The notes beneath the pieces are model-generated. The model was not told where the DNA came from. It saw only the letters and a list, made by a program, of their open reading frames with translations, and made no database searches. A stretch of 43,395 bases of DNA, from IMG/VR virus record IMGVR_UViG_3300032309_003163, positions 1 to 43,395 of that record; one strand, given 5' to 3'. Of the stretch, positions 1-43,395 are shown piece after piece (position 1 is the first letter of the stretch; every line of letters begins with the position of its first letter). Made by a program: the position numbers and the translations under genes. This stretch comes from a virus.

Positions 1-60
1 ATCTCAGGTGAGAAATGGGAAACTGGACTAACCAGAGGAGCAGCTAATCAAATTTGGTAA
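1..60 (+). CDS. C-terminal end of an unknown protein (partial)
   Basis: An open frame enters from the left edge and ends at a TAA after 19 visible residues, finishing in AANQIW. It lies on the same strand as the virion-like genes that follow. Too little is visible to name a family. Confidence 0.6.
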   Translation: MSGEKWETGLTRGAANQIW

Positions 61-68
61 TTAACGTA

Positions 69-76
69 TATTTATA
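69..76 (+). promoter_or_regulatory. TATTTATA late-promoter-like octamer
   Basis: The octamer TATTTATA sits 17 bases before the ATG at 94. The same octamer recurs before many genes in the window, so it is read as a late-type promoter element. It would serve the three-gene unit 94-2870. Confidence 0.5.
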
Positions 77-93
77 AAATAAAATTAGTTCAA

Positions 94-1140
94 ATGGTAC
101 ATCCAAAATATAGCCCTGAAGAGGCTTTACAGAGAGCAAAGTTGATGATGAAGTATGATACTTCAAAAACTTTAAATGAAAATAAAGAAACAATTTCTGA
201 ACAAGATACTTTAACAAAAACAGGAATTGCAACCGCAGCGACCGCAGGTACTGCAGCGGCAATTGCGGGTGGAGCGGCAGCAGCAAATGTTGCAACAACA
301 ACTGCGTTAGGTGCTGGTGCTTACACTGCGATGGGTGTTGGGGCCACATTAGCCCCAAGTTTGGGAGTAACCGCAGCTGCGGCTTTAGGAGCTGGAGTTA
401 TTGGAGGAGCGGCGGCATTAGCTTTAGCTCCTTTAGTTATTTGGTATATGGATAAAGACAACGCCAAAGTTAAAGTTGAAAAAATTATTCAATATTGTGT
501 AAGTGATAAAACCAAAATTGACAAACTTGAGAGAGGGATTAGTGATGCCGAAGTTAGAAATTTATCCGACCAATTATATGACGCAATGAAAGGTGTAGGA
601 ACTGATGAAGAAGCGGTATATGGTGCTTTTAAATCCTTAAAAACCGCATCTGACTTCTGTGCACTAGTTACAAGATTCAATAGAGATTATGGTAGTGAAG
701 GTGATTTATTAGAGTGGTTGGATGATGATTTTGATGCAACTTCAGAGTGGATGCAAATTTACAGACCTCTTAGAGATATTGTTGAAGACAGTTTATTGTC
801 AATAAAAGATGAGACAATTGAAAAAGATTGCAAATCTGACCCTAATCAAGCTAAATGTAAAGGCGGCGGAGGCGGCGGAGGAGGAACTGGTGGTGGATAT
901 AGACCATGTTCAGGTGCATACAGTAAGGGATGTCAAGCGGAAGCAATTAAAACAGTACAAGGGTGTTTAGGTTTAGTACAAGATGGAAAATTTGGTCCTA
1001 AAACTGAAGCGGCTCTTAAAGCAAAAGGATTCAGCTCATTCACAGATGCTGAAGTCGATAAGATTTGTAATAAAACACCTACTACTCCAGTCAATTCAGA
1101 CGATGAGGACGTTGATGGAGTAGACCCAAATCAAATTTAA
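94..1140 (+). CDS. Virion-like protein with Ala/Gly-rich hydrophobic region, annexin-like repeat and peptidoglycan-binding domain
   Basis: The 348-residue product has four visible parts. Residues 1-38 form a charged N-terminus containing SKTLNEN. Residues 43-119 are Ala/Gly-rich and hydrophobic and could insert in membranes. Residues about 157-213 resemble one annexin repeat, with the hallmark KGVGTDEEAV followed by RFNRDYGSEGDLLEWL. A run of eight glycines at about 257-264 leads to a PG_binding_1-like domain (about 280-325, motif DGKFGPKTEAAL) with several cysteines. The mix suggests an injected or tail-associated protein that contacts membrane and cell wall; this is inference. The next gene follows after 4 bases, so they are co-transcribed. 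The annexin match is by eye and one repeat alone would not make a canonical annexin. Confidence 0.75.
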   Translation: MVHPKYSPEEALQRAKLMMKYDTSKTLNENKETISEQDTLTKTGIATAATAGTAAAIAGGAAAANVATTTALGAGAYTAMGVGATLAPSLGVTAAAALGAGVIGGAAALALAPLVIWYMDKDNAKVKVEKIIQYCVSDKTKIDKLERGISDAEVRNLSDQLYDAMKGVGTDEEAVYGAFKSLKTASDFCALVTRFNRDYGSEGDLLEWLDDDFDATSEWMQIYRPLRDIVEDSLLSIKDETIEKDCKSDPNQAKCKGGGGGGGGTGGGYRPCSGAYSKGCQAEAIKTVQGCLGLVQDGKFGPKTEAALKAKGFSSFTDAEVDKICNKTPTTPVNSDDEDVDGVDPNQI

Positions 1141-1144
1141 AGAT

Positions 1145-2158
1145 ATGAAACAATTTTTAGTAGAAGAATCAGAAAAAAATAAAATCCTTTCAATGCATAA
1201 AAGTTTGCTAGAACAGGCAAATAAACCTATGACAGAAGAAGAAACACTAAGAGGTGCAATGTCTGCAGGTTGTTTGAAGAACGGTTCGTTGAAACGTTCT
1301 AAATCTACAGGTAAAATGTTTTATAAGAAGGAGAGTACCAAGCAAGCGGGTAAGATGGTTAGATTTTATCCCGACATGACTTTTGAATTTGAAGATGGAA
1401 GTAGTAAAGGAAAATGGGCGTGTCCACAATTAGCAACAGTTGTCGCGGCAGCTGCGGCGGCACAACAAACTGCGGCTCAAACAAGTGCAGACAATGAATC
1501 TAAAATTCAAACAGAACTTAAGAAAAATTGGAAAAGATTAGAAACGTTAAGAGCTGAAGGAGTTGATTTAACAACCTTGGATAAGGTTTACGACACTCAA
1601 GTTATTGGAAATGTAACTTTATATAGACCAAAAGGTTCATCAACAACTTTTACACCAGGTACATCTACAGCAGATTTCAATAAAGAACAGTTAGAATTCG
1701 TATCAACATTCGAAAAGAAAGGATATAAATTAAATCCAACAAGAGTTGAGCAATCTACAATGGTTAAAGTTACTGATAAAGAATTAGGTGCACCTGCAGA
1801 CTTATTTCCTAACGGATTAGTTATGTATTACAATCCAAATGCACAATCTCAAATCAGTAGAAGAGATGATAGTGTTTTATCGAATATATTAGATAATCAA
1901 TCTGTTGATAGACAAGCTTGTAGAAAGAATGTTGATGATTATTTCAAATCATTCCAAAGAAAAAATAGTATTGTAATAGACCCTGCAACAATTAACAAAG
2001 CGAAAAGAATTGTTCAAGCTTGTAAAGATGAACATTACGGTAAGTGGGGAGTAGCAGGTGGAGGAAACAAATTAGATAATTATTTAGACATATTAGCAGG
2101 AAATAAAGAAGGTGGACCAACATCTTACGGAGACGATTCAATTTGGAGAATAAAGTAA
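1145..2158 (+). CDS. Unknown virion-associated-like protein
   Basis: The 337-residue product is not recognised. It starts MKQFLVEESEKNKILSMHKS, a short amphipathic N-terminus of a kind I associate with structural proteins of T4-like phages of marine and freshwater hosts. An Ala-rich run (VVAAAAAAQQ) lies near residues 98-107, and paired cysteines occur near the N- and C-terminal thirds. It starts 4 bases after the previous stop and ends 7 bases before the next start, so it is part of a three-gene transcription unit. A virion role is inferred from neighbours only. Confidence 0.7.
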   Translation: MKQFLVEESEKNKILSMHKSLLEQANKPMTEEETLRGAMSAGCLKNGSLKRSKSTGKMFYKKESTKQAGKMVRFYPDMTFEFEDGSSKGKWACPQLATVVAAAAAAQQTAAQTSADNESKIQTELKKNWKRLETLRAEGVDLTTLDKVYDTQVIGNVTLYRPKGSSTTFTPGTSTADFNKEQLEFVSTFEKKGYKLNPTRVEQSTMVKVTDKELGAPADLFPNGLVMYYNPNAQSQISRRDDSVLSNILDNQSVDRQACRKNVDDYFKSFQRKNSIVIDPATINKAKRIVQACKDEHYGKWGVAGGGNKLDNYLDILAGNKEGGPTSYGDDSIWRIK

Positions 2159-2165
2159 TTTAATT

Positions 2166-2870
2166 ATGTTAGAAAAAAACATTAGGAAGGCAATTTTAGA
2201 AACGAAAGAAAAAAAAGAAAAACTTTTGATTGAAGAGGGCTTGGTAAAAAGTAGAATTATGATGATTGTTGAATCAAAAAACAACATCAAAAATTTCAAA
2301 TCTTTACCAAAGGAAAAACAAGAAAAAATTGCCTACAAACTTTTAGAAGAAATTAATTACTTACAAGAAACAAATTTGTTGAACGAACAACTTATGGATT
2401 TCTTAGGTAAGATTTTTGGAAATAGTTTGGGTGGTATTCTTCAGACAGTTGCAGAACCGATGGTTAATTCCTTAATGGGTGCAATTGGTCTCGGTGATAG
2501 TTATTTTGGAAAATTCTTAGTTTCCTTTATAACATCGAATCCTACAAGATTAGCTAAAGCTTTGAAGAGTTGTGAAGAATTAACAAAGTTAGTTGCAGAA
2601 TCTTTAGCAGAAGCGGTATTCATGATGATTCAAAAACAACAAGGATTAGAGGGTCAAGGATATACTTTCTTGAGAAATGCTTTGGGAGGTGCGGTTAAAG
2701 ATTATGCATTCGTACAAGGCATTGAAAAACAAATCAGTGGTATTGTCTGTGAATTGTTTGGTAAAATGAATAATAAAGCATCAGGAGTTTTTGATAAACT
2801 CAAAACTGATGTGGTTGGAAGTGTAAGTGGATTAATTCCGGCAACTGCATCTTCAAGTACGCCAAAATAA
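2166..2870 (+). CDS. Unknown helical protein
   Basis: The 234-residue product has no family I recognise. The first 80 residues are Lys/Glu-rich and predicted helical. The middle, from about residue 80, is more hydrophobic (FLGKIFGNSLGGILQTVAEP) and could associate with membranes. It is the last gene of the unit that begins at 94, and it is followed by a terminator shared with the convergent clpP gene. Confidence 0.7.
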   Translation: MLEKNIRKAILETKEKKEKLLIEEGLVKSRIMMIVESKNNIKNFKSLPKEKQEKIAYKLLEEINYLQETNLLNEQLMDFLGKIFGNSLGGILQTVAEPMVNSLMGAIGLGDSYFGKFLVSFITSNPTRLAKALKSCEELTKLVAESLAEAVFMMIQKQQGLEGQGYTFLRNALGGAVKDYAFVQGIEKQISGIVCELFGKMNNKASGVFDKLKTDVVGSVSGLIPATASSSTPK

Positions 2871-2930
2871 TTAAAACTATTTTGTGATAAACTGACGAAC
2901 AAAAATAAAGGGGGTGTTCCAAGGTCTAAA

Positions 2931-2959
2931 AAAAAGAAGGGTTATTTACCCTTCTTTTT
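2931..2959. terminator. Bidirectional terminator between gene 2166 and clpP
   Basis: A 12-bp stem AAAAAGAAGGGT / ACCCTTCTTTTT with a 5-base loop, A-rich on one side and T-rich on the other, ends both convergent units. It overlaps the last codons of clpP. Confidence 0.8.
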
Positions 2960-3622
2960 TGTTTTAACAATCTCGTCAATAATTCCGTATTCTAAAGCTT
3001 GTTCACTATCTAACCACAAGTCCCTGCTGGCATCAATTTTAACTTGTTCAGGGTCTTTATCACAATACTCTCCAAGTAAACCGAAAAGAATATCATTCAG
3101 TTTTGTCCACTCTCTCATAGTGATTTCCGCGTCTTGAATGTTACCAACAGCACCTCCTGAAGATTGGTGTAACATAGTTCTTGAAAACCTCAAAGAACTT
3201 CTTTTACCCTTGGTTCCCGCCCCGAGTAAAATAGACCCCATAGATGCCGCCATACCTGTATTGACCGTTCTAATATCACAGGAGATGTAGTTCATCACAT
3301 CAACCATAGAAAGTCCTGATTTTACACTACCGCCAGGGCTATCGATGTGCATTGTGATATCCGCTTTGTCACTGTTGTCCATAAACATCAACTGAGCTTG
3401 TACAATCGTGGACATTCTATCATCTACAGGTCCTGCAACCCATATGATTCTATCCCTCATCAATCTTGAAAAGATATCAATCTGAGTAGCTCTCATCTCT
3501 CTTTCTTCAAGGATATAAGGAGTCATTGACGATTGAATTTGATTTGAAAAATTGTATAGGTCTAAAGAACCTTTACCTAAATGTTTTGTGTAGTAATTTT
3601 GGAATTCTTGTCCGATGTTCAT
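2942..3622 (-). CDS. clpP: ClpP-type serine protease subunit
   Basis: The 226-residue product is a Clp protease proteolytic subunit (peptidase family S14). The triad is intact: Ser128 in GMAASMG, His152 in MLHQSSGG and Asp201 in SRDLWLD. The oxyanion segment DSPGGSVKSG (about 94-103) and the handle region are present. An N-terminal extension of about 35 residues precedes the usual start of mature ClpP. ClpP forms a 14-subunit chamber that degrades proteins fed by a AAA+ unfoldase; a candidate partner lies at 25826-27841. It is not the prohead protease, because a gp21-type protease is present separately at 40199. It has its own Bacteroidota-type promoter (3640-3670), indicating expression by the host polymerase. 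Confidence 0.93.
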   Translation of the reverse strand: MNIGQEFQNYYTKHLGKGSLDLYNFSNQIQSSMTPYILEEREMRATQIDIFSRLMRDRIIWVAGPVDDRMSTIVQAQLMFMDNSDKADITMHIDSPGGSVKSGLSMVDVMNYISCDIRTVNTGMAASMGSILLGAGTKGKRSSLRFSRTMLHQSSGGAVGNIQDAEITMREWTKLNDILFGLLGEYCDKDPEQVKIDASRDLWLDSEQALEYGIIDEIVKTKKKGK

Positions 3623-3639
3623 ATCTATTATATTTTGAA

Positions 3640-3670
3640 CAAAGATAGTAAAAATTAACTTAATCCCAAA
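3640..3670 (-). promoter_or_regulatory. Bacteroidota-type promoter of clpP
   Basis: On the minus strand TTTG (3667-3670), a 19-base spacer and TATCTTTG (3640-3647) match the Bacteroidota primary-sigma consensus TTTG-N19-TAnnTTTG exactly. It ends 17 bases before the clpP start codon. Confidence 0.85.
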
Positions 3671-4296
3671 ATATCGTCAGCAATTTCTTTTGCAGACAAT
3701 TCTTTCCAGTTTCTTGGGTGTTGGTATGACCAAAAAACTTTCCAGTTTCCAAACCATAAATTTCCGTGTTTTCTTGTTTCACCAACACTTTTGAAATCGG
3801 TACTAGTTTTTGGAAAACGACCAATATTATAGGTTTTATAAGGTGTGGAAACATTATCGGTTTTATAAAGATTGTTTATTTCGTCGAATTTAGAATTCAC
3901 TTTAACAATACATCCGTGTTTCTGTTGATATTCATTAATATTATTAACCCAAATTTTGGCATCTTCAATATAGTCGGTGACTAAATTGAATTCGACCAGT
4001 TCACCACAGTCGTTGTACCTATGATTGTAAATTTTTTGTAACCCAACATTTTTTACAAATTTGAAAACGGATATTTCGTAATCTCCGTAAAATTCACCAA
4101 AGAAATAAAAATTATTATCTTTTAGAAAGTTATCATTCCTGTTAAAATGAAACGCCTCAACAAATTTTGATTCGGGATTATTTTTTACATATTCTCTAAC
4201 CTCAACATAATAGAAACGGTCAGGACCCAAAACATCGACATAAATGCTTGGGTTAAAGTTTATCTCTATTTGTTCATTATTTACGGTAGTAAGCAT
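3655..4296 (-). CDS. Unknown protein downstream of the carbamoyltransferases
   Basis: The 213-residue product has no recognisable domain. It is rich in aromatic residues and Asn, with a C-terminal stretch containing WFGNWKVFWSYQHPRNW. Its start overlaps the end of the upstream carbamoyltransferase gene by 20 bases, so the two are translationally linked and probably act in the same process. The -33 element of the clpP promoter lies inside its last codons. No signal peptide or membrane segment is seen. Confidence 0.75.
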   Translation of the reverse strand: MLTTVNNEQIEINFNPSIYVDVLGPDRFYYVEVREYVKNNPESKFVEAFHFNRNDNFLKDNNFYFFGEFYGDYEISVFKFVKNVGLQKIYNHRYNDCGELVEFNLVTDYIEDAKIWVNNINEYQQKHGCIVKVNSKFDEINNLYKTDNVSTPYKTYNIGRFPKTSTDFKSVGETRKHGNLWFGNWKVFWSYQHPRNWKELSAKEIADDILGLS

Positions 4297-5869
4297 AATC
4301 TCCTATTATTAATTTATCGATAATACCTTTTTGTAATGTGTTGAAAGCTTGGCTTGGGGAATCAATAATTGGCTCGTTGTGAGAATTGAATGATGTGTTA
4401 AGTAACACAGGTATACCTGATATCTTGTGATAGGCATTTAGTATTTCCCAAAACTTTTTGTTTTTTTCTTTTACAACTATCTGAGGTCTTGCACTTTTGT
4501 CTGATTTTTGAATTACTGCAGGAATCTTATTTATCCATGATTCTCTTGTTGAGTAACAAACAGTCATGAATTCTGCGGAATATTTTGATTTCGAGGGATA
4601 AAATATTTCATCAAAATGTTCTTCCATTACAATCGGTGCAAACGGCATGATTTCGTATCTTTTTAACCTTTCATTCAAAACCTTATGAGTACTTATTTTG
4701 GTTGGTTTTACTAAAATACTTCTCGCACCTAATGCCCTCGGACCGTGTTCAAATCTGTCTTGAAACCACCCAATAATTCCTCCTTCTTCTATTTCTTTTG
4801 CAATTTTATCAGGTGAATAAATTTCTTTGTGAAAATTATAATTCCTTGACATTATTTCGATTATTTCATTTGTATAACCAATACCAAAAAAAACGTTTTG
4901 TAGTTTCTTTGGTTTTATTATTTCACCTAACTCTACTGCTTTTCTTATACAAGCCCCTAATGGTAAACCTTCATCACCCATCGGAGGATAAATAAAAATT
5001 TCATCAACAAAATCTAACTCGTTAATTTTTTGGTTAAGTTTAACATTGGCAAAAAGTCCACCTGAAAATGCGAATTTCCTATATTCGGGATATTGTTTGT
5101 TTAAATCAGTCAGAAACTGAACAAACATTTCATTAGTATAGTGTTGTAAGTTATATGAAAAAACTTCTCGTTGTTCTTTGGTGTCAAACGCTCCTTGAAA
5201 ACGCATGGAATCCATGAAAAATTTAGTTCTTTCTGCAGTTGTGGATGGAGAAAATTTTAAATCTTTATATTGTATCAGGGTTTTCAACATGTTTATAATG
5301 TTTTCGTCGTAGTATCCGTCGGCTGCCATACCCATCAATTTACCTTCGTCTTTACAGATTTTCCAAAATGATGCTCCATTTTTATCTACACCAAGCATAC
5401 CTGTAGTAGAGAAACCCCAAAGATGTGAGATACTACCAAACGTACAATAATCCATACTTTTTAATAATGTCATTTTACCGTCTTCGCATAGGTAAATTTT
5501 CATCATTGATTCATCTCCGCCACCATCATATGAAATTGTCATAACTTTACCATCCATACCACTTGTGAAATACGCACCATAACAGTGAGATTCGTGATGA
5601 CTTACCCTCTCATATTTACCGTTTGTAAGTTCATCGGCGTATAAATCAGGTACAGGTTCAACCATCATTCTATGGTCTGCATCTTTGATTTGTAAACCAG
5701 ACAACTCAACAATTTTCGAAGACGATAAATTAGGAAATGATTCGTAATTGTCTCCAGCCTTTATTCTTGTTAACCGTTCTTCCTCAAGTACAAATTTTAT
5801 TTCACCATCTACAATTAAAGCGGATGTTGCACTATGAGAGCCAGCAAAGAAAGAATAAATTGAACTCAT
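4277..5869 (-). CDS. NodU/CmcH-type carbamoyltransferase (second of pair)
   Basis: The 530-residue product belongs to the NodU/CmcH O-carbamoyltransferase family, which moves a carbamoyl group from carbamoyl phosphate, via carbamoyl-adenylate, to a hydroxyl. Visible landmarks are the N-terminal motif HHESHCYGAY (91-100), the ASKHA-like segment ISYDGGGDES, and in the C-terminal YrdC-like part GPRALGARSILV, MPFAPIV and VLLNTSFNSHNEPI. Length fits the family. The upstream gene is a second, different carbamoyltransferase whose stop lies one base away. In phages, family members have been linked to carbamoylation of hydroxymethylcytosine, but sugars are also known substrates. The acceptor here cannot be read from sequence. 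Confidence 0.88.
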   Translation of the reverse strand: MSSIYSFFAGSHSATSALIVDGEIKFVLEEERLTRIKAGDNYESFPNLSSSKIVELSGLQIKDADHRMMVEPVPDLYADELTNGKYERVSHHESHCYGAYFTSGMDGKVMTISYDGGGDESMMKIYLCEDGKMTLLKSMDYCTFGSISHLWGFSTTGMLGVDKNGASFWKICKDEGKLMGMAADGYYDENIINMLKTLIQYKDLKFSPSTTAERTKFFMDSMRFQGAFDTKEQREVFSYNLQHYTNEMFVQFLTDLNKQYPEYRKFAFSGGLFANVKLNQKINELDFVDEIFIYPPMGDEGLPLGACIRKAVELGEIIKPKKLQNVFFGIGYTNEIIEIMSRNYNFHKEIYSPDKIAKEIEEGGIIGWFQDRFEHGPRALGARSILVKPTKISTHKVLNERLKRYEIMPFAPIVMEEHFDEIFYPSKSKYSAEFMTVCYSTRESWINKIPAVIQKSDKSARPQIVVKEKNKKFWEILNAYHKISGIPVLLNTSFNSHNEPIIDSPSQAFNTLQKGIIDKLIIGDYAYYRK

Positions 5870-5870
5870 A

Positions 5871-7538
5871 TTAATTTCTTGATATGATGAAATTATTGAT
5901 AACTAAAAAATCTAAATTGTTTTCTAAAAATGTGTTAATTGCCTCCTTTGGAGTTTCAACAATCGGTTCTTTAGGTCCATTAAAACTAGTATTCAACAAA
6001 ACAGGAACGTTTGTTTTTTCATAGAATTTTTTAATCAAGGAATAAAATTTTTGATTATTATTTTCTGTGACGGACTGGTGTCTTGCTGAATTATCAACAT
6101 GAACAACTGCGGGTATTTTATTTCTCCACTCTTCTCTAACAGTCGTAGTAACCAACATATATGGAGAGTAAACGTCAGATTCAAAAATTTCTGACTGATG
6201 TTCGAACATAACTGCGGGTGCAAATGGTCTGTACCACTCTCTTTTCTTTATGTCTGAGTTTATATGACCTGTCATCCATGATTTAATTGGAGATGCTAAA
6301 ATTGAACGATTACCTAATGCTCTTGGCCCTATTTCTGAACCACCTTGAAACCATCCGATAACTCTATTTTCGGATAACCAATATGCCATTTCATTCAATA
6401 ATTCGTTGAAATCTTGGTACTCTGTAAAGTTTAATCCAACGTAGTCGTTTAAGGCCTCAATAACTTCTTTTCTATCGTATGTTTTACCCAAATATGGACT
6501 TAATTGTTCTACTTCTTCAATATCGGTTAATTTTTGATATGCAAACCAAGCACAACCCAATGGAATTCCACTGTCGTCACTTGGTGGGATAAAGTATGAA
6601 TTTTCGTACAATCCTGAGTTCAAAATAAGTTCGTTAGAATTGCAGTTTAAAAAAGAACCACCAGCAACACAAACATTTTTAGAATCTGTACGTTTCTTTG
6701 CCATTTTGGCCAAAATCAAAGAGGCTCTTTCTTGTTCTCTTTGATAAATTCCTGCAACACAAGCTTTTGAGAAAAAGTCACTTCTCCAAGTAACCCTTGG
6801 ATAAATTGTGTTGTTTGATATGAATATATCATCTTCAAGTTCTTCAACAAAATTCGGAGCTTCATCAACGATATTTTTATCAGCATATGATGCTAATCCC
6901 ATTAATTTACCTGCCGGCCAAGTATTACTATTTGGTTCAAAAATTAATTGTAGGGAACCTTGAGAATAAACCGTACCCAAAGAAGTACTTTCTCCTGTAT
7001 TCAAAGGTACAGGGTATTTTATCCATTTTTTGTAAACCTCTTTGTATTCATTCTTTTTAAAATGATAAATTGATATTCCTTCTGTCCAATCCTCATCCGA
7101 ATTTAATTCACTTCGGTCAAGGTCGTACCACAGATGTAGTTTGTTTTTATAGTTCAATATACTTCCTGACGCATCTGCAACAATGACCGCAGCATCATCA
7201 AAACCAGAACTAAAAAAAGTTGAATATGCGTGAGCTAAATGATGTGGAATAAAATACAACTTATCATAACTAACGTCTGTGTATTTCTTAAAAAAGTTCG
7301 AAGGTGTTTTATCTTCAAGCTCGGTTGTACTGTAGACAAAATAATCTATTTCCTTATAGGTAATTCCTATTGCGTTGAGACAATAATTTATCGATTCAAA
7401 AGGAATTATTCCTCCTTGATGTGCTCCGTCATGTTTGATTCTTGATAATCTTTCTTGGGTTATACCAATAACGACTTTACCATCCTCAATAATAACTGCA
7501 CCTTTATCGTGCCCTACTGAAAAACCTAATACCCTCAT
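5871..7538 (-). CDS. NodU/CmcH-type carbamoyltransferase (first of pair)
   Basis: The 555-residue product carries the family landmarks: GFSVGHDKGAVIIEDGKVV at the N-terminus, HHLAHAYS at 99-106, VADASGS, and in the C-terminal YrdC-like domain GPRALGNRSILASP, WYRPFAPAV and VLLNTSFNGPKEPI. It is distinct in sequence from its neighbour, so the pair is not a recent duplication. The two may use different acceptors or form a heteromeric enzyme. The gene starts 10 bases after a small acidic protein gene on the same strand. No host-type promoter is seen directly before it, so it is probably read with the HNH operon from 8680. Confidence 0.9.
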   Translation of the reverse strand: MRVLGFSVGHDKGAVIIEDGKVVIGITQERLSRIKHDGAHQGGIIPFESINYCLNAIGITYKEIDYFVYSTTELEDKTPSNFFKKYTDVSYDKLYFIPHHLAHAYSTFFSSGFDDAAVIVADASGSILNYKNKLHLWYDLDRSELNSDEDWTEGISIYHFKKNEYKEVYKKWIKYPVPLNTGESTSLGTVYSQGSLQLIFEPNSNTWPAGKLMGLASYADKNIVDEAPNFVEELEDDIFISNNTIYPRVTWRSDFFSKACVAGIYQREQERASLILAKMAKKRTDSKNVCVAGGSFLNCNSNELILNSGLYENSYFIPPSDDSGIPLGCAWFAYQKLTDIEEVEQLSPYLGKTYDRKEVIEALNDYVGLNFTEYQDFNELLNEMAYWLSENRVIGWFQGGSEIGPRALGNRSILASPIKSWMTGHINSDIKKREWYRPFAPAVMFEHQSEIFESDVYSPYMLVTTTVREEWRNKIPAVVHVDNSARHQSVTENNNQKFYSLIKKFYEKTNVPVLLNTSFNGPKEPIVETPKEAINTFLENNLDFLVINNFIISRN

Positions 7539-7548
7539 TTAATAAAAT

Positions 7549-7845
7549 TTACTCTGATACGGTAGTTTCATCACTACCTTTATTTGTGTCCATGTTTACG
7601 GCAGTACCTTCTTCCAAATCTTCATCACATTTGTATATGTGAACCTGATTTTGATGTTGGAAAACAATAACTTTTTTAACGTCATCACCTAAGTCAATAT
7701 CACCTTTGATGTCGACAACGATACCTTCACCTTCTTTGAGGATTAATCCTAATGCTCTTGCGAAAATTAATGAAGCGTTTACTAGGTCTTGAGGGTCTTG
7801 CACCTGACCTGATTGTTCTGGATTTGTGTAATTTGATTCTTGCAT
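7549..7845 (-). CDS. Small acidic protein of unknown function
   Basis: The 98-residue product is acidic and lacks signal peptide or membrane segment. A central region (FARALGLILKEGEGIVVDI) followed by alternating hydrophobic and charged residues suggests a small beta-rich domain. It lies between a membrane-anchored small protein and the carbamoyltransferases with short spacers (10-13 bases), indicating one operon. Confidence 0.65.
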   Translation of the reverse strand: MQESNYTNPEQSGQVQDPQDLVNASLIFARALGLILKEGEGIVVDIKGDIDLGDDVKKVIVFQHQNQVHIYKCDEDLEEGTAVNMDTNKGSDETTVSE

Positions 7846-7858
7846 TTTATTTTATTTT

Positions 7859-8158
7859 TTATTCGGTTTCTTGTGAAATTATGTCACCATACTGTGACGC
7901 GGCTTTAGGATTTCGTTTTACAAAAAGTTCAAACGCTATCTGATATCTTGACAATTCAACCTGAGCTGGAAAAAGTTCTACGGATAAGGAATCCGAAAGA
8001 ATGGTCAAACTATCAACATCTTTGTTTAGTTGTTCTATCTCTATTTTTTGTTTTTTTAAATCTGAAGAGGCATTACCCAACATAACTGTTGTGTATAAAA
8101 GTAATAAAGTAGAAATTACAACTAAAATTATTAAGGTTTTATTTAACATACTATTCAT
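7859..8158 (-). CDS. Small membrane-anchored coiled-coil protein
   Basis: The 99-residue product has one N-terminal membrane segment (about residues 7-27, LIILVVISTLLLLYTTVML) followed by a Leu/Lys/Glu/Asp-rich coiled-coil stretch to about residue 60. This layout resembles FtsL-type or inner-membrane spanin proteins. No lysis cassette is visible next to it, so neither identity is assigned. Confidence 0.65.
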   Translation of the reverse strand: MNSMLNKTLIILVVISTLLLLYTTVMLGNASSDLKKQKIEIEQLNKDVDSLTILSDSLSVELFPAQVELSRYQIAFELFVKRNPKAASQYGDIISQETE

Positions 8159-8175
8159 AAGTATAAGTTTAATTT

Positions 8176-8664
8176 TTAATAAACAAATGATTTTTGGTAT
8201 TCATTCCAAACCTTTTGTACGCTTTGGTTTTCACCAACTAATGTTGGGACAAAAGGTTTTTGTTTCATAAACATTCTTGCTTCATCAGGAGTTTTGTTCC
8301 CTTTCTTTAAATTACATTTGAAACAAGATGTTACAAGATTAGTCCAATCGTTTCCTCCTCCCCTTGATTTGGGTAAAACGTGGTCTAAGGTCAAATCCTT
8401 TTTTGAACCACAATAAACACATTCATAATTATCTCTTTTGTAAATCCTTGGTCTACTTACTCGTAAAGTTCTTACGTGATGTTTGATGTATTTCAATAAT
8501 CTAATAATGAGTGGTCTAACATATGTATTATACCCTGAGGTGATTGGATTTTCGTCAGATTTTACAATTTCGGCTTTCCCTTTATCAACAAGCACAAAAC
8601 CTCTACGAATACTTGTAACATTCAGAGGAGTATAATCGAAATTCAAGACCAACACATTACCCAT
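8176..8664 (-). CDS. HNH endonuclease
   Basis: The 162-residue product has a C-terminal HNH domain: CVYC (Cys82, Cys85), the core LTLDHVLPKSRGG (His95), Asn109 in TNLV, and CFKCN (Cys114, Cys117). The cysteine pairs bind structural zinc and the His/Asn residues form the beta-beta-alpha metal site. The N-terminal 75 residues (VLNFDYTPLNVTSIRRG) are typical of a common bacterial and phage HNH subfamily. Roles for relatives range from restriction to homing or packaging; no specific one is supported here. It is first in an operon that has a host-type promoter. Confidence 0.88.
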   Translation of the reverse strand: MGNVLVLNFDYTPLNVTSIRRGFVLVDKGKAEIVKSDENPITSGYNTYVRPLIIRLLKYIKHHVRTLRVSRPRIYKRDNYECVYCGSKKDLTLDHVLPKSRGGGNDWTNLVTSCFKCNLKKGNKTPDEARMFMKQKPFVPTLVGENQSVQKVWNEYQKSFVY

Positions 8665-8679
8665 TACATAAAATTTTTA

Positions 8680-8709
8680 CAAATATAGTTTATTTCATTA
8701 AAAAACAAA
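8680..8709 (-). promoter_or_regulatory. Bacteroidota-type promoter of the HNH operon
   Basis: On the minus strand TTTG (8706-8709), an 18-base spacer and TATATTTG (8680-8687) lie 15 bases before the HNH start. The spacer is one base shorter than consensus. Confidence 0.65.
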
Positions 8710-8734
8710 AGGGGTCAATTTGATTTGACCCCTT
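8709..8734 (-). terminator. Terminator after the 34-residue orphan gene
   Basis: A perfect 10-bp stem AAGGGGTCAA / TTGACCCCTT with a 6-base loop is followed on the minus strand by TTTTGTTTTTT. It separates the small gene at 8750-8854 from the HNH operon; the T-run also holds the HNH promoter's -33 element. Confidence 0.8.
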
Positions 8735-8749
8735 AGATATACTACAGAT

Positions 8750-8854
8750 TTAGCAATAGTTTATGGTTCGAGTTTTTCCAAATCTCAAATCAACCGAGTT
8801 CTCATATTTTTGTTTGATTCCCAAAAGACACGTTGTATTTTTGTCTGTCGTCAT
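8750..8854 (-). CDS. 34-residue orphan protein
   Basis: An ATG frame of 34 codons begins MTTDKNTTCLLGIKQKY and ends with Cys before TAA. It is not a known family. Support comes from its setting: a TATTTATA octamer (8860-8867) ends 5 bases before the ATG, and a strong terminator starts 15 bases after the stop, forming a self-contained unit of about 160 bases. The alternative is a small non-coding RNA. Confidence 0.5.
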   Translation of the reverse strand: MTTDKNTTCLLGIKQKYENSVDLRFGKTRTINYC

Positions 8855-8859
8855 ATGTT

Positions 8860-8867
8860 TATAAATA
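8860..8867 (-). promoter_or_regulatory. TATTTATA late-promoter-like octamer
   Basis: Reads TATAAATA on the plus strand, TATTTATA towards the 34-residue gene, 5 bases before its ATG. Confidence 0.45.
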
Positions 8868-8878
8868 TCTAAAAAAAA

Positions 8879-8909
8879 TTTCCAAAATCAATTTTTTTGT
8901 TTATCTTTG
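8879..8909 (+). promoter_or_regulatory. Bacteroidota-type promoter before the first tRNA
   Basis: TTTC (8879-8882), a 19-base spacer and TATCTTTG (8902-8909) match the consensus with one mismatch in the -33 box. The tRNA starts 9 bases downstream. Confidence 0.7.
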
Positions 8910-8918
8910 TCTAAATTC

Positions 8919-8992
8919 GGACTTGTAGCTCAGTCGGTTAGAGCGCCTGACTCATAATCAGTAGGTCCCTGGTTCGAGCCCAGGCTGGTCCA
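8919..8992 (+). tRNA. tRNA-Met or lysidine-type tRNA-Ile (anticodon CAT)
   Basis: Cloverleaf with D-arm GCTC/GAGC, anticodon loop CTCATAA (anticodon CAT) and T-arm CCTGG-TTCGAGC-CCAGG. The acceptor has one mismatch at pair 6-67. CAT could read AUG or, if lysidine-modified, AUA. A tRNA-Ile(GAT) is also present at 14137. No CCA is encoded. Confidence 0.9.
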
Positions 8993-9023
8993 CAAAAAAA
9001 AACCAAAATAAAAAAAAACAAAT

Positions 9024-9776
9024 ATGAAAATCAAACAGTTAATTCTATCGTTCTTTGCTCTGTCAGTTTTGTTAGTTTCTTGTTCTAAAGAAGAAATTAA
9101 TGGTGTAAACATTCTACCTAAAGAATCGGTAGAACAAACCGCAGTTCAGTCAACAAATTCATCCACCCCAAGCGCCCGAATTAGTGCTCAAAGTAATTTA
9201 AAGGCTTACATTTTTATCGAGCCTCGTGCAAAACACACCATGATTAAAGGTCATTTAAACGCACTTCCATCTTTAATTTCAGGTAGGTTGAAGTTTTTAG
9301 GATTTCACGGTGTCAATGGAGATGCTTGGAAATTTAATCTTCCAAATTACATCAATATGCCTCATTGGACAGATGGTCGATTACCTCAAATTATTGAATC
9401 TGAAATTCCTCAAACAGGTGGGGGTACTGACGAACATGGTAACCCAATTCAAGCTTTCAATTTCAAAACCGTTAAGATTTCAAAAAACACTGTCAACGAC
9501 CAATTCTCTTGGGTTGTCGTTTTGATTCCAATTGACGCAATGAGTAATGACACCAAAAGACAAAGACGAATTAATGTGGTTGAAAAAGTGGGCACGTCCG
9601 TAAAATCAAATACGATTTATACTACAGATAATGTACTTTCTTCAACTATTATAAACTACCAAGGTAATCGTATTCCCGCGGGTCAATACAGGGTTTATTC
9701 AACATACCCTTCAACAGGTATGAGATTGAATCTTAATTCAACTAATGACGTTTATATTAGAGGTTTTAGTAATTAA
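9024..9776 (+). CDS. Secreted lipoprotein of unknown function
   Basis: The 250-residue product starts with a lipoprotein signal peptide (MKIKQLILSFFALSVLLVSC, lipobox LVSC, lipidated Cys20) followed by SKEE. The mature part is polar, contains no Cys, and has a region LPNYINMPHWTDGRLPQI and a beta-rich C-terminal half. No family is recognised. It lies directly after the first tRNA and is probably made from the same host-type promoter, so it may be expressed early. Phage lipoproteins often block superinfection by shielding receptors; that role is only a possibility here. A host-acquired gene is an alternative. Confidence 0.85.
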   Translation: MKIKQLILSFFALSVLLVSCSKEEINGVNILPKESVEQTAVQSTNSSTPSARISAQSNLKAYIFIEPRAKHTMIKGHLNALPSLISGRLKFLGFHGVNGDAWKFNLPNYINMPHWTDGRLPQIIESEIPQTGGGTDEHGNPIQAFNFKTVKISKNTVNDQFSWVVVLIPIDAMSNDTKRQRRINVVEKVGTSVKSNTIYTTDNVLSSTIINYQGNRIPAGQYRVYSTYPSTGMRLNLNSTNDVYIRGFSN

Positions 9777-9800
9777 TCTTTATTTTTCAACATATAACCA

Positions 9801-9808
9801 TATTTATT
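9801..9808 (+). promoter_or_regulatory. TATTTATT late-promoter-like octamer
   Basis: Lies 13 bases before the ATG of the 32-residue gene at 9822. Confidence 0.4.
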
Positions 9809-9821
9809 GTAATATCATACT

Positions 9822-9920
9822 ATGAATACGATGAATTTAAATACGAACACACTACCGACAACACCTAATGGTGATGGGGGCAGAGTTTGCTTTAGTTCAG
9901 AGGATACAGATGTTGGATAA
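9822..9920 (+). CDS. 32-residue orphan protein
   Basis: A 32-codon frame starts MNTMNLNTNTLPTTPNGDGG and ends TDVG. It is Asn/Thr/Gly-rich and of no known family. It has an octamer upstream (9801) and a strong terminator 20 bases after its stop, so it forms its own transcription unit. An RNA-only function cannot be excluded. Confidence 0.45.
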   Translation: MNTMNLNTNTLPTTPNGDGGRVCFSSEDTDVG

Positions 9921-9940
9921 AAAAAATAAAGCCAAAATTA

Positions 9941-9974
9941 AAACCCTGAACGTTGAAAGTTCGGGGTTTTTTTT
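9941..9974 (+). terminator. Terminator after the 32-residue gene
   Basis: An 11-bp stem AAACCCTGAAC / GTTCGGGGTTT (one G-T pair) with a 7-base loop is followed by a run of T. The next promoter's -33 TTG lies in the loop. Confidence 0.85.
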
Positions 9975-9982
9975 TATCTTTG
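9952..9982 (+). promoter_or_regulatory. Bacteroidota-type promoter of the tRNA-Pro block
   Basis: GTTG (9952-9955), 19 bases, TATCTTTG (9975-9982). It is embedded in the preceding terminator, and tRNA-Pro starts 9 bases later. Confidence 0.75.
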
Positions 9983-9991
9983 TAAAATATT

Positions 9992-10065
9992 CGGAGAGTA
10001 GTACAGTCAGGTAGTATGCTTGGTTTGGGACCAAGAGGTCGTAGGTTCGAATCCTGCTTCTCCGA
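9992..10065 (+). tRNA. tRNA-Pro (TGG)
   Basis: Anticodon loop TTTGGGA gives TGG. The acceptor CGGAGAG / TTCTCCG starts with the C1-G72 pair expected for proline. T-loop TTCGAAT. No CCA encoded. Confidence 0.93.
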
Positions 10066-10072
10066 CGTAAAT

Positions 10073-10146
10073 GTCTTCTTAGCTCAGCTGGTTAGAGCGA
10101 ATGACTGTTAATCATTAGGTCCCTGGTTCGAACCCAGGAGAGGACG
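10073..10146 (+). tRNA. tRNA-Asn (GTT)
   Basis: Anticodon stem AATGA/TCATT with loop CTGTTAA gives GTT. Acceptor GTCTTCT / AGAGGAC, discriminator G, T-arm CCTGG/CCAGG. Confidence 0.93.
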
Positions 10147-10151
10147 CAAAC

Positions 10152-10225
10152 GGGATGTTAGTAGAGTTGGTCACAATGTCGCCCTGTCACGGCGAAGGTC
10201 ACGGGTTCGAGTCCCGTACGTCCCG
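10152..10225 (+). tRNA. tRNA-Asp (GTC)
   Basis: Anticodon stem TCGCC/GGCGA with loop CTGTCAC gives GTC. Acceptor GGGATGT / ACGTCCC, discriminator G as usual for Asp. Confidence 0.93.
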
Positions 10226-10231
10226 CACAAA

Positions 10232-10283
10232 GTGGATAAAATGTGCAGTAACCACAGGGACGGTACCTCTCACTGCACTCCAC
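10232..10283 (+). ncRNA. Folded inter-tRNA RNA segment (Asp-Gly spacer)
   Basis: GTGGA (10232-10236) pairs with TCCAC (10279-10283) and GTGCAGT (10243-10249) with ACTGCAC (10272-10278), giving a 12-bp stem with a 6-base bulge on one side. It abuts the first base of tRNA-Gly. It is not a tRNA and no coding frame is seen. It could be a processing spacer or a small RNA; function unknown. Confidence 0.4.
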
Positions 10284-10359
10284 GCGGAAGTAGCTCATTT
10301 GGTAGAGCACCGTCCTTCCAAGTCGGGGGTGGCCAGTTCGAGCCTGGTCTTCCGCTCCA
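10284..10359 (+). tRNA. tRNA-Gly (TCC), CCA encoded
   Basis: Anticodon loop CTTCCAA gives TCC. Acceptor GCGGAAG / CTTCCGC is perfect, discriminator T, followed by an encoded CCA (10357-10359). It is the only tRNA here with a full genomic CCA. Confidence 0.93.
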
Positions 10360-10364
10360 CGGGT

Positions 10365-10403
10365 TGTGGGAACCCATGAGTATGTGATGAGCATACACCC
10401 ACA
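10365..10403 (+). ncRNA. Folded inter-tRNA RNA segment (Gly-Thr spacer)
   Basis: TGTGGG (10365-10370) pairs with CCCACA (10398-10403), enclosing hairpin GTATG / CATAC (10380-10384, 10392-10396). An alternative stem GGGTT / AACCC at 10361-10375 competes. It fills the spacer between two tRNAs. Function unknown. Confidence 0.35.
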
Positions 10404-10406
10404 AAT

Positions 10407-10479
10407 GCCTCCTTAGCTCAGCTGGTAGAGCAACTGATTTGTAATCAGTAGGTCGTTGGTTCGATTCCGACAGGAGGCT
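10407..10479 (+). tRNA. tRNA-Thr (TGT)
   Basis: Anticodon stem ACTGA/TCAGT with loop TTTGTAA gives TGT. Acceptor GCCTCCT / AGGAGGC, discriminator T. Confidence 0.93.
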
Positions 10480-10494
10480 CAAAAATTTATATTT

Positions 10495-10728
10495 ATGCAA
10501 TTATTTTGGTCTTACTATGTAATTTGTTTTATCTACTGTGTAATTATGTCCGTTAGAAAATGGAATAAAAATGTAATGGCGGGTGGTTTAGGTATTTCTC
10601 CTGGATTAGAATCAATAGCTTTGTTGTTGATGTGTTGGGTCTTAGCTCCTGTTGATGTATTTTTGACTTGGGTTAGAGTTTATCGTGAAGCGGAAGAAGC
10701 TCGTAGAGACAACAGCAAAATCATATAA
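10495..10728 (+). CDS. Small two-segment membrane protein
   Basis: From the ATG at 10495 the product is 77 residues with two hydrophobic segments (about 2-18 and 36-55), a basic loop RKWNKN and a charged tail ending EEARRDNSKII. A longer frame reaches back into the tRNA-Thr gene and is rejected. A TATTTAT motif overlaps the start codon (10490-10496), so the start is either leaderless or lies further in. No family recognised. The next gene starts one base after its stop. Confidence 0.6.
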   Translation: MQLFWSYYVICFIYCVIMSVRKWNKNVMAGGLGISPGLESIALLLMCWVLAPVDVFLTWVRVYREAEEARRDNSKII

Positions 10729-10729
10729 T

Positions 10730-11083
10730 ATGGCCCATCCTAATTTACATGCAAAATCTTCTGCTAAAAAATTTGGTGGAAAACCTGAGGATTACATTCA
10801 TTTACATGAATGGTTAGACGAAACCAAATCTTGGTTTGGTGATTCTTTACATAGAATGTTTCGACATCATAGTGAAGGGATTTTTGAAATGGAAAAAAGG
10901 TTTGGAACTGAGTTTAAAAATTCAGACGGAAAAACAGTTTATACTAGATATGTTGGGGAACAACATGTAAAGGAAGATTGTAATAATTATATTCCGTCAG
11001 CAAAAGAATGGATTAACAATATCTCATTAAATCAACGTCCACAATGGATGTTAAAAACCATCAAATTAGAGTTTGAGGACTGA
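10730..11083 (+). CDS. DUF6915-like protein
   Basis: The 117-residue product has a conserved pattern I know from phage and bacterial proteins of the DUF6915 type: MAHPNLHAKSSAKKFGG, then HEWLDETKSWF, RMFRHHSEGIFEME, and RYVGEQHVKED near the middle. Several conserved His and acidic residues suggest a metal site, but its function is not known to me. The ATG at 10730 is chosen over an upstream start inside the previous gene because the conserved family begins MAHP. Confidence 0.8.
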   Translation: MAHPNLHAKSSAKKFGGKPEDYIHLHEWLDETKSWFGDSLHRMFRHHSEGIFEMEKRFGTEFKNSDGKTVYTRYVGEQHVKEDCNNYIPSAKEWINNISLNQRPQWMLKTIKLEFED

Positions 11084-11091
11084 TATTTATT
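11084..11091 (+). promoter_or_regulatory. TATTTATT late-promoter-like octamer
   Basis: Only 3 bases separate it from the ATG at 11095, implying a leaderless or nearly leaderless transcript if it is a promoter. Confidence 0.45.
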
Positions 11092-11094
11092 AGT

Positions 11095-11826
11095 ATGAAA
11101 AAAATTTTAACACCAGAAGAAAAACAATATTTAAGAAGAACCTGTAATTATTTAGGTTCTCTTGGAGTGGAATATGGAGAAATTGAGTTTGAGATGGATA
11201 CATATGACTCGGAGATAAACTACAATAATATCAACTGGAATTATTTAACACACTTTTCCAACGTTTACAATGCTGATTTACCTTCAGGATTAATACCTAT
11301 TTTAAAAAAGATTATTAAATTCGCATCAGATGAAGGATTGTATAGTCCTGACGCTAGCGATGTCGAAGATATTATATGGCAAAAATTTGAAATCAGCATT
11401 AGTTGTCCTAAAAAGGAAATTGAGTTGACTCATTATTGGTCTTGGTATGATAGAGGAGATGGAAATTCTGTTACTTGGGAAGGGGAGGAAGGTAAAGAAA
11501 TATTCGAACAGTGGGAAGAGGACGGTGTTCTCAGTGAGTTAGAAATACCTGAAAACGACGTACTGACTTTAAGATATAATGGCTCAGGAGATTCGGGATA
11601 TATAGAAAGTAGTTTCGACGAAACGAATGATTCCGTACCAAGTGCAATCGAAGACTGGGCTTATGACAAATTAGAAAGTAATTTTGGCGGCTGGGAAATT
11701 AATGAAGGTTCAGATGGTGAATTTGTATTCAACTTTCATACCATGGAAATTACCTTGAATCACACTTATAACACAGAAGAAAATACTGTTGATACATTAT
11801 GGGAAGAAGAGTTTGGTACAGAATAA
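11095..11826 (+). CDS. Unknown acidic protein
   Basis: The 243-residue product is strongly acidic and rich in Trp and Tyr, with the stretches TLRYNGSGDSGYIESSF and EEFGTE at the C-terminus. The DSGYIES pattern suggests a beta-rich C-terminal domain (about 140-240). No family is recognised. It stands alone between the DUF6915-like gene and tRNA-Leu, and the promoter for that tRNA block lies just after its stop. Confidence 0.7.
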   Translation: MKKILTPEEKQYLRRTCNYLGSLGVEYGEIEFEMDTYDSEINYNNINWNYLTHFSNVYNADLPSGLIPILKKIIKFASDEGLYSPDASDVEDIIWQKFEISISCPKKEIELTHYWSWYDRGDGNSVTWEGEEGKEIFEQWEEDGVLSELEIPENDVLTLRYNGSGDSGYIESSFDETNDSVPSAIEDWAYDKLESNFGGWEINEGSDGEFVFNFHTMEITLNHTYNTEENTVDTLWEEEFGTE

Positions 11827-11848
11827 TATCTGAAAAAAATCTTTTTTA

Positions 11849-11879
11849 TTGTCCCATGTTTTAAAAATTCTTATATTTG
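11849..11879 (+). promoter_or_regulatory. Bacteroidota-type promoter of the Leu-Arg-Leu tRNA block
   Basis: TTG (11849-11851), a 20-base spacer and TATATTTG (11872-11879). tRNA-Leu starts 10 bases downstream. Confidence 0.6.
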
Positions 11880-11889
11880 TATAACAATT

Positions 11890-11975
<86 letters not shown>

Positions 11976-11978
11976 CAG

Positions 11979-12082
11979 TGTAACGATTCGGAAACGAATG
12001 ACTGGACGGACGCTAAGTATGAAGAAAACGACACACTACGACAAAGGTAGTGAAAAGACAGTTTAACAGTACAGACGTTACA
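11979..12082 (+). ncRNA. Multibranched inter-tRNA RNA (Leu-Arg spacer)
   Basis: A 104-base segment is closed by TGTAACG (11979-11985) / CGTTACA (12076-12082). Inside are hairpin ATTCG-GAAA-CGAAT (11986-11999), a helix ACTG (12001-12004) / CAGT (12059-12062) and hairpin CACTAC-7-GTAGTG (12034-12052). This is a specific multi-helix fold with a GAAA tetraloop, not a tRNA. No known RNA family is recognised. It would be co-transcribed with the flanking tRNAs. Confidence 0.55.
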
Positions 12083-12088
12083 TTATTT

Positions 12089-12160
12089 GGTCCTATAGTT
12101 AAAGGGATATAACTTCTCACTTCTAATGAGATGTTCGTGGTTCGAGTCCACGTGGGACTA
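12089..12160 (+). tRNA. tRNA-Arg (TCT)
   Basis: Anticodon stem TCTCA/TGAGA with loop CTTCTAA gives TCT. T-arm CGTGG-TTCGAGT-CCACG. Acceptor GGTCCTA / TGGGACT with G1-T72 wobble. Confidence 0.92.
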
Positions 12161-12163
12161 CAA

Positions 12164-12255
12164 ATCATATCCTCAGGTACCCGTACAGCAGTGGAGAAGG
12201 GCTAAGTTAGATACAATTCCTCGTAGCTGGGAGTAGAATGCCTGTACGATGTGAT
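12164..12255 (+). ncRNA. Folded inter-tRNA RNA (Arg-Leu spacer)
   Basis: ATCATAT (12164-12170) pairs with ATGTGAT (12249-12255, one G-T pair) and CGTACAG (12182-12188) with CTGTACG (12242-12248), closing a 92-base segment. The 3' halves of the two helices are contiguous, so the stem is long with one asymmetric internal loop. The interior contains GCTAAGT, also present in the preceding spacer RNA. Not a tRNA; function unknown. Confidence 0.5.
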
Positions 12256-12259
12256 GAAT

Positions 12260-12340
12260 ACCCCGATGGTGGAATGGTAGACACTCAAGTTTTAGGAACT
12301 TGTGTCGTAAGACGTGTCGGTTCGAGTCCGACTTGGGGTA
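12260..12340 (+). tRNA. tRNA-Leu (TAG)
   Basis: Class II tRNA. Anticodon stem CAAGT/ACTTG with loop TTTAGGA gives TAG. Acceptor ACCCCGA / TTGGGGT, T-loop TTCGAGT. Confidence 0.92.
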
Positions 12341-12352
12341 CATAAAAAAATA

Positions 12353-12383
12353 TTTGACAATTCAAGGATATTCACTATCTTTG
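12353..12383 (+). promoter_or_regulatory. Bacteroidota-type promoter of a 32-residue gene
   Basis: TTTG (12353-12356), exactly 19 bases, TATCTTTG (12376-12383): an exact consensus match, 17 bases before the ATG at 12401. Confidence 0.85.
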
Positions 12384-12400
12384 GTATAATTATTAGAACA

Positions 12401-12499
12401 ATGAGAACTACATTTGAACATATGTCCTTCAGTACACAACAATCGATTTGTTGGTACGAGAGTATGCTATCATGTGGTTCGGATGTCAATTTAGGATAA
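12401..12499 (+). CDS. 32-residue orphan protein with host-type promoter
   Basis: A 32-codon frame starts MRTTFEHMSFSTQQ and contains two cysteines. It is framed by a consensus promoter and a strong terminator, so a dedicated transcript is well supported although the coding status is not. It lies between tRNA-Leu and tRNA-Glu. A regulatory RNA is the alternative. Confidence 0.5.
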   Translation: MRTTFEHMSFSTQQSICWYESMLSCGSDVNLG

Positions 12500-12530
12500 T
12501 TTTTTAATTTAGATAAATTAAATTTTTTAG

Positions 12531-12566
12531 ACCCCGAACTCTTAAAAAAGTTTGGGGTTTTTTTAT
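12531..12566 (+). terminator. Terminator after the 32-residue gene
   Basis: A 10-bp stem ACCCCGAACT / AGTTTGGGGT with an 8-base loop is followed by a T-run. Confidence 0.88.
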
Positions 12567-12575
12567 TTTGACATT

Positions 12576-12606
12576 TTTGTTCTTTGAAATATTGGTGGTA
12601 TATTTG
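12576..12606 (+). promoter_or_regulatory. Bacteroidota-type promoter of the tRNA-Glu block
   Basis: TTTG (12576-12579), exactly 19 bases, TATATTTG (12599-12606); tRNA-Glu begins 8 bases downstream. Confidence 0.85.
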
Positions 12607-12614
12607 TAATTCAT

Positions 12615-12686
12615 GGCCCCGTCGTCTAAAGGTCAGGACGCCACCCTTTCACGGTGGAGATTTCGGTTCGAGTCCGTGCGGGGCTA
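12615..12686 (+). tRNA. tRNA-Glu (TTC)
   Basis: Anticodon stem CCACC/GGTGG with loop CTTTCAC gives TTC. Acceptor GGCCCCG / CGGGGCT with G1-T72 wobble, discriminator A. Confidence 0.92.
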
Positions 12687-12718
12687 CAAAAAAAGTAAAA
12701 ACTATAAAAACATAAAAT

Positions 12719-12952
12719 ATGAAAGCGATATTAGAATTCAATCTACCTGAAGACCAACAAGATTTCGAATTGGCAACTAAAGGAATGAAATTTTGGTCTA
12801 TTCTTTGGGATTTAGACCAATCATTAAGAGCAAAAACTAAATATGCTTCTGATGATTTACCACAGGACAAGTACGATGCTTATCAAGAAATAAGGGACGA
12901 ACTTCGTGAGTTGATGTCAGAAAATATGATTAGTTTTGACATGGTTCGTTAA
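12719..12952 (+). CDS. Small conserved phage protein of unknown function
   Basis: The 77-residue product starts MKAILEFNLPEDQQDFELA and has a Trp-rich middle (KFWSILWDLDQSLR) and an acidic helical C-terminus. Proteins with this start pattern recur in phage genomes, without a known role. It lies between tRNA-Glu and tRNA-Cys and is probably read from the tRNA-Glu promoter. Confidence 0.75.
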   Translation: MKAILEFNLPEDQQDFELATKGMKFWSILWDLDQSLRAKTKYASDDLPQDKYDAYQEIRDELRELMSENMISFDMVR

Positions 12953-12958
12953 GCTAAT

Positions 12959-13032
12959 GGTCAGATACCCAAGTGGCTTAAGGGGCTTGTCTGCAAAACA
13001 AGTATTCGTCGGTTCGAATCCGACTCTGACCT
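12959..13032 (+). tRNA. tRNA-Cys (GCA)
   Basis: Anticodon stem CTTGT/ACAAG with loop CTGCAAA gives GCA. Acceptor GGTCAGA / TCTGACC with discriminator T, the cysteine identity base. Confidence 0.94.
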
Positions 13033-13045
13033 CAAAAAAAATATT

Positions 13046-13597
13046 ATGAAAGTTAATAGACAAGACCTGAGATGGTTTCTCAGCAACATACGGAGAAGAG
13101 CTGAAGGTCAGGAACTTTCAGATGAAGAATTGGTGGAACAACTTGCAAACTATATGGAGGTAAATCCTGGTTGTATAGATATAAAAGGAGTTAGTCATCC
13201 AGGTCGTTACAGTTATCATACTGTAGGATACGGTGTATTCTCTTTGATGGGTGAAAGATATAGAATGGGTAGAGTTGAGATATTCGACCGTCAAGATGAA
13301 AGTGGATATGCAAGTGATGAAGGTTCTTATACGATGCCGTTCGTGGCAGCAAATCAATTTGAAGAATTTATAGAATCACTTCAAACTGATTTACCTATAG
13401 AAATAAAAATGGGTAGTTTCGAGAACTGTAAATACGAATGTGCAAGAGACCTCGGTTTTGAAACTCCTGAAGATATGGATAATAAACAAAAGGTTGAGGT
13501 TTATCGTCGTAAAAAAAATGATATATTTGCCAAAGAACAGGGGTATAACGATTGGGATGATTTGATGGAGAATAGTAAATTTGGAATTAAGAAGTAA
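13046..13597 (+). CDS. Unknown protein within the tRNA cluster
   Basis: The 183-residue product is not recognised. It begins MKVNRQDLRWFLSNIRRRAEG, has a central beta-rich part with several Tyr and Gly, and a basic C-terminal helix followed by GYNDWDDLMENSKFG, a motif resembling short LSDWDDL-type repeats seen in phage proteins. It starts 13 bases after tRNA-Cys and ends 5 bases before tRNA-Trp, so it is embedded in a tRNA transcript and would be released by tRNA processing. Confidence 0.7.
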   Translation: MKVNRQDLRWFLSNIRRRAEGQELSDEELVEQLANYMEVNPGCIDIKGVSHPGRYSYHTVGYGVFSLMGERYRMGRVEIFDRQDESGYASDEGSYTMPFVAANQFEEFIESLQTDLPIEIKMGSFENCKYECARDLGFETPEDMDNKQKVEVYRRKKNDIFAKEQGYNDWDDLMENSKFGIKK

Positions 13598-13602
13598 GGT
13601 AC

Positions 13603-13675
13603 GCAGGAGTAGCTCAGATGGAAGAGCACTGGTCTCCAAAACCAGTTGTCGGGAGTTCGATTCTCTCCTCCTGTG
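13603..13675 (+). tRNA. tRNA-Trp (CCA)
   Basis: Anticodon stem CTGGT/ACCAG with loop CTCCAAA gives CCA. Acceptor GCAGGAG / CTCCTGT with G1-T72 wobble, discriminator G as usual for Trp. Confidence 0.92.
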
Positions 13676-13682
13676 CTAAGGT

Positions 13683-13761
13683 TGATTGGGGAATGATATA
13701 CCGTAACCTGATGATGAAGGTGGTATTTCGGAGTTTGAAATCATCGTAGTAATGCCAATCA
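13683..13761 (+). ncRNA. Folded inter-tRNA RNA (Trp-Tyr spacer, first part)
   Basis: TGATTGG (13683-13689) pairs with CCAATCA (13755-13761). Inside, ATACC (13698-13702) pairs with GGTAT (13722-13726) and ACCT (13706-13709) with AGGT (13718-13721) around the loop GATGATGA. The 3' half carries GAAATCATC, which could pair with that loop. Not a tRNA; function unknown. Confidence 0.5.
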
Positions 13762-13763
13762 TA

Positions 13764-13796
13764 AAAGGAGTTGTCCACTGAACCATCTTCTCCTTT
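13764..13796 (+). ncRNA. Hairpin in the Trp-Tyr spacer (second part)
   Basis: AAAGGAG (13764-13770) pairs with CTCCTTT (13790-13796) around a 19-base loop. It lies between the larger folded element and tRNA-Tyr and has no T-run, so it is not an obvious terminator. Confidence 0.35.
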
Positions 13797-13804
13797 CCTG
13801 AATC

Positions 13805-13886
13805 GGGAGCGTCGCATAGTGGCAATTGCAGCGGACTGTAAATCCGCCCTCGTTCGAGTTCATAGGTTCGAGTCCTATCGCTCCCA
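13805..13886 (+). tRNA. tRNA-Tyr (GTA)
   Basis: Class II tRNA. Anticodon stem GCGGA/TCCGC with loop CTGTAAA gives GTA. Acceptor GGGAGCG / CGCTCCC, discriminator A. Confidence 0.94.
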
Positions 13887-13889
13887 CAC

Positions 13890-13960
13890 TATCCTCTGGT
13901 GTAACGGCAACACAATTGGTTTTGGTCCAATTATTCAAGGTTCGAATCCTTGGGGGATAA
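13890..13960 (+). tRNA. tRNA-Gln (TTG)
   Basis: Anticodon stem ATTGG/CCAAT with loop TTTTGGT gives TTG. Acceptor TATCCTC / GGGGATA begins with the weak T1-A72 pair typical of tRNA-Gln. Confidence 0.92.
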
Positions 13961-13965
13961 CACAT

Positions 13966-14037
13966 GGTGACTATGGCCTAATGGTAGGGCGAAAGTTTGT
14001 GGCACTTTCTGTGGGAGTTCGATTCTCCCTAGTCACA
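13966..14037 (+). tRNA. tRNA-His (GTG)
   Basis: Anticodon stem AAAGT/ACTTT with loop TTGTGGC gives GTG. Acceptor GTGACTA / TAGTCAC is preceded by G (13966) that can act as G-1; the facing base 73 is A rather than the usual C. Confidence 0.9.
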
Positions 14038-14044
14038 CAAAAAT

Positions 14045-14131
14045 GGAGGAATGGCAGAGCGGTTGATTGCACCAGTCTTGAAAACTGGCATACTTGAAAA
14101 GGTATCTGGGGTTCGAATCCCTGTTCCTCCG
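14045..14131 (+). tRNA. tRNA-Ser (TGA)
   Basis: Class II tRNA with long variable arm. Anticodon stem CCAGT/ACTGG with loop CTTGAAA gives TGA. Acceptor GGAGGAA / TTCCTCC, discriminator G. Confidence 0.94.
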
Positions 14132-14136
14132 CACAA

Positions 14137-14210
14137 TGGAATATAGCTCAGTTGGTTAGAGCATTCGTCTGATACGCGAAAGGTCGGTGGTTCGAGTCCA
14201 TCTACTCCAA
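14137..14210 (+). tRNA. tRNA-Ile (GAT)
   Basis: Anticodon stem TTCGT/GCGAA with loop CTGATAC gives GAT. Acceptor TGGAATA / TACTCCA has one A-C mismatch at pair 5-68. A protein start codon follows one base after the discriminator. Confidence 0.9.
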
Positions 14211-14211
14211 C

Positions 14212-14547
14212 ATGGAAACACAAAAGATTAAAAAGGGTCGAAGAGCACAATTTAAAAAGATTGTCAAGGAGTATAAAGATGCGACTACTTCGGAAATTTG
14301 GGAAGGAGTAAGAGATAATTTTACATTCGGATTTATTGGAGCAACTATTGTTGTATTTATTGCAACAAGGGTTGATATTGCGGTAATTTTGGGATACATG
14401 ACATATTATTTCTACATGGGTAAGATAGTTAACCGTCCTAAATACGTTACAGATTTAGGTAAGTTGATTGTATTCCCAATACCTTCAGCTTTGGGAGCCT
14501 TTACTGGTTATAAGCTCTCATATTATCTGATACAATTAATAAATTAA
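14212..14547 (+). CDS. Small two-segment membrane protein
   Basis: The 111-residue product has a basic N-terminus (KKGRRAQFKK), two hydrophobic segments (about 38-66 and 86-108) and a Lys/Arg-rich connecting loop, giving an inside-inside topology. No family recognised. Its ATG is one base after the tRNA-Ile discriminator, so 3'-end processing of the tRNA would leave an almost leaderless mRNA. An internal start cannot be excluded. It ends one base before tRNA-Ser(GCT). Confidence 0.65.
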   Translation: METQKIKKGRRAQFKKIVKEYKDATTSEIWEGVRDNFTFGFIGATIVVFIATRVDIAVILGYMTYYFYMGKIVNRPKYVTDLGKLIVFPIPSALGAFTGYKLSYYLIQLIN

Positions 14548-14548
14548 A

Positions 14549-14633
14549 GGAGAGTTGCCTGAGTGGTTAAAGGAGCAGTTTGCTAAACTGTGGTCGAGTG
14601 ATTGGCCCATTGGTTCGAATCCAATACTCTCCG
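14549..14633 (+). tRNA. tRNA-Ser (GCT)
   Basis: Class II tRNA. Anticodon loop TTGCTAA gives GCT. Acceptor GGAGAGT / ACTCTCC, discriminator G. It is the last tRNA of the cluster. Confidence 0.94.
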
Positions 14634-14664
14634 CAAACAAAATGTTAAAAAAATATACGGAAAC

Positions 14665-14697
14665 TTGACGAATCCATAAGATTAAAGTATATTTATA
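14665..14697 (+). promoter_or_regulatory. Promoter region of the small lipoprotein, with TATTTATA octamer
   Basis: The octamer TATTTATA lies at 14690-14697, 43 bases before the ATG at 14741. A TTG 20 bases before TATATTTA (14665-14667 to 14688-14695) also makes a near match to the host-type promoter, so the class is ambiguous. Confidence 0.45.
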
Positions 14698-14740
14698 GTT
14701 CATAAGTTAATAAAAAACATAACCAAAAAAACAAAAAAAA

Positions 14741-14917
14741 ATGAAAAAAGTATTAGCAATTTTCGCAATCTTAGCGTTAGCATCTTGCGGTAACGGAAAA
14801 TCAACTGAAGTAACCTCTGACTCAACTGCAGTAGCAGTAGATTCAGTTCTTGTAGATTCAGCAGCCGTGTCTGTAGATTCTGTAAAGGCTGAAGTACCTG
14901 CAGTAGAAGTAAAATAA
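14741..14917 (+). CDS. Small lipoprotein (58 residues)
   Basis: The frame encodes a compact lipoprotein signal (MKKVLAIFAILALASC, lipobox LASC, lipidated Cys16) followed by a low-complexity Ser/Val/Asp/Ala tail with repeated VDS units. Its leader is A-rich, as expected of Bacteroidota translation starts, and it has a promoter-like region upstream and a terminator downstream. It resembles the small lipoproteins of flavobacteria. Possible role: envelope modification or superinfection immunity, which is inference. Confidence 0.8.
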   Translation: MKKVLAIFAILALASCGNGKSTEVTSDSTAVAVDSVLVDSAAVSVDSVKAEVPAVEVK

Positions 14918-14934
14918 TTATATTTCTATTCAAA

Positions 14935-14966
14935 AAACAAAACCCACCTTTCGGTGGGTTTTTTGT
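14935..14966. terminator. Bidirectional terminator
   Basis: An 8-bp core stem AACCCACC / GGTGGGTT with loop TTTC is flanked by A-run and T-run, ending the small lipoprotein gene and the convergent M23 gene. Confidence 0.88.
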
Positions 14967-16918
14967 TATAATAACTTTTTAATTTTTTCTATATTTTCGT
15001 TGACTTTTTTTCTTTTGAATGGGTCTTTCAAAAAGTTCAATACCCATGGGTCTACAGGTTGTTTGTCTGCAACACCACCAAATCTTTTCTCAGTCCTATT
15101 TCCTTCTTTGTCAAATTTATCTTGAAATAATTTTGATGGTGCTCCAAGAATCGCTGCCATCAGTGGGTCAAAATATTCAGGTTCAGTACTCTGTTTCTTT
15201 TTTTCAACATCTAACTCTTTTTCTTTTTCTTTTTTATCTATTTTCAAATCTTTGTCAGGGATGTTAATTCTATTCCATCTACTATCATACATCAACACCT
15301 CAACATCAGTGTCAGTGTTTCCTAAAACATCTCCAACACTGATAAATTGGTTGTTACTTACTCTTGGGTTTGATATCCCACAGAACTGTAGATAAATTGT
15401 TCCATTGTCATTATTTTCTATAGTAACTTGATTGTTACAACTCGAAAAATATTTTGTATTATTTATTTTTCCTGAAATTGGTGCCTTAATCTTAGAATTA
15501 TCGTCTTTCGGTATGATTACTCTGCCGTATCTGTTGGAAATATTTTTACCAAAATTTCTTTGTTCAAAAAGTCCTGTGACACTTTTAATATCACCAACGA
15601 CTTCCGCATATTTTGGACCAGAAGTTTTAGTAGATTGACTCGAGGTTGCAAATTTATATGCGTCTTCTGATGCACTTGATGAAGTATTGGTATCATCACT
15701 AGACGGACTACTACCAATTTCACTACCACTAATTTTTTGACCTTTAGCACATTTTATGGTACCATCATCATTTAAAAATTGTCTTATATTTCCACTTTCT
15801 ACTCCAATATGAACATGGTCATAACTACTATCTGGAAAGTCCATTATATAACCTAAAAACTGTCCACACTGTATTTTAGAACCCTTGGTTACAGGAGAAC
15901 CTTCTAAGTGAGTATAATATATACTTGGAAGTCCATTGTCACTCTTAACGGTAAAACTTTGTCCATATAGTTTTTTACCTTGTGTTTTTGTAACACTTTT
16001 TCCGTAATCAGAAAAGGTTTGAGCAACACCATCAGCCAACGCATATACAGGAGCTCCTACATTTGCTTTGATGTCCCAAGCATTACTACTTTGCCAACCA
16101 GATTGTCCAGCGTGTGCACCATCACTTGGTATTTTAACATTTTCACCACCAAACAATTCGTCACTGGCGGATGACACTTCATCCAAACGTGATGTTTCAA
16201 GTATGGATTTGTACAATTCTAATATTTTTTCAATATTCTTATCTTTATTCATTTTTGGAATATTTTTCAATTCGTTGAGGCCTTGGGAGCTTTTAACATC
16301 TCCAACCACTGACGCATATTGTGGAGTATTTTGGGTTTTATTTGATTGACCAGAACTAGCGTAATTATAAGCATCTTCAGATGCTCCTGATGTTGAACCT
16401 GAGGTTGTACCTGATGTTGTCGATGTAGGAACGGGTCCTGTTAAGTTAATACCCTCTTTATCTATATAATCCATTGGATTGACCAATTGACCATTTTTTC
16501 TCAAAGTAAAATGAAGGTGTCTGCCGTCACTTCTACCACGGCCAACATCACCAGCTCCTCCACCACTGATACCTATTACATCACCCTGAGCAACTCTTTG
16601 ACCTGGCTGTACACTAATCTTTTGCATGTGACAATATCCTGTTTTGAATCCGTCAGCATGATTAATTGTGATTGTTCCTCCACAATCATCATTTTTGATT
16701 GCAGCAATTTCAACAACCCCATCTGCGGGAGATTTTACATTAGCAGCATTTGCCGCCAAATCTACACCAGTATGTTGCCTACCCCATCTCGGACCAAAAG
16801 GTGAATTGACCGATGTGTTGTCTACTGGAGATTCAAAAGCCGCCTCATTAACCAATGATTTGTTTTCATTTAGAATGTTATCGAACGACTCGAGTATTTT
16901 TTTTATATCAGACCTCAT
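14966..16918 (-). CDS. Protein with three M23/lysostaphin-fold domains (tail-type lysin candidate)
   Basis: The 650-residue product has an N-terminal M23 endopeptidase domain (about 36-148) with intact zinc ligands His49/Asp53 (HTGVD) and HxH 134/136, plus His97. A second M23-like domain (about 262-375) keeps Asp282 and HxH 368/370, but the first ligand His is replaced in SSNAWD, so it is probably inactive. A third (about 460-545) keeps only the fold-like beta pattern. Similar linkers with SEDAY and VVGD(V/I)KS occur after domains one and two. M23 enzymes cut peptidoglycan cross-bridges. The N-terminal MRSDIKKILESFDNILNEN resembles leaders of other virion proteins here, suggesting a virion-borne lysin. 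A TATTTATA octamer sits 6 bases before the start. Confidence 0.9.
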   Translation of the reverse strand: MRSDIKKILESFDNILNENKSLVNEAAFESPVDNTSVNSPFGPRWGRQHTGVDLAANAANVKSPADGVVEIAAIKNDDCGGTITINHADGFKTGYCHMQKISVQPGQRVAQGDVIGISGGGAGDVGRGRSDGRHLHFTLRKNGQLVNPMDYIDKEGINLTGPVPTSTTSGTTSGSTSGASEDAYNYASSGQSNKTQNTPQYASVVGDVKSSQGLNELKNIPKMNKDKNIEKILELYKSILETSRLDEVSSASDELFGGENVKIPSDGAHAGQSGWQSSNAWDIKANVGAPVYALADGVAQTFSDYGKSVTKTQGKKLYGQSFTVKSDNGLPSIYYTHLEGSPVTKGSKIQCGQFLGYIMDFPDSSYDHVHIGVESGNIRQFLNDDGTIKCAKGQKISGSEIGSSPSSDDTNTSSSASEDAYKFATSSQSTKTSGPKYAEVVGDIKSVTGLFEQRNFGKNISNRYGRVIIPKDDNSKIKAPISGKINNTKYFSSCNNQVTIENNDNGTIYLQFCGISNPRVSNNQFISVGDVLGNTDTDVEVLMYDSRWNRINIPDKDLKIDKKEKEKELDVEKKKQSTEPEYFDPLMAAILGAPSKLFQDKFDKEGNRTEKRFGGVADKQPVDPWVLNFLKDPFKRKKVNENIEKIKKLL

Positions 16919-16924
16919 GTAACA

Positions 16925-16932
16925 TATAAATA
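16925..16932 (-). promoter_or_regulatory. TATTTATA late-promoter-like octamer
   Basis: Lies 6 bases before the start codon of the M23 protein, in gene orientation. Confidence 0.5.
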
Positions 16933-16944
16933 CCTTGATATGAA

Positions 16945-16972
16945 ATAAAAAAAACCGACTTGTAGTCGGTTT
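16945..16972 (-). terminator. Terminator of the pspC-HAD-DUF2061 operon
   Basis: A 9-bp stem AAACCGACT / AGTCGGTTT with a 3-base loop is followed on the minus strand by a T-rich run. It overlaps the stop of the DUF2061 gene. Confidence 0.8.
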
Positions 16973-17285
16973 ATTTGGTGTAGGTTAATCTTTTAATTTT
17001 TGGTTCTTCAGATTTCGATTCTACAATTTTTGGTGTAATCTCTTCCTGTTTTGGTTTTCTAGTTTGTTTGACCTCGACTAAACCAAATTTCATATATCTA
17101 TACCAGAATCTTTCGTGTAGATAATATAGTGCGGGTTTAATCAATAATTCAGCCACACCAAAAGCGGCACCAATTTTAATGCTTCCTGTTGCGAACCACA
17201 TAATAAAAAATCCAAGTAATGTACTTATGATTCTATAACTTATGGTCTTGCCTAAATGTCGTTTAGCGGATACTTTATAACTCAT
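16971..17285 (-). CDS. DUF2061-family membrane protein
   Basis: The 104-residue product has the DUF2061 pattern: SAKRHLGKTISYRIISTLLGF, then WFATGSIKIGAAFGVAEL and YYLHERFWYR. Two membrane segments lie between about residues 15 and 55. A charged tail (KPKQEEITPKIVES) extends beyond the usual domain. DUF2061 proteins are small bacterial membrane proteins of unknown function. It overlaps the HAD gene upstream by 11 bases. Confidence 0.88.
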   Translation of the reverse strand: MSYKVSAKRHLGKTISYRIISTLLGFFIMWFATGSIKIGAAFGVAELLIKPALYYLHERFWYRYMKFGLVEVKQTRKPKQEEITPKIVESKSEEPKIKRLTYTK

Positions 17286-17664
17286 ATGATTTAATGTCGG
17301 GGATACCTCCTATTGGTTCGAATCCACCATCTCTAACAAAGTTTATTCCAACGGCTCGTTGAATTGGGTTTTCAGGGTCCATATCGTTTAAAACTACTCT
17401 TGTACCTCTCCCACAATCCATAACAATCTGATGGTATTTTACACCTAATTTTTCAAGTTCTTGTTTTGTCATCAACTCATAACTTGAAGGCCGTGCTGTA
17501 GTAATAATTATCACCGAACCTGAATTATAATGCTCATTTACATAATCAATTACATCTTGGATAGGTGTTAACACAGCTGTGGATAATTCATTGAATTTAC
17601 GGTACTTTACTATTGTACCATCTATATCCACGAATAATGTCGGATTTTTTATTATTTTGCTCAT
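17275..17664 (-). CDS. HAD-superfamily phosphatase-like protein
   Basis: The 129-residue product contains HAD motif I (FVDIDGTIV, Asp13 and Asp15), motif II in ITTARPSS and an acidic motif near LNDMDPENP. The size fits a small cap-less HAD phosphatase such as those found in many T4-like phages. HAD enzymes form an aspartyl-phosphate intermediate on the first Asp. The substrate is unknown. The gene overlaps both its neighbours by a few bases, indicating tight co-translation with PspC and DUF2061 proteins. Confidence 0.85.
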   Translation of the reverse strand: MSKIIKNPTLFVDIDGTIVKYRKFNELSTAVLTPIQDVIDYVNEHYNSGSVIIITTARPSSYELMTKQELEKLGVKYHQIVMDCGRGTRVVLNDMDPENPIQRAVGINFVRDGGFEPIGGIPDIKSYEL

Positions 17665-17849
17665 GGTATCAATTTATCTTTAGGTATACAAATCCAAAGT
17701 ATGAAATAGGTTAAAATGGTGGGTAAAGGTAAAAAAATACCGATTAAAAAAAGTACTCGAACAATCGTTTCGTCTATGTTCAAATAATCTGCGATTCCAC
17801 CACAAACTCCTGCGATTTCACCATGTTCACGTCTTAATAATTTTTTCAT
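17661..17849 (-). CDS. PspC-domain protein
   Basis: The 62-residue product is a single PspC domain: KKLLRREHGEIAGVCGGIA, then DYLNIDETIVRVLFLI and a hydrophobic helix ending in WICIPKD. In bacteria PspC-domain proteins take part in envelope stress responses at the inner membrane. In a phage it could stabilise the membrane during infection; this is inference. It lies just after a structured RNA with a T-run (17871-17953), so its expression may depend on read-through. Confidence 0.9.
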   Translation of the reverse strand: MKKLLRREHGEIAGVCGGIADYLNIDETIVRVLFLIGIFLPLPTILTYFILWICIPKDKLIP

Positions 17850-17861
17850 AAAAATTTTTTT

Positions 17862-17953
17862 AAAAAAAAAGATGGTCAGAGGTCGGTGGAAATATTAATC
17901 CTTGGGGCTAGCACCCGTTCACTGCTGCAGACAGTTACACCAACATGACCATC
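17862..17953 (-). ncRNA. Structured RNA ending in a T-run upstream of pspC
   Basis: On the minus strand GATGGTCA / TGACCATC (8 bp; 17946-17953 with 17871-17878) encloses GTTGGTG / CACCGAC (7 bp; 17938-17944 with 17882-17888, one G-T pair), ACTG / CAGT and GGG / CCC hairpins. It is followed at once by nine T. It can act as a terminator for the small gene at 17959-18054 or as a leader controlling the pspC operon. The interior is too elaborate for a simple terminator. No known riboswitch is recognised. Confidence 0.55.
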
Positions 17954-17958
17954 ACACG

Positions 17959-18054
17959 TTAAAATGTGCAATTGTCACCAAAATTATCCCACTCATCTTG
18001 AGAATCCTGAGCCCCGTTTGGGTCGAGTTCTACCTCTAAATTTGAAGATGACAT
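17959..18054 (-). CDS. 31-residue acidic orphan protein
   Basis: A 31-codon frame begins MSSSNLEVELDPNGAQDSQ and is strongly acidic with one Cys near the end. It has an exact host-type promoter 28 bases upstream and a structured, T-run-ended RNA directly after its stop. It may be a true small protein or a leader peptide for the pspC operon. Confidence 0.55.
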   Translation of the reverse strand: MSSSNLEVELDPNGAQDSQDEWDNFGDNCTF

Positions 18055-18081
18055 ACACTTAACGATTTAACTTCTTTAATA

Positions 18082-18112
18082 CAAATATAGTATAATTTTA
18101 AGTATTATCAAA
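18082..18112 (-). promoter_or_regulatory. Bacteroidota-type promoter of the small acidic gene and pspC operon
   Basis: On the minus strand TTTG (18109-18112), exactly 19 bases, TATATTTG (18082-18089): an exact consensus match. The -33 box lies in the end of the upstream gene. Confidence 0.85.
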
Positions 18113-18289
18113 ATTGTTTTTGTTCATTTCTTTGATTGAAATTTCATTATGTTTCCATGATTTCCATTTCTCAAAATCTTTCAATTCTTCTAAAGTTTTT
18201 TCATGTACGAGTACGAATCCTTCAGGTGCGACGCCATCGAATTTTCTTACGCCACCTTCTTTTTCTAATATTTCATTTATATTAATCAT
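18098..18289 (-). CDS. Small protein of unknown function
   Basis: The 63-residue product begins ININEILEKEGGVRKFDG and has a charged helical C-terminal half with KWKSWKHNE. Its start overlaps the end of the upstream HAD gene by 8 bases, so the two are coupled. No family recognised. Confidence 0.65.
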   Translation of the reverse strand: MININEILEKEGGVRKFDGVAPEGFVLVHEKTLEELKDFEKWKSWKHNEISIKEMNKNNFDNT

Positions 18290-18869
18290 TATTCAAAAAA
18301 TTTATAATTTTTTCTTTTATTCCAGACTGTTTGATTCCTTCGATACTTTTTGGTGTCAGAACAAAATTTCTTAGTCCCCATTCCATTACTATTTCCCCCC
18401 AACTATCGTGTGTTTGGGGTATACCCATATTGAGGTCATCTATCGCAACCCAATGTGTAATTTGTGAGTTATCTTTAAGATATTGTTTAATTTCCAATGA
18501 ACGAGTTTGTTCTAAATCCCATTGACGTGACCATATAAAGTTTTGAGGTACATCACACTCACTTAAATTTTTAGTGAATGATATGGGTTTCTTTTTGATT
18601 CCTTGTGACTCATAATATTCACCCATCTCCTCTACACTTGCCCATTTTTTCCAATCAGATGAGACAACAATTTCAGCGTTAGTTTCTTCTAATATTTCAT
18701 TTAATACATCAATCGCCTTTTTATTGAAATTATCAAATCTCGCTTCTACAGGTAATGATTCAATTGATTGGGATAGCTTCCTACCCATTTTTCTTTGCTT
18801 TTTATGTCTACCACCCCACTCGGTTGATAAACATATCACACCATCGTGGTCTAAAAATATTACTTTCAT
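18282..18869 (-). CDS. HAD-fold protein (HAD_SAK-like)
   Basis: The 195-residue product has motif I FLDHDGVI (Asp7, Asp9), IVVSSDWKKW as motif II, and AIDDLN near residue 146 as motif IV. The final VLTPKSIEG matches the pattern seen in HAD domains of Swiss-army-knife RNA-repair proteins (HAD_SAK). That family link suggests phosphate removal from nucleic-acid ends, which is not proven here. A TTTT-N19-TATCTTTA sequence just upstream is a weak promoter candidate. Confidence 0.82.
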   Translation of the reverse strand: MKVIFLDHDGVICLSTEWGGRHKKQRKMGRKLSQSIESLPVEARFDNFNKKAIDVLNEILEETNAEIVVSSDWKKWASVEEMGEYYESQGIKKKPISFTKNLSECDVPQNFIWSRQWDLEQTRSLEIKQYLKDNSQITHWVAIDDLNMGIPQTHDSWGEIVMEWGLRNFVLTPKSIEGIKQSGIKEKIINFLNND

Positions 18870-18920
18870 ATTGTAAAGATACTCAATCTATCTGAAAAAA
18901 AAAATGAGTCGTACGATATT

Positions 18921-20414
18921 TTAAAGAGCCTTGAGTTGTCCTGTTTTGAATGCCTCAAAATTTGGACCTTTCACTAAAAAATAATCTTTACCTATTTTCC
19001 TATAACCTAAGATTCCTGCTAATTTTGCTGATGCAAAGAATGATGAAAATTGTCCTCTAAATCGAGAAGATAGTTCATAATTATCCCCTGAACGAGAGTA
19101 TAATTTTTTACCATCAACAACTTTTGTTTTAAGTTTACCAAGAGATTCTAAAAAATCTAATTTTGTTCCTATAGTACCAGCATCTAAGTAGTCGACCAAC
19201 TTTTTGATTAATCCTTTGTTTTTTCCAAAAGTATAACCGTAGTTAAATCTATCGGGTTTCCAAACTTGCGAGGTTCCCAAAAGTTGTTGGGCGAGTTTCG
19301 GATTATTTTTAACGTGGTCTAAAACCCAACTTACAATATGTCTTCTAACACTTTCAGCGGTCCATGCAGGTGTTGTAGATAATTCGTAAGTTGCATCAAT
19401 TCCTGAATTTTCAAGACCAAGGTCTTCGAAATAATCACCAGATACTTCATCGGTTCCTGCAAATCCTATACTAGCTGAGAATTTATTTTCTCCTTCAGAT
19501 TTGTATGTGATGTACATTTTATATTCATCAATTAATCTATTTTCTTCATCTGAAATTAATAATATAGATAAAATACCTTCTGAATGACCAAATCCTAAAT
19601 CAGGTATATTTTGAAAACCTCTAACATATACTGATAAGCTGAAATTTGTGTTCAAATACTTTCTATAATCCCTGTCGTTTTCTCCAACACTGTTAAAAGT
19701 TTCAGTTAAAAACCTATCGGCCATTGAGCCAGCAAATTGTTTATAATTGTTTTTGATTGTCTCAATCATTTCAGGAAATGCATATTCAAACACATCAATT
19801 TCCCTTTGACTCATTGGTGAATCTTGAGTATCCCAATATCTTTCTTGACCTCCATCATCAAAATGGATTGCAACCTTTGAATAGTTTTTATTTGTGGACT
19901 TGGCTTTGTTAATAATGAAATATAATCCTTGACGACCTGCGGTATATCTACCAAAATGTCCTGACCCTTTTGACGTTACACACCATTTTGTGTTGGCACC
20001 GTATTTACAAGAAGCTTCTTCAGTTTTTGGTTTTACTACAAGGAATTTGTCATCCTCATAAATTTTGTCTGCAGCATTTTCTAAATCTTTTTCTTTCTGT
20101 TTTATTCTAGCCCAACCGACAACCATTTTAAGTTCTTTCAGAGAATTATATTGGTTAATATCTTTTTTCGGAAACTGACTAGAAAACTTGTCGAAATCTT
20201 TGATTAATTCCACGACCTCTTCGATTTCATCTGCAGATGAATTCGGATTTATGTTTTTCAAAACAAAATCTGTGTATTTGTGATTGAAATCTTGTAAATC
20301 AGAAATACCTAAAACAAAATCTAAATTATCAGGAGAATCTTTAAATTTGTCTGTATATCTTTTCTTTAAATCTTCTTTTCTACCTTCCTTTAGTAGAATG
20401 GACATAAATTTCAT
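18921..20414 (-). CDS. Large conserved phage protein with YGANTKWC motif
   Basis: The 497-residue product starts KFMSILLKEGRKEDLKKRY, a leader typical of many structural or injected proteins of related myoviruses. The central region has SCKYGANTKWCVTSKGSGHF (about 135-154) and GLYFIINKA, a conserved Cys/Trp pattern that recurs in large phage proteins of unknown function. The rest is alpha/beta with no known domain. A TATTTATC octamer lies 3 bases before the start, placing it with late genes. A virion or injected role is likely but unproven. Confidence 0.8.
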   Translation of the reverse strand: MKFMSILLKEGRKEDLKKRYTDKFKDSPDNLDFVLGISDLQDFNHKYTDFVLKNINPNSSADEIEEVVELIKDFDKFSSQFPKKDINQYNSLKELKMVVGWARIKQKEKDLENAADKIYEDDKFLVVKPKTEEASCKYGANTKWCVTSKGSGHFGRYTAGRQGLYFIINKAKSTNKNYSKVAIHFDDGGQERYWDTQDSPMSQREIDVFEYAFPEMIETIKNNYKQFAGSMADRFLTETFNSVGENDRDYRKYLNTNFSLSVYVRGFQNIPDLGFGHSEGILSILLISDEENRLIDEYKMYITYKSEGENKFSASIGFAGTDEVSGDYFEDLGLENSGIDATYELSTTPAWTAESVRRHIVSWVLDHVKNNPKLAQQLLGTSQVWKPDRFNYGYTFGKNKGLIKKLVDYLDAGTIGTKLDFLESLGKLKTKVVDGKKLYSRSGDNYELSSRFRGQFSSFFASAKLAGILGYRKIGKDYFLVKGPNFEAFKTGQLKAL

Positions 20415-20417
20415 ATA

Positions 20418-20425
20418 GATAAATA
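20418..20425 (-). promoter_or_regulatory. TATTTATC late-promoter-like octamer
   Basis: Only 3 bases before the start codon of the 497-residue protein, in gene orientation. Confidence 0.45.
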
Positions 20426-20429
20426 CCCA

Positions 20430-20777
20430 TTACTTCCAAAACAACTGTATAAGTACGATTGAAAATGAAAGTGCGAGACACACTGCCGTTTTGGTTGTCA
20501 TATGTTCATTGAATAGGAATATAGACATAAATGTGAATACAACTATACCCAGAGCAAAACCAATTAATCTACTCGGCCAAATTTGACCTCCAAATCCATC
20601 TACATACATTCTTACTGCAACGATATATAGGTAACTGATTGGTACACTTGAAAGAAGGATAACCCACATATACTTTTCATACCATCCATATTTTATTGCT
20701 CCCTGTAATTGCATGAAGGACCCAATTTGTCCTAAAATCATTACAATAGTGGCTATTAATACTTTTGTTAAACTCAT
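20430..20777 (-). CDS. Small multi-pass membrane protein (EamA/SMR-like)
   Basis: The 115-residue product has four predicted membrane helices (about 5-25, 38-58, 72-90, 95-113) with short loops, and ends ALSFSIVLIQLFWK. Size and layout resemble half-length drug/metabolite-transporter (EamA/SMR-type) proteins. Similar small membrane proteins occur in other T4-like phages. Transport activity is not demonstrated by the sequence. Confidence 0.72.
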   Translation of the reverse strand: MSLTKVLIATIVMILGQIGSFMQLQGAIKYGWYEKYMWVILLSSVPISYLYIVAVRMYVDGFGGQIWPSRLIGFALGIVVFTFMSIFLFNEHMTTKTAVCLALSFSIVLIQLFWK

Positions 20778-20805
20778 GGTACAATTATAGTAAAAGATTT
20801 TAAAT

Positions 20806-20832
20806 AAAAAACCCTCACTGAAGAGTGAGGGT
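20806..20832 (-). terminator. Terminator after the DoxX-like gene
   Basis: A 9-bp stem ACCCTCACT / AGTGAGGGT with a 4-base loop is followed on the minus strand by TTTTTTATTT. Confidence 0.85.
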
Positions 20833-20852
20833 CATTTAGTTAAATAATTGGA

Positions 20853-21191
20853 TTAGAAAACTCTTAAAAAATGTCCAAGGAGTGCACCAATTCCAACTAA
20901 AATTGGAATGTACGTCTTAACACCACCCATCAAAGATAAATGAAGGACAGATGCTGCACTCATGAATGATACAATCAGAATAGCACCGAACAATGATGTA
21001 GATGGAATTAAAAGAAGTATTACTCCAATCAATTCACCAACACCTGTCAAAGTTCTGTATTTTTCTAATTTCATGTAGGAAAAGTTACCCACCATTTCTT
21101 GTGTTCCGATGATTTTTTCAGCCGCGCCCTTACCTAAAAAGAGTCCTGTGACTATGGATAAAATCCAACCAATAATTACTAAAATGCTCAT
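20853..21191 (-). CDS. DoxX-like membrane protein
   Basis: The 112-residue product has four hydrophobic helices and the DoxX-like pattern of a first helix with GLFLGKGAAEKI, the YRTLTGVGELIGVILLLIP segment, and a final helix GIGALLGHFLRVF. DoxX-like proteins are small membrane proteins with uncertain roles. It is transcribed alone, ending in its own terminator. Confidence 0.82.
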   Translation of the reverse strand: MSILVIIGWILSIVTGLFLGKGAAEKIIGTQEMVGNFSYMKLEKYRTLTGVGELIGVILLLIPSTSLFGAILIVSFMSAASVLHLSLMGGVKTYIPILVGIGALLGHFLRVF

Positions 21192-21297
21192 AATATGTAT
21201 TTTTGATTAAAAGTAAGTGATTTTGAATTAAAAGTCAAACAAAATGAAAATTACACCATTTAATAATATCTTAACAGAGTATGGTGGTTGGGTTTTC

Positions 21298-21305
21298 TAT
21301 TTATA
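21298..21305 (+). promoter_or_regulatory. TATTTATA late-promoter-like octamer
   Basis: Three bases before the chosen ATG at 21309, implying a leaderless or nearly leaderless transcript. Confidence 0.5.
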
Positions 21306-21308
21306 GGT

Positions 21309-22007
21309 ATGGTCAAAGATTTAGTAAGTGTGGTAATCCCCACAAAAAATGAAAGTGAACTTATTGGTATCACACTTGAACACTTGAACAAACAAAATAA
21401 TATAAATGGAACTAAAGTTATAATCTGTGATTGTTCTGATGATAATACTATTGAGATTGTTAATTCGGGAAAATACAAAAATTTAGATATTGTTATTACA
21501 GATGGAGGTCTTCCGAGTGTTGCAAGGAACAACGGAGCTTTGATGTGTGAAACTCCTTATGTTTTATTTTTAGATGCAGATATTTTTCTTGTTGAGAATA
21601 ACACCATAAATGATGTTATTAATTACGCGGTTAAAAATAAAATGCATTTGATAACATGTAGATTCAGATGTAGGGGTCAATACTCATTCATATTCCCAGT
21701 ATTTGAATTTTTCAGAGACGTTACAATTTGGAGTGCACCTTGTGCGATTGGTGGATTCATGTTATTTGATTTGTCCGAATTCAATAAAGTTGGCGGTTTT
21801 GATAATGAAGATAAGTTTGCTGAAGATTTTCATTTGAGTATGAAAATTTCCCCTAAAAAATTTAAAGTCCTACATAACAAAATATTCACCACAGATAGAC
21901 GTTTTAAAAAGAAAGGGTTAATCTACATGATTAAGATGGCTTTTCTTTCTTACGTTAATAAACGTAATCCTGACTTTTTCAAGAATGACCACAACTACTG
22001 GATATAA
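21309..22007 (+). CDS. Family 2 glycosyltransferase
   Basis: The 232-residue product has the GT-A fold signatures of family 2: VVIPTKNE (8-15), GLPSVARNNGA, and the metal-binding DAD at 89-91 in LFLDADIF, then IGGFMLFDLSEFNKVGGFD and EDFHLSMK near the active site. It transfers a sugar from a nucleotide donor; the acceptor is unknown. The ATG at 21309 follows the octamer and begins just before the conserved fold; an upstream in-frame start at 21288 is less likely. It overlaps the LpxH-like gene by 23 bases, so the pair is translationally coupled. Confidence 0.9.
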   Translation: MVKDLVSVVIPTKNESELIGITLEHLNKQNNINGTKVIICDCSDDNTIEIVNSGKYKNLDIVITDGGLPSVARNNGALMCETPYVLFLDADIFLVENNTINDVINYAVKNKMHLITCRFRCRGQYSFIFPVFEFFRDVTIWSAPCAIGGFMLFDLSEFNKVGGFDNEDKFAEDFHLSMKISPKKFKVLHNKIFTTDRRFKKKGLIYMIKMAFLSYVNKRNPDFFKNDHNYWI

Positions 22008-22740
22008 GACAGTTATAATGTCAGACCTTCATTTGGGAATGAAGGATTGTAAACCTCAAAAGATTTTAGATTTTCTGAATTCAATCGAAACAGAACTTTT
22101 AATATTAAATGGGGATATTATTGATTTTGATGCGTTAAGACGTGGAAGCAAATGGAAAAATAAACACACGAAAGTTATCACAAAGATTTTGGATATGTCA
22201 CGACATATCCCAGTAGTTTATGTTCGTGGGAACCATGATGACGATATTCGTGATTTTTTTGATATAAAAATTGGAAACATTGAGTTTGTTGATGAATACA
22301 TTATTGAAACTGAAGAATGGGTTGAACATGATATTTTCAAACGTAGAAGATTTCTTGTATTTCATGGTGACCAAATTGATGTTATCACATCCAAGTTTAA
22401 ACTACTGGCTCAGATTGGTTCAATGGGTTATGACTTGGCTCTGAGATTGAATACAATTTATAACAAATACCGAGAATGGAGGAAGCTACCATATTACAGT
22501 ATTTCAAAAAAAATTAAAGAAAACTTCAAAAAGGCGTGGACTTATATTAATAATTTTGAGGAAAACGCGGTGCAATTTGGTAAGAAAAAATCATGTGACG
22601 GAGTAATTTGTGGACACATTCATATTCCAATCATGAAAGAAATTACAGGTTTGAAATATTATAATTCAGGAGATTGGGTTGAGAACTTTACGGCAATTGT
22701 TTTGACAAAAGACCATAAGTTTGAGTTAATACAAACGTAA
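21985..22740 (+). CDS. LpxH-like metallophosphoesterase
   Basis: The 251-residue product has all five calcineurin-like blocks: SDLHLG (Asp14, His16), NGDIIDFD (Asp44), RGNHDDD (Asn83, His84), FHGD (His127) and CGHIHIP. The ordering and the insertion with basic helices match the UDP-2,3-diacylglucosamine pyrophosphatase family (LpxH/YbbF-like), which acts in lipid A synthesis, though relatives cut other phosphoesters. Coupled to a glycosyltransferase, it suggests envelope glycolipid or surface modification. A terminator follows directly. Confidence 0.88.
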   Translation: MTTTTGYKTVIMSDLHLGMKDCKPQKILDFLNSIETELLILNGDIIDFDALRRGSKWKNKHTKVITKILDMSRHIPVVYVRGNHDDDIRDFFDIKIGNIEFVDEYIIETEEWVEHDIFKRRRFLVFHGDQIDVITSKFKLLAQIGSMGYDLALRLNTIYNKYREWRKLPYYSISKKIKENFKKAWTYINNFEENAVQFGKKKSCDGVICGHIHIPIMKEITGLKYYNSGDWVENFTAIVLTKDHKFELIQT

Positions 22741-22771
22741 AAAAAAACAGGAGAATATTCCCCTGTTTTTT
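22741..22771. terminator. Bidirectional terminator between lpxH-like gene and tmRNA
   Basis: A 9-bp stem AAAAACAGG / CCTGTTTTT with a 10-base loop is flanked by A- and T-runs and directly abuts the 3' end of the tmRNA. Confidence 0.88.
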
Positions 22772-23188
22772 TGGTGGAGATGGCGGGAGTCGAACCCGCG
22801 TCTTGCTCATCTTGACAATAAATGACTACACGTTTATTTGATTGGTTCTCAATCAACAAATAGAGTATTCCCTTATTTTATAGTGGTTCGGTTTATACAC
22901 AACTAATCCTCCACTTGTTTCTTTTTAGGTAGAAACCACACCTTTGTGAATACTTCTGTTCCTAGGTTATATGTACACCGACCCGAGGTCATCCCGACTC
23001 TGTCGAGACAACGGTTGTACTCTACTAATTAAGCAGCTACAACAGACGCTTCTCTAGTTAAACCTAAAGCAGCCATCTTAGCAAAAGTTTTGCCAGTTAC
23101 TTGTTTTCACCATAGATTTAAGTCATAGATGAATTCTGACTACGTGCCACTTATCCCCAACAACGCCAATCGATACCATTACATCCCC
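22772..23188 (-). ncRNA. ssrA: Transfer-messenger RNA (tmRNA) with encoded CCA
   Basis: The 417-base gene has a tRNA-like end: 5' GGGGATG pairs with CATCTCC before A and CCA, with the G3-T70 wobble that marks alanine charging. The T-arm ACGCGGGTTCGACTCCCGC is canonical. The reading frame after GTAACT begins at GGC (23093) and encodes a 21-residue tag, starting GKTFAKMAAL and ending REASVVAA, then TAA. It rescues stalled ribosomes and tags the product for proteases such as Clp. The tag is longer than the common tag of about 10 residues but keeps the terminal AA degron. A host-type promoter (23209-23240) and a terminator flank it. Confidence 0.95.
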
Positions 23189-23208
23189 ATATTTTCAATG
23201 AACTGATA

Positions 23209-23240
23209 CAAAGGTAAGTATAAATATCCGATAATCCAAG
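23209..23240 (-). promoter_or_regulatory. Promoter of the tmRNA
   Basis: On the minus strand TTG (23237-23239), 20 bases, TACCTTTG (23209-23216), 20 bases before the mature 5' end. A TATTTATA octamer (23219-23226) lies inside the spacer, so both transcription classes could drive it. Confidence 0.6.
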
Positions 23241-23249
23241 GGTGTTAAG

Positions 23250-23257
23250 TATTTATT
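23250..23257 (+). promoter_or_regulatory. TATTTATT late-promoter-like octamer
   Basis: Four bases before the ATG at 23262. Confidence 0.45.
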
Positions 23258-23261
23258 TCAT

Positions 23262-24308
23262 ATGGCGGCATTAGACACATTTATTGCACTTAGGAATTAC
23301 GTCAAAGGAAAAATTGATGGTAATGAACTTTTGGATGCTGATAGTTTGTTCTCAACTATGAGAGAAGATTATAAAACGCCAGGTCAAAGTGTAATTACAG
23401 TAGATTTTAAAAACGAAGAAGAGTTTTTGACAACCATGGGATTGGGTGATGATGATAATTGGTTTTATCGTGTATTGAATTCGCCTTATAGTGATTATGA
23501 ATTCTTCGACTACTATTCGGCTGTGGAAGATTTTGAGAATGGGTGGGGTTTGTATTTCGAGTTGGATGACGAAAACAAAGAAAAATTATCAGAAATATCC
23601 AGAGCTATATTACCAATGAAGGTTAACTTTGATAATGAAAAGTTTAGAAGTCAACTATCAGAAAAACTTTTAAAGAATTTTAAAAAAGAGACCCAAGATA
23701 TTATTGAAGATTTTGCAACTGAAAGAAATTACGAAGGTAGAAGAAGTGCTAGAAAACATGTGAATGAAGAGTGGGATAACTATCTGAGTCAGCTTGGATT
23801 TTCATCATATGGTGATGGATTTAAAACTACCGTAGCAAACCTTATAATGTTGTATTTGAAAGAAAATAAAATACATCTTACATTAGAAGAATTATTGAGT
23901 AATATTGTTGAATCCACTTTGACTCCTGGCGGGTGGAATGAGGACGTTTATGAATATATGAACGGTGAGGAATTTGATAGAAGTAGTTTTAATAGTTATG
24001 TTTCAGGAAAATTGGATGATATTCTTGAAAAGATTGAGGATGGAGCCGATAGTTCAGGTGTAAGTTTGTCTGATTTTACTGCGATGACCGATAGAATCAC
24101 CAAGAAATTTAAACAAGACAAATATTATGTACTACCTAAAGACGCAAAAAAAGAAACTAGATTCAAAATAGAAGGGTTTGAATTTCCTAACCTGAAAGTA
24201 GTTGTAAATTTACAAAAGGGTTTGAAACAAAAAAAGGTTAAGTTATCTGAAGATAATTTCTACAATTTATTATATCAACCAACATTATTTAATTTGGATG
24301 AAATATAA
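23262..24308 (+). CDS. Unknown acidic protein
   Basis: The 348-residue product is not recognised. It is acidic in its first two thirds and helical, with a basic C-terminal part (KGLKQKKVKLSEDNF). An octamer 4 bases before its ATG suggests late expression. The promoter for the M20 peptidase lies in its last codons. It is divergent from the tmRNA. Confidence 0.7.
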   Translation: MAALDTFIALRNYVKGKIDGNELLDADSLFSTMREDYKTPGQSVITVDFKNEEEFLTTMGLGDDDNWFYRVLNSPYSDYEFFDYYSAVEDFENGWGLYFELDDENKEKLSEISRAILPMKVNFDNEKFRSQLSEKLLKNFKKETQDIIEDFATERNYEGRRSARKHVNEEWDNYLSQLGFSSYGDGFKTTVANLIMLYLKENKIHLTLEELLSNIVESTLTPGGWNEDVYEYMNGEEFDRSSFNSYVSGKLDDILEKIEDGADSSGVSLSDFTAMTDRITKKFKQDKYYVLPKDAKKETRFKIEGFEFPNLKVVVNLQKGLKQKKVKLSEDNFYNLLYQPTLFNLDEI

Positions 24309-24324
24309 ATTATTCTTATCTTTG
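24293..24324 (+). promoter_or_regulatory. Bacteroidota-type promoter of the M20 peptidase
   Basis: TTTG (24293-24296), 20 bases, TATCTTTG (24317-24324), 4 bases before the ATG at 24329. The transcript would be nearly leaderless. Confidence 0.65.
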
Positions 24325-24328
24325 TGCA

Positions 24329-25174
24329 ATGACACAAGATATATCCTTATTAAAAGAAGTTTTAAGCGTACCCACAAAAACCTATCAAGAACAAAGAATG
24401 GTAGAGTTTTTGGTTGATTGGTTAACTGAAAACAAAATAGACCATTATGTTGATGACAAAATGAATGTCTATGCTACAAAACAAGAAACATCAGAATTAC
24501 CTGAAGATTTCTATTTCCCATGTGTAATATCACACACAGACACTGTTCACAATATTGATACAATCAATATTAAAGAAATGATGTTACCAAATGCTCAAGG
24601 TCAAATGAAACCATCATTGAAAGCTTACAACGACTCAAATTTTCCAACAGGAATTGGTGGAGACGATAAGTGTGGTGTGTTTGCGTGTTTAACATTACTC
24701 AAAGAATTACCGAACCTTAAAGCGGCTTTTTTCGTATCCGAAGAAACTGGTTGTCATGGCTCAAGAGCTGCTGACCCCAAATTCTTTACAAACGTAGGGT
24801 ATGGGATTCAATTCGATGCTCCCGAAAACTGGATGATTACAGAAAAATGTTTTGGTCAAATCTTATTTGATAGGGATTCTGAATTTTTCACAAAAGTTGA
24901 TGAGGTTCTAACTGAAGGAATGATTAATGAAGACATGGAATACATGGTTCACCCATATACTGATGTATACGCACTTAGGAGTAAGTTTGATTTCTCATGT
25001 GTGAACTTCTCAATTGGATATTACGACTACCACACAAAGAATGAATACGTGGTAATTGAAGACGTGTTTAATGGAATTGAGATGGGTAGAAAAATGATTC
25101 AATCTTTGGGCTATAAGTTACACTTCAAAAAAGCTGAGCAATTCAAGTATAAAAACAGTCAGTTGTTATTTTGA
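24329..25174 (+). CDS. M20-family zinc peptidase
   Basis: The 281-residue product has the di-zinc ligand set of the M20/M42-type exopeptidases: SHTDTVH (His69, catalytic Asp71), GGDDKCG (Asp112), FVSEETG (catalytic Glu138, Glu139), FDAP (Asp163) and DYHTKNEYV (His235). It is close in pattern to PepT-like tripeptidases but shorter than the usual 400 or so residues, because the lid/dimerisation domain is reduced. Such enzymes remove residues from short peptides, which fits a step after Clp proteolysis; that link is inference. It ends directly against the convergent zinc protease gene. Confidence 0.88.
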   Translation: MTQDISLLKEVLSVPTKTYQEQRMVEFLVDWLTENKIDHYVDDKMNVYATKQETSELPEDFYFPCVISHTDTVHNIDTINIKEMMLPNAQGQMKPSLKAYNDSNFPTGIGGDDKCGVFACLTLLKELPNLKAAFFVSEETGCHGSRAADPKFFTNVGYGIQFDAPENWMITEKCFGQILFDRDSEFFTKVDEVLTEGMINEDMEYMVHPYTDVYALRSKFDFSCVNFSIGYYDYHTKNEYVVIEDVFNGIEMGRKMIQSLGYKLHFKKAEQFKYKNSQLLF

Positions 25175-25783
25175 TTAGATAAATTTTTCTAATCTATCTA
25201 TATGCATTTTTACCATCGGGTGGTCTTGAATATCTTCATATTCTCCACCCGATTTTTTTATATACATAATTGTATTAATAATTGACCTCAAAGACATTTC
25301 AACAGATTTTGACATTAACGGATATTGTTGTATGTAATATGATAAACTGAATTGACTTTTAGCAAACCAAATAGGAATGTCTAATTTTATTACTAGTTTT
25401 GCAATCATATTTTTAGCAAACTGGTCTGCATCCAATTCCATTTCCCAGTATTGATTATATAAATTTTCAAAATCATCTAAGTCGTAATCGGTTAGTGGAT
25501 TTAACATTTTTATATCTCTAACCTGTTGCTCATGTCTAATTTCGTGAAATATCGTATAAAGAAAATCACCTATCGTTCTCATGTTCATAGGGGAACATAT
25601 GATTACTTGGTCTTTAGTTCTAACTCCACTAAAACCAGTTCCACATGAATTCAGGAACCTGATAGTGATGTTGTTTTTCTTAATATAACTCACAACAAAT
25701 TTTTCAATAATATCAACCTTTGACTTTAATTCGTCAGGGAACTGTTCTTTGAATTGGTTTAATAATCTCGAAAAATTACTCAT
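25175..25783 (-). CDS. Zincin metalloprotease (ImmA/IrrE-like)
   Basis: The 202-residue product has a zinc site HEIRH (His80, Glu81, His84) followed by EMELDAD with Glu116, Ala119 and Asp120, the HExxH plus ExxAD arrangement seen in ImmA/IrrE-type and gluzincin proteases. ImmA/IrrE proteins often cut a repressor; no repressor gene adjoins it here. A TATTTATA octamer 3 bases before the start suggests late expression, so a virion or late role is also possible. Confidence 0.8.
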   Translation of the reverse strand: MSNFSRLLNQFKEQFPDELKSKVDIIEKFVVSYIKKNNITIRFLNSCGTGFSGVRTKDQVIICSPMNMRTIGDFLYTIFHEIRHEQQVRDIKMLNPLTDYDLDDFENLYNQYWEMELDADQFAKNMIAKLVIKLDIPIWFAKSQFSLSYYIQQYPLMSKSVEMSLRSIINTIMYIKKSGGEYEDIQDHPMVKMHIDRLEKFI

Positions 25784-25786
25784 AGT

Positions 25787-25794
25787 TATAAATA
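25787..25794 (-). promoter_or_regulatory. TATTTATA late-promoter-like octamer
   Basis: Three bases before the start codon of the zinc protease, in gene orientation. Confidence 0.5.
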
Positions 25795-25821
25795 CAAAAA
25801 AAGGGGGAAATAATCCCCCTT
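25795..25821 (-). terminator. Terminator after the clpC-like gene
   Basis: A 7-bp stem AAGGGGG / CCCCCTT with a 7-base loop is followed on the minus strand by seven T. Confidence 0.85.
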
Positions 25822-25825
25822 CTTA

Positions 25826-27841
25826 TTATCGTCCTTTTTTAACGACTTTTACAGTTTCGTCCTCAACCTTAATCACGTAGGATTTACCCTCCACAATTTT
25901 ATCGGTAAGAACCTCTTCAGATAAAAGGTCTTCGACCTTGTCTTGAATTGCTCTCTTCATAGGTCTTGCTCCATATAATTCGTCGTATCCGATTTTTGCG
26001 ATGTAGTCAACTAAGCTTTCATCGTAAGTAATCTTATACTTCATTTCAGTTAGACGGTTCATCAACTTCTTGAGTTCAATATCAGTAATCTTTTTGATGT
26101 CATCTTTAGATAAAGAATTGAACACAATTGTATCATCGATACGGTTGATAAATTCAGGAGAAAAGAAGTTTTTCATTTCTTTCATCAAGATGTCCTTCTT
26201 AGCTTCTTCGTTACTGTAAGAGTTTGTACCGAATCCGATTCCTGTACCGAAGTCCTGTAGTTTCTTCACTCCAAGGTTTGAAGTCAAGATAATCAAGGTA
26301 TTCTTGAAGTTAATCTTACGACCTAAACTATCTGTAACGTGACCGTCATCTAAGATTTGAAGTAATACTGTGAACACATCTTTGTGAGCTTTTTCCACCT
26401 CGTCAAATAAGATAACTGAGTAAGGTTTGTTTTTAACTTTTTCAGTCAACAATCCACCTTCTTCGTATCCAACATAACCTGGAGGGGCTCCAACCAATTT
26501 AGAAACTGTGTGTTTTTCTTGATATTCAGACATATCCACACGGATTAATGCGTCTTCAGTTCCAAACATTTCCTTAGCCAATTGTTTTGCCAAGTGAGTT
26601 TTACCAACACCTGTTGAACCAAGGAATACAAATGAACCAATCGGACGGTTCGGGTCTTTGATACCCAATCTATTTCTTTTGATAGATTTAGCAACTTTGA
26701 TAACAGCAGCGTCTTGACCGATAACGGTACCAACAATGTGTTTATCCAAGTTAATCAAAGCTTTGGTGTCATCAACAGACATTTTGTTTACAGGAATTTT
26801 GGTCATGTTTGAAACTACATCGTAAACATCGTTCAATGCAACAACTTGCTTGTCTTTTGACATATCGTCTTCGAATTTACGTTTTTCTTGTTCCAATTTA
26901 TCCAACAATTTTTTCTCCTTATCTCTAAGTTGTGCCGCTTGTTCGTAGTTCTGTTTTTTAACAACATCAATCTTTTGTTGTTTTATTTCAGATGCCTTAC
27001 GTTTCAATTCTTCGATTGCTTCAGGGACCTTCAACTCGGTTTGCATACGAGCTCCAACCTCATCCAAGATATCAAAAGCTTTATCAGGGAACTCACGGTC
27101 CGTAATATAACGGTCAGCCAACTTAACACAAGTTTCAATCACCTCGTCAGAATATGATACCTTATGGTAAGATTCATATTTGTCACGAACGTTTTTCAAA
27201 ATTTGAATTGTTTCAGCAACTGATGAAGGTTCAACAATAACCTTTTGGAATCTACGTTCAAGAGCCCCGTCCTTTTCAATATTCTTACGGAATTCATCTA
27301 ATGTAGTCGCACCGATTACTTGGATTTCTCCACGAGAAAGTGCTGGTTTAAAAATGTTTGAACCGTCCATAGAACCCGATGAATTACCCGAACCAACAAG
27401 AGTATGGATTTCATCAATGAATACGATGATGTTAGGGTTTGCCTGAAGTTCTTCAATAATTACCTTCATTCTTTCTTCAAATTGTCCACGGTATTTTGTA
27501 CCAGCAACAACTGAAGTTAGGTCAAGGTTTACCAATCTTTTATCAACAAGATTACGAGGACATTCACCACTCACAATTTTGATTGCAAGTCCTTCTACCA
27601 AAGCGGTCTTACCACAACCAGGTTCACCAATAATAATAGGGTTATTCTTTTTTCTTCGAGATAGAATTTGTGCAATTCTCAAAATCTCTCTATCACGTCC
27701 AATCACAGGGTCCAATTTACCTTCCTCAGCAAGTTTATTCAAATCTCGACTAAAGTTATCCAACACAGGTGTTGAACTGTCGCTGTTCGCCTTTTGTTTT
27801 TTACTCATCATTTTGTCGTCGTCGTCCATTAAATCATTCAT
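25826..27841 (-). CDS. clpC: ClpC/ClpA-type AAA+ unfoldase lacking the N-domain
   Basis: The 671-residue product has two AAA+ rings. D1: Walker A GEPGCGKT (72-79), Walker B VFIDE (140-144), arginine-finger segment ALERRF (193-198), pore loop KYRG. A UVR-like segment [12 protein letters not shown] is at 298-309. D2: Walker A GSTGVGKT (408-415), Walker B VILFDE (476-481), pore loop GYVGY (455-459), and IGF at 535-537 in the position of the ClpP-docking loop. The double Clp_N domain is absent, so substrate choice must use other parts or an adaptor. It unfolds proteins and should feed ClpP. It is divergent from a UVR-motif gene across a shared control region with two palindromes. Confidence 0.93.
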
Positions 27842-27858
27842 AGTATTTCTATTTTTTA

Positions 27859-27890
27859 CAAAGTAATATCAAATTTTGTTCTTAACCAAA
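27859..27890 (-). promoter_or_regulatory. Probable promoter of the clpC-like gene
   Basis: On the minus strand TTTG (27887-27890), 20 bases, TTACTTTG (27859-27866), with one mismatch in the -7 box, 17 bases before the start codon. Confidence 0.55.
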
Positions 27891-27893
27891 TTA

Positions 27894-27924
27894 TTTGACA
27901 AATTGTCGTTTATTAATATATTTG
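27894..27924 (+). promoter_or_regulatory. Bacteroidota-type promoter of the UVR-motif gene
   Basis: TTTG (27894-27897), exactly 19 bases, TATATTTG (27917-27924): an exact consensus match. Confidence 0.85.
27897..27907. promoter_or_regulatory. Palindromic operator candidate 1 (GACAAATTGTC)
   Basis: A perfect 11-base palindrome GACAA-A-TTGTC overlaps the last base of the -33 box of the UVR-gene promoter. Its twin is centred 31 bp downstream, about three helical turns. Confidence 0.6.
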
Positions 27925-27927
27925 TAT

Positions 27928-27938
27928 GACAAGTTGTC
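27928..27938. promoter_or_regulatory. Palindromic operator candidate 2 (GACAAGTTGTC)
   Basis: A perfect 11-base palindrome GACAA-G-TTGTC covers the expected start of transcription of the UVR gene. It shares the arms of operator candidate 1. Confidence 0.6.
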
Positions 27939-28011
27939 AGTTTAATCCCATCGGCATCAAAATTGACAATACAAAGATAAACAATAAATTTAAAAATAAA
28001 AAATTAAAATT

Positions 28012-28386
28012 ATGTTCGGAAACAGAAGAAATTACGATGACATCTTTAGAGCATTCGAGGAAATGTTCTCTCAATTTGACTCAATGGACGGTGAGTGGAA
28101 AACTCAAACTAAACTTTCAGATGATGGGACTTATAGAATAACCAGTTATTATTATGGTAATAATAAGGACGAAAAAGTAACAACTAAAACTCTACAGAGA
28201 CAACTTGATGAGGCAATCGAAAATGAAGATTTCGAAATGGCGGTAAAACTCAGAGACCAACTGAAAAAAATCGAGGCAAATAAAAAGGAAATTGAAGAAC
28301 TTGAATTAGAATTGAAAAAATCAATCAAGGAACAAAACTTCGAAAAATCTATTGAGATTAGAGACCTATTGAAAAAATTGAAGTAA
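28012..28386 (+). CDS. Two-UVR-motif protein, possible ClpC adaptor
   Basis: The 124-residue product has two UVR motifs (about 61-88, LDEAIENEDFEMAVKLRDQL; and 97-124, IKEQNFEKSIEIRDLLKKL) forming paired helical hairpins. UVR motifs occur in UvrB/UvrC, in ClpC middle regions and in McsA, an activator of ClpC in Firmicutes. The McsA zinc fingers are absent; instead there is an acidic, aromatic N-terminus (NYDDIFRAFEEMF). Placement opposite clpC with a shared control region supports a role with ClpC. A role with UvrBC-type repair is an alternative. The 5' untranslated region is about 80 bases and contains an operator palindrome. Confidence 0.8.
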   Translation: MFGNRRNYDDIFRAFEEMFSQFDSMDGEWKTQTKLSDDGTYRITSYYYGNNKDEKVTTKTLQRQLDEAIENEDFEMAVKLRDQLKKIEANKKEIEELELELKKSIKEQNFEKSIEIRDLLKKLK

Positions 28387-28391
28387 GCTAA

Positions 28392-28417
28392 AATCCCTCA
28401 CTAAACGGTGGGGGATT
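28392..28417. terminator. Bidirectional terminator
   Basis: A 10-bp stem AATCCCTCAC / GTGGGGGATT (one T-G pair) with a 6-base loop lies between the convergent UVR gene and sulfotransferase gene. Confidence 0.75.
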
Positions 28418-29078
28418 ATTTATTATACTCAAATTTTTCAAAATCTTCTTTGAATAGTTTAACGACTATATCTCTTACGTCGGGAGTTAACAATTCGAAA
28501 TAATCGAACACAAGCTCTTGTGAGTTGACTTTTGGAAGTTTTTCGTTCGGTAAATTCAGATACGATTGTAATTGTGTTGTTTCTTCAGATAACTCTTCCA
28601 GTTTGAAATATTTTACGTCAACACCTACATCATTCCAATCTACTTGTTTGTCGTAAAATCTTGTGCCTCCCCAACTTTTACCAGACTGAATACAGTCATT
28701 AACGAAAGAATTGTTTCCGTAGAAATTTAAAACAAAGTTATCAGTATCTTTAGATTCTAATAAATGGTTTGAAAACTTATTCAAATCAAAATTTTTGAAT
28801 TTTACATCGACCCAATTAGGAATAATTTTTTTCTGAAAAAAATATGAAGATATGAATCTACTATACGGGTTTCTAACAACTTGAATTATTTTGTAGTCAT
28901 CTAAATTGTTGATATTATATAGTTCAATTATTTCACTTAACTTGAGGTGAATTTGAGGATAGTTTATTTTTGAATCTTTATAAAAAACATAACCAAATTG
29001 TTCTAATAACACTCTTATTGAATTAGATGCGGTTTTTGGCGGCATCAGAACAATAGTTTTTTTATTCTTATCTATCAT
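28416..29078 (-). CDS. Sulfotransferase-family protein
   Basis: From the ATG at 29078 the product is 220 residues. It shows the two PAPS-binding motifs of sulfotransferases: MPPKTASNSIR (Lys15) as the 5'-phosphosulfate loop, and VVRNPYSRFISSYFF as the 3'-phosphate motif. The end LFKEDFEKFEY matches the closing pattern of carbohydrate sulfotransferases. It would move a sulfate to a hydroxyl on an unknown acceptor, possibly a glycan or protein. It overlaps the hydroxylase-like gene upstream by 11 bases, so the two are coupled. A TTG start at 29102 is possible but less likely. Confidence 0.85.
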   Translation of the reverse strand: MIDKNKKTIVLMPPKTASNSIRVLLEQFGYVFYKDSKINYPQIHLKLSEIIELYNINNLDDYKIIQVVRNPYSRFISSYFFQKKIIPNWVDVKFKNFDLNKFSNHLLESKDTDNFVLNFYGNNSFVNDCIQSGKSWGGTRFYDKQVDWNDVGVDVKYFKLEELSEETTQLQSYLNLPNEKLPKVNSQELVFDYFELLTPDVRDIVVKLFKEDFEKFEYNK

Positions 29079-29637
29079 ATTTTTGGAATAAAGATTCTTC
29101 AACCCAATCGACTATCAAATGAATTCTGTCTGTTTCTCCTGAATTTTCTACAGAGTGTTCTTTCTTATCATTATTTATTTCCCAAATTTCGCCCACTTTT
29201 AAATTTCTTTTGTCTTTTCCTACCGTAAAAAAACAATTCTCGTTTGTCTGAATTGGTATGTGTATTCTTCTACACACAACTAAACTGAATCCAACAATAT
29301 CGACATGTGGCCTGATTGATTTACCCGCAGTCAATTTAACCAACAAGGCTCTCATTATTCTCCCATTTTCACCTGAATTCAACTTAATTTCTTCTTCTAT
29401 TTTCGAAAGTTCGTCTTTGAACAGAGGGTAGTGTTCTGTAGGTATAATTTTCAAATGATTGAAATTAAAGGATTTGTCGAAAATAATCGGAATTGTTTTT
29501 GTGTGTAAGTGTTCAGTGTTGAATCTTTTTTGTCTGTCTGTAAATTCATCCCAATCCAAATTGTTATCCTCGATTATTTTTAGGAGTGGCTCGACATCAA
29601 TTTTACCATGAAGTTGAAAAGTATCTGTGTGGTTCAT
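29068..29637 (-). CDS. Aspartyl/asparaginyl beta-hydroxylase-like 2-oxoglutarate oxygenase
   Basis: From the ATG at 29637 the product is 189 residues. The C-terminal half has the Fe(II)/2-oxoglutarate site of the Asp/Asn beta-hydroxylase family: RPHVDIVG (His111, Asp113), RIHIPIQTN, GEIWEINN, His161 in KEHSVEN, and Arg171 in DRIHLIVDW. Family members hydroxylate Asp or Asn side chains; in phages the substrate is unknown. A longer frame starting at 29706 would run into the divergent neighbour and is rejected. It shares a short 10-base gap with the plus-strand gene at 29648. Confidence 0.87.
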   Translation of the reverse strand: MNHTDTFQLHGKIDVEPLLKIIEDNNLDWDEFTDRQKRFNTEHLHTKTIPIIFDKSFNFNHLKIIPTEHYPLFKDELSKIEEEIKLNSGENGRIMRALLVKLTAGKSIRPHVDIVGFSLVVCRRIHIPIQTNENCFFTVGKDKRNLKVGEIWEINNDKKEHSVENSGETDRIHLIVDWVEESLFQKYDR

Positions 29638-29644
29638 ATTTATA
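29637..29644 (+). promoter_or_regulatory. TATTTATA late-promoter-like octamer
   Basis: Three bases before the ATG at 29648. Its first base is also the first base position of the divergent hydroxylase start codon, so the two starts crowd the same site. Confidence 0.5.
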
Positions 29645-29647
29645 AGT

Positions 29648-29980
29648 ATGAAACCGTTTGAAAAATTTTTAGAAAGCAGTACCTCTCTAAGAGAATTATT
29701 AGACACTTACCTTGAACTAAGACAACATTTGCAAGAGATGGGGTTTAGTCAAGAAGAGTTGAACAGGTTTATGCAGCCTACATTTAAGATGATGAGTTTA
29801 CGTGAAAGGTTCACCAACAAAAAAAATGCTTTATTCAGACAAATTAAAGATTATGGTTTTGAAATACAAATGGATGATTTAAATGATTACATCATACCGT
29901 TATTACATAAAATAGATGAATTAACACCACTTAAAGATGGGAATACTGAAAGAGACAATTCAAGGGACGAAGATTATTAA
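29648..29980 (+). CDS. Unknown small helical protein
   Basis: From the ATG at 29648 the product is 110 residues, beginning MKPFEKFLESSTSLRELLD, followed by helical, charged sequence (LRQHLQEMGFSQEELNRFM) and an acidic tail. The N-terminus with FEKFLESS resembles the leaders of other virion-type proteins in this genome. It overlaps the KTSC gene by 44 bases. No family recognised. Confidence 0.65.
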   Translation: MKPFEKFLESSTSLRELLDTYLELRQHLQEMGFSQEELNRFMQPTFKMMSLRERFTNKKNALFRQIKDYGFEIQMDDLNDYIIPLLHKIDELTPLKDGNTERDNSRDEDY

Positions 29981-30179
29981 TGAGATTAAATCTTCAAACA
30001 TTAAAAAAAGCGAATACGACACCGAGACAAAAAAAATGGTTGTTGAATTCAATAACGGATTTAAATATGAATATGAAAACGTACCTCATCAGGTTTACAC
30101 AAAATTCAGGATGTCTGAATCACAAGGTAAGTTTTTTACAACAGATATTTCAAAAACATTCAAGTACAAAAAGTTATAG
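29937..30179 (+). CDS. KTSC-domain protein
   Basis: The 80-residue product is mostly one KTSC domain: SSNIKKSEYD, MVVEFNNGFKYEYENVP, VYTKFRMSESQGKFFTTDI. KTSC domains are small folds common in phages and next to lysyl-tRNA synthetase domains; their function is unclear. Its start lies inside the preceding gene, so the two are translationally linked. Confidence 0.87.
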   Translation: MGILKETIQGTKIINEIKSSNIKKSEYDTETKKMVVEFNNGFKYEYENVPHQVYTKFRMSESQGKFFTTDISKTFKYKKL

Positions 30180-30187
30180 TATTTATA
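30180..30187 (+). promoter_or_regulatory. TATTTATA late-promoter-like octamer
   Basis: Three bases before the ATG at 30191. Confidence 0.5.
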
Positions 30188-30190
30188 CAA

Positions 30191-30976
30191 ATGGATAATT
30201 TTCAACGAATTCTGAATAGTTTTTCGATAAAAAAAACTTTAAACCCTAAAGTTTGGGAAAATCCCGATGACCCAGACAAGTCATCTATGGTACCAAAAGT
30301 TAGGAAGGCATTGATGCGCATTGCTGAAGAATTTATTGATTATTTAGGGGAAGACGTGTTTGTTGAGGATATTGTTTTGACAGGGTCTTTGGCAAATTTC
30401 AACTGGTCTGAGTTTTCAGATTTTGATTTACATGTAATTGTTGATTTACAACAATATGAGGACGAAGCCCCTTTGTACAAAGAATTATATAATTTAAAAA
30501 AACAAGTATTCAACGATAAACACGATATTAAGATTTTCGGTTATGATGTTGAATTGTATGCTCAAGATAACGAAGAACCTCATTTTGCCACAGGAGTATA
30601 TTCCGTTATGAATGATGAGTGGGTTACAAACCCAAAAAAATTCAAGAACGAGGTCGACAAAGCAGTTTTAGAAAAGAAGATTGAAAATTGGACAGAAAAA
30701 ATTGATAAAGTTTTGAGCTCCGAAGATAATTTAGAACTTATTGACTCAGTTAAGGAAAAATTAAAAGATTATAGAAAGTCTGGATTGGAAAAAGAAGGTG
30801 AACTTTCATATGAAAATTTAGTTTTTAAATTTCTAAGAAGGTCAGGACATATCGAAAAATTGTTTGATACTTCAAACAAAGCTTTTGACAAAGAACTTTC
30901 AGTTGAGAGAAAATTGGATGAGGAGCACAATTCCTTAATAAATGCCAATAATCGTATATTTATAAAGAAAAAATAA
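30191..30976 (+). CDS. Nucleotidyltransferase-fold protein
   Basis: The 261-residue product has the pol-beta-type nucleotidyltransferase signature LTGSLANFNWSEFSDFDLHV: Gly65-Ser66 and the acidic pair Asp77/Asp79, with a possible third acid in DVELY. The C-terminal half is helical and Lys/Glu-rich. Related proteins occur among virion-module genes of T4-like marine phages; their substrate is unknown. Antitoxin or tRNA-nucleotidyl functions are alternatives. It begins the late block that leads into head genes. Confidence 0.85.
   Translation: MDNFQRILNSFSIKKTLNPKVWENPDDPDKSSMVPKVRKALMRIAEEFIDYLGEDVFVEDIVLTGSLANFNWSEFSDFDLHVIVDLQQYEDEAPLYKELYNLKKQVFNDKHDIKIFGYDVELYAQDNEEPHFATGVYSVMNDEWVTNPKKFKNEVDKAVLEKKIENWTEKIDKVLSSEDNLELIDSVKEKLKDYRKSGLEKEGELSYENLVFKFLRRSGHIEKLFDTSNKAFDKELSVERKLDEEHNSLINANNRIFIKKK
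30957..30964 (+). promoter_or_regulatory. TATTTATA late-promoter-like octamer
   Basis: Lies in the last codons of the nucleotidyltransferase gene, 12 bases before the ATG at 30977. Confidence 0.5.
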
Positions 30977-31156
30977 ATGGCAGACGTTAATGTAAATGTG
31001 CAATATGCATATACAATTGGAATCTTAGGTAATTTCAGTGGTGGTACCGCTCCAGCAAGTGCTGTGGCTCCACATCCTGTTGCAGTTTCAGGTACTGATA
31101 CTGTAAATGACTTGAGTGCAATCGCATTGGGAGGGTTCCAAGGGCTAAACAACTAA
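30977..31156 (+). CDS. 59-residue protein of unknown function
   Basis: The frame begins MADVNVNVQYAYTIGILGNF, with an Ala/Pro/Ser-rich centre and an end GGFQGLNN. Its ATG follows the previous stop directly and a late-type octamer lies upstream. It is in the virion block, so a small structural or decoration protein is plausible. No family recognised. Confidence 0.65.
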   Translation: MADVNVNVQYAYTIGILGNFSGGTAPASAVAPHPVAVSGTDTVNDLSAIALGGFQGLNN

Positions 31157-31174
31157 AAATAAATAGATAGTAAT

Positions 31175-32410
31175 ATGGGAGATTTAAAACCACTTGGCAG
31201 TGAAAAATTAACTGGACAAGACAAATTAAAAAGAATTATGGAAATTGCTCGTTTCAACGAAGTTATTCCATCTAAAGTAAATGAAACGGCAAAATCAGAA
31301 TATTCCATTCCTTTGGCGGACGGTAACAAATATGAAATTGTTAAAGAAAGACAAGGTTATATTATCAAGAAAACAATTTCAGAATCTGAGACAGAATATA
31401 TTGAGCCAATGAAGAATAGAAAATATTATTCTTCTTATTCTCAAGCATTCAAAAGATTAAATTTAGTTGCGGGTGAACTGAACAGACTTAACGAAAACGA
31501 GGAAGGTACTTCCTTATACGGAGAACAAAAAAAGTTTGTTTTGAAAACTCCAAAACCAAAAGAGGAAGCGGCTCCAGCACCAATTGCTGAAGTTCCTGCC
31601 GCACCACCAGCTGTACCATCACCAGAATTACCACCATCACCTAATGCAGAAATGCCAATGGGAGATGAATCAATGGGATTAGATATGGGTGCAGAAGAAA
31701 TGGGTCCTGAAGGAGATGTTGAAGTTGATGCTGAAATGGATGTAGATATGGAAGCACCTGAAATGGGTGGAGAAGAAACTGTAACATTCAGAACAATCCA
31801 AAAACTTACAGGTAAATTAACTCAAAAAATTAGAACATTAGATAATCAAGAAGGTATGACTTCTGAAGATGTTAAGTACGTTATCAATATGGTATTATCA
31901 TCTTTAGACCTTAAGTCATTATCTGAAGAAGATAAGGAAGACATTTTGGCTAAATTTGAAGAAGATTCTGAAGACCTTGGAGGTGACGACATGGGTGGAG
32001 AAGATTTAACAGATGATAGTGAAGTTGAAGATATCCAAGCTGATATGGACATCCCTGTAGAAAGTGAGATGGAAGAGGGAGGTTATGGAAATGGTGCGAT
32101 TATAGATAGTATTTTTGCGGAATCACCGGTTGATAAGGTTATTTCAAAATATTTCGAAGTTAGTAAGAAAGAAATTTTAGAAAGCAAAGAAAAGAGGGCT
32201 AAAAAGAAACTTCAAATCGTTTCAGAAGTTAGAAAGCAAATGAAATCAATTATTAAGTTGACTGAAAGTGTTGAACAAGAATTGGCGGCTCAGAAGTTTT
32301 TAGAAGAAAATATCTCAGCTAAAATTATTGGAAAAACAAATAAGAAAAACTTAGTGTTTGAAAATAAAGGAAAAGAAGTAAAAATTTCACCTGAAGGATT
32401 ATTAGTATGA
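31175..32410 (+). CDS. Acidic virion-block protein with low-complexity middle
   Basis: The 411-residue product has a folded-looking N-terminus (about 1-110), a Pro/Ala-rich and then Met/Gly/Glu/Asp-rich low-complexity middle (about 125-200), and a helical, basic C-terminal third (KEILESKEKRAKKKLQIV). Short FAESP and LEEN segments could be prohead-protease sites, which in T4 follow an LxE or IxE rule. Its stop overlaps the next start (ATGA). A structural or scaffold-associated role is inferred from its position. Confidence 0.72.
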   Translation: MGDLKPLGSEKLTGQDKLKRIMEIARFNEVIPSKVNETAKSEYSIPLADGNKYEIVKERQGYIIKKTISESETEYIEPMKNRKYYSSYSQAFKRLNLVAGELNRLNENEEGTSLYGEQKKFVLKTPKPKEEAAPAPIAEVPAAPPAVPSPELPPSPNAEMPMGDESMGLDMGAEEMGPEGDVEVDAEMDVDMEAPEMGGEETVTFRTIQKLTGKLTQKIRTLDNQEGMTSEDVKYVINMVLSSLDLKSLSEEDKEDILAKFEEDSEDLGGDDMGGEDLTDDSEVEDIQADMDIPVESEMEEGGYGNGAIIDSIFAESPVDKVISKYFEVSKKEILESKEKRAKKKLQIVSEVRKQMKSIIKLTESVEQELAAQKFLEENISAKIIGKTNKKNLVFENKGKEVKISPEGLLV

Positions 32411-32802
32411 GTAAATTGATATACGTAAACGGTTTAGGACCCAATTATAAAGGGGACAATCTTTACGAGTTCATTTTCTCTGATAATCTTGATGTTTGGG
32501 GAGATTCTTGGGAAAGTAAACCGTCAAACGGTTATCCTAGTCCTCCTGAAATACAATATATTAAAAAAGTAGGAGTTCTGAGGAATACTGATGTTAAATT
32601 GGAATTGATTCAGAACTCCGATTTTTTTTGTATGATAGATGCGATGGATGATGTTGTTGCATTAGCCTGGGAAACAGACGAAAGCGAAAATCAAAAAAGA
32701 ATGGTTTTCAGATTCGGAGTGTCAGAACAAGAAATAAAAGACAAACTCTACGAAAGAGATTTGATATTAGAATTCGAAAAGAAAGTAGTTTATGAAAATT
32801 AA
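32407..32802 (+). CDS. Unknown conserved small protein
   Basis: The 131-residue product starts SKLIYVNGLGPNYKGDN, is rich in Asp, Glu and Trp, and looks like a compact alpha/beta domain. It overlaps its neighbours on both sides (4 and 11 bases), so it is made together with the virion-block proteins. No family recognised. Confidence 0.72.
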   Translation: MSKLIYVNGLGPNYKGDNLYEFIFSDNLDVWGDSWESKPSNGYPSPPEIQYIKKVGVLRNTDVKLELIQNSDFFCMIDAMDDVVALAWETDESENQKRMVFRFGVSEQEIKDKLYERDLILEFEKKVVYEN

Positions 32803-33721
32803 TAAAAAAGCCCTAGAACTGATTGAGAAGGGATTGTCATCGAATACTGTTAGTAAATTGACAGAATCACAAGTACAAATTCTTCATAGTAAATTATTCA
32901 TCTCAGAACAAGTTACTGAGGTACCCGCTAAAAAAATGTATAAGGTTGGACCCAAAGGAGGTAAAGTTGGTAATGTGATGATTGCTCAAGACCCCAACAC
33001 TAAAGAAGTTACGGTTACAGCGGAAGAAATCGAACTTGAAGAAGATGTTGAAGTGACTAGCGACCCAAATAAAGAAGTTGAAACACAAGACCCAAAACAA
33101 GTTGGGCCATCATCAGATGACGGATTCGGTGACGAGACAGATGGAATGGGTATGTTTGAAGGAAAAGAAAAAAACAAACCAAATCCATGGGCTATTTGTC
33201 ATTCTCAAGTAGGTCCGAAGAAATCAAGAAAATGGGAAAGATGTGTAAAAGAAGTTAAGAAACAGTTGGGAGAAGGGAAAAATCCTGTATCTTTGTATCT
33301 CGAATCTCAAATTATAAAAATAGTGGAAAAAAACTTACCTCCAAGAATTACTAAAGGTGATTTAATAAAACATTTGGTAGAAAGCGGTCCATCAATTGCA
33401 CCATCGAAACCAAAAACAAAACCAACAACAAAACCTAGTACTAAACCACAAAGGCCTGCACATCCAGGTAAGAATCCAAACCCTGGTGAACAACCAGCCC
33501 CCAAGGCTAAAAGAGACATGGGAGAACAAGGACCAGCAACCGCACCTACAAAACCTGTGACAAAACCAACAACAAAACCTGGTACTAAACCCCAAAGACC
33601 CGCACACCCTGGTAAGAATCCAAACCCTGGTGAACAACCAGCTCCTAAGGCTAAGAAAGTTTCAGCTGAAGATGCTAAAGATAAAGTGATTGATGTAATT
33701 TTAAACTTATTGAAAAAATAG
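32792..33721 (+). CDS. Virion-block protein with NPWAIC motif and duplicated Pro/Lys-rich tail
   Basis: The 309-residue product has a central motif NKPNPWAICHSQVG followed by KKSRKWERCVKEVKK, a Cys-pair pattern I know from proteins of marine T4-like phages. From about residue 208 it has two nearly identical Pro/Lys/Thr-rich segments (APKAK at each end), encoded by a direct repeat 144 bp apart. The tail looks disordered and basic, and may bind DNA or other virion parts. It overlaps the preceding gene by 11 bases. Confidence 0.75.
   Translation: MKINKKALELIEKGLSSNTVSKLTESQVQILHSKLFISEQVTEVPAKKMYKVGPKGGKVGNVMIAQDPNTKEVTVTAEEIELEEDVEVTSDPNKEVETQDPKQVGPSSDDGFGDETDGMGMFEGKEKNKPNPWAICHSQVGPKKSRKWERCVKEVKKQLGEGKNPVSLYLESQIIKIVEKNLPPRITKGDLIKHLVESGPSIAPSKPKTKPTTKPSTKPQRPAHPGKNPNPGEQPAPKAKRDMGEQGPATAPTKPVTKPTTKPGTKPQRPAHPGKNPNPGEQPAPKAKKVSAEDAKDKVIDVILNLLKK
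33417..33654 (+). repeat. Two-copy direct repeat inside gene 32792-33721
   Basis: Copies at about 33417-33510 and 33561-33654 (94 bases each, offset 144) encode TTKPxTKPQRPAHPGKNPNP and GEQPAPKAK with a few silent and one coding difference. Confidence 0.85.
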
Positions 33722-33722
33722 A

Positions 33723-35066
33723 ATGGCAAAGATTAAAGAACAAATAGATTACGGGAACAGACCTGAAAGAATGGACCCAAATTTGGAGAGAAAATTAGCA
33801 AGTCCTGAGGGTTTGTATTCTCAAAATCCTGCGATGAAAAAAGGTGCTCAAGATGTACAAAGATTGGTAAGTTCGAGATTTGGTAAAGTTGCCGACAAGT
33901 TGAAAGACGTGACAGGAATTCAAGACATCAGTTCTAAACAAGTTCAAGGTATGATATATCAGGAAATGATGAATAAACTACCATCAATAATGAGAATCGA
34001 AGCCGCGCATAGAGAGGAGTTAGAAGAGTTAGCGAAAGAGGCGTCTCTCGAAGAAACAGAAATCCCTGAGGATTGGTTTGAAATCGAAGCTAGATTAAAT
34101 AGACAAGGTATTGATACTTCAGACTTCAGATATCAAGAAGAAAAACCTGAAGATGAAGACGAAGAAGAAAAAGATGAAATGCCGGAAATTCCATCTTTTG
34201 ACGTTGAGGATTTGACCGATGAAGAAGTTTTAGAATTAGAAAAACATAAAAGAAATATAATAAATGCGATTATACAGGGAGCGGCAAAGAAAGGACATTA
34301 TATTTTCCAAAAACCTGAAATCAAAGCCAGATTAGATGCGATTAATCCTTCATTATATAGGGATTATTTAGGAATCATGGCAATCAATGATTTTTTATAC
34401 TTCAGTATGGAACAGATGATTGAAATGATGAGTCAAACAGGACAAGGTGTTGCAGGTAAGGTTAAATTAGAAAATAACGATGAAGGTGACGAAGGAGGAG
34501 AAGAAGAGGGTGAAGAGAAACCCGATACCAAAATTGTTGCAGACGGAATGATTTTCCCAATTCTTTGTCATGAAATTATTAAAGGTTTGGAAGAATCTAA
34601 AGGTAGATACGGACTTCCACAAGATGCTGGACTCAGACAAAAGGTTCAAGGACAAGTGGATTTATTATCTAACGAACCAATGCAACTTAGAATTGGACCT
34701 GAAATAGTTGAAAAAATTAGATTTGCATTACCTGATGAAATGTATTCAGAGGGAAACAAAGGACTAATAAACTGGTTTCATACAGTACTATACCAAATAC
34801 CTGCTAAAGAGTTTTTAGAAATAATCGGACTTGCTATCTCTGAAGACGAATCAAAAGTTGGAAAAGCGACCGCAAGATTCGAAGAGATTATGAGAGAAGC
34901 TAAGACACTTAAACAAGAGTATGACGATTATAAGTCAAATAACGATAAAGAAGAAATGGATGATTTCTTAGGTAGTTTAGGTGATGATTCTGAAGATGAT
35001 GATGATGATGATGATGAAGGACTCGATGATTTCTTAGGAGGTTTAGGTATATCGAGACCGAAATAA
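33723..35066 (+). CDS. Unknown acidic protein before the terminase
   Basis: The 447-residue product is helical and acidic, with a Glu/Asp-rich linker near 140-165 and another near 252-268, and a C-terminal poly-Asp run (DDSEDDDDDDDEG) flanked by two DDFLGxLG motifs. It lies one base after the previous gene and 10 bases before the terminase gene. Position is where a small terminase or head-completion factor could be, but length and composition do not identify one. Confidence 0.72.
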   Translation: MAKIKEQIDYGNRPERMDPNLERKLASPEGLYSQNPAMKKGAQDVQRLVSSRFGKVADKLKDVTGIQDISSKQVQGMIYQEMMNKLPSIMRIEAAHREELEELAKEASLEETEIPEDWFEIEARLNRQGIDTSDFRYQEEKPEDEDEEEKDEMPEIPSFDVEDLTDEEVLELEKHKRNIINAIIQGAAKKGHYIFQKPEIKARLDAINPSLYRDYLGIMAINDFLYFSMEQMIEMMSQTGQGVAGKVKLENNDEGDEGGEEEGEEKPDTKIVADGMIFPILCHEIIKGLEESKGRYGLPQDAGLRQKVQGQVDLLSNEPMQLRIGPEIVEKIRFALPDEMYSEGNKGLINWFHTVLYQIPAKEFLEIIGLAISEDESKVGKATARFEEIMREAKTLKQEYDDYKSNNDKEEMDDFLGSLGDDSEDDDDDDDEGLDDFLGGLGISRPK

Positions 35067-35076
35067 TAGAAAATGT

Positions 35077-36837
35077 GTGACTAAAGAACAATTAATTATA
35101 GAATATACGAAGTGTATGAGGAGTACTCCTTACGCACTTCGTACTTATTTACAAACATACGACAACACTGTTTCCAAGTATGTTCCGTTGGATTTATTTC
35201 CTGACCAAGTTTCCTTATTAGATGATTACGAAAAGTTTAATGAAAACATTGCCTTGAAATATCGTCAAGCGGGTGTTTCAACTGTAACTGCCGCTTGGGC
35301 CTCAAAAAAACTTGCATTTGCAAGAAAAGAAAAACCTGAGAAAATTCTAATCATTGCCAACAAGTTAGATACATCTATGGAGATGGCAAACAAGGTTAGA
35401 AGTTTTACCGAGCAGTGGCCTGACTGGGTTGGAATTGGGTTCTCCGCAGAAAAAAACTCACAAAGACATTTCAAACTTAATAACGGATGTGAAGTAAAAG
35501 CGGTTGCAACCTCTAAAGATGCCTTGAGAGGTTATACCCCAACCATTCTTATTTTTGATGAGGCGGCGTTCATTGAGGCTGACGGAGATTTCTGGTCAGC
35601 GTGTATGGCCTCACTTTCTACGGGTGGTAAGGTTATTGTTGTATCAACCCCAAACGGATACGACCCAATCTATTATGAAATTTACGACCAAGCTTTAAGA
35701 GGTATGAATGATTTCAAAATATCTGAGATGTTTTGGTATCGAGACCCTCGTTATACAAAAGACCTATACATGGTAAAAACAAATGACTTAGTTCATTACC
35801 TTTTAAATAGAGAGGATTACCCTGTAGACGTACTGATTGACTTGTCTATGGATAATCCATATGAAAGAGACCATTCAATAGTTAAGGATTATGTGGAACA
35901 GGGATACAAACCATGTTCTTCGTGGTTTGAGGGGATGGTTAAAAAATTAAAATACGATAGACGTAAGGTTGCTCAGGAATTGGAATGTAACTTTTTGGGT
36001 TCAGGGGATAACGTATTTGATTCTGAGTTAATGCAGAATATTGCCAAAAATCAACTAAGAACCCCTCAAGCAAAATTGATGGGTAACGCTCTATGGATTT
36101 TCAAAGAACCTGTAAACGGACACAAATATGTAATGGGTGTTGACGTTTCGAGAGGAGATTCAGAAGATTTTTCATCCATACAAATTATTGATTTTGATGA
36201 GAGGGAACAAGTTTTTGAATACGTTGGAAAAATACCACCAGACGTTTTGGCGGAAATTGCTTATAAATGGGGTTCTATGTATAATGCGTATTGTGTTATA
36301 GACATTACAGGTGGTATGGGAGTTTCTACTGCAAGAAAAATGCAAGAACTACAATATCAAGGTGGTTTCTATGTTGACGGTGTTGATACCACAAACAAAT
36401 GGAAGTACGACCCAAAAATGAATGAGAAAATTCCTGGTATAAATTTTAACTCAAAAAGAGTTCAAATTATTGCCTCGTTTGAAGAAGCTGTCAGACACGG
36501 GTTCAAAATATACTCACACAGAACCTATAATGAGATGAATACGTTTATTTACGTTAACGGAAGACCTGACCATCAAAAAGGACAACACGATGATTGTATC
36601 ATGGGAATGTCTATGGCAATTTACGTTGCTGAGAAATCTTTCCAATCGTTAACAAAGGTTGTTAATCACACAAAGGCAATGTTGAATTCATGGTCAACAG
36701 TTATGAGTGAAAATAAGAATACTTCGGACTTTTTCAATCCAATGGTTCCTCAAATGGGAAGAGACCCCAACTTAATGAACAACGGGGCGTCTAAAGCCGA
36801 TTACCAAAAATATGGGTGGTTATTTGGTGCCAAATAA
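35077..36837 (+). CDS. Terminase large subunit (gp17-type)
   Basis: The 586-residue product is the packaging motor ATPase-nuclease. ATPase: YRQAGVST (62-69) at the Walker A position and ILIFDEAA (Asp161, Glu162) as Walker B with catalytic Glu, then VVSTPNG as coupling motif. Nuclease (RNase H fold): GVDVSRGDSED (Asp356), VIDITGG (Asp409) and HDDC (Asp505/506). It starts at GTG 35077: the nearby ATG at 35073 hits a stop after three codons. Start by GTG may lower expression. It pumps DNA through the portal encoded next. Confidence 0.95.
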   Translation: MTKEQLIIEYTKCMRSTPYALRTYLQTYDNTVSKYVPLDLFPDQVSLLDDYEKFNENIALKYRQAGVSTVTAAWASKKLAFARKEKPEKILIIANKLDTSMEMANKVRSFTEQWPDWVGIGFSAEKNSQRHFKLNNGCEVKAVATSKDALRGYTPTILIFDEAAFIEADGDFWSACMASLSTGGKVIVVSTPNGYDPIYYEIYDQALRGMNDFKISEMFWYRDPRYTKDLYMVKTNDLVHYLLNREDYPVDVLIDLSMDNPYERDHSIVKDYVEQGYKPCSSWFEGMVKKLKYDRRKVAQELECNFLGSGDNVFDSELMQNIAKNQLRTPQAKLMGNALWIFKEPVNGHKYVMGVDVSRGDSEDFSSIQIIDFDEREQVFEYVGKIPPDVLAEIAYKWGSMYNAYCVIDITGGMGVSTARKMQELQYQGGFYVDGVDTTNKWKYDPKMNEKIPGINFNSKRVQIIASFEEAVRHGFKIYSHRTYNEMNTFIYVNGRPDHQKGQHDDCIMGMSMAIYVAEKSFQSLTKVVNHTKAMLNSWSTVMSENKNTSDFFNPMVPQMGRDPNLMNNGASKADYQKYGWLFGAK

Positions 36838-36838
36838 C

Positions 36839-36846
36839 TATTTATA
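36839..36846 (+). promoter_or_regulatory. TATTTATA late-promoter-like octamer
   Basis: Directly after the terminase stop and 28 bases before the portal ATG. Confidence 0.5.
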
Positions 36847-36874
36847 TTATCAAGGTAATAAGTAAACTTATAAT

Positions 36875-38719
36875 ATGGCAGAACAAAACATGACGGTTTG
36901 GCAACGACTGTCACAAACATTTGGACCGAATTCACTTTTAAATCAAGATTATCCAACATTTAAGTTTGATAAAAAGGAACTTTTACGCACAAAAAGCAGA
37001 GAAGAATACGAAAAAGAAAAACTCCAAGCACAGCAAACTTATTACTTAACTAATCAATGGGCCAAGGTTGAGAATAATATGTATTCTCAAGCAATCTATT
37101 ATGAACCAACAAGGTTATCGGCACAGTATGATTATGAATCAATGGAGTATACTCCTGAGATTTCCGCGGCGTTAGACATCTACGCAGAAGAATCTACAAC
37201 AACGAATGAGGATGGATTCATTCTTCAGATTTATTCTGAATCAAAAAGAATTAAAGGGGTCTTAGCGGACCTATTTAATAACGCCTTAGATATCAATACC
37301 AATTTACCGATGTGGACAAGAAACACATGTAAATATGGTGATAACTTTGTATACCTGAAATTAGACCCTGAAAAAGGAATTGTTGGAGTGCAACAATTAC
37401 CTACTATTGAAATTGAAAGACATGAGGTTGGAGCAAGTGGTAAAATTTCAACAGATGTAAAACAAGAAGTCGATAAAGACAGAAAAGCCCTACACTTCAC
37501 TTGGAAAAATAAAAACATGGAATTCCAATCTTGGGAGATGGCTCACTTTAGATTATTGGGTGACGACAGAAAACTTCCTTATGGTACTTCTATGTTGGAA
37601 AAAGCAAGAAGAATTTGGAAACAATTATTACTATCAGAAGATGCGATGTTAATTTATCGTACATCAAGAGCACCTGAAAGAAGAATGTTTAAAGTGTTTG
37701 TTGGAAACATGAATGATGATGATGTTGAAGCATACGTACAACGTGTTGCCAACAAATTCAAAAGAGAACAAATTGTCGATAGTAAAACAGGTAACGTAGA
37801 TATGAGATTCAACCAAATGGCGGTTGACCAAGATTATTTTATTCCTGTACGTGACCCTGCGGCACCAGACCCAATCACAACACTACCAGGTGCAACAAAC
37901 CTATCAGAAATTGCCGATATTGAATATATCCAAAAGAAACTATTGACCGCACTTCGTGTACCTAAAGCTTTCTTAGGATTTGAAGAAGTTGTTGGTGATG
38001 GCAAAAACTTAGCATTACAAGATATCCGTTTTGCTCGTACGATTAACAGAATCCAAAAGAGTATGTTAGCTGAGTTAAACAAGATTGCCATTGTTCACTT
38101 ATTCTTATTAGGATTTGAAGACGAGTTATCAAACTTTACTATAGGATTAACAAATCCATCCACTCAAGCGGATTTATTGAAGATTGACGTTTGGAAAGAA
38201 AAAGTATTACTTTACAAAGATTTAGTTGCAGACCCTGGAAATGGTATTCAAGCGACCTCATCTACTTGGGCTAAAAAACATATATTCGGATGGTCTGACG
38301 AAGAAGTTCGTTTGGATTTACAACAACAAAGAGTTGAACGTGCTGTGGGTGAAGAACTTAAGGCAACTCCAACAGTTATTACTAAGACAGGTTTATTCGA
38401 TAACATCGATAAACTTTATGGTAGTATGACAGGAGCAACACCAGCAGCAGGAGCGGCAACAACTCCTGATGGAGGAGAAGAATTGGCTCCACCACCAATG
38501 CCAGCGGGAGGTGAAGTACCAGGTGGAGAACCTGAGTTAGCTCCACCAGCAGAGGCTCCACCAGCGGGAGGTGAAGTAACACCAGAATCAAAAATGAAAG
38601 ACCTTAATATTTTAGTCGAAAATAATCTAATTGAGGGGGCGGAAATGATTAACTTGGGTCAAGCACAAGATTCTTTAGGAGAAATTTCAAAAGAATTGGA
38701 TAAGTTACTAAACTCATAA
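36875..38719 (+). CDS. Portal vertex protein (gp20-type)
   Basis: The 614-residue product is a T4-type portal: YTPEISAALDIYAEES, NTCKYGDNFVYLKLD, FRLLGDDRKLPYGTSMLE, YRTSRAPERRMFKVFVGN and KAFLGFEEVVGDGKNLALQD are typical blocks. Twelve copies form the DNA channel and nucleate head assembly. The C-terminus (from about 525) is an Ala/Pro/Gly-rich low-complexity extension with repeated PPAxAPPAGGEV-like units, followed by a short helical end. It lies between terminase and the head-protease region, the classic T4 order. Confidence 0.95.
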   Translation: MAEQNMTVWQRLSQTFGPNSLLNQDYPTFKFDKKELLRTKSREEYEKEKLQAQQTYYLTNQWAKVENNMYSQAIYYEPTRLSAQYDYESMEYTPEISAALDIYAEESTTTNEDGFILQIYSESKRIKGVLADLFNNALDINTNLPMWTRNTCKYGDNFVYLKLDPEKGIVGVQQLPTIEIERHEVGASGKISTDVKQEVDKDRKALHFTWKNKNMEFQSWEMAHFRLLGDDRKLPYGTSMLEKARRIWKQLLLSEDAMLIYRTSRAPERRMFKVFVGNMNDDDVEAYVQRVANKFKREQIVDSKTGNVDMRFNQMAVDQDYFIPVRDPAAPDPITTLPGATNLSEIADIEYIQKKLLTALRVPKAFLGFEEVVGDGKNLALQDIRFARTINRIQKSMLAELNKIAIVHLFLLGFEDELSNFTIGLTNPSTQADLLKIDVWKEKVLLYKDLVADPGNGIQATSSTWAKKHIFGWSDEEVRLDLQQQRVERAVGEELKATPTVITKTGLFDNIDKLYGSMTGATPAAGAATTPDGGEELAPPPMPAGGEVPGGEPELAPPAEAPPAGGEVTPESKMKDLNILVENNLIEGAEMINLGQAQDSLGEISKELDKLLNS

Positions 38720-38727
38720 TATTTATT
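38720..38727 (+). promoter_or_regulatory. TATTTATT late-promoter-like octamer
   Basis: Starts just after the portal stop, 13 bases before the ATG at 38741. Confidence 0.45.
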
Positions 38728-38740
38728 TGAAAAGAACAAA

Positions 38741-39439
38741 ATGACCTTCGGAGCCGTAAAATCCCTTATCGAGAAAAACCTTTTGGAATCCTACAAGGAT
38801 GAAAAAGAATTCAAGAAAACATTGAGAGAATTCAAACACAATGTTTTAAGTAATAAATCTATGTCTAAGGCATATGCCATTTATGACCAATTAAGCTCTC
38901 CACAAGGATTAACGGAACAGGATGCGAAATATTTCATTGAAGAAGGTGTAAATCTTTTAAATAAGATTTTACCAAGTTTCAAAATGCCAACGAATGTTTC
39001 CGAAAATACTGAAAACAAATATTCTGACATTGATACTTTAGTGTATAATCAAAAAGTTGATTTGGTAGAAAGAGTAAAAGCCAAGAAAAATATTCTACAG
39101 ATTATTACTTCTGAAAAAGAATCAATCAAAGAAAGTGTTAATATCCCAATCAGTTCAATGGTTGCGGTTGCAAACCAAACAATTAGAAATTATATTCAAA
39201 CTTTAGATGAAAACACTAAAAAAGAATTTTTTCAAATAGTTTCTGAAGATACAAGTGTGTTGGAAACAAAGTTTGAAACAATTCGTGAAAGTGCAATATC
39301 AAAACTCAAAGGTATTTTAGACAAAGAAGATGCACAAGATATGAAATCCAGAATTTCTGAAACTATAGATAAGATTAAAATTGAAAAGTTTGACCAACTA
39401 AACTTTTTGAAATTGAAGAATTTAGAGGAATCAATTTGA
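38741..39439 (+). CDS. Unknown helical head-module protein
   Basis: The 232-residue product begins MTFGAVKSLIEKNLLESYKD and is almost wholly helical and charged, ending KLKNLEESI. It lies between portal and prohead-protease genes, where related phages carry a similar-sized helical protein of unknown role. It may be a head-core or scaffold component. Its last 9 bases overlap the end of the opposite-strand bS21 gene. Confidence 0.75.
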   Translation: MTFGAVKSLIEKNLLESYKDEKEFKKTLREFKHNVLSNKSMSKAYAIYDQLSSPQGLTEQDAKYFIEEGVNLLNKILPSFKMPTNVSENTENKYSDIDTLVYNQKVDLVERVKAKKNILQIITSEKESIKESVNIPISSMVAVANQTIRNYIQTLDENTKKEFFQIVSEDTSVLETKFETIRESAISKLKGILDKEDAQDMKSRISETIDKIKIEKFDQLNFLKLKNLEESI

Positions 39440-39622
39440 TTGGTCTTTCATTCTTTGAATATACTTAGCCTTCAAAATCTGTTTTCTTCTTAGTACAGAT
39501 TTTTTTGTATATTCTTTTTTCTCAAACAACTTTTGTGTTTGTTTAGTTTTGATTACTTTTGATTTTAGGGTTTTAAGTGCTTTTTCAATATTATCCCCGT
39601 TATTGATTTTTATTATTATCAT
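39431..39622 (-). CDS. rpsU: Ribosomal protein bS21 homolog
   Basis: The 63-residue product matches bS21 in length and pattern: start IIIKINNGDNIEKALKTLKSK, then a central KTKQTQKLFEKKEYTKKSV and the helix RRKQILKAKYIQRMKDQ. The spacing fits Bacteroidota bS21. It binds the small ribosomal subunit near the 16S 3' end. In Flavobacterium, bS21 helps hide the anti-Shine-Dalgarno sequence, so a phage copy could change which mRNAs start translation. It is the only minus-strand gene in the head module, with convergent overlap to its neighbour. No Shine-Dalgarno sequence precedes it. Confidence 0.85.
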   Translation of the reverse strand: MIIIKINNGDNIEKALKTLKSKVIKTKQTQKLFEKKEYTKKSVLRRKQILKAKYIQRMKDQSN

Positions 39623-39721
39623 ATATTACAAATATCTTACAACTAAAAAAAATTTTGACATTTAGGTTTATATGTTCTATTTTTTGTATAAGAAAAATAA
39701 ACTTACATAATATGAAAATTA

Positions 39722-40162
39722 ATGAAAAAAGGAAAAAGTGTAAAGCTTAACCTATTCAACCCAATCAAGTCGGTCTACGGAACGGTAGATTCTAAAAATT
39801 TAAAGTCAGTATACATAAACATTCAATCATGGGTGACACCTAAAGAAGAGTACGATAATTGGAACAGAGTCGTTTCAAATTTAGGTAGAGAAATAAAACA
39901 TTCAGTTTTTGAGTCAATTAACCAAGATTTATTTAAAGAAAATACTATTGTTGATTTGGACTTGAGAACAAGTGGAATTTCAAAAGGGAAAAAATCTTTT
40001 TTTAACTTAGAAATTAATTTATATACTTTATCTGAAATGGATTTCAAATCTATTGAAATTAAAGATTCGGTAAAAACCATAGTCAAATCAATATACAAAA
40101 ATAACGTAATACAAAACAAATACTTTGAATTTTCAAACTCAAAAAAAGAAGACCCTCAATAA
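39722..40162 (+). CDS. Unknown small protein in head module
   Basis: The 146-residue product starts MKKGKSVKLNLFNPIKSVYG and has alternating beta-like and helical segments with Lys and Ser. No family recognised. A 12-codon frame starting at 39712 overlaps its start and could be a leader. A TTG and a TATTTTTTG 20 bases apart (39655-39686) form a weak host-type promoter candidate that could read this gene. Confidence 0.68.
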   Translation: MKKGKSVKLNLFNPIKSVYGTVDSKNLKSVYINIQSWVTPKEEYDNWNRVVSNLGREIKHSVFESINQDLFKENTIVDLDLRTSGISKGKKSFFNLEINLYTLSEMDFKSIEIKDSVKTIVKSIYKNNVIQNKYFEFSNSKKEDPQ

Positions 40163-40178
40163 ACTATTCAATACGGTA

Positions 40179-40186
40179 TATTTATC
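40179..40186 (+). promoter_or_regulatory. TATTTATC late-promoter-like octamer
   Basis: Lies 12 bases before the ATG of the prohead protease at 40199. Confidence 0.45.
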
Positions 40187-40198
40187 TTAAAAGATTAG

Positions 40199-40915
40199 AT
40201 GAAAAATTTAAGAATTTTAGAAGCCAGCGAGCTCGGACATGGTATCCTAATTGAGATGGATGCGGGATTGGTTTCACCTACTGATATTAGAAATATTGAA
40301 GTACTCAAAGAAGCGAAAAATCTTGACTATAGAAATCCTTTTGAATTCTATGCGGTATTACAGAAATACGATACCCCGAATAGAAACGGTAGAACATACC
40401 CTGAAAGAATTTTAAAAAGAGAGGCGGAAAGATATAAACAATCAATTGCGAAAGGATTGTCTACATCAGAGTTAAATCACCCTGAATCCTCATTAATTGA
40501 TTTGGATAGAGTATCTCACATCATCACAGATATTTGGTGGGACAAAAACATCTTGATGGGTAAACTAAAATTATTAACCTCACCAGGATTTCATGAAAGA
40601 GGAATTGTTTCAACAAAAGGAGACATTGCGGCTAACTTAATGAGACAAGGTGTTACAATGGGTGTATCATCAAGAGGTGTTGGTTCATTAAAAAAAGTAG
40701 GAGAGAGAAATGAGGTTCAAGATGATTTTGAATTAATATGTTTTGACTTAGTATCTTCACCATCAACACCAGGAGCTTACTTATTCTCAAATCCTGAGGA
40801 AAGAAATCAGTATGAAGAAAACTTAGATGAAGAAAGAAAATCAAAGCAAAGTAACGACTACGTTGAAAAATCAGTTGACTTAATGAAAAAATTAAACGAC
40901 TTTTTAGGAAAATAA
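40199..40915 (+). CDS. Prohead core protease (gp21-type)
   Basis: The 238-residue product has the blocks of T4-type prohead proteases: YAVLQKYDTPNRNGRTYPE, catalytic His94 in ELNHPESS, WWDKNILMGKLKLL, and the serine in GVSSRGVGS (Ser157/158), then FELICFDLVSSPSTPGA. It cleaves scaffold, capsid and internal proteins after assembly, usually after LxE or IxE. The helical tail from about 200 may tether it to the scaffold. It precedes the scaffold candidate and gp23-like gene as in T4. Confidence 0.95.
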   Translation: MKNLRILEASELGHGILIEMDAGLVSPTDIRNIEVLKEAKNLDYRNPFEFYAVLQKYDTPNRNGRTYPERILKREAERYKQSIAKGLSTSELNHPESSLIDLDRVSHIITDIWWDKNILMGKLKLLTSPGFHERGIVSTKGDIAANLMRQGVTMGVSSRGVGSLKKVGERNEVQDDFELICFDLVSSPSTPGAYLFSNPEERNQYEENLDEERKSKQSNDYVEKSVDLMKKLNDFLGK

Positions 40916-40920
40916 AAATT

Positions 40921-41130
40921 ATGGACGAAAAATATTTTGTAGCAAAAATTCAGTACGATTTACCAGATGAAAATTCTGGAAAGATTAAAAAAATCAGAGA
41001 AGAAAAATTAGTCAAAGGTTTTTCAGTCACAGATGTCGAAGCCAAAGTAACTAAGAAATACGAAGGTTTCACACATGATTGGAGAATTACCTCGGTATCT
41101 GAAAGTAAAATCGATGAAGTGATTGAATAG
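40921..41130 (+). CDS. Small DUF4494-like protein
   Basis: The 69-residue product (KYFVAKIQYDLPDENSGK, then KLVKGFSVTDVEAKVTKKY) resembles the DUF4494 pattern found in Bacteroidota and their phages: a beta-rich YFxVKxxY start, and a turn with VxAxSxTDAEA-like residues. Function unknown. It follows the protease by 5 bases and precedes a terminator. Confidence 0.65.
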   Translation: MDEKYFVAKIQYDLPDENSGKIKKIREEKLVKGFSVTDVEAKVTKKYEGFTHDWRITSVSESKIDEVIE

Positions 41131-41151
41131 TAGTTCAATACTTATTAAACA

Positions 41152-41179
41152 AAAGTGGTCTTAACGGACCACTTTTTTT
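41152..41179 (+). terminator. Terminator after the protease unit
   Basis: A 9-bp stem AAAGTGGTC / GACCACTTT with a 6-base loop is followed by a T-run. Confidence 0.88.
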
Positions 41180-41191
41180 GTTTGGTGGTGA

Positions 41192-41199
41192 TATTTATA
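41192..41199 (+). promoter_or_regulatory. TATTTATA late-promoter-like octamer
   Basis: Just after a terminator and 12 bases before the ATG at 41212: the clearest stand-alone case of the motif acting as a promoter. Confidence 0.6.
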
Positions 41200-41211
41200 T
41201 ATAAAAAAACT

Positions 41212-41535
41212 ATGAATTTTTTAGCAACCATCGGAACTCTTCAAGCACCACAACAACTTGTTATTAGTGCATCATCTTGGTCATCTTGTTTAGCATACTG
41301 TGAAGGAACAGGAGAACCAATTCAGAATATTATACAAATACAAAAAATTAACATAAATCATAATGTATCAGGAACAAATTGTTACTTGGTAAGTGCTGTG
41401 AAGACATTAGGTTCTGTAGAGAATTATTATGTATGGGAAGATAGTTTTGATAACTTGAATAATTGGATAGAATTACAAGGATTTTTGTCGGTACAACAGG
41501 TGCAATATTCAAATAAAGCTTACGTAGTGGTATAA
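41212..41535 (+). CDS. Unknown small protein (possible decoration or virion protein)
   Basis: From the ATG at 41212 the product is 107 residues: MNFLATIGTLQAPQQLVISA followed by a Ser/Trp/Cys-rich segment and beta-rich sequence with three cysteines. A longer frame would start in the terminator and is rejected. It is transcribed on its own between protease and scaffold genes. Composition suggests a small beta-fold, perhaps a head protein; no family recognised. Confidence 0.7.
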   Translation: MNFLATIGTLQAPQQLVISASSWSSCLAYCEGTGEPIQNIIQIQKININHNVSGTNCYLVSAVKTLGSVENYYVWEDSFDNLNNWIELQGFLSVQQVQYSNKAYVVV

Positions 41536-41563
41536 TCAAATTGAATTTTTTTCATTTTGACAC

Positions 41564-41571
41564 TATTTATA
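41564..41571 (+). promoter_or_regulatory. TATTTATA late-promoter-like octamer
   Basis: Lies 21 bases before the ATG of the scaffold candidate at 41593. Confidence 0.5.
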
Positions 41572-41592
41572 TGTTAAATTAAATAATTTTTC

Positions 41593-43230
41593 ATGCAAGA
41601 AAATAAAAACTTAGTACAAGAGGCGCTCATTCAAATGAAAAATGTTGAGGAGGCTATCGCCGAAAATGCAAAAGGAATACTTGCTTCAACTATGAAGGAA
41701 GAAATCAATCAATTAGTAAAAGAATCTCTATCAGAACAAGATATGGAAGATGAGGTTGAATTAGATGTTGATATGGAAGACGACGACACAGAAGATGTTG
41801 ACGTTGACATGGATGCTGATAATGAAGATGAAATGAATATGGACATGGATTTTGATATGGACATGGACATGGATTCTGAAGAAAGTCCAATAGATTTGAC
41901 TGACGCTTCTGACGAAGAAATTCTTAAGGTGTTTAAGGCTATGGGTGAAGAAGACGGAATCATCGTTAAAAAAGATGGTGAAGACATTCACTTAACAGAT
42001 AATGACTCTGATACAGAATATCTAGTAAAGCTTGGTGAGTCTGAGGAAGAAATGGATGAAACTATGATAGATGAAATCGATGAAATGGACGTTGATACAG
42101 AAGATGTAATCAACGCAATCTTTTCAAAAGACGGAGACGTTGAAGATATCGACGTTGACCAAGAAGAAGACGTTATGTATGAAATCGAGTTTGATTCGGA
42201 AGACGACATGATGGAATCAGATGATGAGGACATGATGGAAGAAGAAGATGAAGACGACATGATGGAATCAGAAGACGAAGACATGATGGAATCAGAAGAC
42301 GAAGACATGATGGAATCAGATGATGAAGACATGATGGAAGAAGAAGATGAAGACATGATGGAAGAAGAAGATTTGGACGAATCTTACAACCATAGAAGAG
42401 CTGTTAGAGAAGGTAAGTCAACAGTAAAACCTAAAGGTGTTGGAATTGGCTCAGGACCTAAATTCACTTACAAAGATAAAGCTGCGGGTGGATTTAAAGA
42501 GGACAAGAAAGAAGGTCCTAAATCAGTAGGTACTGGTAAAGCAAAATTCGAATACAAGAAAGGAGCAAATATGGAAGGAAAATCCAAGGTTGTTAAAGCA
42601 GAAACAAAAGAAGGTGATTACGGAATGAATAAGGGTGATAAATCTAAAACTCATAAGGGTGACAAAGATTATACAACTAAAAAAGGTGACACTTTGAAAA
42701 GAAAAGCTTTCGAAAAGGAAGAAACTAAAGAAGCTGCTAGAACTTATGGAATGGGTTCAAAAGAAGGAAGAGGACTTAGAAAAGGTATTACTAACAACAG
42801 AAATTATGTTTACAGTAATAGCGGAGTAAAAGTTGAATCTACCGAAGAAGTAAATATGTTGAGAGAGAAAAATGAAGAATATAGAAAAGCATTAAATGTT
42901 TTCAGAGAAAAACTTAATGAAGTTGCTATTTTCAATTCAAACTTGGCATATGCTACAAGATTATTCACTGAACATTCGACTACTAAAAAAGAAAAAATAA
43001 ATATTCTTAGAAGATTTGACAATGTAGAAACTTTGAAAGAATCAAAAAATCTTTACAAGTCAATTAAAGATGAATTATCTAAAACTGAATCAACACCAAT
43101 TAACGAATCAGTTGAAACAAAATTAAATAAAAATGTTTCAACAGGTTCATCAACTACCCTAATCGAATCAAAAACTTACGAAAATCCTCAATTCATGAGA
43201 ATGAAGGATTTGATGAGTAAGATTGGGTAA
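41593..43230 (+). CDS. Prohead scaffold candidate (gp22-like), hyperacidic repeats
   Basis: The 545-residue product sits between the prohead protease and the capsid gene, the T4 gp22 position. N-terminus: helical. Residues about 50-100 are Asp/Met-rich (DMDMD units) and about 200-260 contain tandem DEDMMESE/DEDMMEEE units. Then a basic Lys/Gly-rich stretch (about 270-390) and a helical C-terminal part (LREKNEEYRKALNVFREKL) typical of scaffold coiled coils. Scaffold cores are normally acidic or helical and are cut by gp21. The strong acidic/basic block order is unusual in size (T4 gp22 is about half this length). A structural, non-scaffold role remains possible. Confidence 0.78.
   Translation: MQENKNLVQEALIQMKNVEEAIAENAKGILASTMKEEINQLVKESLSEQDMEDEVELDVDMEDDDTEDVDVDMDADNEDEMNMDMDFDMDMDMDSEESPIDLTDASDEEILKVFKAMGEEDGIIVKKDGEDIHLTDNDSDTEYLVKLGESEEEMDETMIDEIDEMDVDTEDVINAIFSKDGDVEDIDVDQEEDVMYEIEFDSEDDMMESDDEDMMEEEDEDDMMESEDEDMMESEDEDMMESDDEDMMEEEDEDMMEEEDLDESYNHRRAVREGKSTVKPKGVGIGSGPKFTYKDKAAGGFKEDKKEGPKSVGTGKAKFEYKKGANMEGKSKVVKAETKEGDYGMNKGDKSKTHKGDKDYTTKKGDTLKRKAFEKEETKEAARTYGMGSKEGRGLRKGITNNRNYVYSNSGVKVESTEEVNMLREKNEEYRKALNVFREKLNEVAIFNSNLAYATRLFTEHSTTKKEKINILRRFDNVETLKESKNLYKSIKDELSKTESTPINESVETKLNKNVSTGSSTTLIESKTYENPQFMRMKDLMSKIG
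42205..42370 (+). repeat. Tandem repeat encoding DEDMMES/EE units
   Basis: Six to seven units of 24-27 bases based on GACATGATGGAATCAGA encode Asp/Glu/Met-rich repeats in the scaffold candidate. They are in frame, so this is a coding repeat. Confidence 0.85.
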
Positions 43231-43264
43231 AAAAAATAAATTAAAACAAAACAAATATTTTAAA

Positions 43265-43395
43265 ATGGGAGCATTATTAGAATCAGGTCTTGTAGGTAAC
43301 ATCGGTCTTAAGCACCTTAAAGTTATCAAAGAAGACACAATCAACAAATGGGACAAATTAGGATTCTTAGAGGGTCTTAAAGGTCACATGAGAGA
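43265..43395 (+). CDS. Major capsid protein candidate (gp23-type), N-terminal part
   Basis: The frame begins MGALLESGLVGNIGLKHLKV and runs off the right edge after about 43 residues, with NKWDKLGFLEGLKGHM. The NKW...L-LEGL pattern and position after the scaffold match the N-terminus of T4-type gp23. LLES and FLEG could be protease cut sites. Identity is from context and a short N-terminus only. Confidence 0.75.
   Translation, partial: MGALLESGLVGNIGLKHLKVIKEDTINKWDKLGFLEGLKGHMR

Follow-up and report, generated by a model that had tools for sequence, protein, structure and literature searches.

A conserved long tmRNA tag, linked to a ClpC-type unfoldase in a wide group of phages, may belong to a phage-owned trans-translation module

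When a phage encodes its own tmRNA, is the tag that this RNA appends read by the host or by the phage? The question is raised by a stretch of viral DNA of 43,395 bases (hereafter the window), which is the entire IMG/VR record IMGVR_UViG_3300032309_003163 and probably a fragment of a phage genome. Complete tmRNA genes have been reported in the mycobacteriophage Bxz1 group, Bacillus phage G, Streptomyces phages, the methylophage Melnitz and the huge phages of Al-Shayeb et al., and, as in the phages described here, SmpB is usually absent. A published survey counted 402 phages with such genes, 2.3% of its sample (PMC9004378), which makes the rarity assumed in the original prediction roughly right; huge phages with both tmRNA and SmpB have been reported (PMC7162821), and the published suggestions on why phages carry tmRNA are general (PMC9004378, PMC7162821). 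By ARAGORN and cmscan the window holds 18 tRNAs and one tmRNA. The 18 tRNA genes lie between 8919 and 14634, cover most amino acids and have several short ORFs in between. A tandem pair of NodU/carbamoyltransferase-like genes, an unusual cargo for a phage, occupies 4277-7538; one scored 114.8 bits with NF041651, far under the cut-off, and the second was judged from its translation.

The tmRNA gene and the elements within and around it are the following.

22772-23188, minus strand: one-piece tmRNA gene, 417 nt (RF00023, 92.7 bits, and acceptor pairing in the sequence)
23182-23188, minus strand: 5′ strand of the acceptor, GGGGAUG, with G3 opposite U70 (sequence and cmscan alignment)
22772-22782, minus strand: 3′ strand of the acceptor, CAUCUCC, with the encoded ACCA end (cmscan and sequence)
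22783-22799, minus strand: canonical T-arm, GCGGG-UUCGACU-CCCGC (T-arm scan)
23029-23094, minus strand: tag frame of 21 codons, GKTFAKMAALGLTREASVVAA, followed by UAA (ARAGORN; frame conserved in relatives)
23048-23073, minus strand: extra hairpin in the tag frame, codons 8-16, AALGLTREA (folding)
23014-23043, minus strand: helix-5-like hairpin whose loop contains the tag stop codon (folding)
22741-22766, minus strand: terminator-like hairpin and T run directly 3′ of the tmRNA (read from the sequence)
23209-23239, minus strand: Bacteroidota-type promoter, TTGG, 19 nt, TACCTTTG, some 20 nt before the tmRNA gene (sequence)

The whole RF00023 model (1-374) matched the window at 92.7 bits (E 5.7e-35), the gathering score being 47, and ARAGORN also called a tmRNA, with the tag GKTFAKMAALGLTREASVVAA and its stop and the same 3′ end, placing the 5′ end at 23158. 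We rejected this 5′ end and preferred 23188 on the strength of RF00023 and of the acceptor pairing, in which GGGGATG (23188-23182) pairs with CATCTCC (22782-22776). The G3-U70 acceptor, the T-arm and the CCA (sequence and T-arm scan) make up an alanine-type tRNA-like domain. The full one-piece tmRNA that had been claimed, with its paired G3-T70 acceptor, canonical T-arm and encoded CCA, is therefore present in all these parts; both programs proposed as a check call it, Rfam not below threshold, and the strand, absent from the claim, is minus. Upstream of the tag, alignments of phage tmRNAs, read by inspection, showed the first pseudoknot (PK1), whose stem AGUCA/UGACU covaries to AGUGA/UCACU, AGUCG/CGACU and GGAG/CUCC and whose loop UUCAUC is complementary to GGUGAA, and the PK2-PK4 region downstream of the tag aligned poorly to RF00023, with large insertions. 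With bacterial one-piece tmRNA the phage gene shares the G3-U70/CCA tRNA-like domain, an A at position -4, the first pseudoknot and an internal frame ended by UAA; unlike the Bacteroidota tmRNA (tag GENNYALAA) it has a 21-aa tag, an extra hairpin in the tag frame and a divergent scaffold. Bacteroidota are probably the hosts of this group of large, uncultivated phages, judging from the TAnnTTTG promoter element, which precedes nearly every related phage tmRNA with upstream sequence in the record, and from the unfoldase described below, whose best bacterial matches, among those listed, belong nearly all to Bacteroidota, with identities up to 61%.

The length of the tag follows from its start. 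The resume codon GGC (23094-23092) is preceded by UAACU, which places an A at -4, and this base, a known resume determinant (A86 in E. coli), is A in 73 of 73 phage and 30 of 30 host tmRNAs, so that the resume codon, and with it the tag length, is fixed. The other two frames, read from the sequence, stop within about 10 codons. The 21-codon tag ending in TAA, as originally predicted, was thus borne out by ARAGORN, by the conserved frame and by the A at -4, and a shorter tag or a wrong frame was rejected because frame, stop and -4 base agree. Within the frame, the inner hairpin had 80% of its cells paired over 66 sequences, with many pair types changed among them, versus 34-56% when its 3′ side was slid by 1-3 bases, a comparison in which the hairpin, being defined on the window sequence, is somewhat favoured over the slid controls. 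The added length seems to come from this extra conserved hairpin, and the tag reads as a host-length start carrying an inserted, structured coding block.

We compared the gene with 30 Bacteroidota tmRNAs. All 30 encode tags of 9-10 aa, mostly GENNYALAA-like, and score 121-170 bits with RF00023, against 93 for the phage tmRNA; host tags end in LAA or MAA, and in phage tags G, T, V or E frequently occupies the penultimate position. The tag thus differs from host tags in both length and sequence, which answers the check proposed at the outset: the gene is not a host copy. A captured host tmRNA was rejected on these 30 tags and on a search of bacterial and archaeal genomes, in which a degenerate pattern of the near-clade tag, matched by 41 viral contigs, gave no match among 84,980 genomes; a first, exact pattern had been too strict and gave no matches.

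Among phages, the tag recurs. A terminase search yielded 80 close phage loci, some on contigs of 326 and 317 kb, and a full tmRNA above the RF00023 cut-off was present in 11 of 28 related records, with the tag frame kept in the alignment of these 11. Ten of them carry tags like that of the window, for example GNTFAKMATLGLTREAVVVGA and GNTLAKMSALGLTREASVVTA, the remaining one GNVLNKMALVGLVKQDELVSVA. Since loci collected by a tag pattern give codon statistics biased by that pattern, we relied on a wide scan independent of the tag, using the tmRNA 3′-end pattern TAAACKTGTAG...CTCCACCA in viral contigs. This returned at least 104 new viral loci, and about 76 of the 104 listed encode one tag family of 20-22 aa (for example GETFAKLSAIGLIREESVVAA, GNVLSKMETLGLVRESEVTVA, GNVYNNMEVAGLLATSNVAVA and GNTIAKLSTLGLIRTEEVTVA), with a consensus of roughly G-N-[TV]-[FLI]-x-K-[ML]-x-x-L-G-L-x-R-E-x-x-V-x-x-A.

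Codon statistics on 61 distinct 21-codon tags indicate that the 21-codon frame is under coding selection across this wide phage group. Mean entropy at codon positions 1, 2 and 3 was 0.88, 0.63 and 1.22 (permutation p ~0.0003), and pN/pS was 0.62 in the tag frame versus 0.82 and 1.05 for the two alternative frames, ratios to be taken as indicative, the pairs being related and the sites saturated. L12 is invariant bar one Ile, with 5 codons used in all, position 7 is only Met or Leu, and position 10 is nearly always hydrophobic; the residue classes 1-4, G11 and the last residue, which the collecting regular expression had pre-set, were left out as evidence. Terminal Ala-Ala, which the original prediction held to be kept in the tag as the signal read by Clp unfoldases, is not the conserved element: tags of the family end in AA, GA, TA, VA, EA and rarely in I or S, the final Ala being kept in 58 of 61. 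The non-Ala ends are two distinct tags in -TI (VVTI) and one in -TVS (loci L297, L301, L379, L309), natural variants that would be useful on the role of the C-terminus. A regular expression found no tag-like sequence elsewhere in the collected phage DNA, and tblastn gave no tag match in reference phages, a 21-aa query being weak for diverged copies.

Published tags span 8-35 aa (PMC8012679), the commonest length being 10 aa (PMC11915505), so that length alone has precedent; a conserved phage family appears to have none. Streptomyces phage tags are annotated as 11-13 aa, versus 21 here, Bxz1 and Wildcat lying outside this tag comparison. Phage tmRNAs may often have long tags. Tags of 20-34 aa unrelated to this family, for example AEDLMSIPTFLNRSVPAVASEAELAMAA, GNAHTHILTSNSTFAVSEAVVGNEVLVA and GEDNIAGLLDEAAAIMNNADAVLAGAEVAEVVA, are encoded by other phage tmRNAs (loci L315, L328, L335, L348, L363, L366, L368, L377, L382, L302). 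In the 484 kb huge phage LR756508.1, a tmRNA at 92434-92880 (L266) has a 36-aa tag, GVNNADYESAGFTAEDFAQMDGESLYHGSERKPAAV, in the only open frame past the resume site (UAACU before GGC), where ARAGORN gives GRRKPLSW, and a second tmRNA-like gene at 414804-414915 (L269, 58 bits) consists of the tRNA-like domain only. A tmRNA-like gene reduced to the tRNA-like domain, similar in form, has reportedly been found in phage DS6A. Standard annotation overlooks tmRNA genes of the window's kind, as ARAGORN detects just 1 of the 11 near-relative tmRNAs.

Some phage tmRNAs have a changed T-arm. In six phage tmRNAs (L121, L123, L132, L149, L150, L342), which Rfam does not detect and whose acceptor and tag are intact, the T-loop UUCxA is replaced by GGCxG (GGCGGUA, GGCAGAG or GGCGGAA) and G18 of the D-loop is now A; judging from these sequences, U54-A58 and G18-U55, two contacts of the elbow, appear to have been exchanged together for G-G and A-G, and G19-C56 is retained. 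Canonical T-loops in the T-arm scan nearly all occur with a D-loop GG, and the two flagged otherwise contain GG too. In three further phage tmRNAs (L115, L117, L134) a Group I intron (RF00028, ~72 bits) sits in the T-loop and causes RF00023 to miss them; T-loop introns are known from bacterial tmRNA (PMC11915505).

To return to the window, a phage Clp unfoldase and a ClpP had been proposed as partners of the tag, and Pfam found both, the unfoldase being of ClpC type and without an N-domain. Together with the neighbouring genes they are the following.

25826-27841, minus strand: ClpC/ClpA-type double AAA+ unfoldase, 671 aa (Pfam, loop scan, linked orthologues)
2942-3622, minus strand: ClpP protease subunit, 226 aa (PF00574, 186.6 bits; orthologues in relatives)
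23262-24308: hypothetical protein (counterpart beside the tmRNA in a distant phage, L304)
24329-25174, plus strand: PepT/M20-M42-like metallopeptidase (phrog_4191 peptidase, 114.7 bits; weak TIGR01883 and Pfam)
25175-25783, minus strand: protein with a HEIRH zinc-protease-like motif (read from the translation)
28012-28386, plus strand: 124-aa protein with two UVR motifs, a McsA-like feature (PF02151, 52.8 bits, two stretches)

Like ClpC and ClpA, the unfoldase has two AAA+ modules (D1 and D2), a D2-small domain, a short UVR-type middle region and an IGF/VGF-type ClpP-docking loop (here IGF), a loop kept in 32 of 32 phage unfoldases. It differs from them in the N-domain, for which (Clp_N) Pfam gave no match, and in its length of 671 aa versus ~840 in hosts: phage unfoldase ORFs begin close to the first AAA domain, and host ClpC exceeds them by ~160 aa. 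The protein scores under the NCBIfam cut-offs for ClpA and ClpB. Since the N-domain is absent, we call it ClpC-type and not ClpC. The unfoldase tree, in which the phage copies are monophyletic (100/100) and host ClpC stands apart, groups the phage tags by family.

In each of the 24 contigs measured, two of which (G110, G114) have a different or ambiguous tag, the unfoldase and the tmRNA share a strand with the unfoldase upstream, and in 21 it is within 7 kb, where random gene placement would give ~0.8, a contrast to be read with the gene order being partly common descent and the 24 contigs therefore not independent. The unfoldase was found in all tested tmRNA-bearing related records but two, which are short (64 and 48 kb), and in 22 of 24 long tag-bearing contigs of the wider family. 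In the two long exceptions (131 and 181 kb) it was not found; the closest tag relatives have theirs 22-25 kb upstream, which in these two would lie past the contig ends.

The ClpP translation has the motifs GMAASMGS, TMLHQ and DASRDLWL, and with them the Ser-His-Asp triad. Besides the window, 17 of 28 related virus records have ClpP orthologues, including every one of at least 85 kb, and no phage ClpP was found in contigs of 304, 191, 150 and 133 kb that carry tag and unfoldase. A fully private protease cannot be general, since several related phages thus have tag and unfoldase and no detectable ClpP. Phage ClpP goes with VV-x-A tag ends and its absence with VTVA or AVA; this follows the clades of the tree, and co-evolution is not claimed. 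SmpB, which the original prediction had proposed to look for, did not turn up in nine records of related phages, those of 326 and 317 kb among them, the window's own phage being known from its 43,395 bases alone, and was missing from 36 of 38 further phage records; as it is mostly absent from the phages, their tmRNA probably uses that of the host.

In the distant phage L304 (G087:62327-62743), an SmpB of 157 bits, over the NCBIfam cut-off, lies at 3965-4462, about half a kilobase from a long-tag tmRNA. The metallopeptidase, which in the window sits between tmRNA and unfoldase, has a similar protein in the same place in L304, and the resemblance of this peptidase and of the hypothetical protein to those of the window, judged by eye, suggests that the neighbourhood is old. 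The HEIRH protein belongs to no Pfam or NCBIfam family, and of the 12 near-clade loci, the window among them, 10 have a UVR ORF next to the unfoldase.

We moderately favour the reading that these genes form a phage-owned trans-translation module in which a private tag feeds a phage ClpC-type/ClpP protease, a routing that we infer. The position of the unfoldase relative to the tmRNA, its intact docking loop and its tree lend indirect support to this proposal, which the original prediction had made. Ribosomes stalled on broken mRNAs would be plentiful in infection, and host alanyl-tRNA synthetase, SmpB and EF-Tu would charge the phage tmRNA and deliver it to them. Translation would restart at GGC, appending Ala and 21 residues, of which the conserved middle (about FAKMxxLGLxRE) may serve as the address for the phage unfoldase, directly or via the UVR protein encoded beside it; threading would begin from the hydrophobic-Ala end. 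The unfoldase would then hand substrates to ClpP, phage-encoded in the window's clade and host-encoded elsewhere, the neighbouring peptidase may complete peptide breakdown, and the outcome would be ribosome rescue and amino-acid recycling under the control of the phage, not of host ClpXP. Against this model, the hydrophobic-Ala end could be recognised by host ClpX, and ClpP was not found in the four long contigs named above. More tentatively, and at a little less than even confidence, the pathway could be orthogonal, the conserved 20-22 aa address being read only by the N-domain-less phage unfoldase in widespread large phages. It is equally tentative that the phage would in this way set which proteins from broken mRNAs die and when, without host ClpXP or its adaptors.

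The small residues at the end of the tag, which resemble those of host tags, are also what one would see if the tmRNA worked and host ClpXP destroyed the tagged proteins, the extra part serving adaptor avoidance or RNA structure and the unfoldase acting, for example, in disaggregation. The relatives without detectable phage ClpP and the conserved RNA hairpin in the extra part fit such a scheme, which we nonetheless consider unlikely: RNA structure alone cannot explain the codon-phased conservation of residues 3-16, the penultimate G, T, V or E is common and unlike host LAA/MAA, and a pure disaggregase would have no need of the ClpP-docking loop, which the phage unfoldase keeps in 32/32. Less probable still is a non-degradative tag that stabilises, localises or inhibits its product or baits a host factor while the tmRNA frees ribosomes. 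Its length of twice the usual, its strongly conserved, binding-motif-like middle and the -TI and -TVS ends would suit this. Against it stand the final Ala of 58 of the 61 tags and the genomic linkage, which points to proteolysis: the tag goes with a Clp-type unfoldase and, in part, with ClpP and a peptidase. That the gene is an ordinary captured host tmRNA or an artefact, with a shorter true tag and an accidental 21-codon frame, is hardly credible, since, for all that ARAGORN misplaces the 5′ end here and misses most near relatives, host tags differ, the near-clade pattern is absent from the 84,980 genomes, divergent scaffolds share the frame, its stop and the A at -4, and in the window the other two frames stop early.

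The phage-owned module that we favour has its nearest functional precedent in a bacterium. The Mesoplasma florum ssrA tag, of ~27 aa, has a partner protease that reads it in the organism itself. This is its own Lon, foreign proteases reading the tag poorly (PMC8138137); it differs from the phage case in being bacterial, in using Lon and not a Clp-type unfoldase, and in an unrelated tag sequence. The open-access literature yielded no conserved long phage tag family or linked unfoldase, and no paper on a phage tmRNA paired with ClpP. Phage tmRNAs and long tags are each known; the combination of a conserved phage tag family with a linked unfoldase appears to be new.

A tag conserved across dozens of divergent phage tmRNAs, together with a fixed genomic partner, yields a testable prediction, namely that tag and unfoldase function as a pair separately from the host system. 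If this is true, these phages would run a protein-degradation pathway of their own, the pair would be a natural orthogonal degron and unfoldase for engineering, and its study would give insight into how phages recycle ribosomes and amino acids.
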